Source: Candidatus Methylacidiphilales bacterium
GTDB lineage: Bacteria; Pseudomonadota; Gammaproteobacteria; JASGCS01
Assembly (NCBI GenBank): GCA_030054035.1
Contig: JASGCS010000001.1
Location: 213,515-270,279 of the forward strand
Length of the DNA: 56,765 nt
Direction: 5' to 3'
The notes under the pieces are model-generated. The model saw only the letters and a program-made list of their open reading frames with translations. It was not told the origin of the DNA and searched no databases. The position numbers were made by a program, and so were the translations under genes. This document shows, in pieces, positions 1 through 56,765 of this stretch; the first letter of the stretch is position 1, and the number at the start of each line of letters is the position of its first letter.

Positions 1-34
1 CGCCCCTGCTCTTAAAACTAATGTTGAAAGAACT

Positions 35-376
35 ATGAATGATAAAACTCAAGTATATCAACAACCAAATCCAGTAGAAGCATCGTCAGGTGTAGAATTT
101 TATTATCGTAATAAAGTTGCGATATTTTCTTTTGCTAGTGTACTACTTACGCTACTGATTGGAACAATTGCATACTTGCTATTCAGTAATAAAAATCCAG
201 TGTCCAAAGCCAAAACGACCACACCTATTCATAATACCCTAACAGAACCCACTAACAAGCGGGATAAATTAAAAAAAGATGCTGTGACTAAAGTTAAAAA
301 AAATAATAAAACCAAAAATGCTGGTAAAAAAATCAATAATAAAAAAGTTGATAAAAGCTCAGATAAAAAAAAGTAA
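35..376 (+). CDS. Lys-rich single-pass membrane protein, unknown function
   Basis: The product is about 113 residues long. One hydrophobic segment lies at about residues 28-50. The C-terminal half, from about residue 58 to the end, is hydrophilic and very rich in Lys and Asn, and it ends in a run of lysines. I do not recognise a family. The ATG at 35 overlaps a TGA at 36-38 that closes another frame open from the left edge, an ATGA arrangement typical of coupled genes. Its own frame is also open to the edge, so it could instead be the C-terminal end of a longer protein. Small membrane proteins beside argS in betaproteobacteria look superficially similar, but I see no SPOR domain. Confidence 0.55.
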   Translation: MNDKTQVYQQPNPVEASSGVEFYYRNKVAIFSFASVLLTLLIGTIAYLLFSNKNPVSKAKTTTPIHNTLTEPTNKRDKLKKDAVTKVKKNNKTKNAGKKINNKKVDKSSDKKK

Positions 377-422
377 TCTAATTAATAGAATTATAGTTTT
401 ATCAGTATCTAGTCGTAACAAT

Positions 423-1508
423 TTATTTCTTAATCCACCTACTTACTGAATCCAAATATTTTTTCATCGCCTTTTCATCGCTTGGAAGCTGGTCTGGTGG
501 TAGATCCATATGATCGAGGGGTATTTCATCTTGGTAGTTATAAAATAAAGGTTGGACTAGTTGGAGTGAAAAACGAGGAATGGTTCGACCTTCTCTAAAT
601 TTTTTAATCGGGATGATTGAGGTTGCAATAGATTCCACATTTCCTTTGGCATGCGCAATAATTTTACCTGAATTATTTACGATCAATGAACCACCTCCAA
701 GATGCGAATATGGTTTATCTGAAGGAAAGATAATATTAGCCATTGCGGTATACAAATTAAAATAACGAGCTGTAGCAAGCACATCTTCTTCCGCAAAAAG
801 CGTAGCGGTGCGAAACATAATCTCTACTCCACGCATAGCAAAAGCCGCAAAAACAAATGGGTCAAGTTGCACCGTGCTGACCGCAATATTACCATATTCA
901 GTTTTTAATACTGGGAATAATTCTTCTATGCCGTATTTTTTTACATATTTTGTATAGACACTTTCTATCGTTGTAGTAGGAATTTCCCCTGTGCCTTCAA
1001 GACCAAATCGTTTAATGTTTTTAGATTTCCAAAATTTTTTCGCAATCTCGCCTTTAGGATTAATCACAACATTAATACTAAGTATGTGCCCAGGCCATTC
1101 TAGATCGCGAGCATAAGAGCCAAAAATAAGGTAGGAGTTACATTGTTTAGCGAGTTGTCCTAATTTGATAGTTTCATTCCCTGGTATTGCTATAGTCATT
1201 TTCAATTTCTTTTCCCTTGGTCCTGCGGTGTATCCAGTTAAAGGAAATTCATTAAATAAAATAAAATCTGGTTTTGGTTGTTCATTGCAGGCTTTGATTA
1301 TCCAACTTGTCATACTTTCAAGATTTATCTTTAGACCCTCTTCAGGTGTTTGAAACTCTTCAATATTTTTGACTAAATTTTGGACTACTTTCACAACTAT
1401 TTCATCCTTAGCGAGGGGAAGAGTTGGATAGGTACCATGTGGAGAAACTAATACTGTCTCCCCGTACGCAATAGAAATAATAGAAATAAGCAGTAGTGGT
1501 ATTCTCAT
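423..1508 (-). CDS. Secreted nitrilase-superfamily protein lacking the nucleophile Cys
   Basis: The 361-residue product begins with a clear signal peptide (MRIPLLLISIISIAYG), so it should act in the periplasm or outside the cell. The carbon-nitrogen hydrolase fold is recognisable. The catalytic Glu is in FNEFPLTGY (about E87) and a candidate Lys is in KKFWKSK (about K161). The nucleophile region reads AVSTVQLDP, followed by AMRGVEIMFR. In formamidase and amidase relatives the matching stretch carries the catalytic Cys. Here that place is Ser211 or Val213 depending on the alignment, and no Cys is nearby. It is therefore probably a pseudoenzyme or has changed chemistry. I chose the ATG at 1508 because it gives a clean signal peptide; a GTG at 1514 is two codons upstream. 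The glycosyltransferase gene ends at 1514, so the two are probably co-transcribed. Confidence 0.75.
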   Translation of the reverse strand: MRIPLLLISIISIAYGETVLVSPHGTYPTLPLAKDEIVVKVVQNLVKNIEEFQTPEEGLKINLESMTSWIIKACNEQPKPDFILFNEFPLTGYTAGPREKKLKMTIAIPGNETIKLGQLAKQCNSYLIFGSYARDLEWPGHILSINVVINPKGEIAKKFWKSKNIKRFGLEGTGEIPTTTIESVYTKYVKKYGIEELFPVLKTEYGNIAVSTVQLDPFVFAAFAMRGVEIMFRTATLFAEEDVLATARYFNLYTAMANIIFPSDKPYSHLGGGSLIVNNSGKIIAHAKGNVESIATSIIPIKKFREGRTIPRFSLQLVQPLFYNYQDEIPLDHMDLPPDQLPSDEKAMKKYLDSVSRWIKK

Positions 1509-1513
1509 AACCA

Positions 1514-2476
1514 CTAGTTTATCATAGCAAATTTATACTTTTGCACACGATACATAAGATATGCAAAAGGAAAGAGTACGCAATAAATCGCGGGAGTTCT
1601 CGTGTCTCGTATTTGCTTAACTATAGAAACCTCACCATGTAGTGAGTACACTATATAATCTAGGTATTGTTTGATATATTCTCTACATGATAAATATTTT
1701 TGATGTACAGTGATAAGCTCAAGATAGCACAACCTAAAAGAATGTGGGCTGGTAATTCTACGCAGCTTACCTTGTGTACTTAATGAGTGAGGTTGCTGAT
1801 GGATAATTTGAACAGGTATATTGAAAAACCGTACTTTATATAAATGTGACATACGATAGGTGATCATTGAATCTTTGGCAGATTTTTCGTTAGAGAATAA
1901 TGTGAACGGAAATTCTTTTAGCACCTCAGTTCTGTAACTTCTCCGACAATCCCCTCCCCATAAATTATATTGAAATGATAACGATAACCAATTTGAATCA
2001 AGCGGATCTTCAGGGTACTTAGGAGTACTTAATTGGGTTAGATTATTTAAAAACGCTAACCCTTCAACTGCTGCATAGTGCTCAGGATGTTTAATCGTAA
2101 GCCATTGTTGTTTAAAAATTGTTAGGGCGTCTGGAAGTAGCTCATCGTCTGAGTCTAATGCTACCGTGAAGGTACTATGTAAAAATGGTAGGGATGAATT
2201 CCAAGCCGATGGTTTGCCAGAGTTTTTAGATAGTGCAAGTATCGTAATTGGCATAGTTAGGTGATATTTTGACCACTGCATCAACGAATTAGTAGTGTCA
2301 TCTGATGATCCATCATCTATTACCACTATATGACAATCTCTTTCTTGTTGGGCGTAGGCGCTATCAAGGGCTCTTATCACTAATTGTTCTCTATTAAAAG
2401 TGGTAATAAAGATGGAAAAAAGCCTATGTGCTTTGTTATTTGTGTCAACTAAAATGTTAAGATCTGACTGCAACAA
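1514..2476 (-). CDS. Family 2 glycosyltransferase
   Basis: The product is a 320-residue GT-A fold glycosyltransferase. The nucleotide-binding start FSIFITTFNRE lies at about residues 20-30. It is followed by VIDDGSSDDT and by the metal/sugar-nucleotide motif ALDSDDE, as in GT2 enzymes that build surface polysaccharide or glycolipid. The acceptor and sugar cannot be read from sequence. No membrane span stands out except a weakly hydrophobic C-terminal stretch (CVLFPFAYLMY), which may sit on the membrane. The first codon is TTG (TTG TTG CAG) and there is no ATG before the domain. A perfect TATAAT lies only 5 nt upstream, so the transcript may be almost leaderless. Confidence 0.85.
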   Translation of the reverse strand: MLQSDLNILVDTNNKAHRLFSIFITTFNREQLVIRALDSAYAQQERDCHIVVIDDGSSDDTTNSLMQWSKYHLTMPITILALSKNSGKPSAWNSSLPFLHSTFTVALDSDDELLPDALTIFKQQWLTIKHPEHYAAVEGLAFLNNLTQLSTPKYPEDPLDSNWLSLSFQYNLWGGDCRRSYRTEVLKEFPFTLFSNEKSAKDSMITYRMSHLYKVRFFNIPVQIIHQQPHSLSTQGKLRRITSPHSFRLCYLELITVHQKYLSCREYIKQYLDYIVYSLHGEVSIVKQIRDTRTPAIYCVLFPFAYLMYRVQKYKFAMIN

Positions 2477-2481
2477 TTGGT

Positions 2482-2487
2482 ATTATA
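2482..2487 (-). promoter_or_regulatory. Putative -10 box of the glycosyltransferase gene
   Basis: A perfect TATAAT on the minus strand ends 5 nt before the first TTG codon of the glycosyltransferase. No convincing -35 is seen, because the upstream side is occupied by the long inverted repeat. In AT-rich DNA a chance match is possible. Confidence 0.35.
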
Positions 2488-2490
2488 CTA

Positions 2491-2546
2491 TTTTTAATTA
2501 CCATGCCTTAATGACTCAATACGTACTCAGACATGGTAATTAAAAA
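2491..2546. repeat. Perfect 15-bp inverted repeat between receptor and glycosyltransferase genes
   Basis: TTTTTAATTACCATG at 2491-2505 is exactly complementary to CATGGTAATTAAAAA at 2532-2546, with a 26-nt spacer. It fills almost all of the gap between the receptor stop (2555) and the glycosyltransferase start. On the minus strand the left arm begins with T residues and the right arm ends in A residues, so it is not a classic T-tailed terminator on that strand. It may be an mRNA-stabilising or attenuating hairpin for the receptor transcript, or an operator. Confidence 0.6.
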
Positions 2547-2554
2547 TTTAGTCA

Positions 2555-4573
2555 TTAAAACTTTACTGAAATACCTGAATGTATTGACCTACCAGCGATT
2601 GGAGAATAGTATCGCACCTGTTCTATAGTATTAGCCTGAAACGCTAATGCATTGGCAAGATTGTTCAATGAGACAAACCAATGTAACGATTCATCGGTAT
2701 AAGACACTTCAAAGTCAAAAGTACTAAAACTATCGGTAACTCTCGTTTCACCTAATCCTGGCTTTACTTTTGAAAAAAATCTAACAACAGGTGCTATACG
2801 AATTTCCTGAGATGCCGTAATTAAAGAAATTGCAACTCTGGTAGGAGTCAGTCTAGGTAATCTGCCATTAGACCCAACCTTACTGGTGAGTCCATCAATA
2901 TAAAACTCAGGTATAAAATTCCACTCGGAGGTATTTTGAGTTATGGATTTAAACAATAATTCAAATCCCTGAATAATGGTATTAGAACCAACATAGTCAT
3001 AGCGAGGTATATTTGCATGCACCACTTCACCATGTAAAACATGAAAATGGACTGTTTTAAAACTATTTCTAAGAAAAATAAAATTATTATAATCACTTCT
3101 AAATAAAGCTAAATCTAGTGTTTGTTTATCGCTGCGAAGTGAGTAGTTAAATTCAACATGAAGCCCTTTTTCAATTTTTTGATTTGGATTGCCAAGCTCA
3201 TAGGTGCCAGTTACTTCATGCAGTCCATCAATATATAATTCAGTGGGTGATGGAGCGCGCTGAGAACTAGTTACTAGCAATGAGACTGTATCTTGGTCGC
3301 TAATTGGAAAATCAAATTTTAAACTTAAAGACAATGGATAAAACCTTTTTGAAGGTTTTATTGGTAGCAATGAGACTTGAGTATCATGAGTATGTTCATC
3401 AGAATGTTCAATGAGGCCAAGAGTTTTTTCCGTAGCGTAATGAACATCGGTGTATCGAGCACCAATTGTAATTATACTCGTGTCAACTTGCAGCGATTCA
3501 TTAAAGAAAAACGATAACGCTTCTTCTTTATAACTAGTTAACAAAATATGCTCGCCAGTGTTTGAAAATGTATTGCTTTGAACTTGGAAACCAAACACCC
3601 CATCGAGATTGCCATCTGATATTTGTTGCATTTCAATTCTACTTACCACACCTGAATTCCTGAATATTCCTGATACCACACTGTCTTCTGACTCAAAATG
3701 TCGATAGCTATTCACAACTAGTCTAAAACGAAGCAGATCAATTGAGGAATTTTGAATAAATTGATTGCCCGAAATTGATAGTTTGGTTTGTAATAGGTCT
3801 AGACTAACTGGCTCTTTTGGTACTCCAAACTTTGTCGCATAACTATCAAATGAAATTCCCCAAAATGAATTATCTTCTTGAACTGAAGAGTATCCAATTC
3901 CATTTTGTTTGACAAAAAACTGTGTGTTCTTAACAAGCGTTACTTTTTTGTCTTCCGGATCTGTAAATGCAGGAGTACGCAAGCTACCCTGATCACTGTA
4001 TGCAGCGTCAATATGCCAAGTGTTACTTCCAGAATTTCCTTCAACTATTACTGAAGTGTCGCCTCCATAGGTTCTACCATCATAGCCAAATGAAATATAC
4101 CCTTCAGCCTCCTGCAGTCTTTTACGGCTAATTCGATTATCAACAACATTGACGACTCCACCTGTAGAACTAGAGGAATAAAGCAGCGCTGATGGACCTT
4201 TAAATATTTCAATTTGAGATAGCTGCGCAGTACCAAGTCCTGGTGCATGGTCATAACTTATTGATGATGCGTCTAATACAAGCACCGAATTATTTAAAAT
4301 TTGCACCCTATCAACATCTAAACCTCTAATGACTGGCCGACTTGCCATATTACTATATCCAGTTGCAGTAACTCCAGGAGCATTTCTTAAAATTTCTCCA
4401 ATAGACTGTTTACCGGTTCTTTGTAAATCACTATGAGTAACAACTTGAATTGCACTATTTGTTTGGTTACTGGTTGATGAGCCGACTACATCGAGCGTTT
4501 CTATAACAGGTCCGGCGTTAATAATTGTAGTTGACATCGCAACTGATACTAATAAAATAAATTTTTTAAACAT
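2555..4573 (-). CDS. TonB-dependent outer-membrane receptor, ZnuD-like (zinc uptake)
   Basis: The 672-residue product has a signal peptide (to about residue 20), a TonB-box-like stretch (ETLDVVG), a plug domain at about 40-150 and a C-terminal beta-barrel ending in an aromatic-type strand (SIHSGISVKF). The plug carries RPVIRGLDVDRV, then SYDHAPGLGTAQLSQIEIF and KGPSALLYSSSSTGGVVNV. This matches the pattern in the zinc receptor ZnuD, where a DHA motif precedes VEI.RGP..LLY. A His/acid-rich loop, HSDEHTHD at about 390-397, and a second His cluster (HFHVLHGEVVH) fit metal capture. Zinc is an inference from these features; haem or copper cannot be excluded. A small secreted protein gene lies just upstream, and a 26-bp palindrome before the start suggests metal-responsive control. 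Confidence 0.85.
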   Translation of the reverse strand: MFKKFILLVSVAMSTTIINAGPVIETLDVVGSSTSNQTNSAIQVVTHSDLQRTGKQSIGEILRNAPGVTATGYSNMASRPVIRGLDVDRVQILNNSVLVLDASSISYDHAPGLGTAQLSQIEIFKGPSALLYSSSSTGGVVNVVDNRISRKRLQEAEGYISFGYDGRTYGGDTSVIVEGNSGSNTWHIDAAYSDQGSLRTPAFTDPEDKKVTLVKNTQFFVKQNGIGYSSVQEDNSFWGISFDSYATKFGVPKEPVSLDLLQTKLSISGNQFIQNSSIDLLRFRLVVNSYRHFESEDSVVSGIFRNSGVVSRIEMQQISDGNLDGVFGFQVQSNTFSNTGEHILLTSYKEEALSFFFNESLQVDTSIITIGARYTDVHYATEKTLGLIEHSDEHTHDTQVSLLPIKPSKRFYPLSLSLKFDFPISDQDTVSLLVTSSQRAPSPTELYIDGLHEVTGTYELGNPNQKIEKGLHVEFNYSLRSDKQTLDLALFRSDYNNFIFLRNSFKTVHFHVLHGEVVHANIPRYDYVGSNTIIQGFELLFKSITQNTSEWNFIPEFYIDGLTSKVGSNGRLPRLTPTRVAISLITASQEIRIAPVVRFFSKVKPGLGETRVTDSFSTFDFEVSYTDESLHWFVSLNNLANALAFQANTIEQVRYYSPIAGRSIHSGISVKF

Positions 4574-4600
4574 GGAATCTCCAAATATGATTAATTGAAT

Positions 4601-4626
4601 ACAATAACGATTCCCATCGTTATTGT
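4601..4626. promoter_or_regulatory. 26-bp palindromic operator candidate before the receptor gene
   Basis: ACAATAACGAT (4601-4611) and ATCGTTATTGT (4616-4626) are perfect inverted repeats around TCCC. The site lies 28 nt before the receptor ATG, in the only gap between the receptor and the small gene upstream. The length and symmetry suit a dimeric regulator of the Fur/Zur/MntR type. However, it is not an exact match to the classical Zur box, in which GTTAT lies on the left and ATAAC on the right. It is not followed by a T-run, so a terminator is unlikely. Confidence 0.5.
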
Positions 4627-4644
4627 TAAAGCGAAATATTCTAA

Positions 4645-5013
4645 TTAAGCTTTTGGAGGCGCGCGAGGGTATACGAGATATGTGAACTTATTTACAGGAA
4701 CGAACACATAATTACTATCATTTAGATAAAAATATTTTGATAGTATAGTACTGTATTGAGGTGATTGAGTGTCGTCTGCAAGCAACGAGCAAGCCATGTC
4801 AAAAGATTCGCAATTATGAAGGATCTCATTGGCATCACTGCGATTTTCATCTTGATAATGGCGAAGTTCTAAAAGAATTTCATTATGTGATATTCCGTGA
4901 TAATTACCAACTATTGGTAACAGAAGTGAAGAAAGGCAGAGCGTTAGATTTAAAATTATTACAAAGTAAAATGGCATATATTTTGAATCATATTGTACCA
5001 TTATGTGCGTCAT
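4645..5013 (-). CDS. Small secreted or membrane-anchored protein, DUF2946-like ending
   Basis: The product is up to 122 residues. A hydrophobic segment (MPFYFVIILNLTLCLSSLLL) starts at residue 13 and looks like a signal peptide or anchor. Two cysteines (HNCESFDMACS) follow, and the C-terminus is YPRAPPKA. A terminal RAPP motif with cysteines is typical of the small DUF2946-type proteins often found next to TonB-dependent metal receptors, but this similarity is weak. Three starts are possible: 5013, 5001 and 4977. The first two overlap the end of the alcohol dehydrogenase gene (stop at 4988); the last leaves a short gap and a clean signal peptide. It lies directly upstream of the receptor gene on the same strand. 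Confidence 0.6.
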   Translation of the reverse strand: MTHIMVQYDSKYMPFYFVIILNLTLCLSSLLLPIVGNYHGISHNEILLELRHYQDENRSDANEILHNCESFDMACSLLADDTQSPQYSTILSKYFYLNDSNYVFVPVNKFTYLVYPRAPPKA

Positions 5014-6145
5014 GTAGAATTTGTTCAGCCAACAATTCGGTAAATGGAATTGGGTTACCAGAAGCAGATGGGTCTTTTGGACTTTTCGTAATGATGAGTT
5101 GGTCTTTACTGCGATCCACGTTGATTTCTTTTAAGGTATGTGGAATTGACAAGGAACTTCTAAAAGTTAGAATCCAATCTAAAAAATTATGCTTACCAGA
5201 TTCACATCCAAGTATTGGGCAAATTTGATCAATCAGTGTTTCTATTGCCGGGTAATTTCTTTTTAGAACATAAGGAAGATACACTGCGTTAGTCAACCCA
5301 TGGTGGGTGTCAAACAACGCTCCAGTTGGATGAGACAATGCATGAATGCCACCAAGTCCTTTTTGAAACGCAGTGCCTCCCATTATAGATCCCATCATCA
5401 TTTGCGCTCTTGCGTCTAGATCGTTTGGATCTTTAAAAACTTTTGGTAGAAACTCTGCTATAGTTCGCATTCCTTCAATTGCAACACCTCTGCTAAGGGG
5501 ATGATAGAATGGCGCACAATACGCTTCAAGACAATGAATAAACGCGTCCATTCCAGTCCATGCAGTAAGGTTACTAGGGAGAGCTTTTGTGAGTTCAGGG
5601 TCTGCTACTACAACTTTAGGCATCATTAAAGGATGAAAGATAATGATTTTGTCTTGGGTATCGGCTTTTGTAACTACAGCCGCACGACCAACTTCCGAAC
5701 CAGTTCCAGATGTAGTTGGAACAGCGATGTTAGGAAGAATAACTGAGCTGTCTGCCCTTGTCCAATAATCACCTATATCTTCAAAATCCCAAATAGGTCT
5801 AGTTTGTTTGTAATAAAAACCTAGTAATTTAGCAATGTCAAGTGCCGATCCCCCGCCAATAGCTATAACACTATCAGGTAATACGGTCTTTATAAAAGAG
5901 ATGCCATCAGTTAAGTTCTGTTCAGTAGGGTTGCCCTTAAAATTAGAAAACACTGCGTTGCCTAGACCTTGCCTTGCTGAAAGCTCTAACATTTCTTGCA
6001 CAACTGGTAGCGTGAGAAGGTAGCTATCAACTACATACAAAGGTTTTTTAAAAGCAAATTCCTTGGCAATAGAAACCAGTTGTTTAAAAACTCCACATTG
6101 CAACCGAATAGCGGTTGGGTATCCGAATTTAGCTTGTAAAGGCAT
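4988..6145 (-). CDS. Iron-containing (group III) alcohol dehydrogenase
   Basis: This 385-residue enzyme belongs to the iron-type alcohol dehydrogenases. The NAD(P)-binding GGGSALDIAK and the signature PTTSGTGSE are present. So are the metal-site stretches GMDAFIHCLEAY and HALSHPTGALFDTHHG, with their Asp and His ligands. It would oxidise an alcohol to an aldehyde in the cytoplasm. It follows an aldehyde dehydrogenase (26-nt gap) and a gamma-glutamyl ligase on the same strand. In the glutamylated-ethanolamine pathway the alcohol dehydrogenase acts on the gamma-glutamylated amino alcohol. That role is an inference from context, and the substrate is not readable from sequence. The gene end overlaps the possible start of the small secreted protein. 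Confidence 0.92.
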   Translation of the reverse strand: MPLQAKFGYPTAIRLQCGVFKQLVSIAKEFAFKKPLYVVDSYLLTLPVVQEMLELSARQGLGNAVFSNFKGNPTEQNLTDGISFIKTVLPDSVIAIGGGSALDIAKLLGFYYKQTRPIWDFEDIGDYWTRADSSVILPNIAVPTTSGTGSEVGRAAVVTKADTQDKIIIFHPLMMPKVVVADPELTKALPSNLTAWTGMDAFIHCLEAYCAPFYHPLSRGVAIEGMRTIAEFLPKVFKDPNDLDARAQMMMGSIMGGTAFQKGLGGIHALSHPTGALFDTHHGLTNAVYLPYVLKRNYPAIETLIDQICPILGCESGKHNFLDWILTFRSSLSIPHTLKEINVDRSKDQLIITKSPKDPSASGNPIPFTELLAEQILHDAHNGTI

Positions 6146-6171
6146 ATGATTTTCCTAAGGTATAAATTTTG

Positions 6172-7557
6172 TTACACCTGATCGCGAATATAAAATGATT
6201 TTGGTCTAGTGAGCAGTTCATACCCAACTCTAGACATAGTGGCGCCCCTTCCGGTATTTTTAATTCCAGTCCATGCTAAAAATGGGTCAAGATAATCACA
6301 GCGATTAACAAAAAATGTTCCAGTATCAACTTGCTTACCTACAGATTCAGCTCTAGCTAAATCTGTAGTCCATAGAGACGCAGTGAGTCCGTAGGGACTA
6401 TCATTCATTAATTGAATTGCTTCCAAATCAGAAGAAACCGACATTATCCCAACCACAGGTCCAAAATTTTCCTCGATCATTAGCTGCATGGAATGATTTA
6501 CATCCACAACTACCTCTACAGGAAGATACGATCCACCGAGGTTATCTTTTTGGTTGATTAGCGTGCTGGCTCCTTTTTGAACAGCCTCTGCAATTTGATC
6601 TTGAACAATTTTTTTCTGATGCACTGAAACAAGTGGGCCCATAACGGTATTAGGATCCATTGGGTTGCCAACGTTCCATTTTTTTGCCTCTTCAACAAAA
6701 CTTTCTACAAATTTTTGGTAGATATTTTTTTCAACATAGATCCGTTCAATTCCACAGCAACATTGACCAGAGTTAAAAAAAGCACCTTCGGCTAAATTCG
6801 ACACAGCGTACTCTAGGTTAGTATCGCTCAAAACATACGCAGGATCTTTGCCACCTAACTCCAAACCGAGAGACGCAAATGTGCCTGCTGAGGCATGCTC
6901 CATAGCCTGCCCTCCTCGCACCGAACCAGTAAAATTTATATGATCAACCGCACCAGATGAAATTATTTTTTCTGTTTGCTGATGAGTGAGTAAGATGTTT
7001 TGGAATACCCCTTCTGGTAATTTTGCCTCTTGAAAAGCCTGAGCAAATCGCTCACCAACTAGCATAGTCTGTAAGGCATGTTTTAAAATTACTACATTAC
7101 CCGCTAGCAATGCAGGAATTATGGTATTCACTGCAGTAAGGTATGGATAATTCCATGGCGCAATGACAAAAACTATGCCTAATGGCTCTCTATGGATATA
7201 TCTAGTTACACCTTGAATTGGATTTGGTGGTAACACATCTTCGAGGTACTGCGGTGCATAGGTAATTGAAAAACGCACCCGTTCCTCAAAACCTCTAAAC
7301 TCTCCTGGACTAAATTTTATTGGTCTGCCCATTTGCCAACTAAGCTCTTCCGCAAACACCATTTTGTGTTTAAGCACGGCATCCAAAAAAGCCAAGCAAT
7401 ACTGTTGTCGCTCTTGGATAGTGGTAGTTTTCCAAACTGAGAATGCTTTACGAGCCTGTGCTAAGACTCGATCAACCTCTGAATCACTTGGATAGTTCCT
7501 AGTTGCATAGACACTTCCATCTACAGGTGTTTTTAATTGTGCTATTTGCTCCGCCAT
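6172..7557 (-). CDS. NAD(P)-dependent aldehyde dehydrogenase
   Basis: The 461-residue product is a complete aldehyde dehydrogenase. It shows the active-site lead-in INFTGSVRGGQ, the general-base Glu in LELGGKDPAY and the catalytic cysteine region NSGQCCCGIERIYVE, where three cysteines are adjacent. PWNYPY marks the cofactor-binding part. It would convert an aldehyde to the acid. Between a PuuA-like ligase (27-nt gap upstream) and an alcohol dehydrogenase, it most likely handles a gamma-glutamylated aldehyde, analogous to PuuC or the ethanolamine pathway. That role is inferred; the substrate specificity of this family cannot be read by eye. Confidence 0.93.
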   Translation of the reverse strand: MAEQIAQLKTPVDGSVYATRNYPSDSEVDRVLAQARKAFSVWKTTTIQERQQYCLAFLDAVLKHKMVFAEELSWQMGRPIKFSPGEFRGFEERVRFSITYAPQYLEDVLPPNPIQGVTRYIHREPLGIVFVIAPWNYPYLTAVNTIIPALLAGNVVILKHALQTMLVGERFAQAFQEAKLPEGVFQNILLTHQQTEKIISSGAVDHINFTGSVRGGQAMEHASAGTFASLGLELGGKDPAYVLSDTNLEYAVSNLAEGAFFNSGQCCCGIERIYVEKNIYQKFVESFVEEAKKWNVGNPMDPNTVMGPLVSVHQKKIVQDQIAEAVQKGASTLINQKDNLGGSYLPVEVVVDVNHSMQLMIEENFGPVVGIMSVSSDLEAIQLMNDSPYGLTASLWTTDLARAESVGKQVDTGTFFVNRCDYLDPFLAWTGIKNTGRGATMSRVGYELLTRPKSFYIRDQV

Positions 7558-7584
7558 TTTATAACTCCATTTTTAAATTAATTT

Positions 7585-8961
7585 TTAATACCTTTCAAAC
7601 CCTCTCCAGAGCTCCCAATCGGTAACCCTTCTGTTCATTTCAAACAATTCCCATTCAGCGGTATGAATATAATGATTGTGGGCAAATGTTCCGATCACCT
7701 CAGGGATAAAAGAAGATTTTTTCATAAGAGTAATTGCGTCAGCTAGCGAAGTGGGGATTTCACTTATATCAGCAGTATTGTAAGCATTACCAGAAAATTC
7801 TTTTCCAAGTGGGAGTTGTTCTTTTACTCCTTTCAGGCCAGCGGCAACAAGCATTGCATAAGCAAGATATGGATTGACATCTGCACCAGGAATCCTACAC
7901 TCAATCCTAACTGAAGATGTGTTAGCACCACAAATTCTAAAACCACTAGTTCGATTGTCGATACTCCATACTGCTTTTGTTGGTGCAAAAGTACCTGCAG
8001 AAAAACGTTTATATGAATTTATATAAGGGGCTAAAAACCAAGTTACTTCTCTAACATATTCCAACATTCCTGCTAAAAATTTACACATAAGATCACTCAT
8101 ACCATGAGGTTTAGAAGGATCGTAGAAGGCGTTTTTTCCACTGGAATCTCGTAGTGATATATGCATATGAGACGAACTTCCCGCTCTTGAATAATGGTAT
8201 TTGGCCATAAAAGTCACAGATCGATCATACATGAGGGCAATCTCTTTTATTGCGTTCTTAACAATGGTGTGGCGATCTGCCATCTCTAACACTTCACAAT
8301 ACTGAATATTAATCTCTTCTTGACCTGGACTCCATTCACCCTTGGAGTTTTCTACAGGAACCCCGGAGCGATGCAGGTGATTTCTGATTGCACGCATTAC
8401 CTCTTCTTCTTTTGAAGTTAAAAAAATACTGTAGTCTTCTGTGTAAGGACCTGCCAGAGGACTGAGATCTTGATATTTATTTTGCGAACATTGTTTATAA
8501 TTCTGCTCAAAAAGAAAAAACTCTAATTCAGATGCGGCCATGACATCGTACCCTAAGGTAATAACGTTAGCGCATTGTTTACTTAAAATAGCTCGGGGAC
8601 TTATTTCAATTGGATGATTGTGGTGATCGGATAAATCACATAGTACCAATGCTGTGGCTGGCAACCAAGTAGCGATTCGTATCGAAGATAATATCGGTTT
8701 TAAAGTAAAATCACCATACCCTTTTTCCCAGCTTGCGTGCTCATAACCAGGTACGGGTTCCATATCAACATCTACAGCTAATAAATAATTACAAGCGTGG
8801 GTTTCAGCGTAAGCAGTTTGACAAAAATACTCAGCGTGAAAACGCTTTCCTGTTAGCCTACCCTGCATATCAGGAAAACAAGCGATTACGGTGTCAATTT
8901 CATTTGCTTGAACCTTTTGTCTCAATTCATCAATAGTGATAATTCCTTGTACTTTTTTCAT
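7585..8961 (-). CDS. Glutamine synthetase-like gamma-glutamyl-amine ligase (PuuA/GlnA4 type)
   Basis: The product is 458 residues and has the glutamine synthetase fold. The N-terminal DMQGRLTGKR and VDVDMEPVPGYE are typical of the PuuA, IpuC and GlnA3/GlnA4 branch rather than of GlnA. The catalytic-domain motifs ASELEFFLFE, GQEEINIQY and SRAGSSSHMHIS and the C-terminal RIECRIPGADVNPYLAYA are intact. These enzymes use ATP to join glutamate to a polyamine, ethanolamine or alkylamine, which protects the aldehyde formed later. An APC permease lies 23 nt upstream, and both an aldehyde and an alcohol dehydrogenase lie downstream. That favours an amino alcohol such as ethanolamine, though polyamines remain possible. 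No PuuD-like gamma-glutamyl hydrolase is seen here. Confidence 0.88.
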   Translation of the reverse strand: MKKVQGIITIDELRQKVQANEIDTVIACFPDMQGRLTGKRFHAEYFCQTAYAETHACNYLLAVDVDMEPVPGYEHASWEKGYGDFTLKPILSSIRIATWLPATALVLCDLSDHHNHPIEISPRAILSKQCANVITLGYDVMAASELEFFLFEQNYKQCSQNKYQDLSPLAGPYTEDYSIFLTSKEEEVMRAIRNHLHRSGVPVENSKGEWSPGQEEINIQYCEVLEMADRHTIVKNAIKEIALMYDRSVTFMAKYHYSRAGSSSHMHISLRDSSGKNAFYDPSKPHGMSDLMCKFLAGMLEYVREVTWFLAPYINSYKRFSAGTFAPTKAVWSIDNRTSGFRICGANTSSVRIECRIPGADVNPYLAYAMLVAAGLKGVKEQLPLGKEFSGNAYNTADISEIPTSLADAITLMKKSSFIPEVIGTFAHNHYIHTAEWELFEMNRRVTDWELWRGFERY

Positions 8962-8984
8962 TTTTTGTTCCCTTATAACTAGAT

Positions 8985-10574
8985 TTATTTTCTTATATAC
9001 AATTTTTCTTCTTCAACTTGTAAAACCATCTCCTCATCACTACTTTTCAAAAGCATTTTCCTTGCAATATAAAAATAGTACAAAGTTGTGCACGCAAAAA
9101 CAATCAAGCCTAATATCACCCCTAATTTAATTGTTTGATTAGGGTCCATCATTGAAATTACTTTTAGTAAATACAAATTACCGGTTAGGGCTTCATTTCC
9201 ATAATATTCTAATAAAAAAAGTGCCGCGAATACCGTTAGCATGCCTATAGTAATAGTCACGCCTAAAGCAGAAGATAATTTACCAAGTGGATTATTGTAA
9301 GTCGGCGTCCGAAATCTATATTGGTGGGAAAGGTGCGAGATAAAAAACACCAGATAGGACACCATTATATAAAAGATTGCAAAATATATAAGTAGTTGAT
9401 TTGCATAAGCGATACCAAATTTAATATATGAAAAGTATAATCTCCATAATACTAATGTTACAACAATTCCAATAAATGTTCCGAAAAGATACGCAAGCCA
9501 TGGATTGTTAAGTGAAGGTTTTAAAAAAGGTAATTTTGATTTAGTGATATTATTCTCACTTTCAGAGTATGAGAAAGGCTCAGAAAGAGCGTATGGTAAA
9601 TAGCCTGACCTACTAAGAAAAAATATAACTTTTCCACTGGCGTAAATAAAACCAATCGCACCAAATGACAGGCCAAACAGAATAAATAGCTTCAAAGTAA
9701 TTGATGGTAAATCTGTGATTTTTAAAAATGCCATTAAAAATGGTTGGGTGACATTTTTTAGTTCTTGCACCCCAACATGTGCAGAAACTATAAAAATAAG
9801 TACCGAGAAGAAAACAAATAGCAAGGCTAACAATATATTACTGGCGGTTATAATATTTACTTCTTTTTTTTGTAAGTCTTCAGTAAAAAAACCAAGCGAC
9901 TCCAAACCAACAAAAAAAATTATTGATATAGGTAAACTAAAAAAAATACCCACGCTCCCATGTGGGAGTAATGGGGTTTCACCAAAATCCGGTATGTCTA
10001 GTAGATTATCATAACTAATACCATTAAACGCTAGCACGGAATACAGCGTTAGCACTACGATTGTTATTACAAAAAAAACAATTACCAATGCTTTTATTAG
10101 ATTGCTTGTAAATATTACACACAAAGTAAAAAGCAGGTAAATAAAAACAAACAAGAACCAATCAGCAATAAGCTCATTTCCTTTTTCATCGAGAGGTAAA
10201 ATGTATTTCAATAAATCAACAACAAGAAGAACATAGGCTGCAGCAAAAGCTATATACGCATAAACTAGAAAATTTCCAACCATGTACATACCAAATTTTC
10301 CAAATACAAGCCTCGGAAGTATAAGCATGCCCCCAGCACTTGGATAGATTGACACTGACTCTTTAAGACAAAGCATCAAGCAATAATATAAAAGCAAGGT
10401 AAGTAACGAAGCGATCAATAACCCACCAAACCCACCAATAGATAAGCCGCTCGTCCAACCAGAATAAAATCCAGATTCAACTAAACAAAAAATATACGCA
10501 ACAATTGTTAATAATGACATAGAGGATGGGACTATCCTCTTTTGAAAAAAATTATTGGGAGTTTCTCTATACAT
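8985..10574 (-). CDS. APC-superfamily amino acid/amine permease
   Basis: The 529-residue product has about 12 membrane-spanning segments. The first has the glycine-rich APC pattern (SGFYSGWTSGLSIGGFGG), and the third region has SAGGMLILPRLVFGKFG. A hydrophilic loop at about residue 330-345 and a charged C-terminal tail after the last span are predicted to be cytoplasmic. As the transporter ahead of a gamma-glutamyl ligase, it probably brings in the amine or amino acid that the ligase uses. The gene starts 26 nt after aacS ends and is followed by the ligase, so the five genes may form one transcript. Confidence 0.88.
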   Translation of the reverse strand: MYRETPNNFFQKRIVPSSMSLLTIVAYIFCLVESGFYSGWTSGLSIGGFGGLLIASLLTLLLYYCLMLCLKESVSIYPSAGGMLILPRLVFGKFGMYMVGNFLVYAYIAFAAAYVLLVVDLLKYILPLDEKGNELIADWFLFVFIYLLFTLCVIFTSNLIKALVIVFFVITIVVLTLYSVLAFNGISYDNLLDIPDFGETPLLPHGSVGIFFSLPISIIFFVGLESLGFFTEDLQKKEVNIITASNILLALLFVFFSVLIFIVSAHVGVQELKNVTQPFLMAFLKITDLPSITLKLFILFGLSFGAIGFIYASGKVIFFLSRSGYLPYALSEPFSYSESENNITKSKLPFLKPSLNNPWLAYLFGTFIGIVVTLVLWRLYFSYIKFGIAYANQLLIYFAIFYIMVSYLVFFISHLSHQYRFRTPTYNNPLGKLSSALGVTITIGMLTVFAALFLLEYYGNEALTGNLYLLKVISMMDPNQTIKLGVILGLIVFACTTLYYFYIARKMLLKSSDEEMVLQVEEEKLYIRK

Positions 10575-10600
10575 TATTGCTTACTATACACCATATTTAA

Positions 10601-12556
10601 CTATTTTTTTACCACACTTTTGAAATACGATAGGCTATCAGGATTCGCTAGCGCATTCAAATTTGGGATTACTTTTGAGTTGAGTGCGCATCGTACAGCT
10701 TCTTCTGAGATTTTACCACTCATGGTTTTTGGAATCGCAGGGACTTCTGCAATGAATCCTGGTACATGGCGAGGAGAGGCCTTAACCCTAATTGATTTTT
10801 TTATACTTTCACGCATTTCATTTGTAAGCACAAGACCTGGCTTTAACACAACAAAGAGAGCTACTATCACATCATCACCCTCTTCAAGTCCTACACATAC
10901 TGACTCAATGATTTCAGGAAACGACTCAAGCACTCTATATATCTCAGAAGTACCAATGCGAACTCCGCCTGGGTTAAGTACCGAGTCACTACGCCCATAA
11001 ATCACAAAACCACCGCGAACTGTCTCTTCAGCAAAATCACCATGGTGCCATACCCCATTAAATCGTTCGAAATAGGATTTATAATACTTAGACCTTTTTA
11101 CATCATCTCCCCAGAAATAAACAGGCATAGAAGGAAAAGAAGAGACGCAAACTAACTCACCTTTTTCACCAACAACTCGCATCGCTGCGTCATTCCACAC
11201 TTCAACAGCCATACCAAGCCCAGCGCCTTGTATTTCACCAGAATAGATTGACTCATATGGATTACCAATTACAAAACAAGAAACAATATCAGTGCCACCT
11301 GACAACGACACTAATGGTTTAGATAACAACCATCGATTAGATACGCCTTCATAATGTTCTGGCAGTAAGGGAGAGCCAGTACTGAGTATTACTCTTAGTG
11401 ACTCAAACCAACTTGCATCAAACTCATCAACTCGTTTCAAGGTTTCACTAATGTACTTTGCGCTAGTGCCAAAACAAGTAACCTGCTCACGAAATAATAA
11501 CTTTAACACCGCATCATCAGTTGGATAAAAAGGAGATCCGTCATTGCATACTATTGTCACCCCTTCGGCAAGCATGGTCACGGTCCAGTTCCACATCATC
11601 CAACCACAAGTTGTTAAATACATCACCGTATCATATAAATTCACATTTAACTGCAATGCATGTTCCTTCCTATGCTGTAATAATGTACCTCCAGCTCCAT
11701 GTACTATACATTTAGGGCGACCAGTAGTTCCACTAGAAAACAAAATATACAATGGATGATTAAACGGATACAGTACCTTTTCACGAAGCGGAACCACTTT
11801 CAACAATGCTTCCTTCAACAAACAACCTACATTACCATGCCTATCAATATCAGAGCCACTACAAACAAAATCGCCATAATCGCAGAGCACAACACGACCA
11901 ATGCTTCCAACAGCGCAGGCAACCTCAACTATCTTTTCACCAATCTCATGGGACTTACCACCATACCGATAACCAACTACAGAAAACAAAATTTTAGGGC
12001 AAACTTGCGATAACCTATCAACCAGCGCCACTGTACCAAACTCTGGGGCACATGAACAAAAGACAGCACCAACTTGCGCAGTTGCCAAAGCAATTGCAAT
12101 GGCATCAATACCATTTGGTAATACTACTGCAACTCTATCACCTGGTACCACCCCATTAGCAACCAACAAACCAGCCAAACGATCCACCAACAATTGTAAA
12201 TCACCATAGCTAATTTCCCTCAGAAACTCACCTTCAGAATATTCAGTCACAGCAATCTTTTCGCCAACATCACGCAACACTTCATGACGAAACGACAACA
12301 TCACATCAGGGTACCAAACATCGCTAAACATATCACCCCCACGCAACAGCGAAACTCCACGACGATCAGCACTTACCCCACAATACTCCCACACTAAATC
12401 CCAGAATAACTCACGAGACTCAACACTGAAACGATGCAAAGATGCATAATCATCAAAACTCCGACCAGTCCTCTCTGACAACAAAGACGCAAACTCAAAT
12501 AAACGACTTTGAGACTTCTCAAAGTCAGAACGGTAATAATAAGGAAATTCTTGCAC
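10601..12556 (-). CDS. aacS: Acetoacetyl-CoA synthetase
   Basis: The 651-residue product is an AMP-forming acyl-CoA ligase whose length and overall pattern fit acetoacetyl-CoA synthetase. Motif A3 reads FSSGTTGRPKC, GWMMWNW and GGTDIVSCF line the substrate site, and the C-terminal catalytic lysine is in IPKTMSGKISE. It would activate acetoacetate to acetoacetyl-CoA, releasing AMP and PPi. The start is GTG; an in-frame stop lies shortly upstream and no ATG precedes the homologous region. TATAAT ends 6 nt before the GTG, which suggests a leaderless mRNA. Its coding strand is unusually G- and T-rich compared with most genes in the window. Co-transcription with the permease (26-nt gap) is likely. 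Confidence 0.93.
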   Translation of the reverse strand: MQEFPYYYRSDFEKSQSRLFEFASLLSERTGRSFDDYASLHRFSVESRELFWDLVWEYCGVSADRRGVSLLRGGDMFSDVWYPDVMLSFRHEVLRDVGEKIAVTEYSEGEFLREISYGDLQLLVDRLAGLLVANGVVPGDRVAVVLPNGIDAIAIALATAQVGAVFCSCAPEFGTVALVDRLSQVCPKILFSVVGYRYGGKSHEIGEKIVEVACAVGSIGRVVLCDYGDFVCSGSDIDRHGNVGCLLKEALLKVVPLREKVLYPFNHPLYILFSSGTTGRPKCIVHGAGGTLLQHRKEHALQLNVNLYDTVMYLTTCGWMMWNWTVTMLAEGVTIVCNDGSPFYPTDDAVLKLLFREQVTCFGTSAKYISETLKRVDEFDASWFESLRVILSTGSPLLPEHYEGVSNRWLLSKPLVSLSGGTDIVSCFVIGNPYESIYSGEIQGAGLGMAVEVWNDAAMRVVGEKGELVCVSSFPSMPVYFWGDDVKRSKYYKSYFERFNGVWHHGDFAEETVRGGFVIYGRSDSVLNPGGVRIGTSEIYRVLESFPEIIESVCVGLEEGDDVIVALFVVLKPGLVLTNEMRESIKKSIRVKASPRHVPGFIAEVPAIPKTMSGKISEEAVRCALNSKVIPNLNALANPDSLSYFKSVVKK

Positions 12557-12562
12557 TATAAA

Positions 12563-12568
12563 ATTATA
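12563..12568 (-). promoter_or_regulatory. Putative -10 box of aacS, 6 nt before GTG
   Basis: A perfect TATAAT on the minus strand is separated from the aacS GTG codon by only TTTATA, so transcription would begin at or next to the start codon. No good -35 hexamer is visible; a terminator lies at that position instead. Confidence 0.4.
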
Positions 12569-12575
12569 TCACTGA

Positions 12576-12599
12576 TAAGAAAAACCCATCTTTGTGGGT
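12576..12599 (-). terminator. Rho-independent terminator of the small secreted protein gene
   Basis: On the minus strand ACCCA, a six-base loop CAAAGA and TGGGT form a short stem followed immediately by a T-rich run (TTTTCTT). It lies 40 nt after the stop of the small gene at 12640-12870 and just before the aacS promoter. The stem is short (5 bp), so it may be inefficient. Confidence 0.6.
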
Positions 12600-12639
12600 A
12601 CTCTTATAAAGTAATTTATGCAAATTTAAACTTCAGAAG

Positions 12640-12870
12640 CTACTTTACCTTATTGCTAGACTTAAGCAATTTCTCGCATTCCGCATGTTTTTTTTGCCAC
12701 TCCTCAGTTTTATCAACAACCTTTTGAGACTCAAAAACAACACAATTCGCTCTTTCTTCACTTAATATACTTTGCAATACTACAGGATTCACGGGTCTTA
12801 GCTTTTTCTTCACACCCTCACCAAAAGCAACACCAAACATCAAACAAAATAATACTATTACTATTTTCAT
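12640..12870 (-). CDS. Small secreted two-cysteine protein, unknown function
   Basis: The product is 76 residues long. A signal peptide (MKIVIVLFCLMFGVAFG) is followed by a short, charged, probably helical domain with two cysteines (RANCVVFE and HAECEKLL) that could form a disulphide in the periplasm. I do not recognise a family. The gene is supported by its signal peptide, by a -10 box (TACAAT) 6 nt before the ATG, and by a T-tailed terminator downstream. It sits between aacS and tRNA-Ser as an independent unit. Confidence 0.6.
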   Translation of the reverse strand: MKIVIVLFCLMFGVAFGEGVKKKLRPVNPVVLQSILSEERANCVVFESQKVVDKTEEWQKKHAECEKLLKSSNKVK

Positions 12871-12876
12871 TTCTAT

Positions 12877-12900
12877 ATTGTACCCTAACTATAATTAGGG
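12877..12900 (-). promoter_or_regulatory. -10 box abutting an 18-bp near-palindrome
   Basis: Reading leftward, the near-palindrome CCCTAATTATAGTTAGGG (12900-12883) directly precedes TACAAT (12882-12877), which is 6 nt before the ATG of the small secreted protein. The palindrome departs from perfect symmetry at only one central pair. It occupies the spacer between -10 and -35, where a repressor would block RNA polymerase. This is a candidate operator with no recognised regulator. Confidence 0.4.
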
Positions 12901-12931
12901 AAAAAATCGCAAGAGCGAATAATGTAAAACC

Positions 12932-13021
12932 TGGCGGAGAGAGAGGGATTCGAACCCCCGAGGAGTATGATCCCCTGTCGGTTTTCAAGACCGATGCAAT
13001 CAACCGCTCTGCCATCTCTCC
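12932..13021 (-). tRNA. tRNA-Ser (anticodon TGA)
   Basis: The 90-nt minus-strand gene starts GGAGAGATGGC and ends TCTCTCCGCCA. The 7-bp acceptor stem pairs perfectly and CCA is encoded. The anticodon arm TCGGT-CTTGAAA-ACCGA gives anticodon TGA, the T arm contains GGTTCGAATCC, and a long variable arm is present, as in type II tRNAs for Ser. It reads UCN serine codons. The diverging membrane protein gene begins within about 6-30 nt of its 5' end. Confidence 0.97.
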
Positions 13022-13025
13022 TTTA

Positions 13026-13060
13026 TAATGTCATATTATACAATTAATGTAATGTCATAT
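13026..13060 (+). repeat. 11-bp direct repeat duplicating a start codon
   Basis: TAATGTCATAT occurs at 13026-13036 and again at 13050-13060, a period of 24 bp (8 codons). Both copies contain ATG-TCA-TAT in the same frame, so the membrane protein gene has two equivalent starts (13028 and 13052). Confidence 0.6.
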
Positions 13061-14266
13061 ATTTTTCCAATTCTTGCTTTTATGTATTTGCATTTTTTGT
13101 TTGTGGTGCCAAATGAAATATTTCAAATAGGTTTGGGAAGTTTTAGTGTTTTGGCTCTATGTCCTTTGATTGGATTGTTTGTTGCTTTTGTTATGGTTGG
13201 TAGATTGGCTTCTCGTTATCCTGCTTATAGTTCGTTTAGTGAGTGCGTAAATGCTAGTAGTGTTATTGCGCCTTTTAAACTATGGATGGTGTTTGGAGGT
13301 ATTTCGTTGTTAGTGGCGTTATCACCATATCTGGTTCGAGTTGTGATTATTGTCAATACATTACTGCAGGTGCCTTTTTTATTGGCATTAGGTTTGGTGG
13401 GATTATTGGTGTTAGTGATTGGTTATTTTATTGTTAGTCGTTGGTTGCTCTGGTCCTCAGCTGTAGTAGTGGTTTTTGCCGCATTGTTCTCTGTATTGAT
13501 ATTTGTTGATGGTGTGCCAGCCTTTGTGGCTAATGCTCATATTTTAAATTTATTTGGTAGCACAAAAATTAGTTTGTTTGGTGATTCATATAGGACTATT
13601 CGCTATGTGTCTGTTTCTTGTATGTACGCTGGATTGTTTATGAGTTACCCATTTGCTGAATTACTATTTGGTATGGTTAGATCAGGACGAGGTCTGGTAT
13701 GGTTATTGGCTGTAGGATTTTTGAGCTCATTGATTTGTTTTGTTGGTTTTTATGCCACGGTGTATGGACTAAAGAGTGATGCCGTTCAGGAAGTTACTGA
13801 TGTGTATTTTAGCTATCGCTTTGCATCAAAAGATTATGGTGGAATTATACTAGTTTTATTATTGGTTACAATTATTGGTGTGGTGATGGTTGGGATTTTG
13901 GCAGCTCTGTTTTATACAAAAATGGTAGTGATAGGTGAAAAGTTCAAATCATGGTTGTATGGTGTTGCCTGTCCAGTGTTGGGAATTATACTGTCATTGG
14001 GTATTGATGTTGAGTCATTTAGATGGTGGCAACAAGAAGGTGTTTTTTGGTATAGCTCATTTTTGGTTATTACGCTGATGGCTAGTTTATTATTTTCTTT
14101 TAGTCGTAGGACACAATGGGTGTTATGCGCACTATCTCTATTAGTAGCAGGGATTTTTGCAACATTGAAAGGTCTGGGGGTGTTTTTTACCATAGATATA
14201 TTGCAGTTTTTTATGCTGATTTTACAGGTGTTTTTTGTATTGGTTGCCTTGTTGTTTCACGGATAA
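13028..14266 (+). CDS. Polytopic membrane protein, possible APC-type transporter
   Basis: The product is up to 412 residues and almost entirely hydrophobic, with about 11-12 predicted spans and few charged residues. I do not see a diagnostic motif. A loose resemblance to amino acid permeases (a glycine-rich first part, YPAYSSFSECV after span 2) is not enough to name it. The start at 13028 may be replaced by an equivalent one at 13052, where the hydrophobic first span begins sooner; neither has a clear ribosome-binding site. The coding strand is strongly G- and T-rich, like aacS on the other side of tRNA-Ser. Confidence 0.75.
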   Translation: MSYYTINVMSYIFPILAFMYLHFLFVVPNEIFQIGLGSFSVLALCPLIGLFVAFVMVGRLASRYPAYSSFSECVNASSVIAPFKLWMVFGGISLLVALSPYLVRVVIIVNTLLQVPFLLALGLVGLLVLVIGYFIVSRWLLWSSAVVVVFAALFSVLIFVDGVPAFVANAHILNLFGSTKISLFGDSYRTIRYVSVSCMYAGLFMSYPFAELLFGMVRSGRGLVWLLAVGFLSSLICFVGFYATVYGLKSDAVQEVTDVYFSYRFASKDYGGIILVLLLVTIIGVVMVGILAALFYTKMVVIGEKFKSWLYGVACPVLGIILSLGIDVESFRWWQQEGVFWYSSFLVITLMASLLFSFSRRTQWVLCALSLLVAGIFATLKGLGVFFTIDILQFFMLILQVFFVLVALLFHG

Positions 14267-14273
14267 GTAGACC

Positions 14274-14302
14274 TTGATATTTTGATTTTTTTACCATATA
14301 AT
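14274..14302 (+). promoter_or_regulatory. Sigma-70 promoter of the Bax-inhibitor-1 family gene
   Basis: TTGATA (14274-14279) and TATAAT (14297-14302) are separated by exactly 17 nt, the best -35/-10 pair I found in the window. Transcription would start near 14309, leaving about 24 nt before the ATG at 14333. The promoter overlaps the space just after the upstream gene's stop. Confidence 0.75.
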
Positions 14303-14332
14303 TAGAGTATGAAAACAAAAGAGGATTTAACT

Positions 14333-15013
14333 ATGAATTATCAAAACAATTCGGTAATACTTGACAGCGGTCAGGTACAGGTATCAGAAAAAAATAAAGT
14401 ACTGCGAAATACATACTTGTTGCTGTCAGGCACATTAATGTTTAGCGCAATGGTTGCAGGGATAGCGGTATTGATCAATATGCCACCAGTAAATATCTGG
14501 GTTAATCTTATTGGTTCAATAGGTTTGCTTTTTATTGCCTCAAAGTTTAGCGATCGTCCTGCAGGTTTATTCTGGGTGTTTGCCTTAACTGGCTTTCTGG
14601 GTTTAACATTAGGTGGTGTTGTAAATGCTTATCTGAAGTTTATCCCTAATGGCGGTCAATTAATCGCAACTTCATTGTTTTTTACTGGGACAATTTTTAT
14701 CGCATTATCCTTCTATGCGGTTCAGTCCAAAAAAGACTTTAGTTTCTTAGGTGGCATGCTCATGGTTGGAATTATTACTGCTTTCCTCGTAGGGTTAGCT
14801 GCTTATTTTTTCAACTGGCCAGCAGTAAGTTTAGCGGTTAGTGCCGTCTTTGTATTGCTTTGTTCAGGATTGATTTTGTATGATACGAGCAGAATAGTCA
14901 ATGGTGGTGAAACAAACTATATACTTGCGACCATTTCATTATATCTCTCAATATATAACTTGTTTTTAAATTTACTTCATCTACTCACTGCATTTAGTGG
15001 TGGAGATGAGTAA
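14333..15013 (+). CDS. Bax inhibitor-1/YccA family membrane protein
   Basis: The 226-residue product has seven hydrophobic segments. It ends with the family's hallmark pattern LYDTSRIVNGG followed by LYLSIYNLFLNLLHLL. These are inner-membrane proteins; YccA in E. coli modulates the FtsH protease, and relatives conduct calcium. I chose the ATG at 14333 because AGAGGA lies 7 nt before it and because the promoter at 14274-14302 would start transcription near the alternative ATG at 14309. The gene faces serS, with only 5 nt between the two stops. Confidence 0.92.
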   Translation: MNYQNNSVILDSGQVQVSEKNKVLRNTYLLLSGTLMFSAMVAGIAVLINMPPVNIWVNLIGSIGLLFIASKFSDRPAGLFWVFALTGFLGLTLGGVVNAYLKFIPNGGQLIATSLFFTGTIFIALSFYAVQSKKDFSFLGGMLMVGIITAFLVGLAAYFFNWPAVSLAVSAVFVLLCSGLILYDTSRIVNGGETNYILATISLYLSIYNLFLNLLHLLTAFSGGDE

Positions 15014-15018
15014 TTAAT

Positions 15019-16287
15019 TTATTGCTCTATTGCAATGCTATCCGCCCCATAATAGGGGCGGAGTTGTTTGGGGAGTATGATCGCTTTTTCTGATTTAGAA
15101 AAATGATTTTCTAATATCGCAATAAGAGTTCTACCCAACGCTAATCCAGAGCCATTAAGCGTGTGACATAGTTCATTTTTATTTGTTTTAGTATTTTTAT
15201 ATCTCGCAAGCATTCTTCTCGCTTGAAAATCAGTGCAATTACTACAGCTAGAAATCTCACGATAGGTTTGTTGAGAAGGTAGCCATACTTCTATATCAAA
15301 TGTACTCGCTGCTGAAAACCCAGTGTCGGCAGAACAAAGATGAACGGTACGAAAAGGTAATTCTAGTTTCTCTAGGATAGATTCTGCTTGGGATACAAGT
15401 TTAGTGTGGTAGATGTCTGATTCTTCAGGTTTAGTAATGAGTACTAATTCTACTTTTTCAAATTGATGCTGCCTGATTAGACCATTTACATCTTTACCAT
15501 ACGACCCTGCTTCAGATCTAAAACAAGGACTGTAACTGACAAACAGCATAGGTAATTCTTTTTCTGAAATAATACTATCAGCCACAAGATTAGTAAGGGG
15601 CACTTCAGCAGTTGGGATGAGATAGCGAAGTGGTTGCTCATTGATGCAAAAGACATCTTGCTTGAACTTTGGTAATTGCCCAGTCCCAATGAGCGCTTGC
15701 TCATTAACGAGGAGTGGAATATTAATCTCCGTATACCCTGCTTGGATATGGGTATCAAGCATAAACTGAATGAGCGCTCTATTTAGCTTTGCTAAAGCGC
15801 CATGGAGCACAACAAACCGAGAGGATGAAATTTTTGCCGCTCTAGCAAAATCCATTGAAAGTGGAAATAAATCATCGTGGCTTGGGGTAATGTCTGAACG
15901 TGGAGTTCCCCAGGTACGCTTAACAATGTTATCTGTTTCACTTTTACCGTATGGCACATTATCATTAAGTACATTAGGGATGGTAAGCAAAAAATTGTGA
16001 TACTCTGATAATAATGATTTTTCTTTTACTTCGAGCTCAGCGATAGTTTTTTTTAAACTGGCTGATTCGTCAAGTAATGTAGTAGCATCCACTCCATTTT
16101 TTTTTGCTTCGCCGATTAGCTTAGCATTCTGATTCATGTTGCTTTGGTGCTGATTTAATGCTATAGTGAGATTCTTTCGTTCTAGTTCTAATTTAGATAT
16201 ATAGCCTTGGTCAATCTGATAGCCGCGCTTAGCTAAATTTTGCGCTACTTGCGCTAATTGATTTCTAATTTTTGCAACGTCTATCAT
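15019..16287 (-). CDS. serS: Seryl-tRNA synthetase
   Basis: This 422-residue class II synthetase charges tRNA-Ser, one copy of which is encoded 2 kb away. An N-terminal coiled-coil arm (about residues 28-100, heptad-like with SLKKTIAELEVKEKS) binds the long variable arm of tRNA-Ser. Motif 2 (CFRSEAGSYGKDVNGLIRQH) and motif 3 (LNGSGLALGRTLIAILENH) are intact. It is the last gene of ftsK-lolA-crcB-serS and overlaps crcB by 4 nt. A GC-rich hairpin lies in its last codons (15041-15062). Confidence 0.97.
   Translation of the reverse strand: MIDVAKIRNQLAQVAQNLAKRGYQIDQGYISKLELERKNLTIALNQHQSNMNQNAKLIGEAKKNGVDATTLLDESASLKKTIAELEVKEKSLLSEYHNFLLTIPNVLNDNVPYGKSETDNIVKRTWGTPRSDITPSHDDLFPLSMDFARAAKISSSRFVVLHGALAKLNRALIQFMLDTHIQAGYTEINIPLLVNEQALIGTGQLPKFKQDVFCINEQPLRYLIPTAEVPLTNLVADSIISEKELPMLFVSYSPCFRSEAGSYGKDVNGLIRQHQFEKVELVLITKPEESDIYHTKLVSQAESILEKLELPFRTVHLCSADTGFSAASTFDIEVWLPSQQTYREISSCSNCTDFQARRMLARYKNTKTNKNELCHTLNGSGLALGRTLIAILENHFSKSEKAIILPKQLRPYYGADSIAIEQ
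15041..15062. repeat. GC-rich 8-bp hairpin at the 3' end of serS
   Basis: TCCGCCCC (15041-15048) pairs perfectly with GGGGCGGA (15055-15062) over the loop ATAATA. It encodes part of the last residues of SerS (RPYYGAD). No T-run follows on either strand. It lies between the convergent serS and Bax-inhibitor-1 genes, whose stops are 5 nt apart, and might slow polymerase or protect mRNA ends. Confidence 0.5.
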
Positions 16288-16652
16288 AGCAACAAAAATC
16301 TCATTCCAATAAAAAAAGCCACTAAGCCGCCAAGCACAGACGTGAGAAGGTACGCAGTAGCATGCAAAATATTCGTGGAATAGAGTTGGTATAGTTCATA
16401 GCTAAAAGAAGAAAATGTAGTGAATCCACCTAAAAAACCGACCATCACTATAATTTTAATAGTTGGTTGAAGCTCAATATATTTTAAAGAAGTTCCTAGC
16501 GCCAACCCTGCGAGCATAGATCCAAGTATATTAACTGTTAACACCCCAATAGGAAAATTAAAAGTGGGTAAATAATTACACCACTGAGATACTTGATATC
16601 GCATTAGACAACCAAGACCACCAAAGATGAATATATAGAAACTTTCTTTCAT
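16284..16652 (-). CDS. crcB: Fluoride channel Fluc (CrcB)
   Basis: The 122-residue product has four membrane spans and the CrcB/Fluc signatures: GGLGCLMRY near the start, VNILGSMLAG in the second part and GFLGGFTTFSSFSYE, which holds the phenylalanine-lined pore. It exports fluoride as a dual-topology dimer. A crcB gene beside lolA and serS is seen in other proteobacteria. I see no fluoride riboswitch, and the gene is embedded in the operon (3 nt after lolA, 4-nt overlap with serS). Confidence 0.95.
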   Translation of the reverse strand: MKESFYIFIFGGLGCLMRYQVSQWCNYLPTFNFPIGVLTVNILGSMLAGLALGTSLKYIELQPTIKIIVMVGFLGGFTTFSSFSYELYQLYSTNILHATAYLLTSVLGGLVAFFIGMRFLLL

Positions 16653-16655
16653 AGA

Positions 16656-17282
16656 CTACCGCATATCATAGAGTTCAAGGTTTTTTGTGTGGGGGGGTAA
16701 AAACAAATCTTTTGGTAACATTTTATTTGTAACAATAGAGATGAAGTTTATCGCATGCTCACCACCTATACTATCTTTCCACGCTATCTGTTTTGGAAAT
16801 TCATTGAGATTAAATGTAACCAGCAATGACTCAAAAAGAGTTTCACTAGACGCAGGTATTAAAGTGAATTGTGCGTGCCCTTGATTGTCTTTATGATACG
16901 TTATTTTAGAAAATAATGACTGAAGTTTTTTTTGCGATACTGATTTTTGAGTTAAAATTGAAGTTGGGCCTAGATTCTCTTCGTTGATATTTTTTATAGT
17001 GAGATGGCCAAGAACTTTATCATAGATATAAAGTGCGTTATCGTAACTGAAAATGCTCATTTCATAAGGATAGGTATATTCCCATTTAAACTGGTCTGGA
17101 GAAACAAAATAAAATACCCCTCTTTGGATTTCTGACTGTGTATTATTGGTTTGCTGGGTAAATTGTGTTTGAAGTTTCGGAGTGTTGGAAAATTTGGTCA
17201 GTAATCGTACAAACTCGTCGATTGGTTCAGCGAATACAGTTGCAGTAAACATGCAACATATAATAATTAATTTGCGCATCAC
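16656..17282 (-). CDS. lolA: Outer-membrane lipoprotein carrier protein LolA
   Basis: The 208-residue product has a signal peptide (MMRKLIIICCMFTATVFA). It also has the LolA pattern of QTQFTQQ, then RGVFYFVSPDQFKWEYTYPYE and a Tyr-rich strand (LYIYDKVLGHLTIK). It ferries lipoproteins from LolCDE across the periplasm to LolB. The start overlaps the ftsK stop by 4 nt (ATGA), so translation is coupled. The ftsK-lolA order is conserved in proteobacteria. Confidence 0.95.
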   Translation of the reverse strand: MMRKLIIICCMFTATVFAEPIDEFVRLLTKFSNTPKLQTQFTQQTNNTQSEIQRGVFYFVSPDQFKWEYTYPYEMSIFSYDNALYIYDKVLGHLTIKNINEENLGPTSILTQKSVSQKKLQSLFSKITYHKDNQGHAQFTLIPASSETLFESLLVTFNLNEFPKQIAWKDSIGGEHAINFISIVTNKMLPKDLFLPPHTKNLELYDMR

Positions 17283-19552
17283 TCTGGTCCAATATACTCT
17301 CGTTTACCGTTTGATGAAAGTGGGGTTACTAATCCTTGTTTCTCCATTATATCAATCAATCTAGCCGCATGGTTATATCCTAATCGCAATCTTCGTTGTA
17401 GATATGAGACCGATACTCGTTTAGTTGTTTTAACAATTTCTAATGCCTCTTGATAATGGGCTTCTCCAAAATTTTCTGTCGAACCGGATGGTTGCTGGTC
17501 TCCTCCTTCTTCTGTCGATGGTAATACAACTTCGTAAGACATAGCCCCGCCTGTTAATTCCCGTAAGTAACCAACCACCGCCTCAACATCATTTTCACTC
17601 ACATATGGACCATGGATCCGTTCAGGTATTAAGTTTGCAGAACGCATAAAAAGCATATCGCCTTTTCCAAGTAGCTGTTCGGCTCCTCCTTGCTCAAGTA
17701 TAGTTCTTGAGTCTAACTTAGAAGAGACTTGAAATGCAATTCTTGATGGTATATTTGATTTGATCAACCCAGTAATAACATCCACAGTTGGTCTTTGTGT
17801 GGCTAAGATTAGATGGATGCCGCAAGCGCGAGCTTTTTGCGCTAAGCTAACAATATAACTTTCGGCTTTTTTTCCAACTTGATGCATCATATCAGCAAAC
17901 TCATCAATCACAAGCACGATATATGGTAGTGGCTCTTCGTCGCTCGAATTTTCTAGCGGACTTTCTTTTAATTTACTATTGTAACTTTTTATACTCTTAA
18001 CTTTATATAGTTCCATTTTTTTGTACCGTGATTCCATTTCCATTACGCACCAGCGCAGTGCAGAGAGCACTTGACCAGTATCTGTAATTACTGGGGTAAG
18101 TAAATGAGGTATCCCGTCGTACATACCCAACTCAATTCTTTTGGGATCAACTAGAATTAAGCGTAACTCACTCGAGGATCGCTTAAAAAGCATAGACAGC
18201 AACATACCATTTATCCCTACTGATTTTCCCGATCCTGTGGTTCCAGCAACTAATAGATGGGGCATTTCAGCTAAATCAGAAACCACTGGATTTCCACTAA
18301 TATCTTTACCTAACGCTAAAGGTAACAATGCATTACTATTTTGGTAACATTCCGATGCAAGAAGTTCAGACAAATAAACCGATTGTCTAGTAGGATTGGG
18401 TACTTCTAGTCCAATTACAGATTTTCCAGGAATAACTTCTAAAACACGGATACTTGAAACCGATAGTGAGCGGGCTAAATCTCGTTCTAAGCCTGTGATC
18501 TTACTTGCCTTAATGCCAGCACCTAAGTCTAATTCAAATAGAGTGATGACTGGGCCAGATTTTAAAGCCACAACAGTCGCTTCTACACCAAATTCTTTTA
18601 GTTTCATTTCAACCAACCGTGAAAATTTTTCAAGCATAACTTGATTTTGTTGCACTTTAATATTATCTCCACCATGAATCAATGTTATTGGCGGGACTAA
18701 GAACTTTGGTTTTTCTTGATCCGTCGCCATAAAGCTTTTCTCTAAGACTAATGTTTTTTGTATTGGTATGGATTGAGCTTGAGGGGTGGCAGGTTGATTG
18801 ATTGATTGCGGATGTGATTGTTCGGTATTTGGAATTGGGGCTGGCTCAGGTTCAACATAAGTAAATGGCTCACGAAATGTTTGAGTCTCAGGGTAATCAT
18901 TAGGAATTGTTTGTTTTTGATATCGTTGAAGTAATATTGTATATAAACGAATTAGGTGATGCCCGACAAAATACGTAAGTTTTGAAAATGACATGGCACT
19001 ATATAACATAGCTGAGGTTATCGCCAGAAAGTAGAGTAGCGCAGTTGCGCCGAGTTCATTAAACATTGCTATACTAACCTTGGCGACAAAAAGACCCACT
19101 ACTCCACCACTTTCATTTGGCAGATAGTCGGGCATAGTTTTTACATGCATCGCCGCAAGCGCACTTAGACAAAAAATTGTTATTGCGCCAGTGGCAAGTT
19201 GAAACCATAGCGATTTTGCAAAAGTTAGGTCGTATTTCTGTTCAACGCGACTTAGATATTCTTTTTGCAATCCACCTCGTAATTTACCCACCCCGATCAA
19301 TCCAAACAAAATCACCCAGCCCCAGGCAAAAAAACCAAAAGAGAAGTAAAGCGCGTGAGACAGGGATGCTCCGATTTTGCCAAAAACATTGCTAACTGAT
19401 CTTTCCCCGGTTGTGGTAAGCCAGTTTGAATCGCAAGGAGAGAACGAAAATAGGCTAATTGCTAATACTATCACCATTCCAAGTATGCCTATAGCTACAA
19501 TTTCATTTATAACTGTTCTAATAGTCTGTTCTTCAAAATTATTATTTTGCAT
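17279..19552 (-). CDS. ftsK: DNA translocase FtsK
   Basis: The 757-residue product has four to five N-terminal membrane spans (about 20-190), a short Pro/Gln-rich linker (about 215-265) and the motor domain. Walker A is GTTGSGKSVG, Walker B lies in PYIVLVIDEFADM, and LATQRPTVDVITGLIKSNIP is the typical sensor region. The C-terminal winged-helix gamma domain (about 690-757, ALEIVKTTKRVSVSYLQRR) recognises KOPS-like DNA. It moves chromosome ends at the division septum. The linker is short compared with E. coli FtsK, as in most bacteria. The gene is transcribed divergently from the Pfp-Adk fusion 65 nt away. Confidence 0.97.
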   Translation of the reverse strand: MQNNNFEEQTIRTVINEIVAIGILGMVIVLAISLFSFSPCDSNWLTTTGERSVSNVFGKIGASLSHALYFSFGFFAWGWVILFGLIGVGKLRGGLQKEYLSRVEQKYDLTFAKSLWFQLATGAITIFCLSALAAMHVKTMPDYLPNESGGVVGLFVAKVSIAMFNELGATALLYFLAITSAMLYSAMSFSKLTYFVGHHLIRLYTILLQRYQKQTIPNDYPETQTFREPFTYVEPEPAPIPNTEQSHPQSINQPATPQAQSIPIQKTLVLEKSFMATDQEKPKFLVPPITLIHGGDNIKVQQNQVMLEKFSRLVEMKLKEFGVEATVVALKSGPVITLFELDLGAGIKASKITGLERDLARSLSVSSIRVLEVIPGKSVIGLEVPNPTRQSVYLSELLASECYQNSNALLPLALGKDISGNPVVSDLAEMPHLLVAGTTGSGKSVGINGMLLSMLFKRSSSELRLILVDPKRIELGMYDGIPHLLTPVITDTGQVLSALRWCVMEMESRYKKMELYKVKSIKSYNSKLKESPLENSSDEEPLPYIVLVIDEFADMMHQVGKKAESYIVSLAQKARACGIHLILATQRPTVDVITGLIKSNIPSRIAFQVSSKLDSRTILEQGGAEQLLGKGDMLFMRSANLIPERIHGPYVSENDVEAVVGYLRELTGGAMSYEVVLPSTEEGGDQQPSGSTENFGEAHYQEALEIVKTTKRVSVSYLQRRLRLGYNHAARLIDIMEKQGLVTPLSSNGKREYIGPE

Positions 19553-19575
19553 GGTAAATCGACACTCTATCTGCT

Positions 19576-19583
19576 ATTATACT
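19576..19583. promoter_or_regulatory. Back-to-back -10 boxes between ftsK and the Pfp-Adk gene
   Basis: TATAAT on the minus strand (19581-19576, ftsK) overlaps TATACT on the plus strand (19578-19583, fusion gene). The overlap means the two promoters probably compete. Their -35 hexamers are poor by eye. Confidence 0.35.
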
Positions 19584-19617
19584 ATTAGCTGGATACCTAG
19601 CTTAGGAACTTGCATTC

Positions 19618-21522
19618 ATGAAAAAAAACTTATTTTATGCCCAATCTGGAGGAGTAACATCTGTAATTAACGCAACTGCAGAAGCAGTTATCCTTCAAGC
19701 CCGTAAAGAAAAAAACATTGCGTCAATTTACTGTGGGCAATATGGTATTTTAGGTGCGCTTGACGAACAACTCGTCGATGTTACAAAAACACCAGAAAAG
19801 GTCATTAAAAGACTCAGCAATAACCCTGGGGGGGTATTTGGCTCATGCCGATTTAAATTAATAGACCCAAGTAAAAATGAAAAGTCTTTTGATCGATTGC
19901 TCACAGTTTTTGATGCTCATAATATTGGGTATTTTCTTTATAACGGTGGCGGAGATAGCGCGGATACAAGTTTTAAAATTGAGCAGGCTGCTAAGTTAAG
20001 AAACTATCCGTTGAAGGTGGGGCATATTCCAAAAACTATTGATAACGATTTACCATTTACTGATTGTTCACCTGGGTTCGCATCAGTTGCAAAATACATT
20101 GCAGTAAGCACACAAGAAACTTCACTAGATCTAGCATCAATGCATAAAAGCTCAACTAAGGTTTTTATTCTTGAAGTCATGGGTAGAAACGCTGGTTGGA
20201 TTGCTGCAAGTGCTGGATTGGCGCAAACCAAACAACTTAATGTCCCATTACTAATTCTATTTCCTGAAATACCATTCAATCAAAGTTCTTTTCTCAACGC
20301 AGTATCAGAAAAAATTAAAGAATTTGGATATGTATCTGTAGTGGTATCTGAAGGGGTACGCGACGATCAAGGAAAATTCGTAAGCACGCATTTATCAAAG
20401 GATGCGTTTGGTCATCATCAGCTTGGTGGAGCAGGTAACTTTATTGAACAATTAATTGAAAGTAAATTGCACCTTAAATGCCACACCGCTATTGCTGATT
20501 ACCTGCAAAGATCAGCCAGGCATGTTGCCTCAAATATTGATTTGATCCATGCAAAAGCACTAGGTCAAGAGGCTGTCCGTATGGTTTGCCAAGGAATTTC
20601 TGGAAAAATGCCAATTATCGTCAGAAAAAGTAATACTCCATACCGTTGGGGCGTTAGCAGTGTACACCTATCCAAAATTGCTAATCAAGAAAAAAAGATG
20701 CCTCTTACATTTATATCTAGCGATGGGTTTACTATCACCAATCAATGCAGAAAATACTTGAGCCCTTTGATACAAGGAGAGGCTTTTAGTCATTTTAAAG
20801 ATGGCGTCGGTGATTATCAACAATTTTTATTTCCTAAAGTTAAGAAAAAATTAATCCGAAATCGTGGCTATAAAATATTACTGCTTGGACCTCCTGGTGC
20901 TGGTAAAGGAACACAGGGAGATCTGCTTTGTCAAACCTTAAAGATAGTTAAGGTTTCATGCGGTGATATTCTAAGAAAAGAATCACGAAGTGGCAGTGAA
21001 TTAGGAAAAAACTTAAGTGCGATTATGGCATCAGGAGCGCTGGTACCAGACTCTCTTATTATTGAAATTATGAACAAAGAGCTAAAACAAAAGCAGTATG
21101 ATGATGGGTATCTTCTTGACGGTTTTCCTAGGACTGTCGGACAGGCACAAGCACTCCATAGCACTGTCTGTGTGTTAGACGCAGTGATTGAAATTAATAT
21201 AAGTGACGCAACGCTTCATAGCAGACTAGAAGGAAGATGGATTCACTCACCTTCAGGAAGAACATACCACACAACCTTTAATCCACCAAAAATACCCTTT
21301 ACTGATGATATTACAGGTGAGCCACTCTCCCAACGGGTAGATGACACACCAGAGACAATTAAAAAAAGATTAGAAGTATATTATCAGGAAACTCAACCAC
21401 TCTCAAAATATTACAAATCTTTATGTAAAGATCATGGAACTAAATATTTAGTCATAAATGGCGATCAATCTATTAATCAGATACTAAAAAAAATAACTAC
21501 TTTTCTTATTGAGAAATTATAA
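19618..21522 (+). CDS. Fused PPi-type 6-phosphofructokinase and adenylate kinase
   Basis: One uninterrupted 634-residue frame encodes two enzymes. Residues 1 to about 405 are a phosphofructokinase. GGGDS (110-114) has Asp where ATP enzymes have Gly, and PKTIDND (138-144) has Lys where they have Gly; both changes are marks of pyrophosphate-dependent enzymes. MGRNAGW (188-194) binds fructose-6-phosphate. Residues 419-634 are a full-length adenylate kinase with P-loop GPPGAGKGT (424-432), DGFPRT (501-506), a LID segment (GRWIHSPSGRTYH) and QRVDDTPETIKKRL. The linker is only about 12 residues (VKKKLIRNRG). The first part would phosphorylate fructose-6-phosphate reversibly with PPi, and the second would interconvert AMP, ADP and ATP. 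It may be the only adk of the genome, which cannot be checked here. Confidence 0.93.
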   Translation: MKKNLFYAQSGGVTSVINATAEAVILQARKEKNIASIYCGQYGILGALDEQLVDVTKTPEKVIKRLSNNPGGVFGSCRFKLIDPSKNEKSFDRLLTVFDAHNIGYFLYNGGGDSADTSFKIEQAAKLRNYPLKVGHIPKTIDNDLPFTDCSPGFASVAKYIAVSTQETSLDLASMHKSSTKVFILEVMGRNAGWIAASAGLAQTKQLNVPLLILFPEIPFNQSSFLNAVSEKIKEFGYVSVVVSEGVRDDQGKFVSTHLSKDAFGHHQLGGAGNFIEQLIESKLHLKCHTAIADYLQRSARHVASNIDLIHAKALGQEAVRMVCQGISGKMPIIVRKSNTPYRWGVSSVHLSKIANQEKKMPLTFISSDGFTITNQCRKYLSPLIQGEAFSHFKDGVGDYQQFLFPKVKKKLIRNRGYKILLLGPPGAGKGTQGDLLCQTLKIVKVSCGDILRKESRSGSELGKNLSAIMASGALVPDSLIIEIMNKELKQKQYDDGYLLDGFPRTVGQAQALHSTVCVLDAVIEINISDATLHSRLEGRWIHSPSGRTYHTTFNPPKIPFTDDITGEPLSQRVDDTPETIKKRLEVYYQETQPLSKYYKSLCKDHGTKYLVINGDQSINQILKKITTFLIEKL

Positions 21523-21534
21523 ATTATTGGGCAG

Positions 21535-22605
21535 TCAAAATCTTGAGACTATCTGATGATACTCAGGCTCTACCACTGCAATACGATTTTTATAGTCATA
21601 TTGATCGATTATGGCAGTGTCTTTTAAGCCATTTCCAGTTAATGTGCAGACTACTGTTGCGCCCTTTTTTATCACGCCTCGTTTATATGATTCAATAACG
21701 CCTGCTATACTGATCGCAGAAGCTGGTTCACAAAAAATCCCTTCAGATTCTGAAAGATATTTTAAGGCTGCAATTAGCTCTTGGTCTGTTTGAGATCCAA
21801 ACCATCCATTTGATTGAGAGACAGCGTCTTTTGCCAATTGCCAAGACTGTGGATTTCCAATTCTAATTGCAGTTGCGATAGTTTCAGGGCTTTCAACAAT
21901 AGCTCCATGAATAAATGGAGCTGCTCCGCTAGCCTGGTAACCAACCATACGAGGTAAACTGTCTGATAAACCGATTTGTTTAGCTTGAACATACCCTTTC
22001 CAGTAAGCTGAAATATTGCCGGCGTTACCGACAGGAAGCACATGGTATTCTGGTGCTCGGCCCAATGAAGTAGTGATTTCAAAAGAAGCGGTTTTTTGAC
22101 CTTCGAGACGCATAGGGTTAACAGAGTTTACTAATGCAATATCATCTCGTTCACTTGAAATTTCCTTAACGAGCTGCATTCCTTGATCAAAGTTACCTTT
22201 TATTTGAATGATAGTTGCCCCATACATAATGGCTTGCGCTAATTTCCCAGATGCAATTTTACCCTCAGGTATGAGCACTACACATGCCAACCCAGCTCTT
22301 GCTGCGTAGGCTGCTGCTGCTGCTGAAGTATTGCCAGTAGATGCACAGAGAAGAGTTTTGGCGCCGTTATGCAACGCTTCTGTAACTGCAACGGCCATGC
22401 CTCGGTCCTTGAATGAGCCTGTTGGATTTAGACCTTCAAATTTTACATATAACTCAAGGTCGAGTTCGTGCTTTTGACAAAACTGTTCAAGGTGGATTAA
22501 TGGGGTGTTACCCTCTCCAAGCCCGATAGCTTTTGCTTGAGGAGGCAGTCCAAGGTATTCCCGCCACCGTATAACTACACCATCTTGAGGAATTTCAATT
22601 CTCAT
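21535..22605 (-). CDS. thrC: Threonine synthase
   Basis: The 356-residue product is a fold-type II PLP enzyme of the short threonine synthase class. The PLP lysine is in NPTGSFKDRGM, the phosphate-binding loop is in ASTGNTSAAAAAYAARAG, and GEGNTPL lies near the start. It makes threonine from O-phosphohomoserine. The start overlaps the hom stop by 4 nt, so hom-thrC is one transcriptional and translational unit. The stop lies 12 nt from that of the convergent Pfp-Adk gene. Confidence 0.96.
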   Translation of the reverse strand: MRIEIPQDGVVIRWREYLGLPPQAKAIGLGEGNTPLIHLEQFCQKHELDLELYVKFEGLNPTGSFKDRGMAVAVTEALHNGAKTLLCASTGNTSAAAAAYAARAGLACVVLIPEGKIASGKLAQAIMYGATIIQIKGNFDQGMQLVKEISSERDDIALVNSVNPMRLEGQKTASFEITTSLGRAPEYHVLPVGNAGNISAYWKGYVQAKQIGLSDSLPRMVGYQASGAAPFIHGAIVESPETIATAIRIGNPQSWQLAKDAVSQSNGWFGSQTDQELIAALKYLSESEGIFCEPASAISIAGVIESYKRGVIKKGATVVCTLTGNGLKDTAIIDQYDYKNRIAVVEPEYHQIVSRF

Positions 22606-23909
22606 TGTATTTTATATATTGGATATTTTACTACTCGCTGCGTTACGATAGATAACTTTTCTAATTTTATTACAATTTCATTTAATTGTTTATGTGAAAT
22701 GCACTCTGTGATCAATATTATAGGCACGCTGAAAACCCCCTGATCATTTAGGCACGCATACTGATGATTTTGTGTAATAGAATCAATATTAATAGACTCT
22801 GAAGCAAATAAATTGGTAACTTGGGTTAAACTTCCAGGCTGATCAAACACTTGTAATCGTATAAACCAAGGTGCATTTATATTATCATTTGCATGATTAC
22901 TAAGCTGGGGCAAAAGATTTCTACTGGATATTCTGGCATCGCTGACTAACTCTTTTGCTAAGGAGACACAATCTGCGACCACTGAAGCGGCGGTTGGAAA
23001 ACTGCCGGCCCCAGAACCAGCAAAAAATAAAGTTCCGCAAAAATTACCTGAGACCTCCACGCCGTTCATTGGTCCTGGTAATTGTCCTAGCATAGAAGAT
23101 GAATCTACAAATGTAGGCTCAACACGTATTGAAAGCTCGCCATTAACATAAAAACATTTGGCAAGTAACTTAAGTTGATACCCATATTGTTGGCCATATT
23201 GTATATCTTGGATATCAACTTCAGTAATACCGACCCTACTACAGCTTTCAAATGGAATAAGAACATCGTGGGTGAGCATAACCAAAATTAACATTTTATG
23301 CAAGGTATCAGATCCATCAACATCCAAAACAGGATTTGCTTCAGCAAAACCGTTTTTTTTTGCTAAGGCAAGTGCTTGGTCAAATGTAATAGTTGTATCG
23401 CGCATGGTGTTTAAAATAAAATTACATGTGCCGTTAAGCACACCTACAATACTAGATATCGTGTTCACAGAAAGTGATCTTTGTAGAATTTCAATTATTG
23501 GTATCGCACCCGCAACTGCGGCTTCAAATTTTATGACGGTCTGGTGTGTGCGGGCGAGAGCAAATAAAGAATGGCCATTCATTGCGATCAACGCTTTATT
23601 GGCCGTTACGACTGGTTTACCCAAAAGTAATGCTTGAGTAACAATACGGTTTGCTTCGCTCGTCCCTCCGATTAGCTCTACCACAATATTTACATTTGGA
23701 TGGTTAATTACTGAATCTACATCCTGATAAAAATCAATAGTATCAAGCTCAGGAAAAGGATTGATCTGTTGCTTACGGGCTAATGCTACCACCCGAACAG
23801 GCAAACCCACCAATCGGGTAATTTTCTCTTGTTGTTTCAAGAGCATAGCAACAGTCCCACTACCTACCACTCCGTACCCAATCACACCAATTCCTATAAA
23901 ATTCTTCAT
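22602..23909 (-). CDS. hom: Homoserine dehydrogenase
   Basis: The 435-residue product has an N-terminal NAD(P)-binding motif (GVIGYGVVGSGTVAML), the catalytic centre with VTANKALIA and GVLNGTCNFILNTM, and a C-terminal ACT domain (from about 350, QVFDQPGSLTQVTNLF) for feedback control by threonine. It reduces aspartate semialdehyde to homoserine. It is monofunctional, unlike ThrA. TACAAT lies 8 nt before the ATG, suggesting a very short leader, and a divergent gene begins 32 nt away. Confidence 0.96.
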   Translation of the reverse strand: MKNFIGIGVIGYGVVGSGTVAMLLKQQEKITRLVGLPVRVVALARKQQINPFPELDTIDFYQDVDSVINHPNVNIVVELIGGTSEANRIVTQALLLGKPVVTANKALIAMNGHSLFALARTHQTVIKFEAAVAGAIPIIEILQRSLSVNTISSIVGVLNGTCNFILNTMRDTTITFDQALALAKKNGFAEANPVLDVDGSDTLHKMLILVMLTHDVLIPFESCSRVGITEVDIQDIQYGQQYGYQLKLLAKCFYVNGELSIRVEPTFVDSSSMLGQLPGPMNGVEVSGNFCGTLFFAGSGAGSFPTAASVVADCVSLAKELVSDARISSRNLLPQLSNHANDNINAPWFIRLQVFDQPGSLTQVTNLFASESINIDSITQNHQYACLNDQGVFSVPIILITECISHKQLNEIVIKLEKLSIVTQRVVKYPIYKIQ

Positions 23910-23941
23910 ACTATAATATTGTATGAAGACTATTTTATACT

Positions 23942-24319
23942 ATGCAACTACTTAATCAACCCAATCTATCACAAACAATTAAACGCTATCGAAAAGGTGA
24001 AGTCGAACTTCGATCGGGAAGAGTTTTAACACATCCATTTTTATTGACTTCAGAAGATTTGGTATTGTTACCTGAACTAAGTGAAATGCAACTATTTAGC
24101 ATCACCCAAGGCACTGCGGTAATAGATCAACTTCTATTATTACAGCATTCAATAGTAGTGCTGGGTTGCTCGAGTGAGCCTCAAGAAAGTTTTGAATTAA
24201 AAAATTATCTTGAACAACGCTCGTTAAGCTTTGAGTGCATGAAAGCAGACGCAGCTTGTCGCACCCATCTTGTGCTTATGAGCGAGAATAGAAAAGTACA
24301 GTTACTTTTATTTCCCTAA
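23942..24319 (+). CDS. Mth938/DUF498-domain protein
   Basis: The 125-residue product matches the small Mth938-like fold. It opens with IKRYRKGEVELRSGRVLTHP, then LTSEDLVLLPEL, the core strand SIVVLGCSSEP and a C-terminal ACRTHLVLMSENRKVQLLLF. The bacterial role is not established; a mitochondrial relative (NDUFAF3) helps assemble complex I. In betaproteobacteria it is often next to hom-thrC, as here, but divergently placed. Its last bases overlap the nlpD stop (CTAA at 24316-24319). Confidence 0.85.
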   Translation: MQLLNQPNLSQTIKRYRKGEVELRSGRVLTHPFLLTSEDLVLLPELSEMQLFSITQGTAVIDQLLLLQHSIVVLGCSSEPQESFELKNYLEQRSLSFECMKADAACRTHLVLMSENRKVQLLLFP

Positions 24320-24993
24320 CTAACTGTAGTGCCAAGTAATCGAGATGGGTCTTTAGGTTCACCATCTTCACGAATTTCAAAATGAACCCCAGGCTCTCCT
24401 GCAATAGTTGCGCCTGAATTGCCAATAACATCCCCTTGTTTTATTTGCTGACCTTCGGCAACGGAAATAGTTTTTAGAAATCCATAAGCACTCAAATAAC
24501 GATCTGAATGTTTAATAATAATTAAATTTCCGTATGCTTTTATCGCAGAACCAACGTAAACCACTGTACCTCGCGCACTAGCTCGTACTGGTGACGCAAG
24601 GGGCAATTTGTAATAGACCCCAGAATAGTCTTTGGGGCTATTCCCTGTAAAAGAATTGGTGATCTCTCCTTCTGCGGCTGGACTTTTCCATACTTCGGCA
24701 GTATTAGCATTGCCATTTAACATTTTTTGAGGGATAGACTTAACCACTAGATTTTGTGGGACTTCTTGTTTAGTAAAATTCACTCGTAATCTAGTTCCAA
24801 CTTGCAATGCATCAGGATTTTTAATTCCATTCACTGCGATGAGATCTTTTAGTGAAACTCTAAATTGCCAAGAAATTTGATATAGATTGTCCCCTTTTTT
24901 TACCACATACAGATAGGGATCCCAAGTTTGATTATTCGAGCAATTTGCAAGAATCATAGATAAGAAAATCATCATTGAAGTTTTAAAGATCAT
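24316..24993 (-). CDS. nlpD: NlpD-like murein hydrolase activator lipoprotein
   Basis: The 225-residue product has a lipoprotein signal with lipobox LANC, a LysM domain (about 28-72, YVVKKGDNLYQISWQFRVSL) and a C-terminal M23/LytM domain (about 105-222). The LytM zinc site is incomplete. The usual H-x3-D is replaced (YSGVYYKLPLASPVRA) and the second motif has only one His (GVHFEIREDG). This is the normal state of NlpD-type activators of the amidase AmiC. It follows pcm and surE as in many proteobacteria, but the rpoS gene usually found downstream is absent. Confidence 0.9.
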   Translation of the reverse strand: MIFKTSMMIFLSMILANCSNNQTWDPYLYVVKKGDNLYQISWQFRVSLKDLIAVNGIKNPDALQVGTRLRVNFTKQEVPQNLVVKSIPQKMLNGNANTAEVWKSPAAEGEITNSFTGNSPKDYSGVYYKLPLASPVRASARGTVVYVGSAIKAYGNLIIIKHSDRYLSAYGFLKTISVAEGQQIKQGDVIGNSGATIAGEPGVHFEIREDGEPKDPSRLLGTTVS

Positions 24994-24996
24994 TTG

Positions 24997-25650
24997 TTAT
25001 ATTTCTCCTTTTAGATACGGCACAAAAACCACTTGCTCATAGGTATAGGTTTCCACTCCATTTTTATTTTTTTTAAGTACCGTGAGTTGTTGTTTTGTAT
25101 TGCCAAGAGGAATGATCATCACCCCTTGTGGTTTAAGAACACTAAATAAGTCTACTGGAATCTCATCACTTGCAGCTGAAAGTATTACCGCATCGTATTG
25201 AGCATGGTCTGAAGCCAGATGACTAGAAGCATAGCGACATTCTATATTCTCAACTCCGAGAGAAGTTAGCAAATGTTGCGCTTGGGAATGAAGCGCAAAA
25301 ATTCGTTCAATAGTAACCACTCGTTTGGTGAGCTGAGCAAGTAATGCAGTTTGATACCCAGAACCAGTACCAACTTCAAATATTAAATCTGGGTAAGCAG
25401 ATTGAGAGTGAAGAAAAAGTAGCTCGGCCATTCTCGCAACTACCCAAGGTTGTGAAATGGTTTGTGCATGTCCGATTGGCAATGCCACATCGTGGTATGC
25501 TCTTGCTTGTAAACTCTCCTCGACAAATTGATGCCTAGGTATTCTACCTAGCGCTTCAAGAACTTTAGCGTTACTAATACCATGATTTGAGAGATGTGAA
25601 ATTAATGATTTTCTTGACTGGATCATATTAGAAATATTTTTCTTACTCAT
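24997..25650 (-). CDS. pcm: Protein-L-isoaspartate O-methyltransferase
   Basis: The 217-residue product is a SAM-dependent methyltransferase that starts repair of isoaspartyl damage. PRHQFV and ALPIGHAQTISQPWVVARM form the substrate region, FEVGTGSGYQTALLA is the SAM-binding motif I, and PQGVMIIPLG follows. I chose the ATG at 25650. The frame is open further upstream, but an earlier start would run deep into surE; 25650 overlaps the surE stop by 8 nt and gives the usual family length. Confidence 0.93.
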   Translation of the reverse strand: MSKKNISNMIQSRKSLISHLSNHGISNAKVLEALGRIPRHQFVEESLQARAYHDVALPIGHAQTISQPWVVARMAELLFLHSQSAYPDLIFEVGTGSGYQTALLAQLTKRVVTIERIFALHSQAQHLLTSLGVENIECRYASSHLASDHAQYDAVILSAASDEIPVDLFSVLKPQGVMIIPLGNTKQQLTVLKKNKNGVETYTYEQVVFVPYLKGEI

Positions 25651-26410
25651 GGGAGGCAAGTTGATTAAGTAAACTATAGTCTGTATAATCAATAGTGAGA
25701 GGTGTAACTGACACATAGCCTTGACTAACTGCATAATAATCTGTGCCCGGTTGTTTGTCTAACAATTCACCTCCTCTCCCAATCCAATAGATTTTTTCAC
25801 TTCGACCATCTTCACTTTGAATCATGCGTTGAGGTTTCCCCCGCCTACTCAATTTTGTATACCTAACACCTTTAATAAGTTGAGTAGGTAGATTTGGTAC
25901 ATTAACATTAAAAATCGCATTACCAATATTGTGAAATTTATTTTCGATATCTAGAAGTAATTGTCCTGCAATAGAGGCGGCTGTATCAAAATGAGACGGA
26001 GGAGATCCGCACAGCGAAATTGCTATGGTAGGAAAGGGCAAATACCTTCCCTCTATAGCCCCTGCTACGGTACCAGAATAGAGTACGTCATCTCCTAAAT
26101 TTTCTCCAAAATTAATTCCACTAATCACTGTGTCAAAATCTTTTGAAAAATACCCTGAAAGCGCAAGATGAACACAGTCGGCAGGTGTGCCATTACATGA
26201 AAAAATTGAATTACCATGCTTTTCTACCCTCACTGGATCTCTAGTTGTTAAAGAGCTACTACAGGCACTTCTATCTTTATCGGGGGCAAGCAGAGTGACT
26301 TCGTACTCTTTTGATAGCTTTTGAAATAGGATTTGGATACCTTCTGATCGATATCCGTCATCATTAGTAAGCAGTATTCGAGAAATTGCTCTAGCCACTG
26401 CTGTGGTCAT
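25643..26410 (-). CDS. surE: 5'/3'-nucleotidase SurE
   Basis: The 255-residue product carries the metal site RILLTNDDGY near the start and SGINFGENLGDDVLYSGTVAGA in the middle, both diagnostic of SurE. It removes phosphate from nucleoside monophosphates and is linked to stationary survival. About ten residues precede the conserved core. The start at 26410 overlaps scpB by 20 nt. It forms surE-pcm-nlpD. Confidence 0.95.
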   Translation of the reverse strand: MTTAVARAISRILLTNDDGYRSEGIQILFQKLSKEYEVTLLAPDKDRSACSSSLTTRDPVRVEKHGNSIFSCNGTPADCVHLALSGYFSKDFDTVISGINFGENLGDDVLYSGTVAGAIEGRYLPFPTIAISLCGSPPSHFDTAASIAGQLLLDIENKFHNIGNAIFNVNVPNLPTQLIKGVRYTKLSRRGKPQRMIQSEDGRSEKIYWIGRGGELLDKQPGTDYYAVSQGYVSVTPLTIDYTDYSLLNQLASHE

Positions 26411-27023
26411 CTTGACTTGGCTGCTGAATCAGTGCGTCTGATTTTTCTGAGGCGCGCATAGTAAGTTCATCTATAGTTTTCGGCTCTGGTAAAGGTGGTA
26501 ACTCGTTAATATCTTTCAAATTAAAATAATCCAAAAACGCTTTTGTAGTGCCATACAGCGCTGGTTTTCCCAAACTCTCTCTGTACCCAGTAACCTTTAC
26601 CCACTCACGATCTAACAGCACCCTAAAAATATTTTGCGAGACGCTAACTCCTCTAATGTCCTCTACATCTCCTCGAGTGACTGGTTGTTTCCAAGCAATG
26701 ATCGCTAATGTTTCTATAAGTGCATTTGAGTATCGATGGGTTTTAGTTTCCCAGAGTTTTAAGATATTAGAAGACATTGACTCATCAATCTGATACCGAT
26801 ATCCACTCGCAACTTCTTTGAGCACCAAACAATCATGGTCGTTATTACTAACGAGTTCTATCACTGACTCTTTAACTCTTAATTCAATTTTCTGTTCAAC
26901 GGCGCTTTCACTGGTATCGGTTTGTTTTATTTGATCCGGAAGTAACTCAACAATCTCACCAATAGTTAGCGGTTTATCACTAACTAGAAGTAGAGATTTA
27001 ACAATTTTAGTAAGACTCATCAT
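26391..27023 (-). CDS. scpB: Segregation and condensation protein B
   Basis: The 210-residue product has two winged-helix domains (about 5-85 and 90-165). ALIETLAIIAWKQPVTRGDVEDIRG is the family hallmark, and a Pro-rich tail follows. ScpB binds ScpA and the Smc ATPase to compact and segregate the chromosome. The start overlaps scpA by 4 nt. Confidence 0.95.
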   Translation of the reverse strand: MMSLTKIVKSLLLVSDKPLTIGEIVELLPDQIKQTDTSESAVEQKIELRVKESVIELVSNNDHDCLVLKEVASGYRYQIDESMSSNILKLWETKTHRYSNALIETLAIIAWKQPVTRGDVEDIRGVSVSQNIFRVLLDREWVKVTGYRESLGKPALYGTTKAFLDYFNLKDINELPPLPEPKTIDELTMRASEKSDALIQQPSQDDHSSG

Positions 27024-27856
27024 TCAGCTATCTCCAATTCATCTGTATTTGTATAAGTAGGCAAACTCCAATTTTGAATAAGTAATTCTACATCAATTTC
27101 TCCGTATGGGGTATTCTGCGAGATTGTAACGACGCGTTGATTAGTCAGTAATAACAAAGATAAAAATGAAAGCGCTACTCCGAGAATCCCGAGCCGAGCG
27201 TCAAGTAACTCAATAAAAGTTTGTTTTTGATGCGCTTTTAGTTTTCCTATAATCATGGTCGTGCAATCACGAATAGTTAGCGTTTCCCTTCCAATTGTGT
27301 AATTTTTAATTAGCGAAAGCCTTAGTAAAACTTGTTGGTATGCCTCAGCTAACATAGCCAACTCAACTGGTGGGTGCTTCTTAGGTAAAGTCGTTCTTGA
27401 AAAATCTACAGAAGGCAAAAAGATATCCCTCTCAAGCCTTGGTAACTCACCCAAATATTCGGCAACAGTTTTATATCTCTCATATTCAATTATTCTTCTA
27501 ACTAGTTCTGATCGGGGGTCAACTTCTTCCTTATCAATAATTTGTTTGGGTAGTAGCATTTTTGTTTTAATTTCCGCTAATAATACAGCCATGAGTAAAT
27601 AATCGCCTGCTAGTTCATATTTCAATGTTTGCATAACTTTGACATAGGTTGCGTATTGTTCAGCAATTCGTGCAACTGGTATATCTAAAATATCAATATT
27701 CTGCTTTTTTATTAAGTACATCAGCAAATCCATAGGTCCAGAAAAATGATCTAAAGTCAGTTGCAGGGCTTCACTAGGTACATAGACATCGCTAGGTATC
27801 TCCAAAATTGGAACGCCCTTGATTACCGCAAAAGGTGTTTCAGAACTAAAAGTCAT
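27020..27856 (-). CDS. scpA: Segregation and condensation protein A
   Basis: The 278-residue product is the kleisin partner of Smc. The N-terminal pattern LDHFSGPMDLLMYLIKKQNI and DYLLMAVLLAEIKTKMLLP are typical, and the C-terminal winged helix lies at about 195-260. It follows trpS with a 4-nt overlap, a trpS-scpA-scpB order seen in proteobacteria. Confidence 0.95.
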   Translation of the reverse strand: MTFSSETPFAVIKGVPILEIPSDVYVPSEALQLTLDHFSGPMDLLMYLIKKQNIDILDIPVARIAEQYATYVKVMQTLKYELAGDYLLMAVLLAEIKTKMLLPKQIIDKEEVDPRSELVRRIIEYERYKTVAEYLGELPRLERDIFLPSVDFSRTTLPKKHPPVELAMLAEAYQQVLLRLSLIKNYTIGRETLTIRDCTTMIIGKLKAHQKQTFIELLDARLGILGVALSFLSLLLLTNQRVVTISQNTPYGEIDVELLIQNWSLPTYTNTDELEIAE

Positions 27857-29067
27857 TGTAGTAGGTGAAAAACTCCCCGTATCTGCTCCATAGTTTCGCT
27901 GGCTTGATGAGTGGCTTTTATCGTGCCCTGTTTTAATATGTCGCGTATAGTGTCTTTTCTATCTTCTAGTTCAATAATTTTATCTCTGATTATTGCGATA
28001 TCCTGATTTACTGATTTTGCTATTTTCTTTTTACAATCTACACAACCAATCGTGGCTTTTCTACAAGCTAAATTGATTTCTTTTTTAGTTTCTTCATTGC
28101 TTACCGCCATGTGGTACTCCCATACTGGACAATTATCCGGATTACCTGGATCAGACCTTAGCTTTCTCGCTGGATCCGTTGGCATTTTACTAAAAGCATA
28201 CTCTATACCTTTCTCATGCTCATTGAGCAATATGGTATTACCTGCTGATTTTGACATTTTTTTACCATCTAATCCAAGAAATTTAGCTTGTGGCAAAATA
28301 CTTGCTTCTGGTTCTGGAAGTATCTTCTGACCACTCCCTTCCAAAAATCCAAGTAGCCGCTCACGATCACTCACCGTTAATGAAGTTTGTTCAAAAATTA
28401 TTGTCCGGGTTTGTTGCAGCGCTTCAAAATCTCCAAATTCTCTGTAGCGTTTTCTGCCTTTAAGCACCGCTTCACGAATCACCGGCTTCATTTCACTTAG
28501 AAGATCCTCAGTTTTTTCTTGCAATAATTCACCACCCCCAAATAGATAGTTAAATCTTCGGGCCACTTCCCTTGCAAATTCTATATGAGCTATTTGATCC
28601 GCGCCAACTGGAACTACATTTGCTTTGTAGAGAAGGATGTCTGCAGTTTGTAACAATGGGTACGATAAAAATCCGAGCGTATCAAGAGATTTGCCTTTTT
28701 GATTTTCCAATTGATCTTTATAACTCGGAATTCTCTCTAGCCATGACAAAGGTGTGATCATTGAAAGTAACAGTTGTAGTTCTGCATGCTCACGCACCCA
28801 AGATTGGACAAAAAGAACACACTGATCAGGATCAATCCCACACGCAATCCATTCGGAGATCATCGAAATGGTTAGTTCTGAAACAGATTGAGGTTTTTCA
28901 TACTCAGTTGTCAATGCGTGTAAATCAGCGACAAAAAAATAACAGTCTTGGGTATGCTGCAATGCAACCCAATGTTTAAGCACACTATAATAATGACCAA
29001 GATGTAACCTGCCGGTAGGTCGCATACCTGATAATACTCGTGAGGTTTGGTGAATGGAAGAGTTCAA
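27853..29067 (-). CDS. trpS: Tryptophanyl-tRNA synthetase (long, beta-type)
   Basis: The 404-residue class I synthetase has SGMRPTGRLHLGHY (HIGH motif), PVGADQIAHIEFAREVARRF and GKKMSKSAGN (KMSKS). It is about 70 residues longer than E. coli TrpS because of an insertion before KMSKS (roughly 195-270), a form I associate with betaproteobacteria. The first codon is TTG; no ATG precedes the conserved core. It heads trpS-scpA-scpB-surE-pcm-nlpD and is divergent from yciB (42-nt gap). I see no Trp-rich leader upstream. Confidence 0.95.
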   Translation of the reverse strand: MNSSIHQTSRVLSGMRPTGRLHLGHYYSVLKHWVALQHTQDCYFFVADLHALTTEYEKPQSVSELTISMISEWIACGIDPDQCVLFVQSWVREHAELQLLLSMITPLSWLERIPSYKDQLENQKGKSLDTLGFLSYPLLQTADILLYKANVVPVGADQIAHIEFAREVARRFNYLFGGGELLQEKTEDLLSEMKPVIREAVLKGRKRYREFGDFEALQQTRTIIFEQTSLTVSDRERLLGFLEGSGQKILPEPEASILPQAKFLGLDGKKMSKSAGNTILLNEHEKGIEYAFSKMPTDPARKLRSDPGNPDNCPVWEYHMAVSNEETKKEINLACRKATIGCVDCKKKIAKSVNQDIAIIRDKIIELEDRKDTIRDILKQGTIKATHQASETMEQIRGVFHLLQ

Positions 29068-29109
29068 TGTTTAACAGTAAAATATACGCTATGATTATAC
29101 CAAAAGAAT

Positions 29110-29652
29110 ATGGCAAATACTTTAGTTGAATTTTTACCACTAGTTCTTTTTTTTGTTGCTTATAAAATCAAGGGGGTGTATATTGCGACGATAGTGCTTA
29201 TGCTGTCTATGGTTTTAGCTTGTTTGTATTACAAAATACGCACAAACCAATGTCCTAAAATGTTAAGTTATAGTACACTATTTGTAGTTGTGGCGGGAGT
29301 TTTCACATTATTATTTGACGATCCAATTTTCTTACAAATAAAACCAACTGTACTCTATCTTAGTTTTGCGGGTGCAATGTATGGGATGCTAAAATTTAGA
29401 AAAAAAAATATACTGCAAGCGCTATTATCCAATAAAATCAACCTTACCAAAAATCAATGGGACTCTGTATTGATCCATTGGGTGTTTTTTTTCTTGTTTT
29501 TAGGGGAGATTAATATTATCATTGCCTATTTCTTTAGTTTTGATTTTTGGGTAGGGTTTAAAGTATTTGGAATGATCATTTTGAATATATTCTTTCTTGT
29601 ATTTGAGGGGATTTGGTTGTATACTAAAGGGGCAACGATTAGTTCGAAGTGA
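29110..29652 (+). CDS. yciB: YciB/IspZ family inner-membrane protein
   Basis: The 180-residue product has about five to six membrane spans. It shows the family pattern of FLPLVLFFVAYKIKGVYIAT at the start, DDPIFLQIKPTVLY in the middle and WDSVLIHWVFFFLFLGEIN later. YciB takes part in cell-envelope integrity and septation. It is followed by bolA and a parvulin, an order common in Betaproteobacteria. Confidence 0.95.
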   Translation: MANTLVEFLPLVLFFVAYKIKGVYIATIVLMLSMVLACLYYKIRTNQCPKMLSYSTLFVVVAGVFTLLFDDPIFLQIKPTVLYLSFAGAMYGMLKFRKKNILQALLSNKINLTKNQWDSVLIHWVFFFLFLGEINIIIAYFFSFDFWVGFKVFGMIILNIFFLVFEGIWLYTKGATISSK

Positions 29653-29657
29653 TTTTT

Positions 29658-29924
29658 ATGGATATTACTAAAAAAGTAACTGAGATACTGCAAGATACTT
29701 TTGCACCTGATTCGTTATTGGTGGAAAATAATTCTGCAGATCATGTAGGTCACGCTGGGGCATCTCAAGGAGGTGCGCACCTTGCAGTGTCTATAGTCAG
29801 CCAAGCTTTTTTTGGAAAATCAATGATTGAACGACATCGCTTGATTTATCAAGCGCTTGGCTCACTTATGAAGCAAGAAATTCATGCGTTGAGCATTAAA
29901 GCGGGGCATCCAAAAAATAACTAA
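29658..29924 (+). CDS. bolA: BolA family protein
   Basis: The 88-residue product has the BolA pattern ENNSADHVGHAG, then HLAVSIVSQAFFGKSMIERHRLIYQAL and a final EIHALSIKAGHP. Members partner monothiol glutaredoxins and handle Fe-S clusters; some bind DNA. The ATG at 29658 is preferred over an in-frame GTG at 29649, which overlaps the yciB stop. Confidence 0.93.
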   Translation: MDITKKVTEILQDTFAPDSLLVENNSADHVGHAGASQGGAHLAVSIVSQAFFGKSMIERHRLIYQALGSLMKQEIHALSIKAGHPKNN

Positions 29925-29937
29925 ATGGGAGTTTTAT

Positions 29938-30771
29938 ATGAAAAATAGAATTAATCAACTTGCAATTGTTATGTTATTCTTACAAACAAGTAGTGGGATA
30001 GCAGTAGAAAAACCAGCCGACAATTTCAATCCACAAGCACCAGTTGCGACAATTAACGGAAAAGTTCTCACCCAGGGTGAAGTCTATCGATATAGGGACT
30101 ATCTAAGGGAAAATGGTGTTGATCAAGAATCACTTGACCCAAACAAACTAGCACTATCCATGGTTCAAGAAGAAGTTCTCGTGCAAGAAGCCACTAAAAG
30201 TGGTTTTGCTAAAGGTAAAAATTACGAGTATGAAGTCGCGATTAATAGAAAAAAGGTGCTTATCACTGCCTTATTAAAAGATTATTTAAGTAAAAACCAA
30301 CCCACACCAGCTGAAATAGACTCTGCGTATCAAGATTACAGCAGAGACAAGAAAGAGTATGAAGTTAGGCATATTTTGGTCGACGACCCTGCCCTTGCTG
30401 ATGATCTAGTTCAAAAATTAAATAATAAAGAACCGTTTTCAGACTTAGCAAAAAAACACTCGCGCGATAATTCAGCGGAAAATGGAGGGAGGCTTGGTTG
30501 GATCGCGCCAAGCAGAGTGGTGCCAGAATTTAGAGATGCCTTAACCGCTCTTTCTGTCAATGAACTTACTAAAAAACCCGTAAAAAGCCAGTTTGGATGG
30601 CATATTATCCAAAATTTAGGTGTTCGAGACAGAGAAATTAAAACCTATGAAGAGATTAAGGAAGAGCTTCTTAACCAAGTAAGGCAAAAGAAAATTGGTG
30701 AGTATTCCCAATATTTAGTTTCAAAAGCAAAAATTGTTCTCCCAAATGAAGGTAAAAAAGTAAGTAAATAA
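29938..30771 (+). CDS. Periplasmic parvulin-type peptidyl-prolyl isomerase
   Basis: The 277-residue product has a signal peptide (about 1-22), a SurA/PrsA-like N-terminal helical region (about 32-125) and a rotamase domain (about 135-230). That domain shows YEVRHILVDD, FSDLAKKHSRDNSAENGGRLGW and SQFGWHIIQNL. It should help fold outer-membrane proteins. TGGGAG precedes the ATG by 7 nt. A strong terminator follows 22 nt after the stop. Confidence 0.94.
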   Translation: MKNRINQLAIVMLFLQTSSGIAVEKPADNFNPQAPVATINGKVLTQGEVYRYRDYLRENGVDQESLDPNKLALSMVQEEVLVQEATKSGFAKGKNYEYEVAINRKKVLITALLKDYLSKNQPTPAEIDSAYQDYSRDKKEYEVRHILVDDPALADDLVQKLNNKEPFSDLAKKHSRDNSAENGGRLGWIAPSRVVPEFRDALTALSVNELTKKPVKSQFGWHIIQNLGVRDREIKTYEEIKEELLNQVRQKKIGEYSQYLVSKAKIVLPNEGKKVSK

Positions 30772-30793
30772 GTCTCGTTGTAAACTTTGTGTT

Positions 30794-30843
30794 AAAAACC
30801 CACTAAAATTAATTTCAATATTTATTTTAGTGGGTTTTTTTTA
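30794..30843 (+). terminator. Strong intrinsic terminator after the parvulin gene
   Basis: AAAACCCACTAAAAT (30795-30809) pairs perfectly with ATTTTAGTGGGTTTT (30824-30838), and the right arm runs into a string of T to 30842. It ends the yciB-bolA-parvulin unit and separates it from the leuA leader. Confidence 0.93.
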
Positions 30844-30853
30844 TGATAAAATC

Positions 30854-30910
30854 ATGGTTGTGATCAATGCCTCGCAATTTTACTCTCTCCTCCTGTGCTG
30901 CTTACGCTAA
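30854..30910 (+). CDS. Putative leu leader peptide (MVVINASQFYSLLLCCLR)
   Basis: A short frame of 18 codons between the terminator and leuA contains three consecutive leucine codons (CTC CTC CTG) and a fourth (TTA) just before its TAA stop. Such peptides sense charged tRNA-Leu by ribosome stalling. No good Shine-Dalgarno sequence precedes its ATG, so translation is unproven. The last codons lie in a 7-bp hairpin (CTGTGCT/AGCACAG). Confidence 0.45.
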   Translation: MVVINASQFYSLLLCCLR

Positions 30911-30976
30911 GCACAGCAATTGCATTTTAAAAAATTTAATCACCTAATTAAAATTAAACAAACCAGAGAAGAGAGT
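30882..30976 (+). promoter_or_regulatory. Leucine-responsive leader: Leu codons complementary to the leuA RBS
   Basis: ACTCTCTCCTC (30882-30892), which includes the first leucine codons of the leader frame, is complementary in 10 of 11 positions to GAGAAGAGAGT (30966-30976), the ribosome-binding region of leuA. An alternative 7-bp hairpin forms from CTGTGCT (30893-30899) and AGCACAG (30910-30916). A ribosome stalled on the Leu codons would free the leuA start. No T-run follows the second hairpin, so control of translation is more likely than of termination. Confidence 0.45.
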
Positions 30977-30977
30977 T

Positions 30978-32543
30978 ATGAACACAAACATGAGATTGAT
31001 AAAAATATTTGACACCACTTTAAGAGACGGTGAGCAAAGCCCAGGAGCGTCAATGACGTTAGAAGAAAAAGTTAGAATCGCCATTGGGTTAGAAAAACTT
31101 GGAGTAGAAATTATTGAGGCAGGTTTTCCTGCAGCTTCAAAGGGAGACTTTACTTCTGTACAAGCTGTGGCAAAACAAATTACCACTTCAATAGTTTGTG
31201 GCTTAGCACGAGCAAATCAACAGGATATAACTACTGCCTACGAAGCTTTGCGAGTGGCTCCGATATTTAGAATCCACACATTTATTGCAACATCAACAAT
31301 TCATATGGAAAGGAAATTAAAAATGACTCCTGAGCAAGTATTGGAACGAGCAGTTCAATCAGTATCACTTGCCAGAAATTACACTAATGATGTTGAGTTT
31401 TCCCCAGAAGACGCTGGAAGATCCGAAATCGATTTTCTTTGCAAGGTAATTGAATCTGTCATTAATGCAGGTGCAACGACCATAAATATACCAGACACGG
31501 TTGGCTACACGACACCAATTGAATTTGGTTCGTTAATTGCACTACTTATAAAACGAATACCTAATAGCGATAAAGCGATATTCTCAGTGCACTGTCATAA
31601 TGATCTTGGACTCGCAGTGGCAAACTCCTTGAGCGCAATTGCAAATGGTGCCTGCCAAGTCGAATGCACGATTAACGGGATAGGAGAAAGAGCAGGAAAT
31701 GCTTCACTTGAGGAAATAGTAATGGCACTTAAAACAAGGAGTGATTTTTATAAGTGCGCTACTAACATTGACACAACGCAATTAGTACCCATGTCAAAAC
31801 TAATTTCAAGCGTTACAGGGTTTATGGTACAACCCAACAAAGCAATTGTTGGAGCGAATGCATTTTCGCATGAAGCAGGAATTCATCAAGACGGAGTCAT
31901 CAAGCATAGAGAAACCTATGAAATTATGAGGGCAGAAGATGTGGGTTGGGATTCAAATAAGCTTGTTCTTGGCAAGCACTCTGGACGAAACGCATTTATA
32001 ACTAAACTTTCAGAGATGGGAGTTACATTCACAAATGAAGAAGAAAAAAATAGTGCGTTCTTAAAATTCAAAGAAGTGGCTGATATGAAACATGAAATTA
32101 CTGACTTTGATCTTCAGGCGATCGTCACGCAATCACAGATACAAGAAGAACGATATTCGCTTATTTCTCTATCGGCCAAAACTGAAAGTAGCAAACCAGC
32201 CCATGCCACTATAACTCTTTCTGATCAAGGAGTTGAAAAATCATCGAGTGCATTTGGCGATGGTCCAGTTGCTGCAGTTTTTGCCGCAATTGAATCCTTA
32301 GTGCAAAGTAAAGCCACCCTACTCCTCTACTCAATTGGAAATGTTACCAGCGGGATTGATGCAATAGGTGAAGTGATGGTGCGTTTATCAAAAAATAACG
32401 TAATTACCAACGGTAAAGGTGCTAATACTGATATTATTACCGCATCAGCGCTTGCCTATATTAATGCTCTTAATAAACTAACTCTCCATGAGCAAAAAGT
32501 CCATGCCCAAGATGCGCAATTTGACGCAACCTATGGAATCTAA
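30978..32543 (+). CDS. leuA: 2-isopropylmalate synthase
   Basis: The 521-residue product starts leucine synthesis by condensing acetyl-CoA with 2-oxoisovalerate. [16 protein letters not shown] and [16 protein letters not shown] are the metal and catalytic motifs of the TIM barrel. The C-terminal regulatory LeuA dimer domain (about 390-510) carries leucine feedback. AGAAGAGAG precedes the ATG. The gene is separated from ilvBNC by udg and pssA, and those genes run in the opposite direction, so it needs its own control. Confidence 0.97.
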
Positions 32544-33294
32544 TAGACGCAGGTTATTCTATAATGCGATTGGACTTGGAAATGCCAGATGGTTAACTCA
32601 ATTTGAACCTAACCAACCACAGATAAGTGAGGTTTCTCAAATTCATAAAAATAGCTCTATCTCACTTAACACCATCAAAAAGCACACAAAAAAGCACACA
32701 GAGGTTGGTGGATTGAAAACTTTGGATGACCTTTACCAGCGCGCCAGCCAATGCCATGACTGTGAGCTATCCAAAACAAGAAATCAAGTGGTGTTTGGAA
32801 TTGGCAATGTATCTGCAGACATCGTCTTTGTCGGTGAGGGACCGGGAGAAGAAGAAGACAAAACAGGGTTGCCTTTTGTTGGCAAAGCCGGTCAATTACT
32901 AACATTAATGCTTGAGGCAATAGATCTAACTAGAGAGTCAGTATATATTTGTAACGTGGTTAAATGCCGGCCACCCAATAACAGAACACCATTAGAATCA
33001 GAAATTACAGCTTGTAAGCATTATTTAGAGTCGCAATTGCGACAAATTAGCCCGAAAATTATTGTTGCACTTGGTGCTACGGCAGCCAGATCATTATTAG
33101 GAAATAAATTTACCGAAAAAATATCCTTGGCTACATTGAGAGAATCTGTCCATACGTATGGTGATCCAGAGTTGTCAAAATTAATTATCACCTATCATCC
33201 TTCTTATTTATTACGATCACCAGGAGAAAAAGCCAAAGCTTGGAGTGATTTAAAAATAATTAAGAAAACTCTTAAGAAGCTGAAGGACGTTTAA
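32533..33294 (+). CDS. Fe-S uracil-DNA glycosylase (family 4-like)
   Basis: The 253-residue product has the four-cysteine Fe-S pattern (CHDC, then [10 protein letters not shown] and [11 protein letters not shown]), the uracil-binding [20 protein letters not shown] and the C-terminal [12 protein letters not shown]. It removes uracil from DNA. An N-terminal extension of about 75 residues precedes the core and is rich in His, Lys and Gln. The ATG at 32533 overlaps the leuA stop by 11 nt; an earlier frame position is open but lies inside leuA. Its end overlaps the convergent pssA by 23 nt. Confidence 0.93.
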
Positions 33295-34036
33295 TACTTC
33301 TTCTCAAATAGAGAATAAAAGGAGATGTAATATAAATCAAGGTGACTAAAAATATCGTGTCATATAAAGCATACTCGTAAAGTGTTTGCAGTATTAGTAC
33401 TAGTAAAGCAGCTAAAAATAAATACCCACCGAACTGAACGCGATTATTTAATCGCAAATCTTTAAAACTATAGTATGGAAATTTACTGACCATTAAAAAA
33501 CCCAAGACAAGTGTAATTACAATTGATGGGACAATTAAAAATTCTTGCGACCATTGATGTTCGATTGAGAGACCTACAAAAGAAGCAACAGTAAGCGCGG
33601 CGATTGGAGAAGGTAAACCTTGAAAAAACCTCTTATCAACAACAGTTACACTAGTAAATCTAGCTAATCTAAACGCTCCAGATGCTAAATATGAAAACGC
33701 AATTGCCCAAGAAAAAAATGGTTTAAACCCATAGTTTGCTAAACTAGAAAGAATCCATTGGTGCATAAGTAATGCCGGGGCCAAAGCAAAAGCTATTGTA
33801 TCTGAAATACTATCGAAACTTGCACCAAAATCACTCTGCACATTTAACCATCGTGCAATTCTTCCATCTATAAAATCAGCGATCATAGCTAAAAGCATAA
33901 AGTAAATTGCGATCTCGTACTGCGCACGCACAACTGAAACAATGCATTGAAATCCAAAAAATAGCGCTAACAAAGTTATGCTATTAGGTAGCCAAAATAA
34001 CACTTGGCGCTTTCTCGATCCGGAAAGATTATTCAC
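33272..34036 (-). CDS. pssA: CDP-diacylglycerol-serine O-phosphatidyltransferase
   Basis: The 254-residue product is a multi-span CDP-alcohol phosphatidyltransferase. The DG..AR..(8)G...D...D signature is complete ([20 protein letters not shown], then ISD). It makes phosphatidylserine, the precursor of phosphatidylethanolamine. It overlaps ilvC by 8 nt, as the ilv-pssA order in Pseudomonas and Betaproteobacteria would predict. Confidence 0.95.
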
Positions 34037-35057
34037 TTCTTTCAGTTATTTTTTTATTTTTAGAAATCCAAGGCATCATGGATCTTAATTTTTTTCCAAT
34101 TATTTCAATAGGGTGCTCAGATTGCATCCTGCGCATAGCGTACATAGTTGGAGCCCCAGCTTGATTTTCTAAAATAAAATCTCTAGAAAAAGACCCTGAT
34201 TGAATATTATTTAGGATTTGCCTCATGCGATGCTTGACCTTAGCGTCAATCAAAACAGGTCCTTGTGTGAGACTACCATATTCTGCGGTATTAGAGATTG
34301 AATAATGCATATCAGATATGCCTCCTTCATACATTAAGTCTACAATAAGTTTAAGCTCATGTAGACATTCAAAATACGCCAATTCGGGATCATAGCCAGC
34401 TTCAACTAATGTTTCAAATCCAGCACGAACTAGGGCAGTTAGGCCGCCACAAAGCACAGCTTGCTCTCCAAATAGATCAGTTTCTGTTTCATTTTTAAAT
34501 GACGTTTCTATAATTCCACTCCTCCCCCCACCAATTGCTACGGCATATGCTAAGGCAAGATCAAGGGCTTGTCCTGAATGATTTTGATTTACCGCAACCA
34601 AACAAGGAACACCAGCACCCTCTTTAAAAGTAGATCTGACAAGATGTCCTGGGCCTTTTGGAGCGACCATAAAAACATCTGAAGTTGATTTAGGAATTAT
34701 TTGTCCGTAATGAATATTAAACCCATGAGCAAACGCAAGAGCGGCATCAGATTTGCAGTATGGTTCTATCATGGATTTATAAATTGTACGTTGACTTTCA
34801 TCAGGTGCTAAAATCATAATAATATCAGCTTTTGCTACTGCACTAGCAACTTCTGCAACTTCAATACCAAAAGTTGAAACCCGTTTCCAGTTCGCAGATT
34901 CTTTTCTAAGCGCAACAACTACGCTAATACCTGAATCATGTAGATTTGCCGCATGAGCATGCCCTTGAGAACCAAAACCAACTATACATACAGTTTTAGT
35001 TTTAAGCAATGCTAACGCCTGTTTTGAAACATCTTTATCATATTTTACTTGTATCAT
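34029..35057 (-). CDS. ilvC: Ketol-acid reductoisomerase
   Basis: The 342-residue class I enzyme has the NADPH site [20 protein letters not shown] with RKES after it. It also has the catalytic metal-binding segments [10 protein letters not shown] and [17 protein letters not shown], and ends with the family's C-terminal helices. It catalyses the second shared step of valine, leucine and isoleucine synthesis. It overlaps ilvN by 4 nt. Confidence 0.97.
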
Positions 35058-35572
35058 TGTTTTTCCTCTTGGTAATTATTATACCCAGCATAAGGCAACG
35101 CTAACGCGCCGCTCCGTGCCACCAGTATAAGATTGGTTTTATCCATTGTTTTAATTATAGAATCTATTGTATCGCTGTTTCCGTAAATTTCAATCATTAT
35201 TTTTGCTCCTCGCGTTTTAAGGCTATAAACAACATTTGCGTTAATGCAGTTTTTAATTATAGCATCTTTTACTAACTCGTTATTTGCAATTAATACTAGT
35301 GCAATTTCTCTTAGTTCAGCATTTTCCGTACTAACACTACATTGTGAAAACACATCTATAAGTTTTTCCAATTGACTACAAATTTGTTTAAGTATTGAAG
35401 ACTTGCCAATAGTAGTAATTGTCATATGTGACAATGTAGGGTCGGTTGTAGGAGCAACATTTAGCGCTTCAATATTATAACCACGCGCTGAGAAGAGATT
35501 AGCCACTCGTGCAAGCGCGCCTGGTTGATTTTCAAGTAATACAGAAATAGTAAACCGTTGTTTATCTTCCAT
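35054..35572 (-). CDS. ilvN: Acetolactate synthase small subunit
   Basis: The 172-residue product has an N-terminal ACT domain (about 7-80, [20 protein letters not shown]) and a second ACT-like half. It binds valine and the catalytic subunit IlvB, conferring feedback inhibition. It lies 2 nt after ilvB on the same strand. Confidence 0.96.
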
Positions 35573-35574
35573 AC

Positions 35575-37287
35575 TTAAGCCAACTCTCTGTTAGTTGGAG
35601 CCACAAGCATTTCATGATGACCCTTGCCATGTTCAATCATTGGGTAAACATTCTCAGAAGGATCGGTAAGTATATCTACAAAAACTAATTGATCATGTCT
35701 AGCGAGCGCTTCTCGAAGACCTTGCTCTAATTGTGAAGGTTTTGTTATCTGCATTCCAACATGCCCAAAACTTTCTGACAAAGCCACAAAGTCTGGAAGT
35801 GCATCAATATATGATTGGGAATATCTAGAATTATAAAAAAACTCTTGCCATTGGCGGACCATACCCATATAGCGATTATTGAGGTTTATTATTTTAATTG
35901 GTAATTGGTATTGCTTAGCTGTTGAAAGTTCTTGAATACACATGATTATACTTGCTTCGCCAGTAACGCAGCAGACAATATCTTGTGGGAAAGCAAGTTT
36001 AACACCCAAGGCAGCAGGAAGGCCAAATCCCATGGTACCCAATCCTCCTGAATTTATCCAACGATTAGGTTTATCAAAATGATAATATTGCGCAGCCCAC
36101 ATCTGGTGTTGTCCCACATCAGATGTTATAAACGCTTCCCCTTTTGTGATGTCCCATAAAGTTTCAATAACTTTTTGAGGTTTAATCACTTCAGCGCTCA
36201 ATTGGTAATCCATACATTTTTTTGCTCTCCATAGATCAATGGAGTTCCACCATGACTCAAGTCGCTCTGGAGGGATATTCTCAGGAAGCTGCGCAAGTAT
36301 TTGCTGTAAAATTTCCTTAGCAGAACCGACTAGAGCCACTGTAGGTTGGATGATTTTACCGACACAAGAAAGATCAATATCAATGTGAATTATTTTCGCA
36401 AAGGGACAAAATTGTGACACCTCGCCAGTGACTCTATCATCAAACCGCGCTCCAATAGCCAACACCATATCTGACTCGTGCATAGCCCAATTTGCCTCTA
36501 AAGTACCATGCATACCTAACATACCTAGAAATCTTTTATCTGAAGCTGGAAATGCTCCAAGACCCATTAAGGTGCTCGTAATTGGAGCGTTGAGTTTCGA
36601 AACTAGCGTTCGCAATTCTTGTGAGGCATTTGCTAGCACAACTCCACCACCAGAGTAGATCACTGGTTTTTTAGCATTCAAAATAATATCAATTGCAAGC
36701 TTAATTTCATTGGAGCTTGGTTTGCTATTTGGATGATATGACCTTAGTGATACATTTTTCGGATAGATGAATTCAATCAATTTTTTTGGATCCGTTGTGT
36801 CTTTTGGTATATCAATTACTACAGGACCAGGCCGACCAGTGGTAGCTAAATAAAACGCCTTTTTTACTATCTCTGGAATTTGTTCAGCTGATTCAACTAA
36901 AAAATTATGTTTAACGATAGGTCGAGTTACTCCAAGGGTGTCTACTTCTTGAAACGCATCTGATCCAATAAAAGGTTTAGGGACCTGACCAGAAATGATT
37001 ATCATAGGAATCGAATCCATGTATGCTGTGGCTATTCCTGTGACTGCATTAGTAGCACCAGGTCCAGATGTTACTAACACTACCCCTGGTTTACCTGTAG
37101 CACGAGCGTAACCGTCTGCAGCATGGGTAGCGCCTTGTTCATGCCGAACTAAAATATGGGTAATGTCTTTTTGTTGAAATATCGCGTCATAAATATGGAG
37201 CACTGCCCCACCAGGATATCCAAAGATATAACGAACTCCTTCTTGTTTTAGAGATTCTAGTAAAGCTTGCGCGCCTGATAACTTCAT
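35575..37287 (-). CDS. ilvB: Acetolactate synthase large subunit
   Basis: The 570-residue ThDP enzyme carries the catalytic Glu in VRHEQGATHAADGYARA. The central FAD-type domain has GLGAFPASDKRFLGMLGMHG, and the ThDP/metal stretch reads TGEASIIMCIQELSTAKQY with NLNN downstream. The GEA replaces the canonical GDG; GEG is the form I recall in betaproteobacteria, so only the last Gly-to-Ala change is unusual. It begins branched-chain amino acid synthesis. No convincing attenuator is seen in the 115-nt gap to the divergent protease gene. Confidence 0.96.
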   Translation of the reverse strand: MKLSGAQALLESLKQEGVRYIFGYPGGAVLHIYDAIFQQKDITHILVRHEQGATHAADGYARATGKPGVVLVTSGPGATNAVTGIATAYMDSIPMIIISGQVPKPFIGSDAFQEVDTLGVTRPIVKHNFLVESAEQIPEIVKKAFYLATTGRPGPVVIDIPKDTTDPKKLIEFIYPKNVSLRSYHPNSKPSSNEIKLAIDIILNAKKPVIYSGGGVVLANASQELRTLVSKLNAPITSTLMGLGAFPASDKRFLGMLGMHGTLEANWAMHESDMVLAIGARFDDRVTGEVSQFCPFAKIIHIDIDLSCVGKIIQPTVALVGSAKEILQQILAQLPENIPPERLESWWNSIDLWRAKKCMDYQLSAEVIKPQKVIETLWDITKGEAFITSDVGQHQMWAAQYYHFDKPNRWINSGGLGTMGFGLPAALGVKLAFPQDIVCCVTGEASIIMCIQELSTAKQYQLPIKIINLNNRYMGMVRQWQEFFYNSRYSQSYIDALPDFVALSESFGHVGMQITKPSQLEQGLREALARHDQLVFVDILTDPSENVYPMIEHGKGHHEMLVAPTNRELA

Positions 37288-37402
37288 GGTTAATAGTTTG
37301 GTAAAATGGACTAGGGATTAAACATTTTTGATACATAAGTATTTTATACTAAACTCTAAGTTGGTGGCACAACGCCATTTTTACAGGCATTACCAATGGG
37401 TC

Positions 37403-38890
37403 ATGATTTCATTTCTGTACTTTTCAGCGTTATGTTTCTCCGTGAATTCGTATAGCACATCGTCATTTTTAGAATCTTCAAATATTCCAGAAATAGGTGA
37501 ATCCTCAGACAATCAAATTAGCAGTCAGGAGTATGTACGACTAGGGCTCGTGAATGTTCTTGCCTTAGCGCGAGTAAATGGTATTATCCAAGACCCACTT
37601 AGTGATTTTTACATTCAGCAGTTAGGGATGAAAATTTCTTCGAGTGTTGAGTTTAGCAACGAATCGGACTCAGAAACCTATTTTTTTATTGTAGCGAGCA
37701 GAGCCATCAACGCATTTGCAATGCCCGGTGGTTATATTGGATTAAACTATGGATTGGTAATCAATTCAAAATCTGAAGATATGCTGGCATCAGTAATAGC
37801 ACATGAGTTAGCACATGTTGCAAAAAGACATCTTTTAAGCGCAAAAGAAGAGGCAAGTAAAAATTCCGGGCTACTTATTGCAGGTATCATTGCAGGGTTA
37901 CTTGCCAGTGCTAGTTCAAAAACTACAAATAGCTCTATTGGAAACGCTCTGCTATTCGGTAGTCTAGGTGCAAGCGCGGAAAAGCAACTAAGTTTTTCTA
38001 GGAAACAAGAAGAGGAATCAGATTTGCTTGGACTCCAATATCTCTCAAGATCAGGATATGACCCAAAAGGAATGTTAGAGTTTCATGAACTACTTGCATC
38101 TCTCACTTCTGGAAGTCAAGTACCAGAGTATTTAAGCACACATCCTAATTCGGGAACTAGAATTGCTGAAATTGCATTAAGAACTGGACATCAAACTTCT
38201 GCTAACATACCTGTAACTATTCGACACACCTGGTTTCCATATATAAAAGTACGACTACATGCATTAGATGATTTGAAAGAAATTGCTTTACCCCAAGAAA
38301 ATGAATCACTGAATTCATTTGAACTTTACTCTATTGCTATGTGGCATCAACGAAATAAAAATTATGCTAAATCTAATTTATTTTATGAAAAAACCATCGC
38401 AACTGATCCAGACAATGAGTACCTACTCTATAGCCAAGCTGAAAATTACTATGATCAGAAAGAATTCTCTAAAGCAATTTCAATTTTAAAAAGACTCGTA
38501 TCGCTCTACCCTTACTTTACACCCGCAAGAATTCTACTTGCACAAAATTATATTGAAACAAAGGATACCATTAATTTTTGTAGCACGGTTGAGTATGCCG
38601 CATTGCCAACTTCAAGTAAAAGAGTTATTTATCTCCGCGATCAAATGGTTTTTAAACTCCGCGCTGATTGTAGCTTAGTGAAAGGAAAAATATTAGAGTA
38701 CCATTTATTGCTTGCTAATAGTATTCTTGCTTCTGGAAACATTCAAGGCGCATACCAACAACTAAAACTAGCCTTGCGAATCAAGAATAGCAATGAAAAT
38801 GAAAAGGTAATTATCCATAAACAATTACAACTTTTGCACGAATTAGACCCAGAAAACATCCCACAAATAAAAACTGAAAAAGGACAGTAA
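37403..38890 (+). CDS. BepA-like M48 metalloprotease with TPR domain
   Basis: The product is about 495 residues. A signal peptide (MISFLYFSALCFSVNSYS) is followed by the protease domain with VIAHELAHVAKRH (zinc site) and the downstream EEESDLLGLQYLSRSGYDP (third ligand). TPR-like helices then run from about residue 310 (MWHQRNKNYAKSNLFYEKTI) to the end. BepA-type proteins check LptD and BAM assembly in the periplasm. The frame is open back to a TTG at 37328, but the ATG at 37403 gives a proper signal peptide, and a possible -10 box (TATACT, 37345-37350) lies between the two. Confidence 0.9.
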   Translation: MISFLYFSALCFSVNSYSTSSFLESSNIPEIGESSDNQISSQEYVRLGLVNVLALARVNGIIQDPLSDFYIQQLGMKISSSVEFSNESDSETYFFIVASRAINAFAMPGGYIGLNYGLVINSKSEDMLASVIAHELAHVAKRHLLSAKEEASKNSGLLIAGIIAGLLASASSKTTNSSIGNALLFGSLGASAEKQLSFSRKQEEESDLLGLQYLSRSGYDPKGMLEFHELLASLTSGSQVPEYLSTHPNSGTRIAEIALRTGHQTSANIPVTIRHTWFPYIKVRLHALDDLKEIALPQENESLNSFELYSIAMWHQRNKNYAKSNLFYEKTIATDPDNEYLLYSQAENYYDQKEFSKAISILKRLVSLYPYFTPARILLAQNYIETKDTINFCSTVEYAALPTSSKRVIYLRDQMVFKLRADCSLVKGKILEYHLLLANSILASGNIQGAYQQLKLALRIKNSNENEKVIIHKQLQLLHELDPENIPQIKTEKGQ

Positions 38891-38929
38891 CAGATATTTA
38901 TTTGATAAAATAAACCCTCACCACACATC

Positions 38930-39005
38930 GGGTCGTTAGCTCAGTCGGTAGAGCAGCTGGCTTTTAACCAGTTGGTCGTAGGTTCAACTCCTACACGACC
39001 CACCA
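38930..39005 (+). tRNA. tRNA-Lys (anticodon TTT)
   Basis: The 76-nt gene has acceptor GGGTCGT/ACGACCC, D arm GCTCAGTCGGTAGAGC, anticodon loop CTTTTAA (anticodon TTT), T arm GGTTCAACTCC and an encoded CCA. It reads both AAA and AAG. It lies 39 nt after the protease gene. Confidence 0.97.
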
Positions 39006-39013
39006 TTGTCATT

Positions 39014-39046
39014 TAGCTTTAATTATTAGCTATTAGTCTTTTTTTT
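39014..39046 (+). terminator. Weak terminator candidate after tRNA-Lys
   Basis: TAGCT (39014-39018) and AGCTA (39028-39032) can pair, and an eight-T run follows at 39039-39046. The stem is only 5 bp and the element overlaps the end of the convergent Kef gene, so the call is tentative. Confidence 0.35.
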
Positions 39047-40748
39047 CAATGCTATTATTATGAACCTCACGCTGTTGCATGAGCAACTCTTGTATTCCCG
39101 ATTCTGGAAATGAATATGAATCTAAGATTGTAAATAATAACTGCATACTCATTTCAAATGTTTCAGTAACTAATATAGTTGCACCGTACCTTCTCAGTTC
39201 ATTTGCGTGTTTTTCATCTTTTGCTCGCACAATCACTTTTACGCTTTTGCTCTCTTTTCTTACCTGGATTAGCGTCTCCAAAGTTGAATCTGCGTTATCC
39301 ATAGTTAATACTACAACTTTCGCTTCACTAATTTTCATTCGTGAAATCAAGCCTGGAAGGTTTGGTCCTCCATAGTATAATTCGGGAAATTTAACTTTTA
39401 GCTGTTTGATTTTATCTAGGTCCTTTTCCAATGCAATAAACGAAATGCCTTGGTTCTTTAACGTAGTACCAATAAGTTGACCCACCCTGCCAAAACCGAC
39501 TAGTACTACATGGTTACTGATCTCTTGATGATTAAGACTATCCTCCACTTTATCTACATTAAAATATTTAAAAACTAAATTAGCAATTGGGTGAATACTA
39601 ATTAACGAGAAAACCACGACAAGATATGCAATAGACACTATTGCTCCAGAAAGCAGATGCAATTGTGAAGTGATAGACAACACCACTAGTGAAAACTCAC
39701 TGCCTTGAGAAAGCACACTTGCCATTCGTGTTGAATCACTCCAATGTTTATATCTAAGCATTCCAACAAAAATTATTACAATTGATTTGATCGTTAAAAC
39801 ACCGAGAAGTATAAATAAAATCGTAAGAGGATTCTCTATCAACATTGAAAGATTAACTGACATCCCAATAGAAATAAAAAAAACACCTAAAAGCAGGCCC
39901 TTAAAAGGAGTAATTACTGAAGCGATAGCATGTTTGAACTCGGTTTCTGCAAATAACAGACCAGCAACTAACGCACCTAAAGAAGATGAAACCCCAAATA
40001 TTTGGCAAATACTAATCATGCCAAATAAGACAAGCATTAATAATGCGTAAAAGGAATCAGTTTGATTTTTAAATATTAAAACTCTCATAATTGGATTAAG
40101 TATTTTAATTCCTAAAAGATATAATGCAGTAATTACAAAACAAGAAATCAGCGCGACTTCTAAGATTGTCAATACTATCTCAACACCGACCTGACTTGAA
40201 CTCGCAAAAAGTTCTAAAAACACAAGGGTGGGTATTACAAATAAATCTTGAAACAGTAAAATAGAAAGTATTCTTTGTCCGACCATAGTTCCTAATTGTG
40301 AAATATGTTCTAAATACGCAACCACGACAATGGTAGATGAAAAAGAAAGTGCCATTGCTAAAAAAATACTTTCTGATAATGAGAAGGCGTTAAGAATAAA
40401 AAAAACAGTTAGAAGACTAATTGATAAAAATATTTGCAAACTTCCATCGACCAGGACCCAAGCACGCATAGTAATTAATTTTGGAATTGATAACTCTAAT
40501 CCAATCATAAAGAGCATAAAAATGATACCGAGCTCACCAATCATGTGGTTTGTATTTGATTCCACGACAACGATATCTTTAATTGCAGGTAGATACTCAG
40601 CAATTATTGCTATTGAGGTTGGTCCAAAAATAACACCGGCAAAAATAAATCCCACGGTTCTATTTATAAAAAGCCGCTCTAAGAGCGGGACAAGGACTGC
40701 GACTAAAGATAAATAGAAGAGTAGACTAGTGAAAAAATGTATTTCCAT
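39033..40748 (-). CDS. Kef-type K+/H+ antiporter (CPA2) with TrkA-N domain
   Basis: The 571-residue product has about 12 spans of the CPA2 family (1-380), including FMLFMIGLELSIPKL and the ALSFSSTIVVVAYLE and LLFQDLF segments. A cytoplasmic RCK/TrkA-N domain with VVLVGFGRVGQLIG follows at about 410-530. Such proteins export potassium, with the RCK domain gating on nucleotides or glutathione adducts. It begins 6 nt after the TRAP large subunit gene, so it may be co-transcribed with that importer. Confidence 0.9.
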   Translation of the reverse strand: MEIHFFTSLLFYLSLVAVLVPLLERLFINRTVGFIFAGVIFGPTSIAIIAEYLPAIKDIVVVESNTNHMIGELGIIFMLFMIGLELSIPKLITMRAWVLVDGSLQIFLSISLLTVFFILNAFSLSESIFLAMALSFSSTIVVVAYLEHISQLGTMVGQRILSILLFQDLFVIPTLVFLELFASSSQVGVEIVLTILEVALISCFVITALYLLGIKILNPIMRVLIFKNQTDSFYALLMLVLFGMISICQIFGVSSSLGALVAGLLFAETEFKHAIASVITPFKGLLLGVFFISIGMSVNLSMLIENPLTILFILLGVLTIKSIVIIFVGMLRYKHWSDSTRMASVLSQGSEFSLVVLSITSQLHLLSGAIVSIAYLVVVFSLISIHPIANLVFKYFNVDKVEDSLNHQEISNHVVLVGFGRVGQLIGTTLKNQGISFIALEKDLDKIKQLKVKFPELYYGGPNLPGLISRMKISEAKVVVLTMDNADSTLETLIQVRKESKSVKVIVRAKDEKHANELRRYGATILVTETFEMSMQLLFTILDSYSFPESGIQELLMQQREVHNNSIEKKD

Positions 40749-40754
40749 GCCAAG

Positions 40755-42200
40755 TCACCTATAGGGATCGCTAGATGGTAAGCCATATCCACCTTGATCC
40801 GTGTTTAAATCGATGGTAGTTACATCAATAATTTTTTCAGTGTCTAAAAATATGGTTACGATTTCTGGAATAACTATAACTAACACTACTAATAACAATT
40901 GCAAACAAAGCCACGGAATCGCGCCTAGGTACATATCTTTGGAGCTTATATTTTTTGAAATTATTTTTTGCTTAAAGAGTGTGTCAGTAACTCCCCGTAA
41001 ATAAAATAATGCAAAACCGAAAGGAGGATGCATAAAGCTAGTTTGCATGGTCACACAAATCATTACCCCAAACCAAACCAAGTTAATATCTAACTTTACC
41101 GCGATTGGAACTAATAAAGGCAGGACAATAAATGCTATTTCAAAAAAATCTAGAAAAAATGAAAGTCCAAAAACCAGTAGGTTTGCTGCAATCAAGAACC
41201 CTAGTTGACCATAGGGAATCTCACTGATCAATTTTTCCACCCACTCATTACCATCTACTCCTTGAAAAACCAATGAAAATACTCTTGAGCCAATTAAAAT
41301 AAATACAACCATCGCTGTCAATCTCATTGAGGTTATAGTTGCGTCTTTAAAATATTGTATCGTGAGTTTTTTATAGCACAGCGCAAGCACCATCGCACCA
41401 AGCGCACCAAGCGCACCAGCTTCCGTTGGGGTTGCGATTGCAAAACTCATGCCAGGTAAACCACCCATACTTCCTAAAACTGTAAGTATCAAGATTGAAG
41501 TTGGCACAATATCTTTTAGACATTTTTTAATGAGCAGGTATCCTTGTAAGGAATTTTCTGTTCTAGGGATTATCGGTAAATCTTGTGGCTTGTATAAGGA
41601 CCAAAAAAATGTAAAGGCTAAAAAAAGCAACATTTGAATGATTGACGGCCCCCATGCACCTTGATACATAGCATTTACCGGAATTTGAAGCTGGTCTGCG
41701 AGTATTACCAGAACCAAGGAAGGTGGGATTAACTGGGTGATTGTTCCTGAAGCAGCTAATACACCAGTGGCAAATCGTAAATTGTAGTTGTGATGTATCA
41801 TGATAGGTAAAGAGATCATAGCCATTGCAATGATCTGACCAGCAACTGTTCCAGTAATAGCTCCGAGAATGAATCCAACTACTATGACCGCATAGGCTAA
41901 CCCTCCTCTAGTGTTACGAAAGAGTTGGGTAAGCGATTCAAGTAGCGATTCAGCTAAACCACAGCGCTCAAGAATAGCACCCATTAAAGTAAAAAAAGGG
42001 ATTGCCAGCAATAATTCATTTGATAAAATTCCAAAAATATTTAATGGCAAATTTAATAAAAATGATTCTGGAAACCACTTAAAGTATATGGCAACTCCAG
42101 CACAAAACAAGCCAAGTGCACTCAGACTAAAAACAACCGGAAATCCAATCAATAGAATTGCCACCAACCCAATAAACATTACGGGTGCAAAATATTCCAT
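40755..42200 (-). CDS. dctM: TRAP transporter large membrane subunit (DctM)
   Basis: The 481-residue product has about 12-13 spans and the DctM patterns PFFTLMGAILERCGLAESL, GFILGAITGTVAGQI and TPTEAGALGALGAMV. It is the ion-coupled translocation subunit. It follows dctQ after 13 nt and precedes the Kef gene. The longer C-terminal tail, with LNTDQGGYGLPSSDPYR, resembles TakM-type subunits. Confidence 0.94.
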   Translation of the reverse strand: MEYFAPVMFIGLVAILLIGFPVVFSLSALGLFCAGVAIYFKWFPESFLLNLPLNIFGILSNELLLAIPFFTLMGAILERCGLAESLLESLTQLFRNTRGGLAYAVIVVGFILGAITGTVAGQIIAMAMISLPIMIHHNYNLRFATGVLAASGTITQLIPPSLVLVILADQLQIPVNAMYQGAWGPSIIQMLLFLAFTFFWSLYKPQDLPIIPRTENSLQGYLLIKKCLKDIVPTSILILTVLGSMGGLPGMSFAIATPTEAGALGALGAMVLALCYKKLTIQYFKDATITSMRLTAMVVFILIGSRVFSLVFQGVDGNEWVEKLISEIPYGQLGFLIAANLLVFGLSFFLDFFEIAFIVLPLLVPIAVKLDINLVWFGVMICVTMQTSFMHPPFGFALFYLRGVTDTLFKQKIISKNISSKDMYLGAIPWLCLQLLLVVLVIVIPEIVTIFLDTEKIIDVTTIDLNTDQGGYGLPSSDPYR

Positions 42201-42213
42201 TCAAAATTTTCCT

Positions 42214-42759
42214 TTATTGCACATTTCTAACATTTTGAAAAAAGTCGCATTGCCCAGTACGTAAAAACACTAACCGTTTAATTAGCTCAGAAAAACCTTG
42301 CAATGAAACCAATGCAAAACCAATTGGTAAAGTGGACCAAACCGGAAAACGCAACAACCCACCAGCGTTTGGACTCATTTCACCACTAACCAACTTATTA
42401 ATGAAAATCCCAAATGAAAGATAGAAAAATAATGTCATAGTTGGGAGTAGAAAAAAAACAATGCCGAAACAATCTATCAACACTTGAGTGCGTTCACTAT
42501 ATTTTGAATATAGTATATCGACTCGAATATGCTCTCCCAATCTAAAAACTTGCGGAGCCCCAAACATTACCACACCAGCAAACAAATACCATTGTATTTC
42601 TAGAAAGGCATTTGAACTTAGATTAAGACTATATCTAACAATTGCATTTCCACTGCAAATCAAACAAGCACCGATTAAACATATAACCGCAACCCAGCCA
42701 GCGAAATCTGTACACCGATCAATCACCCTAGTGATCTTAAGTGCTAGATTCATAGTCAA
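42214..42759 (-). CDS. dctQ: TRAP transporter small membrane subunit (DctQ)
   Basis: The 181-residue product has four spans and the DctQ pattern EIQWYLFAGVVMFGAPQVFR, then GEHIRVDILY. It holds the large subunit in an active form. It lies 2 nt after the binding-protein gene. Its sequence alone does not show the substrate. Confidence 0.93.
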   Translation of the reverse strand: MTMNLALKITRVIDRCTDFAGWVAVICLIGACLICSGNAIVRYSLNLSSNAFLEIQWYLFAGVVMFGAPQVFRLGEHIRVDILYSKYSERTQVLIDCFGIVFFLLPTMTLFFYLSFGIFINKLVSGEMSPNAGGLLRFPVWSTLPIGFALVSLQGFSELIKRLVFLRTGQCDFFQNVRNVQ

Positions 42760-42761
42760 TT

Positions 42762-43892
42762 TTATAGCTTGTTCTGCATGTAACTATCAAATCCATGCTC
42801 AGCATACTTAAACCAACTCACGGTATTTTTTTGGAATTTCTGATAGTCAGTGTAGATTTTTTTCCATTGAGGGTTTGATTTTGCTATAGAGGCATATAAT
42901 TCTAACGAAGCCTGGTAAGCGGCATCCATAATTGGTTTTGGAGTTAGCTTGGTAATAGTTCCCTTTGCGATAATTTCTTTAAGGGCGTCTGGATTTCTGG
43001 CATCATATTTCGCAGTCATATCAATATGCGCAAAAGCACTGGCAACTTCTACGATTTGTTGGTATGATTTAGGTAACTTCATGAATGCATTTTTATTAAT
43101 GTATAAACTAAGTTGGGTAGATCCCTCCCACCAGGCCGGATATAGATAATGACTGGTGACTTTGTGTAAGCCAAGTTTAAGATCATCATAAGGACCAACC
43201 CACTCAGCACCATCAATAATTCCTTTTTCTAATGCTTGATATAACTCACCGCCAGGTAAATTTTGAGGTACTGCGCCTAACATTTTCAATACTTTTCCAG
43301 CAAACCCACCTACTCTAATTTTTAAACCTTGTAACGAGGCAATGGAAGAGATGTCTTTTTTATACCATCCACCCATTTGCGCCCCAGTATTGCCTATGGG
43401 AAAATTAATGATATTGTAACCTGCAAATAATTCGCGTAATAACGACAAGCCATTACCATCAAACATCCAAGCATTCATTTGCCTAGTGTTTAATCCAAAT
43501 GGTACGGCAGCATCTAAAGCGAGTGCGTCATTTTTTCCAAAATAATAATACCCTGCTGTGGCACCAGCCTCTACGCTTCCTTGACTCACTGCATCAAATA
43601 CCCCAAAAGGTGGAACCAATTCACCACCGGAATGAACAGAAATAATAAATTTACCTTCTGACATAATCTCAACTTGTTTTGCAAATACTTCAGCGCTACC
43701 ATAGATTGTATCAAGCGTTTTCGGAAAGCTTGATGCAAGCCTCCAGCGCACAATGGAGGAATCCGCAATAGCTGCCGCACTAGCTGTTGATTGGGTAGCA
43801 ATGAGCGCCCCTGCAATCCCCGAAACACCTGCGGATTTAATAAACGACCTTCTCGAATTTTTATTTTTTAATTGTGCTTTTTCCATTGTCAT
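42762..43892 (-). CDS. TRAP substrate-binding protein, TakP-like (2-oxo acids)
   Basis: The 376-residue product has a twin-arginine-type signal (SRRSFIKSAG, then an Ala-rich stretch), so it may be exported folded by Tat. The mature part shows WRLASSFPKTLDTIYGSAE, GLKIRVGGFAG and DGAEWVGPYDDLKLGLHKV, the pattern of the TakP family, which binds pyruvate and other 2-oxo acids. Substrate identity is inferred from that match. TAGGAG lies 9-10 nt before the ATG at 43892, which supports this start over the ATG two codons later. A divergent ABC gene begins 102 nt away. Confidence 0.9.
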   Translation of the reverse strand: MTMEKAQLKNKNSRRSFIKSAGVSGIAGALIATQSTASAAAIADSSIVRWRLASSFPKTLDTIYGSAEVFAKQVEIMSEGKFIISVHSGGELVPPFGVFDAVSQGSVEAGATAGYYYFGKNDALALDAAVPFGLNTRQMNAWMFDGNGLSLLRELFAGYNIINFPIGNTGAQMGGWYKKDISSIASLQGLKIRVGGFAGKVLKMLGAVPQNLPGGELYQALEKGIIDGAEWVGPYDDLKLGLHKVTSHYLYPAWWEGSTQLSLYINKNAFMKLPKSYQQIVEVASAFAHIDMTAKYDARNPDALKEIIAKGTITKLTPKPIMDAAYQASLELYASIAKSNPQWKKIYTDYQKFQKNTVSWFKYAEHGFDSYMQNKL

Positions 43893-43994
43893 AACTTATT
43901 GCTCCTATTTTTAGTTTTAGTTAGCGTAAGTGCTTATTATAAAAATTATATCACATAGTAGCGGTTTTTAATAATAAAGTATAATACATAAATA

Positions 43995-44906
43995 ATGATG
44001 ATTGCTTTAAATGTTAATTCAGTCTCGAAGCAATGGAATGGTGCTGTTGCACTAAAAAACCTATCATTAGAAGTGCTTGAAGGTGAATTTTATGCGCTAT
44101 TAGGTCCAAATGGTGCTGGGAAAAGCACATTGATAGGTATCATCAGCTCACTAATCTCACAGGACACTGGTACGATTTCTTTATTTGGCAAAAATCAAGC
44201 CGAGCACAGATTGTGGTGTAAACGACAAATCGGCATTGTGCCTCAGGAATTCAATTTTAATATGTGGGAACCGGTTGAAGAAATAGTAGCAACCAATGCC
44301 TGTCTTCATGGGAGTTCTGTACATGAAGGTATTAAAAAGGCTCGTGCAATCTTACAAGTTGTTGGGCTTGGTGACAAATTTAGAGCTATAGCGAAAAACT
44401 TAAGTGGGGGTATGAAACGACGCTTAATGATTGCTCGAGCAATGGTTAGCGATCCTAAATTTCTTATCCTAGACGAGCCGACTGCAGGAGTTGACATTGA
44501 AATACGGCATAGTATTTGGGATTATCTTACTGACCTTAATTTGAAAGGCACCACCGTTTTATTAACCACTCACTACTTGGAAGAGGCAGAAAAACTCTGC
44601 CAGCAAGTTGGATTTATCAATCATGGGGTTATAAAATTTCAAGGTCCTATGTCTGAAGTTAGTGGCCTACTCAAGGAAAGAGTTTTAAAAATACATTGTT
44701 CTAAAAATAAAGCTATATCCCTTCAAGATCCATTAAAAATAATTGAGCAAAATGATCATAGTATCACCATGCACGCGCCACAAAGCACTAGCTACACAGA
44801 GCTTTGTGCAATTTTGTCAAGTCAAGGGGTTGAGGTTCGCGATATTAAACCTCAACGAAGTGATTTAGAAGAAGTATTTTTACGAATGAGCAACGATGCG
44901 CAGTAA
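43995..44906 (+). CDS. yadG: YadG-like ABC exporter ATPase
   Basis: The 303-residue product has one ABC ATPase domain. It shows Walker A GPNGAGKST, Q-loop GIVPQEF, signature LSGGMKRR, Walker B FLILDEP and the H-loop in LLTTHYLEEAE. The C-terminal part (about 225-300) is the regulatory-type tail of ABC-2 exporters. It pairs with the permease that starts 11 nt before it ends. The exported substrate of YadGH-type pairs is unknown. TATAAT lies 9 nt upstream of the ATG. Confidence 0.9.
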   Translation: MMIALNVNSVSKQWNGAVALKNLSLEVLEGEFYALLGPNGAGKSTLIGIISSLISQDTGTISLFGKNQAEHRLWCKRQIGIVPQEFNFNMWEPVEEIVATNACLHGSSVHEGIKKARAILQVVGLGDKFRAIAKNLSGGMKRRLMIARAMVSDPKFLILDEPTAGVDIEIRHSIWDYLTDLNLKGTTVLLTTHYLEEAEKLCQQVGFINHGVIKFQGPMSEVSGLLKERVLKIHCSKNKAISLQDPLKIIEQNDHSITMHAPQSTSYTELCAILSSQGVEVRDIKPQRSDLEEVFLRMSNDAQ

Positions 44907-45684
44907 GAGTGATTTTGAGTTATTATTTAACCCGCTCATTGCACTTTTGCTTAGAGAGGTAAGAAGATTCGCAAGAATCTGGGTACAGACTTTAGTTCCG
45001 CCGGTAATTACCACAAGCCTTTATTTCATTATCTTTGGGACTTTGATTGGTACTAGAGTGGGTATAATTCAAGGGTTAACCTATGCTGAGTACATCGCCC
45101 CCGGTTTAATACTTATGGCAATAATAACCAATTCTTACGCAAACACTGTGGCGTCATACTTCAGTGCAAAATTGCAACGATATCTTGAGGAGTTAATTAT
45201 TGCGCCAGTACCAGCATCTATTTTAGCGTTAAGTTTTTTAGCTGGGGGGATTGCGCGAGGTTTACTCGTTGGGTTAATCGTTTTCCTTACCGCATCTATA
45301 TTTATCAATTTCAACATACTCCACCCAGTGTTATTTTGTTTTGTTTGTTTTTGCACTGCTTTAATTTTTTCTTCTCTAGGATTGATAAATGGGATTTATG
45401 CAAAGAGTTTTGATGACACGAGCATTATCTCATCTTTTGTTCTGACCCCTCTTACCTATCTCGGAGGAGTGTTTTTTTCAATTTCCATGCTACCGCCACT
45501 ATGGAGTTTTATAGCCCATATCAATCCAATTTTATTTGCTGTAAATGGTCTTAGATATAGCGTATATGGCATAACAGATTTTTCAATAGCTACAATCGTG
45601 AGTCTTTTAATTATGTTTTGTTTTCTCTCAGTTGGTTTGAGTTATTACTTTTTACATCGAGGTCTTAACCGTGGGGTCTTTTAA
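44896..45684 (+). CDS. yadH: YadH-like ABC-2 type permease
   Basis: The 262-residue product has six spans and the ABC-2 permease pattern: [27 protein letters not shown] and [15 protein letters not shown]. It overlaps the ATPase gene by 11 nt, and the two form a complete exporter. Its stop shares bases with the nrdB stop on the other strand (TTAA at 45681-45684). Confidence 0.9.
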
Positions 45685-46802
45685 TTTTCCCAGTTTAATG
45701 TTCCAAGTTGATATTCGGTAACTCTAGTCTCAAAGAAATTCTTTTCCTTATTTAGATCAATTATTTCTGACATCCAAGGAAATGGGTTATGCTTTGTGCT
45801 TGGATATAATTCAGCCAAGCCGATTTGATTACACCTTCTGTTGGCGATAAACTTCAAGTATCCATCAAACGACTCCACATTCATGCCCAAAACACCGCCA
45901 CCAATCGTATCTTTTGCGTATTCAATTTCCAAAGTAACGGCTTCATCTAATAAACCTCTCATTTGTTCTTTAAAAGCATTTGTCCATAATTGTGGATTTT
46001 CTAATTTGATTTGATTAATTACATCAATACCAAAGTTAAGATGCATGGACTCATCACGCAAAATGTATTGGAATTGCTCCGCAGTTCCAGTCATTTTATT
46101 TCTTCTACCCATTGACAGCACCTGCACGAACCCAACATAAAAAAATATACCTTCAAATGCTACATAAAACGCAATTAGATCTCGCAATAATCGTTGATCT
46201 GCTTCAGTGGTACCTGTTTGAAAGAGTGGATCACCTAAAGATTGGGTATAAGGAAAAGCCCACATAGCTTTCTTGGCAACAGAGGGGACTTCATGGTACA
46301 TATTAAAAATAGCCCCTTCATCCATCGCTAATGACTCAATACAGTATTGGTAGGCATGTGTGTGGAGCGCTTCTTCAAACGCTTGCCTGAGCAAATACTG
46401 GCGACATTCAGGATTAGTTATATGACGATACACAGCTAAAACCAAATTATTGGCAACTAGGGAGTCCGCTGTAGAAAAAAAACCGAGATTTCTTTCCACT
46501 ATTCTTCTTTCATCTTGAGTAAGATTATCTGATTTCCACAGAGCAATATCTGCAGACATATTTACCTCTTGAGGCATCCAATGGTTAGCACAAGCATCAA
46601 GGTATTTTTGCCAGGCCCATTGATACTTAAATGGCACGAGTTGATTTAGATCAGCTCTACAATTGATAATTTTTTTGTCATCCACACAAATCCTTTCAGA
46701 AGAACTAGGCAAATCTGAAATTCTATGCGCTTTTTCTACTGCTCCTGTCGTTTCTTTAAATTCTTTTAGTGCATGTAGCACTGGATCATCCCATTCTTGC
46801 AT
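45681..46802 (-). CDS. nrdB: Ribonucleotide reductase class I beta subunit
   Basis: The 373-residue product carries the di-iron ligands in order: Asp in STADSL, Glu and His in [10 protein letters not shown], Glu in [10 protein letters not shown], and Glu/His in RDESMHLNF. The radical tyrosine is retained (HTHAY). It works with NrdA to make deoxyribonucleotides, but nrdA is not in the window. A TATAAT (46832-46827) and GGAG precede the ATG. I searched the upstream gap for an NrdR-box pair and saw none. Confidence 0.95.
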
Positions 46803-46939
46803 AACGTAACTCCACTTTTAATGTATATTATAAACCAACCTCCTCCAAGTGCGGATACAATTTGCACAACAAATGAGCACAAGAGTGAGTTGCTATTAAT
46901 TCAAAAATAAATCCCTTAAAATTCAGGTAAAATATCAAA

Positions 46940-48040
46940 ATGAGCACTATCGCAGTAGCACTTTCTGGAGGAGTGGACTCTTCAGTGAGCGCTCTCTTGT
47001 TGCGCAATCAAGGAAATAATATCATTGGTATGCATATGACCAACTGGGAAGAAGAGGTATTTTCTCCATGTAGCCAAGATCGTGATTTATCAGACGCAAG
47101 ACAAATAGCCACTTTTTTAAATATCCCTTTTTACCCTTGTAATTTCACTAAAGAATATTACCGTGAAGTTTTTTTAGATTTTATAGATTCTTACCAAAAG
47201 GGGTACACCCCAAATCCAGATGTGTTTTGTAATAAAGAAATTAAGTTTAAGGTGTTGCTAGAAAAGGCAAGGTTACTTGGTGCGGACTCAATTGCAACAG
47301 GACATTATGCACGAATTCAGTATGTTGCTGGTAGATATGAATTACACCGTGCCTCAGATGAATCGAAAGATCAAAGTTACTTTTTATATATCTTAAATGA
47401 AGAATTACTTGCTATAATTAAGTTTCCTTTAGCAACAACTCATAAATCTCAAACTAGAGACTTGGCTAAATTACATGGATTGCACACATACGCAAAGAAA
47501 GATTCCACAGGAATATGTTTTATCGGTGAAAAAAATTTTCGGCCATTCTTAAAAAAATTTATCACCACGCAAAAAGGTGAAATTAAATGCTTGGAAAGTG
47601 GTAGGATTATAGGAGAACATGAGGGGAGTGTCTTATACACTATTGGACAACGAACCGGACTTGGGATTGGTGGAGTGAGTGGCGCAAAAGAAAAACCTTG
47701 GTATGTTGCAAAAAAAAATATCGGGACAAATACTATTTATGTCGTACAAGGCGAACACCCTGCCCTGTATTACGACACGCTAATAACGAACCAGCCTCAT
47801 TGGATACACAAAGAAAACTATGCGGCCCCCCCAAAGATCGCCGAAGCCAAAATTCGTTATAGACAACTCCAACAATCATGCGAGATTAGCAAGCATTCCG
47901 ATGGAGGATTACAGGTAAGTTTCAGAAACCCTCAACGAGCCGTCGCACAGGGACAAAGTGTCGTATTCTATCAAGACACCCACTGTTTAGGTGGTTCAGT
48001 TATTGCTAGGGCTGAAAACAATTACACAAATACTAACTAA
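46940..48040 (+). CDS. mnmA: tRNA-specific 2-thiouridylase MnmA
   Basis: The 366-residue product has the PP-loop ALSGGVDSSVSALLL, the catalytic cysteines in NPDVFCNKEIKF and STGICFIGE, and the C-terminal beta-barrels with YTIGQRTGLGIGG. It makes 2-thiouridine at the wobble base of tRNAs for Lys, Glu and Gln; tRNA-Lys(TTT), 8 kb away, is a natural substrate. It is divergent from nrdB. Its stop overlaps the acnA stop (CTAA at 48037-48040). Confidence 0.96.
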   Translation: MSTIAVALSGGVDSSVSALLLRNQGNNIIGMHMTNWEEEVFSPCSQDRDLSDARQIATFLNIPFYPCNFTKEYYREVFLDFIDSYQKGYTPNPDVFCNKEIKFKVLLEKARLLGADSIATGHYARIQYVAGRYELHRASDESKDQSYFLYILNEELLAIIKFPLATTHKSQTRDLAKLHGLHTYAKKDSTGICFIGEKNFRPFLKKFITTQKGEIKCLESGRIIGEHEGSVLYTIGQRTGLGIGGVSGAKEKPWYVAKKNIGTNTIYVVQGEHPALYYDTLITNQPHWIHKENYAAPPKIAEAKIRYRQLQQSCEISKHSDGGLQVSFRNPQRAVAQGQSVVFYQDTHCLGGSVIARAENNYTNTN

Positions 48041-50685
48041 GCAGTAAGCTTTCTAACCATATAGTTCAGAATACCTCTGTTTTTATAATATTCCCATTCC
48101 ATAGGGGTATCTATCCTTACTAAAACATTAAATACTTTTTTTTGCGATCCCTCAACCGCAGTCACAGTTAACTCTTTAGCACCCTGAGTGACTTGAGAAA
48201 AGGTAAAAGTTTCTTTTCCCGATAGACCGACGCTCTCACTTGAATCACCCTGTTTGAACTGAAGAGGAAGTATTCCCATTCCAACTAAATTTGAACGGTG
48301 AATTCTTTCATAACTAATTGCGATTACCACTTGTACCCCAAGTAAAAACGGACCTTTACCTGCCCAATCTCTAGAAGAGCCACTTCCATACTCTTTACCG
48401 GCAAGTACTAATAATGGGGTGTTTGATTCTTGATACTTGACCGATGCATCATAAATAGACATGACTTCTCCAGTTGGGTGATACACTGTCACTCCACCCT
48501 CAGTGTCAGGTGCGATTAAGTTTTTTAATCGGATGTTCGCAAAGGTTCCACGCATCATAATTTTATGATTGCCCCTACGAGACCCATACGAATTAAAATC
48601 TTCTTTATTAATACCATGCTGTGTTAAAAAAACCCCAGCTGGGCTTTGTGCTTTTATTGATCCTGCCGGTGAAATATGGTCAGTGGTGATAGAATCTCCA
48701 AGTTTTGCAAGTACCTTTACCTCAGTAAGTTCCGGAAGTTTAGGTGGTTGCATTGTCATATTCTTAAAATATGGTGGGTTCTGTACATAGGTTGAATCGT
48801 TGTTCCATTGATACCTTGATCCATGTGTTGTCGCAACTGACTTCCAGCTTTCATCACCGTCATATATGTTGCGATATGCCTGCTGGAATAAATCTTTTGT
48901 AACCGAGCTTTCAATTACATGATTAATCTCAGCAGTTGTAGGCCAAATATCTTTTAAGAAAACTTTTTTTCCATTGACAATTCCGATTGGTTCATTTGCA
49001 AAATCTATATCGCTCCTGCCTGCAAGTGCGTAGGCAACAACCAGTGGGGGTGAAGCTAGAAAGTTCATTTTTACATCTGGGTGAATTCTTCCTTCAAAAT
49101 TTCTATTACCTGACAACACAGCAGCTACTGAAAGTTTTTCCTCTTGGACTACTTTTGAGATCTGTTCATCAATAGGCCCACTATTACCAATACAGGTAGT
49201 ACACCCATAGCCGACAATATTAAAACCAAGCGCATCTAAATACTCTTGAAGCGAAGCTCGTTGCAAATAATCTCTCACGGTAAGTGACCCAGGAGCTAAC
49301 GAAGTCTTTACCGTTGGGGGCACGAGTAACCCAGCTTGAACGGCTTTTTTAGCTAACAATCCCGCACCGAGTATAACGCTTGGATTTGAAGTATTAGTAC
49401 ATGATGTTATCGAGGCAATAACAATATCGCCATCTTGAATAGTACATTGTTTACCACTTCGTAGCTTAACCGATGCGCTTTTTTTGTTATTACCTAAATG
49501 TTCTTGAATCACAGATTTAGCTTGCGTAAGAGTTATTCTATCCTGTGGGCGTTTTGGGCCGGAAATTGAAGGTACAACAGACGCTAAATCTAAACGAACG
49601 GTGTCATGGAACATTAATTTCTGACTAGTAAGTGGGTCATAAAATAATTGTTGTGCTTTTGTGTAAGCTTCAATTACTTCAATATCATTTTGTGAGCGAT
49701 TAGTTAAAGTGAGGTAGTGAATTGTTTCAGCATCAATAGGAAATATTCCGCAGGTTGCACCATATTCGGGTGCCATATTTGAAACAGTTGCCCGATCAGC
49801 AAGTGAAAGACTTGAAAGTCCAGTTCCATAAAATTCAACAAATTTTCCAACTACTCCTTTTTTTCTTAATAGTTCTACTATAGTTAAAACTAAATCTGTT
49901 GATGTAACTCCTTCTGACAATTTACCACTCAGTTCAAACCCAATAACTTGAGGGATTAACATACTAATTTGCTGACCCAACATTACTGCTTCAGCTTCAA
50001 TGCCACCAACCCCCCATCCAAGCACACCTAATCCATTAATCATAGTTGTGTGAGAATCAGTGCCGACAACAGTATCGGGATATAAATCTATTTGATTATT
50101 ATTGGTATGTTGAAAGACGACTCTGGCAAGAAATTCAAGATTAACTTGATGCACGATACCAGTAGACGGTGGGACTACTTTTAAGTTAGTAAATGCACTC
50201 GCGCCCCATTTCAAAAACTCATATCGCTCTTGGTTTCTTTTATATTCTAATTTTTTATTTAGATCAAGCGCTTGAGCGCTTCCATGATGATCAACCATGA
50301 CCGAATGATCAATAACCAATTCAACCGGTGCGATTGGATTGATTTTTTTAGGGTCTCCCCCTAACATACTTACAGCATCTCTCATTGAAGCGAGATCCAC
50401 AACAGCTGGCACGCCAGTAAAATCCTGCATCACAACACGAGCAGGCATAAATGCGATTTCTCGTTCTTGGAAGTCATTAAAATCAATTTTTGCTAAATAC
50501 TCTATATCTTTTTTCATAACTGAAATCTCATCTTCATTTCTCAATAAGTTTTCAAGTAATATTTTTAAGCTAAATGGCAAAGTATTAATAGAAGGGTACT
50601 GCTGAGCAAGCTTTGGTAATGAGAAATAATTATATGCACGATTATGCACTGTTAAAGTAGTTTTAGTGTTGTAAGAATTTTTCAT
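48037..50685 (-). CDS. acnA: Aconitate hydratase A
   Basis: The 882-residue product is an AcnA/IRP-type aconitase. The three Fe-S cysteines are in SITSCTNTSNPS and GYGCTTCIGNSGP, and the swivelling C-terminal domain carries KEYGSGSSRDWAGKGPFLLG. It isomerises citrate and isocitrate. It follows fumC after 16 nt; the two TCA genes form an operon. Confidence 0.97.
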   Translation of the reverse strand: MKNSYNTKTTLTVHNRAYNYFSLPKLAQQYPSINTLPFSLKILLENLLRNEDEISVMKKDIEYLAKIDFNDFQEREIAFMPARVVMQDFTGVPAVVDLASMRDAVSMLGGDPKKINPIAPVELVIDHSVMVDHHGSAQALDLNKKLEYKRNQERYEFLKWGASAFTNLKVVPPSTGIVHQVNLEFLARVVFQHTNNNQIDLYPDTVVGTDSHTTMINGLGVLGWGVGGIEAEAVMLGQQISMLIPQVIGFELSGKLSEGVTSTDLVLTIVELLRKKGVVGKFVEFYGTGLSSLSLADRATVSNMAPEYGATCGIFPIDAETIHYLTLTNRSQNDIEVIEAYTKAQQLFYDPLTSQKLMFHDTVRLDLASVVPSISGPKRPQDRITLTQAKSVIQEHLGNNKKSASVKLRSGKQCTIQDGDIVIASITSCTNTSNPSVILGAGLLAKKAVQAGLLVPPTVKTSLAPGSLTVRDYLQRASLQEYLDALGFNIVGYGCTTCIGNSGPIDEQISKVVQEEKLSVAAVLSGNRNFEGRIHPDVKMNFLASPPLVVAYALAGRSDIDFANEPIGIVNGKKVFLKDIWPTTAEINHVIESSVTKDLFQQAYRNIYDGDESWKSVATTHGSRYQWNNDSTYVQNPPYFKNMTMQPPKLPELTEVKVLAKLGDSITTDHISPAGSIKAQSPAGVFLTQHGINKEDFNSYGSRRGNHKIMMRGTFANIRLKNLIAPDTEGGVTVYHPTGEVMSIYDASVKYQESNTPLLVLAGKEYGSGSSRDWAGKGPFLLGVQVVIAISYERIHRSNLVGMGILPLQFKQGDSSESVGLSGKETFTFSQVTQGAKELTVTAVEGSQKKVFNVLVRIDTPMEWEYYKNRGILNYMVRKLTA

Positions 50686-50701
50686 AAAGTCTCCGATTAG
50701 G

Positions 50702-52093
50702 TTATGGATTTCCTCCTTTAGTAAGTTTCATTGGGTCTAATAATTTTTCTAGCTCTATTCTACTCAACTTGGTTAACTCCAAAGCAACATCAATAACAGG
50801 TCTTTTTTCTTTATATGCTGTTTTAGCAATTTTAGCCCCTGTTTCATATCCTACTACCGAATTTAACGCAGTTACAAGTATTGGGTTAGCGCTTAGTGAG
50901 GCATTAATTTTTTCATGATTTACTGTAAACCCTTTAATACACTGATGGGCAAGTAATCGAGCTGAGTTTCCCAGTATGGCAATTGAAGTTAATAACGAAT
51001 ATGCTACCATTGGTAGCATGACATTCAACTGAAAATTACCTGATTGACCTGCAATCGTAATACTATGGTGATACCCCATAACCTGTGCGCAAACCATGGT
51101 AGTCGCTTCTGGTATTACCGGATTAACTTTTCCTGGCATGATACTACTACCTGGCTGAAGTGCCGGGAGGTTGATTTCACCCAAGCCAGCCAGTGGACCA
51201 CTATTCATCCAACGTAAATCATTAGAAATTTTCATCAAGGTAACCGCAAGAGTGTTTAACTGACCGCTCAACTCAACTGGATGATCTATTGCGCTCATAC
51301 CTTCAAATTTAGACTGCATTGAACTGAATGTGATGTTTGTTTTCTCGCTTAAATTTTGACAGAATAGTAAAGAAAATTGTGGGTGGGCATTAATTCCAGT
51401 GCCAACTGCTGTACCGCCCTGAGGGATCTGCACCAATCTCTTCAAACTATCTGTAATTCTATCCCTGGCACTTGAAACTTGAGCCGCCCAACCCTCTAAA
51501 ATTTGTTTATAGGTAACCGGCATCGCATCCATTAAATGAGTTCTGCCAGTAGTAACCACCTCCGCTAAGTCGGAAGCCTTATTTCTTATGGTTTCCTCAA
51601 GATCAGTAAGTGCGGGTAACAGGCATTGATACACCTCAATGGTTGCAGATATAGAAATTGCACTTGGCACACAGTCATTTGAGCTCTGCGACATATTGAC
51701 ATCATCATTTGGATGAACTGGTATGTTTTGCAGTTTGCAAAGTGTTGCAATCACTTCATTAACATTCATATTTGAACTTGTGGCAGAACCTGTTTGATAC
51801 ACATCAATAGGAAAGTTTTCATAATAGTTTTCTAGTTGCTTATGAATAATTTTTTCACATGCTTCTTGAATTGCTTGAGATTTTTCACTATCCAATTGTC
51901 CAAGTTGGTGATTGGTTTTAGCGGCCACTGATTTAATGATTGCTAACGCACGAATAAAGGGTTCTGGCATTAATTTTCCACTTATAGGAAAATTCAGTAC
52001 TGCACGCATCGTTGTGGCACCATATAAACAATGCTGAGGTACCTCCATTTCGCCCATACTATCCTTTTCTATTCTTATATTTTTCGTTACCAT
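50702..52093 (-). CDS. fumC: Class II fumarate hydratase
   Basis: The 463-residue product has the superfamily signature GSSIMPGKVNPV, TGSATSSNMNVNE and GRTHLMDAMPVTYKQ. It is the oxygen-stable fumarase that hydrates fumarate to malate. The start is close to a TATAAT (52107-52102, 8 nt upstream of the ATG), and purB diverges 36 nt away. Confidence 0.97.
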   Translation of the reverse strand: MVTKNIRIEKDSMGEMEVPQHCLYGATTMRAVLNFPISGKLMPEPFIRALAIIKSVAAKTNHQLGQLDSEKSQAIQEACEKIIHKQLENYYENFPIDVYQTGSATSSNMNVNEVIATLCKLQNIPVHPNDDVNMSQSSNDCVPSAISISATIEVYQCLLPALTDLEETIRNKASDLAEVVTTGRTHLMDAMPVTYKQILEGWAAQVSSARDRITDSLKRLVQIPQGGTAVGTGINAHPQFSLLFCQNLSEKTNITFSSMQSKFEGMSAIDHPVELSGQLNTLAVTLMKISNDLRWMNSGPLAGLGEINLPALQPGSSIMPGKVNPVIPEATTMVCAQVMGYHHSITIAGQSGNFQLNVMLPMVAYSLLTSIAILGNSARLLAHQCIKGFTVNHEKINASLSANPILVTALNSVVGYETGAKIAKTAYKEKRPVIDVALELTKLSRIELEKLLDPMKLTKGGNP

Positions 52094-52101
52094 AAGGTAA
52101 A

Positions 52102-52107
52102 ATTATA
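52102..52107 (-). promoter_or_regulatory. Putative -10 box of fumC-acnA
   Basis: TATAAT on the minus strand ends 8 nt before the fumC ATG and lies in the 36-nt gap to purB. No good -35 is seen at 16-18 nt; the region that would hold it reaches into the purB start. Confidence 0.35.
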
Positions 52108-52129
52108 ACATGGCTTTCAAAGAAACAAG

Positions 52130-53479
52130 ATGAATCCCCTTCTAGCAATTAGCCCAATCGATGGAAGGTACCATGATAGTATTCCGGATAGCATGCGATT
52201 ACTATTCAGTGAGTATGGATTAATAAAAAAAAGATTGTTCGTTGAAATTGAGTGGTTGATTTTCCAATCTCCTGAAATAAGCGAAAAAGACAAAATTTTC
52301 TTACGAGCAATTGTAATCAATTACGACACTCAAAGTGCAAACAAAATTAAAGAAATTGAAAAAATCACAGCGCATGATGTAAAAGCGACTGAACTATTTA
52401 TTGCTCAGTCACTACCTGCTCATCTCGCTTCAATAGCGCCAAAAATTCATATCGGGTTAACTTCGGAAGATATTAACAACATTGCCTATAGCTTGATTTT
52501 GCAAGAATCTTCTCTAATAATACAATCACAAGTAAAGACCTTAATTGGTGTGTTTGTTGCTCTAGCACATGAGCAACATGATACCTATATGATTGCTCGT
52601 ACCCATGGACAGGCCGCAACTCCAACAAGTTTTGGAAAAGAGATGGCTGTATATGCGGACAGGCTGACGCGCGTAAGCAATCAATTTAGTACATGTTCTT
52701 ACTACGGTAAAATTACCGGTGCAAGTGGGAGCTACGCAACCTTTGCTTTATTCGAAAAAGACGCAGAGAAAACTATCCGCAGTCATAACACATTTATTTC
52801 CAATCTTGGATTACTTCCAATTCAATACACAACTCAAATTGCTTCTCATGATGATATTGCAATAGCTCTTTCACATCTATCTAGTATTGGAACAATAATT
52901 AAGGATGCCTGTGTTGATTTATGGCTATATTGTAGCTATGGTTACTTATTACTTAAAAATAATAAAAACGAAGTTGGTTCATCAACCATGCCTCATAAAA
53001 TTAACCCTATCCATTTTGAGAACGCAGAAGGAAATGTAGAACTAGGCATTTGTATGGCGCAATATCTCTCCAGATCACTTCCCTGCTCTCGCCTCCAAAG
53101 AGACCTATCAGGATCTACTAAAATGAGAAATCTTGGAGTGGCGGTTTCACATATATATTTAGGTATTTCCAATCTCCTGAGCGGTCTATCTAGAGTTTCG
53201 GTTCATAAAGAATTAATGGCAAAAGAACTTGATAATCATTGGGAAGTCATTGCCGAAGCAATTCAAACTGCTATGCGAAAAATAGGCATTGAAAATGCTT
53301 ATGATATAATCAAAAAAGAAAGCAGAGGAAAACAACTTACCAAAGACGATGTCCAAGACATGCTTATAAAATATAATTTACAAAATATACTGAAAGATAT
53401 TAGCCCATCAACATTTACTGGTTATGCAAGTTACTTAGCGCTTAAGATTGGTCTTGACGAACCAAAGGAAACAAAATAA
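52130..53479 (+). CDS. purB: Adenylosuccinate lyase
   Basis: The 449-residue product belongs to the E. coli-like type, opening with LAISPIDGRYHD and carrying GSSTMPHKINPIHFENAEGN and RTHGQAATPTSFGKE. It cleaves SAICAR and adenylosuccinate in purine synthesis. Its last 38 nt overlap the end of the convergent lysS gene, so both C-termini are encoded by shared DNA. Confidence 0.97.
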   Translation: MNPLLAISPIDGRYHDSIPDSMRLLFSEYGLIKKRLFVEIEWLIFQSPEISEKDKIFLRAIVINYDTQSANKIKEIEKITAHDVKATELFIAQSLPAHLASIAPKIHIGLTSEDINNIAYSLILQESSLIIQSQVKTLIGVFVALAHEQHDTYMIARTHGQAATPTSFGKEMAVYADRLTRVSNQFSTCSYYGKITGASGSYATFALFEKDAEKTIRSHNTFISNLGLLPIQYTTQIASHDDIAIALSHLSSIGTIIKDACVDLWLYCSYGYLLLKNNKNEVGSSTMPHKINPIHFENAEGNVELGICMAQYLSRSLPCSRLQRDLSGSTKMRNLGVAVSHIYLGISNLLSGLSRVSVHKELMAKELDNHWEVIAEAIQTAMRKIGIENAYDIIKKESRGKQLTKDDVQDMLIKYNLQNILKDISPSTFTGYASYLALKIGLDEPKETK

Positions 53480-54878
53480 CATCTCTAATTGAAGGACTAT
53501 TAGTTAACACCATAACTAAACGATCAATACCAATTCCCATGCCCGCGGTTGGTGGCATAGCGTATTGCAATGCAGTAATATAATCTTGATCAAAAGGCAT
53601 CGCCTCACTGTCACCTGTTTCTTTTAACCGTTGTTGCAGTTTAAAACGATTTTCTTGATCAATTGGATTGTTAAGCTCAGAAAATCCGTTGGCAATTTCT
53701 CTACCACCAATGAAGAACTCAAAGCGATCGGTTACTTCCTGATCATCATCATTGGTTCTCGCAAGTGGTGAAACTTCAAGCGGGTAATGAGTCACAAAAG
53801 TTGGTGCTTGTAAGGTGTGCTCTACTTTTTTTTCAAAAATTTCACAAAGTAATTTTCCACTACCCCAATGAGACTCAACTGGAATTGCCTGAGTCAAGCA
53901 ATACGATAGTAACGCTTGCGTATCTCTAGTTTTTCCTATTAGCGTAGGGCAAGCTGTTTCCACAGTTTCTTCCATAGTAACTCTCCTACATGGGAATAAC
54001 GGTGTCTGACCTAATGATTGGGTAGTGCATTTTTTAATTACATGGGCAAAAAGACTTTCGCAGAGATCCATCATAACGTTAAAATCAGCATAGGCTTGGT
54101 ACATTTCCACCATAGTAAACTCTGGATTATGTCTAGTCGACACCCCTTCATTTCTAAAATTTCTATTTAACTCAAAAACTTTTTCAAAACCTCCCACAAT
54201 CAACCTTTTCAAATAGAGCTCTGGGGCGACACGAAGAAACATTTCTTGTTCTAACTCATTGTGAAATGTTACGAAGGGTTTTGCACTTGCCCCACCTGCG
54301 ATCGGATGCATCATGGGTGTTTCAACTTCTAAAAAACCCAATGAGTGCAAATAATCTCGTACTTCAGTAACAATCGAGGATCTCGTCTTAAACAAGTTTC
54401 TTCTCTCTGATGACATGATTAAATCAAGATATCGTTTTCTAACCCGTAATTCTTCGTCCTTTAATCCATGGTATTTTTCTGGGAGCGGTATCAGACATTT
54501 ACTCAAGAGTTGGCAAAAAGTAATTTTTAAACTTACCTCGCCGGTTTTAGTAACAAAGATCGTACCCTGTACTCCCACAATATCCCCAACATCAAAATGC
54601 ACGCAGCTATCATAATTTTCAAGTACAGCATGTGAAAGATAGAGCTGAATTGTCCCACTATAATCTTCTAGTACAAAAAAACTAGACTTACCCATAACTC
54701 GCTTAGCTTTTAGTCTTCCGGCAAGCGAGTAAGATTTTTCAACATTGCCTAACTGATATAAGCTTGGTATTTCAGCAGCTTCGGTTGTTCTGCTAAAATT
54801 ATTAGGGTACGGAGAATCAATCAACCATTGTTTGATCTTATCTAACCTGTCTTTAAATAAATGGTTTGAGTCATCCAT
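53442..54878 (-). CDS. lysS: Lysyl-tRNA synthetase, class II
   Basis: The 478-residue product has an N-terminal OB fold (about 50-140, LAGRLKAKRVMGKSSFFVLE) and a class II core with motif 2 (FELNRNFRNEGVSTRHNPEFT) and motif 3 (GMGIGIDRLVMVL). It charges tRNA-Lys. It lies 25 nt after prfB as in recJ-prfB-lysS of other proteobacteria. The 3' end overlaps purB by 38 nt. Confidence 0.97.
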   Translation of the reverse strand: MDDSNHLFKDRLDKIKQWLIDSPYPNNFSRTTEAAEIPSLYQLGNVEKSYSLAGRLKAKRVMGKSSFFVLEDYSGTIQLYLSHAVLENYDSCVHFDVGDIVGVQGTIFVTKTGEVSLKITFCQLLSKCLIPLPEKYHGLKDEELRVRKRYLDLIMSSERRNLFKTRSSIVTEVRDYLHSLGFLEVETPMMHPIAGGASAKPFVTFHNELEQEMFLRVAPELYLKRLIVGGFEKVFELNRNFRNEGVSTRHNPEFTMVEMYQAYADFNVMMDLCESLFAHVIKKCTTQSLGQTPLFPCRRVTMEETVETACPTLIGKTRDTQALLSYCLTQAIPVESHWGSGKLLCEIFEKKVEHTLQAPTFVTHYPLEVSPLARTNDDDQEVTDRFEFFIGGREIANGFSELNNPIDQENRFKLQQRLKETGDSEAMPFDQDYITALQYAMPPTAGMGIGIDRLVMVLTNSPSIRDVILFPLVRQDQS

Positions 54879-54903
54879 AGCAAGTTATAGTATGTAAGTT
54901 TTT

Positions 54904-56040
54904 TTATTCATCAATTGTTTCATGCAGTTTTGATACATTCATTTTAAGCGATGCAATAATAAAAGCATCTAAATCACCATCAAGTACAGCTTTTGTATTG
55001 CCTATTTCTAATCCAGTGCGCAAATCTTTAATTCTAGACTGATCCAATACGTAGGATCGTATTTGATACCCCCATTCTATATCATGTTGCTCTTCCTTCA
55101 TTGAATCAACTTCATTTTGTTTTTCTTTTAGCGCACGATTATAAAGAAGTGTGCGCAGTTGTTTTAAAGCGGTAGATTTATTTTTATGCTGTGATCTATC
55201 ACTTTGACATTGTGTTACTAATCCAGTTGGAAGGTGAGTAACTCTAACTGCAGATTCAGTTCTATTAACATGCTGCCCTCCTGCACCACTTGCTCGATAC
55301 ACATCAATCCTCAAATCAGCTGGAGAAATGGTTACCTCTACCGAGTCATCTAGCTCTGGCAAAACTGATACAGAAGCAAATGAAGTGTGTCTTTTGTTAT
55401 TTGAATCAAATGGAGATCTACGCACCAAACGATGAATACCATGTTCAGTGCGCAACCACCCATAGGCATTGAACCCTTCTATTAATACGGTCGCGTGTTT
55501 AATACCTGCCTCTTCGGCCATTTGCATATCAGTACAGGTGGTGGTAAAGTTATGCGATTCTGACCAACGCAAATACATTCTTAACAACATTTCTGCCCAA
55601 TCTTGGGCTTCGGTGCCACCAGCACCAGGCTTGATAATTAAAAACGCATTATGTGAATCATGGGGCAAGGAAAAAAGCAGGTGTAATTCTTCTTTTTCAA
55701 GATGTGTAATTAATTTTTGGTAGTCTTCTCGTAAAGTTTCAATAGACGACTCATCATTTTCCTGCAACGATAATGAGATAAAATCCAAAAGATACTGATG
55801 ATTGACTCGTAGGGAGTTCATTACGGTAAGGGCAAGTTCTATAGAAACTTTTTCCTGATTTAAAGCCTTAAGAAGTTGAAAATTTTCCCAGTGTTCTGAA
55901 TTTTCTAACTGAGTTACTATAGCTTTTAGCCGATCTTCTTTTACCGATTGATTACACATAGCACAATATGACTCTATTCTTTTGCCTAAGTGCACACTGC
56001 GAGTGTGCAGTTCTTTAAGAGTTATTTTTGTTTCTAACAT
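54904..56040 (-). CDS. prfB: Peptide chain release factor 2, no frameshift site
   Basis: The 378-residue product has the stop-codon recognition motif SPF (RRSPFDSNNKRHTSF) and the peptidyl hydrolysis motif GGQ (SGAGGQHVNRTES), so it is RF2 and ends translation at UGA and UAA. It is encoded in one continuous frame. At the position where most prfB genes have an in-frame TGA and CTTTGA slippage site (about codon 25), this one reads SYCAMCNQSVKEDRL. Auto-regulation by +1 frameshifting has therefore been lost. The start at 56040 lies 7 nt after the recJ stop. Confidence 0.96.
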   Translation of the reverse strand: MLETKITLKELHTRSVHLGKRIESYCAMCNQSVKEDRLKAIVTQLENSEHWENFQLLKALNQEKVSIELALTVMNSLRVNHQYLLDFISLSLQENDESSIETLREDYQKLITHLEKEELHLLFSLPHDSHNAFLIIKPGAGGTEAQDWAEMLLRMYLRWSESHNFTTTCTDMQMAEEAGIKHATVLIEGFNAYGWLRTEHGIHRLVRRSPFDSNNKRHTSFASVSVLPELDDSVEVTISPADLRIDVYRASGAGGQHVNRTESAVRVTHLPTGLVTQCQSDRSQHKNKSTALKQLRTLLYNRALKEKQNEVDSMKEEQHDIEWGYQIRSYVLDQSRIKDLRTGLEIGNTKAVLDGDLDAFIIASLKMNVSKLHETIDE

Positions 56041-56047
56041 TTAATTT

Positions 56048-56765
56048 TTATTCTATTGATACCAATGCCAATTGTGGTGTTGAAGAAGCGGTAGAAAAAA
56101 CAATTCTTGCGCGCACAGTAACTTTTTCACCAACCGAATGACGGAGTAGTTGTTTAGAATGGTCACTATTATATATAAATCCTTTTAAGGTTTCCCCATT
56201 GCTAGTTAAGAACACAATAGTAATAACTTTACCGTCAGGGTAATAATCAAAAATGGTGCAGGAAAAAACAATTATTGGATCCTGATTTCCCAATCCATAG
56301 GGCTCAGCTAGCGCGATTTCATAGAGTCTGGATTCAGTAATTTCAAATTCCGATACCGTAAGATACCGAGGAGTTAGCTCACTAACAAGCACTGGTGATA
56401 CTAATTTACTATTTGAAAACATAGCTGAAAATCTCGTAGTGTGCTTAGCGAGACCAAACCCACCTAATGAAGTTGAAGCAAACCAAACACTATTAGAACT
56501 TATTTCATCGTAATTTTTTAATTCATAAACGCTGTAATAGGCATAGGCTTTTTGGTTTTTAGCAACAATACATTTTGCAAATCGCACTGACATTTGTTTA
56601 GCAAACATATATAACGAGTGAAAAGTACCCTCTGGAAAATCATATATCCATATATTTGAGTCAGAATCCTCTTTACCTAATGCAGACAATCTTTGGTTGA
56701 TTTTTTGTTCAATTACCTGATGCGCCAGCTCTTTAGATAAAAACCTATCTTGGCAGCTTAAACAA
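56048..56765 (-). CDS. recJ: Single-stranded-DNA exonuclease RecJ, C-terminal part
   Basis: The frame is open to the right edge, so the gene is cut by the window and only about 239 C-terminal residues are seen. They include CLSCQDRFLSKELAHQVIEQ near the cut, a DHHA1-like part (STSLGGFGLAKHTTRF) and the RecJ OB-fold segment with EPYGLGNQDPIIVF. A TTG at 56689 could be mistaken for a start but lies inside the domain. RecJ degrades 5' ends in recombination and mismatch repair. It precedes prfB and lysS. Confidence 0.92.
   Translation of the reverse strand, partial: CLSCQDRFLSKELAHQVIEQKINQRLSALGKEDSDSNIWIYDFPEGTFHSLYMFAKQMSVRFAKCIVAKNQKAYAYYSVYELKNYDEISSNSVWFASTSLGGFGLAKHTTRFSAMFSNSKLVSPVLVSELTPRYLTVSEFEITESRLYEIALAEPYGLGNQDPIIVFSCTIFDYYPDGKVITIVFLTSNGETLKGFIYNSDHSKQLLRHSVGEKVTVRARIVFSTASSTPQLALVSIE

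Follow-up and report, generated by a model that had tools for sequence, protein, structure and literature searches.

An open reading frame in the genome of Candidatus Methylacidiphilales bacterium appears to join a phosphofructokinase to an adenylate kinase (ADK), which raises the questions of whether the joint is real, whether the cell has other copies of either enzyme, and in which direction of sugar metabolism such a protein would work. The frame lies in a window of 56,765 nucleotides, the whole stretch of DNA that was analyzed. An earlier note on this DNA had described a pyrophosphate (PPi)-dependent phosphofructokinase (PFP) fused to a complete ADK and had proposed that the protein salvages both products of AMP-forming ligases, with PPi driving glycolysis and AMP returning to the adenylate pool. 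Here, we examine both the structure of the fusion and this proposal.

One open reading frame with two complete enzymes

The features of the locus are listed in Table 1. The gene is divergent from ftsK and convergent with thrC, and thus apparently forms its own transcription unit. The fusion itself was confirmed: both enzymes are complete in one frame. The ORF contains no stop and domain models cover both halves, in agreement with the single continuous frame for a phosphofructokinase and a full-length Adk described earlier. The Pfam models PFK, ADK, and ADK_lid all match the protein. The NF010675 model (diphosphate--fructose-6-phosphate 1-phosphotransferase) matches residues 1-412 with 550.9 bits, about twice its cut-off of 273, and TIGR01351 matches with 221.7 bits against a cut-off of 168, the ADK models spanning residues 419-630. 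Stand-alone PFPs also end with the KKL motif and a few further residues, which leaves a linker of about six residues (413-418) in the fusion. The joint is therefore only about half as long as the 12 or so residues originally estimated.

Table 1. Coordinates of the pfp-adk gene, its parts, and its neighbors in the window.
Feature	Position	Strand	Remarks
pfp-adk fusion gene	19618..21522	+	ATG start, 634 aa, no internal stops
ftsK, divergent neighbor of pfp-adk	17279-19552	-	
thrC, convergent neighbor of pfp-adk	21535-22605	-	
PFP half, residues 1-412	19618..20853	+	NF010675; complete relative to stand-alone PFPs
Codon of the PPi-type Asp113 in GGGDS (Gly104 in E. coli PfkA)	19954..19956	+	
Codon of the PPi-type Lys139 in PKTIDND (Gly124 in E. 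coli PfkA)	20032..20034	+	
Linker IRNRGY, residues 413-418	20854..20871	+	No start codon in the ADK frame
ADK half, residues 419-634	20872..21519	+	Only the initiator Met missing; TIGR01351
ADK P-loop GPPGAGKGT, residues 424-432	20887..20913	+	
Cys448, AMP site, usual residue Thr (E. coli Thr31)	20959..20961	+	From alignment
ADK LID domain, residues 540-575	21235..21342	+	PF05191, 1.5e-13

The best PDB matches of the PFP half were 3hno and 3k2q, and its identity to the best gammaproteobacterial family members was about 53-57%. The fusion retains 126 of the 136 columns that are near-invariant in stand-alone PFPs. The alignment confirmed the active-site residues that had been singled out as PPi-type, namely Asp113 at the position of E. 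coli PfkA Gly104 and Lys139 at that of Gly124. Equivalents of PfkA Arg72, Asp127, Asp129, and Arg171 are kept, and the position of PfkA Asp103 is occupied by Gly112, as it is in the family relatives compared. From these residues, the PFP half is predicted to use PPi. A PFP of the same family, with 52% identity, was also seen on contig L033, which is titled as a Klebsiella pneumoniae MAG; the title looks doubtful.

The ADK half is 43% identical to the 214-residue E. coli Adk over 212 residues, and the closest solved structures are bacterial adenylate kinases. It retains the P-loop as well as Arg453, Asp501, Arg505, Gln509, Arg536, Arg540, Arg573, and Arg584. The sole unusual residue is Cys448, which may affect the nucleotide choice of this half: among 51 compared ADKs, 44 have Thr at this position and no other has Cys. 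The cut-off of the strict equivalog model NF001379 was missed (241.9 vs 268 bits), which would be in keeping with a divergent member. As the catalytic residues are intact by alignment and Cys448 is the lone oddity of the ADK half, the view that both parts keep their key motifs holds, and both halves look catalytically intact. When the structure of the joined protein was predicted, the PFP half was modeled reasonably; the ADK half, for which there were no aligned relatives, mostly had pLDDT values below 50, and due to this low confidence we make no claim on contacts between the domains.

Integrity of the fusion and copy number

The fusion comes from one draft genome that is the sole representative of its order among the genomes searched, and a sequencing or assembly artefact fusing two genes had to be considered. 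In the ADK frame, no ATG, GTG, or TTG occurs between residue 384 and a point beyond the P-loop; where an ADK usually has its Met, the codon is TAT. Splitting the fusion would consequently take several errors and not a single lost stop, and a lost stop between the halves was ruled out as the source. In addition, the GC content and the third-position GC are alike in the two halves, no repeats were found at the junction, and the junction lies well within a contig of 476 kb. The junction codons, the composition, and the lack of repeats argue against the sequencing error that had been named as a possible refutation, and we regard an artefact as highly improbable.

The genome amounts to 1.72 Mb in 16 contigs and is 96% complete. 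PF00406 and PF00365 each gave one match in it, both within the pfp-adk ORF, and this profile search revealed no second gene of the adk or pfk family, so the separate copies that the earlier note had asked about were not found. As there is neither a separate ADK start nor another adk or pfk gene, the fusion should supply both activities. The adk gene is essential.

Occurrence and origin of the fusion

We surveyed the relatives, the class, and the phylum of the host. Among the 747 Pseudomonadota genomes of this survey, which was not exhaustive and hardly touched other phyla, no other match spanned both halves. In other genomes, the top PFP matches end near residue 412-454 of the fusion, and a full fusion would have outscored such matches. 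Thus, the search of these genomes for the same fusion came back empty, whereas separate pfp and adk genes lying next to each other turned out to be recurrent. At no fewer than 31 of 61 pfp loci (L004-L064), an ADK-like gene is located near upstream on the opposite strand, i.e., head-to-head (for example, L006 3434-3997 and L045 673-53); the count is a lower bound because the flanks are short at many loci. Most of these ADK-like neighbors form a group apart from the housekeeping ADK. Some of the ORFs reach about 400 aa, and several of the genomes also carry a housekeeping adk. Tandem pairs on the same strand, adk followed by pfp at a distance of about 60-470 bp, were present in three genomes (G322, G569, and G620; loci L194, L198, and G620:C1:1685071-1686995). 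The genomic link between pfp and ADK-type genes is thus recurrent outside the fusion, and the functional tie behind it is putative.

In the phylogenetic tree, the fused ADK groups with the housekeeping ADKs with a support of 99. Its derivation from a pfp-adjacent ADK-like gene was rejected, since a topology constrained to place it with that type is rejected (p-AU 0.007), although the fused branch is long. The simple loss of a stop codon between tandem genes was also rejected as the origin, as adk precedes pfp in the tandem pairs encountered and follows it in the fusion. The branch lengths were 2.01 for the PFP half (median 0.16) and 1.83 for the ADK half (median 0.42), and with such long branches the tree placements of both halves are approximate. 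A scan of viral contigs found no relatives of the ADK half.

These results bear on a serious rival to any functional benefit, namely that adjacent adk and pfp genes were joined by chance and kept their separate roles. The occurrence in 1 genome of 747 would fit such an event, and so would the fast evolution of both halves and the ordinary housekeeping type of the fused ADK, which is unlike the usual pfp-adjacent type. On the other hand, the fusion preserves the only copy of an essential enzyme, whose residues are intact, and pfp is repeatedly adjacent to ADK-type genes elsewhere. We consider a chance fusion quite possible, at somewhat less than even chances. The confidence placed in it overlaps with that placed in the biosynthetic role proposed below, since a fusion that arose by chance could still have a gluconeogenic role.

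Metabolic gene content

The genome contigs were searched with E. coli proteins (tblastn) and Pfam models, the tblastn negatives being weaker than the model negatives. The pyruvate kinase model PF00224 had zero matches in the genome and matched in 14 of 14 controls. Neither FBPase I nor FBPase II was found in the genome, nor was transaldolase. By tblastn, the genome gave no match for zwf, eda, E. coli-type glk, pfkB, ATP-type PEP carboxykinase, ppk, or malate synthase A, and PTS enzyme I and HPr were absent, the enzyme I query matching the PEP synthase gene alone. Two weak SuhB-like proteins (24-29% identity) are encoded, which might have FBPase activity. Coupling of PFP to a membrane pyrophosphatase was ruled out, as PF03030 had no match in the genome; a motif scan, run without a positive control, was also empty.

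The genes found include a PEP synthase exceeding both equivalog cut-offs, a soluble pyrophosphatase, a PRPP synthetase, a class II aldolase (TIGR01521), and tkt, gap, pgk, eno, pgi, tpi, rpe, rpiA, glmS, and glpK. The genome covers the reversible steps between enolase and FBP. The genome also has two acetyl-CoA synthetase genes (acs), PDH, TCA enzymes, a ppc-like gene, and the malic enzyme gene maeB. The window carries genes for AacS, a TRAP transporter, aconitase, and fumarase, and the genes near pfp-adk point to the use of organic acids and amines. A run on one strand of the window (4988-12556) comprises an iron alcohol dehydrogenase, an aldehyde dehydrogenase, a glutamine-synthetase-like protein, an amino acid permease, and acetoacetyl-CoA synthetase, and could be an amine utilization set. 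Elsewhere, tkt, gap, and pgk form a run at L111:4641-9921 that is convergent to fba and includes no pyruvate kinase gene; the ORF immediately before fba (L111:15-4640) encodes 1541 residues, is rich in Ser, Thr, and Asn, and resembles a large surface protein. A tandem pair of AMP-forming acetyl-CoA synthetase genes is located at L101:11930-15800. A missing gene could reside in the unassembled 4% or so of the genome, but gaps are unlikely to be the whole explanation because several unrelated genes are absent at once.

Proposed role in sugar and pentose synthesis

With no FBPase and no ATP-dependent phosphofructokinase found, PFP is the sole candidate for the interconversion of F6P and FBP, and as the sugar-burning enzymes are absent, the fusion most likely serves the synthesis of sugars and nucleotide precursors and not glycolysis. 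We find it probable that the fusion is the only adenylate kinase and the only recognized F6P/FBP enzyme of the cell, with a PFP that is mainly biosynthetic and replaces FBPase and SBPase. The fusion, its residues, and the single copy of each enzyme in the assembly are observed; that both halves are active, that PFP uses PPi, in which direction it runs, and whether the joint brings a benefit are inferences.

The PFP half would convert FBP and Pi to F6P and PPi, and SBP and Pi to S7P and PPi, thereby standing in for the absent FBPase and SBPase, and for transaldolase in pentose synthesis. The soluble pyrophosphatase would clear PPi and pull PFP toward F6P and S7P. The reactions of PEP synthase and PRPP synthetase yield AMP. 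The ADK half would turn AMP and ATP into two ADP, the AMP stemming from PEP synthase at the gluconeogenic entry, from PRPP synthetase in the use of pentose, and from AMP-forming ligases. As G6P dehydrogenase and transaldolase are both missing, ribose-5-phosphate should be made via transketolase and SBP, with PFP needed for the step from SBP to S7P; the aldolase, transketolase, and PFP that make up the remainder of the gene pattern of this route are all present.

Previous work on related enzymes is in line with this role. Csal1534, a PFP of the same kind by annotation, rescues an E. coli fbp mutant and not a pfkA pfkB mutant; it performs the FBPase job in Chromohalobacter and fails as a PFK in vivo (PMC6692947). 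As expected for the host of an FBPase-replacing PFP of the Csal1534 type, the genome analyzed here lacks FBPase I and II, with the weak SuhB-like proteins remaining. Replacement of FBPase and SBPase by PFP has been proposed for ammonia oxidizers and symbionts (PMC5960693, PMC4287430), and the SBP route has been argued to replace transaldolase in clostridia that lack it (PMC7029132). The Methylococcus PFP also uses sedoheptulose phosphates, according to a citation in PMC6288188. Counted against our explanation are the two weak SuhB-like proteins, the reversibility of the PFP reaction, the long branches of both halves, the odd Cys448 of the ADK, and the low confidence of the predicted joined structure.

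The opposite direction would have PPi from biosynthesis drive glycolysis via PFP while ADK returns AMP to the pool. The PPi-type residues of the PFP half, the AMP-forming ligases of the window and the genome, and the presence of glpK are consistent with such a flux, and pyruvate could be reached by reverse PEP synthase or by PEP carboxylase, malate dehydrogenase, and malic enzyme, a malate bypass made possible by the ppc-like and maeB genes. However, pyruvate kinase, E. coli-type glucokinase, and PTS are all absent, in addition to G6P dehydrogenase, FBPase I and II, and transaldolase; the soluble pyrophosphatase competes for PPi, and Csal1534 is unable to act as a PFK in vivo. With no FBPase, biosynthesis depends on PFP whatever else the enzyme does. 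The presence of PEP synthase together with a soluble pyrophosphatase further disfavors glycolytic use of PPi, which PFP would instead make. We therefore consider the glycolytic explanation improbable. The ligases releasing AMP and PPi do occur in the window and the genome, and the return of AMP by ADK remains sensible; it is the use of PPi in glycolysis that finds no favor. PEP synthase and PRPP synthetase would be at least as relevant sources of AMP as the ligases named in the earlier note. Our proposal thus reverses the flux of that note and agrees with it in bringing PPi and AMP chemistry together in the fusion.

Significance of joining the two enzymes

The two halves share no substrate, so substrate channelling is not expected, and the benefit of joining them, if any, would be regulation, stability, or a fixed ratio. 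A selected coupling device, in which the sole ADK sits on the sole enzyme dephosphorylating FBP and SBP and ties the adenylate balance, with PEP synthase and PRPP synthetase supplying the AMP, to F6P and pentose flux, seems rather unlikely; here, for example, adenylate bound to one half would affect the other half.

Within the biosynthetic role that we favor, the fusion unites an adenylate-balancing enzyme with a gluconeogenic control point in a cell that has apparently lost pyruvate kinase and FBPase. With it, one could directly test why genes for PFP and of the ADK type associate in Gammaproteobacteria, and it bears on PFP as the primary enzyme of a cell at the F6P/FBP step in both directions, a role listed in a 2025 review as undetermined for any organism (PMC12203962). 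No report of a PFP-ADK fusion was found in the open-access papers searched. PFP and ADK are known enzymes, and their pairing in one protein is new within the papers and the 747 genomes searched.

Comparison with known systems

The fusion fits the same model as the PPi-dependent phosphofructokinases of the PRK14072/NF010675 family (3hno, 3k2q, and the gammaproteobacterial members) and has the same PPi-type residues. The members encountered are stand-alone proteins, whereas the present one has a C-terminal ADK. The Methylococcus capsulatus enzyme and Csal1534 are grouped with this family by the literature only. The hosts Chromohalobacter and N. multiformis are reported to lack FBPase, as does the host of the fusion.

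With the canonical bacterial adenylate kinase (TIGR01351; E. coli Adk), the fusion shares the full domain, the LID, the catalytic arginines, and the P-loop. It differs in that the ADK has no start of its own, is joined at its N-terminus, has Cys at the position of Thr31, and falls below the NF001379 cut-off. In Gammaproteobacteria, separate genes for enzymes of these two kinds also lie near each other, but in most of these pairs the genes are head-to-head and the ADK belongs to a different group, and in others they are tandem with adk before pfp. A natural ADK fusion with a 10-residue linker is known in the HGPRT/adenylate kinase of Zobellia galactanivorans (PMC7326950). There too, an ADK is joined by a short linker to a metabolic enzyme; the partner is a purine phosphoribosyltransferase in Zobellia and PFP in the protein described here.
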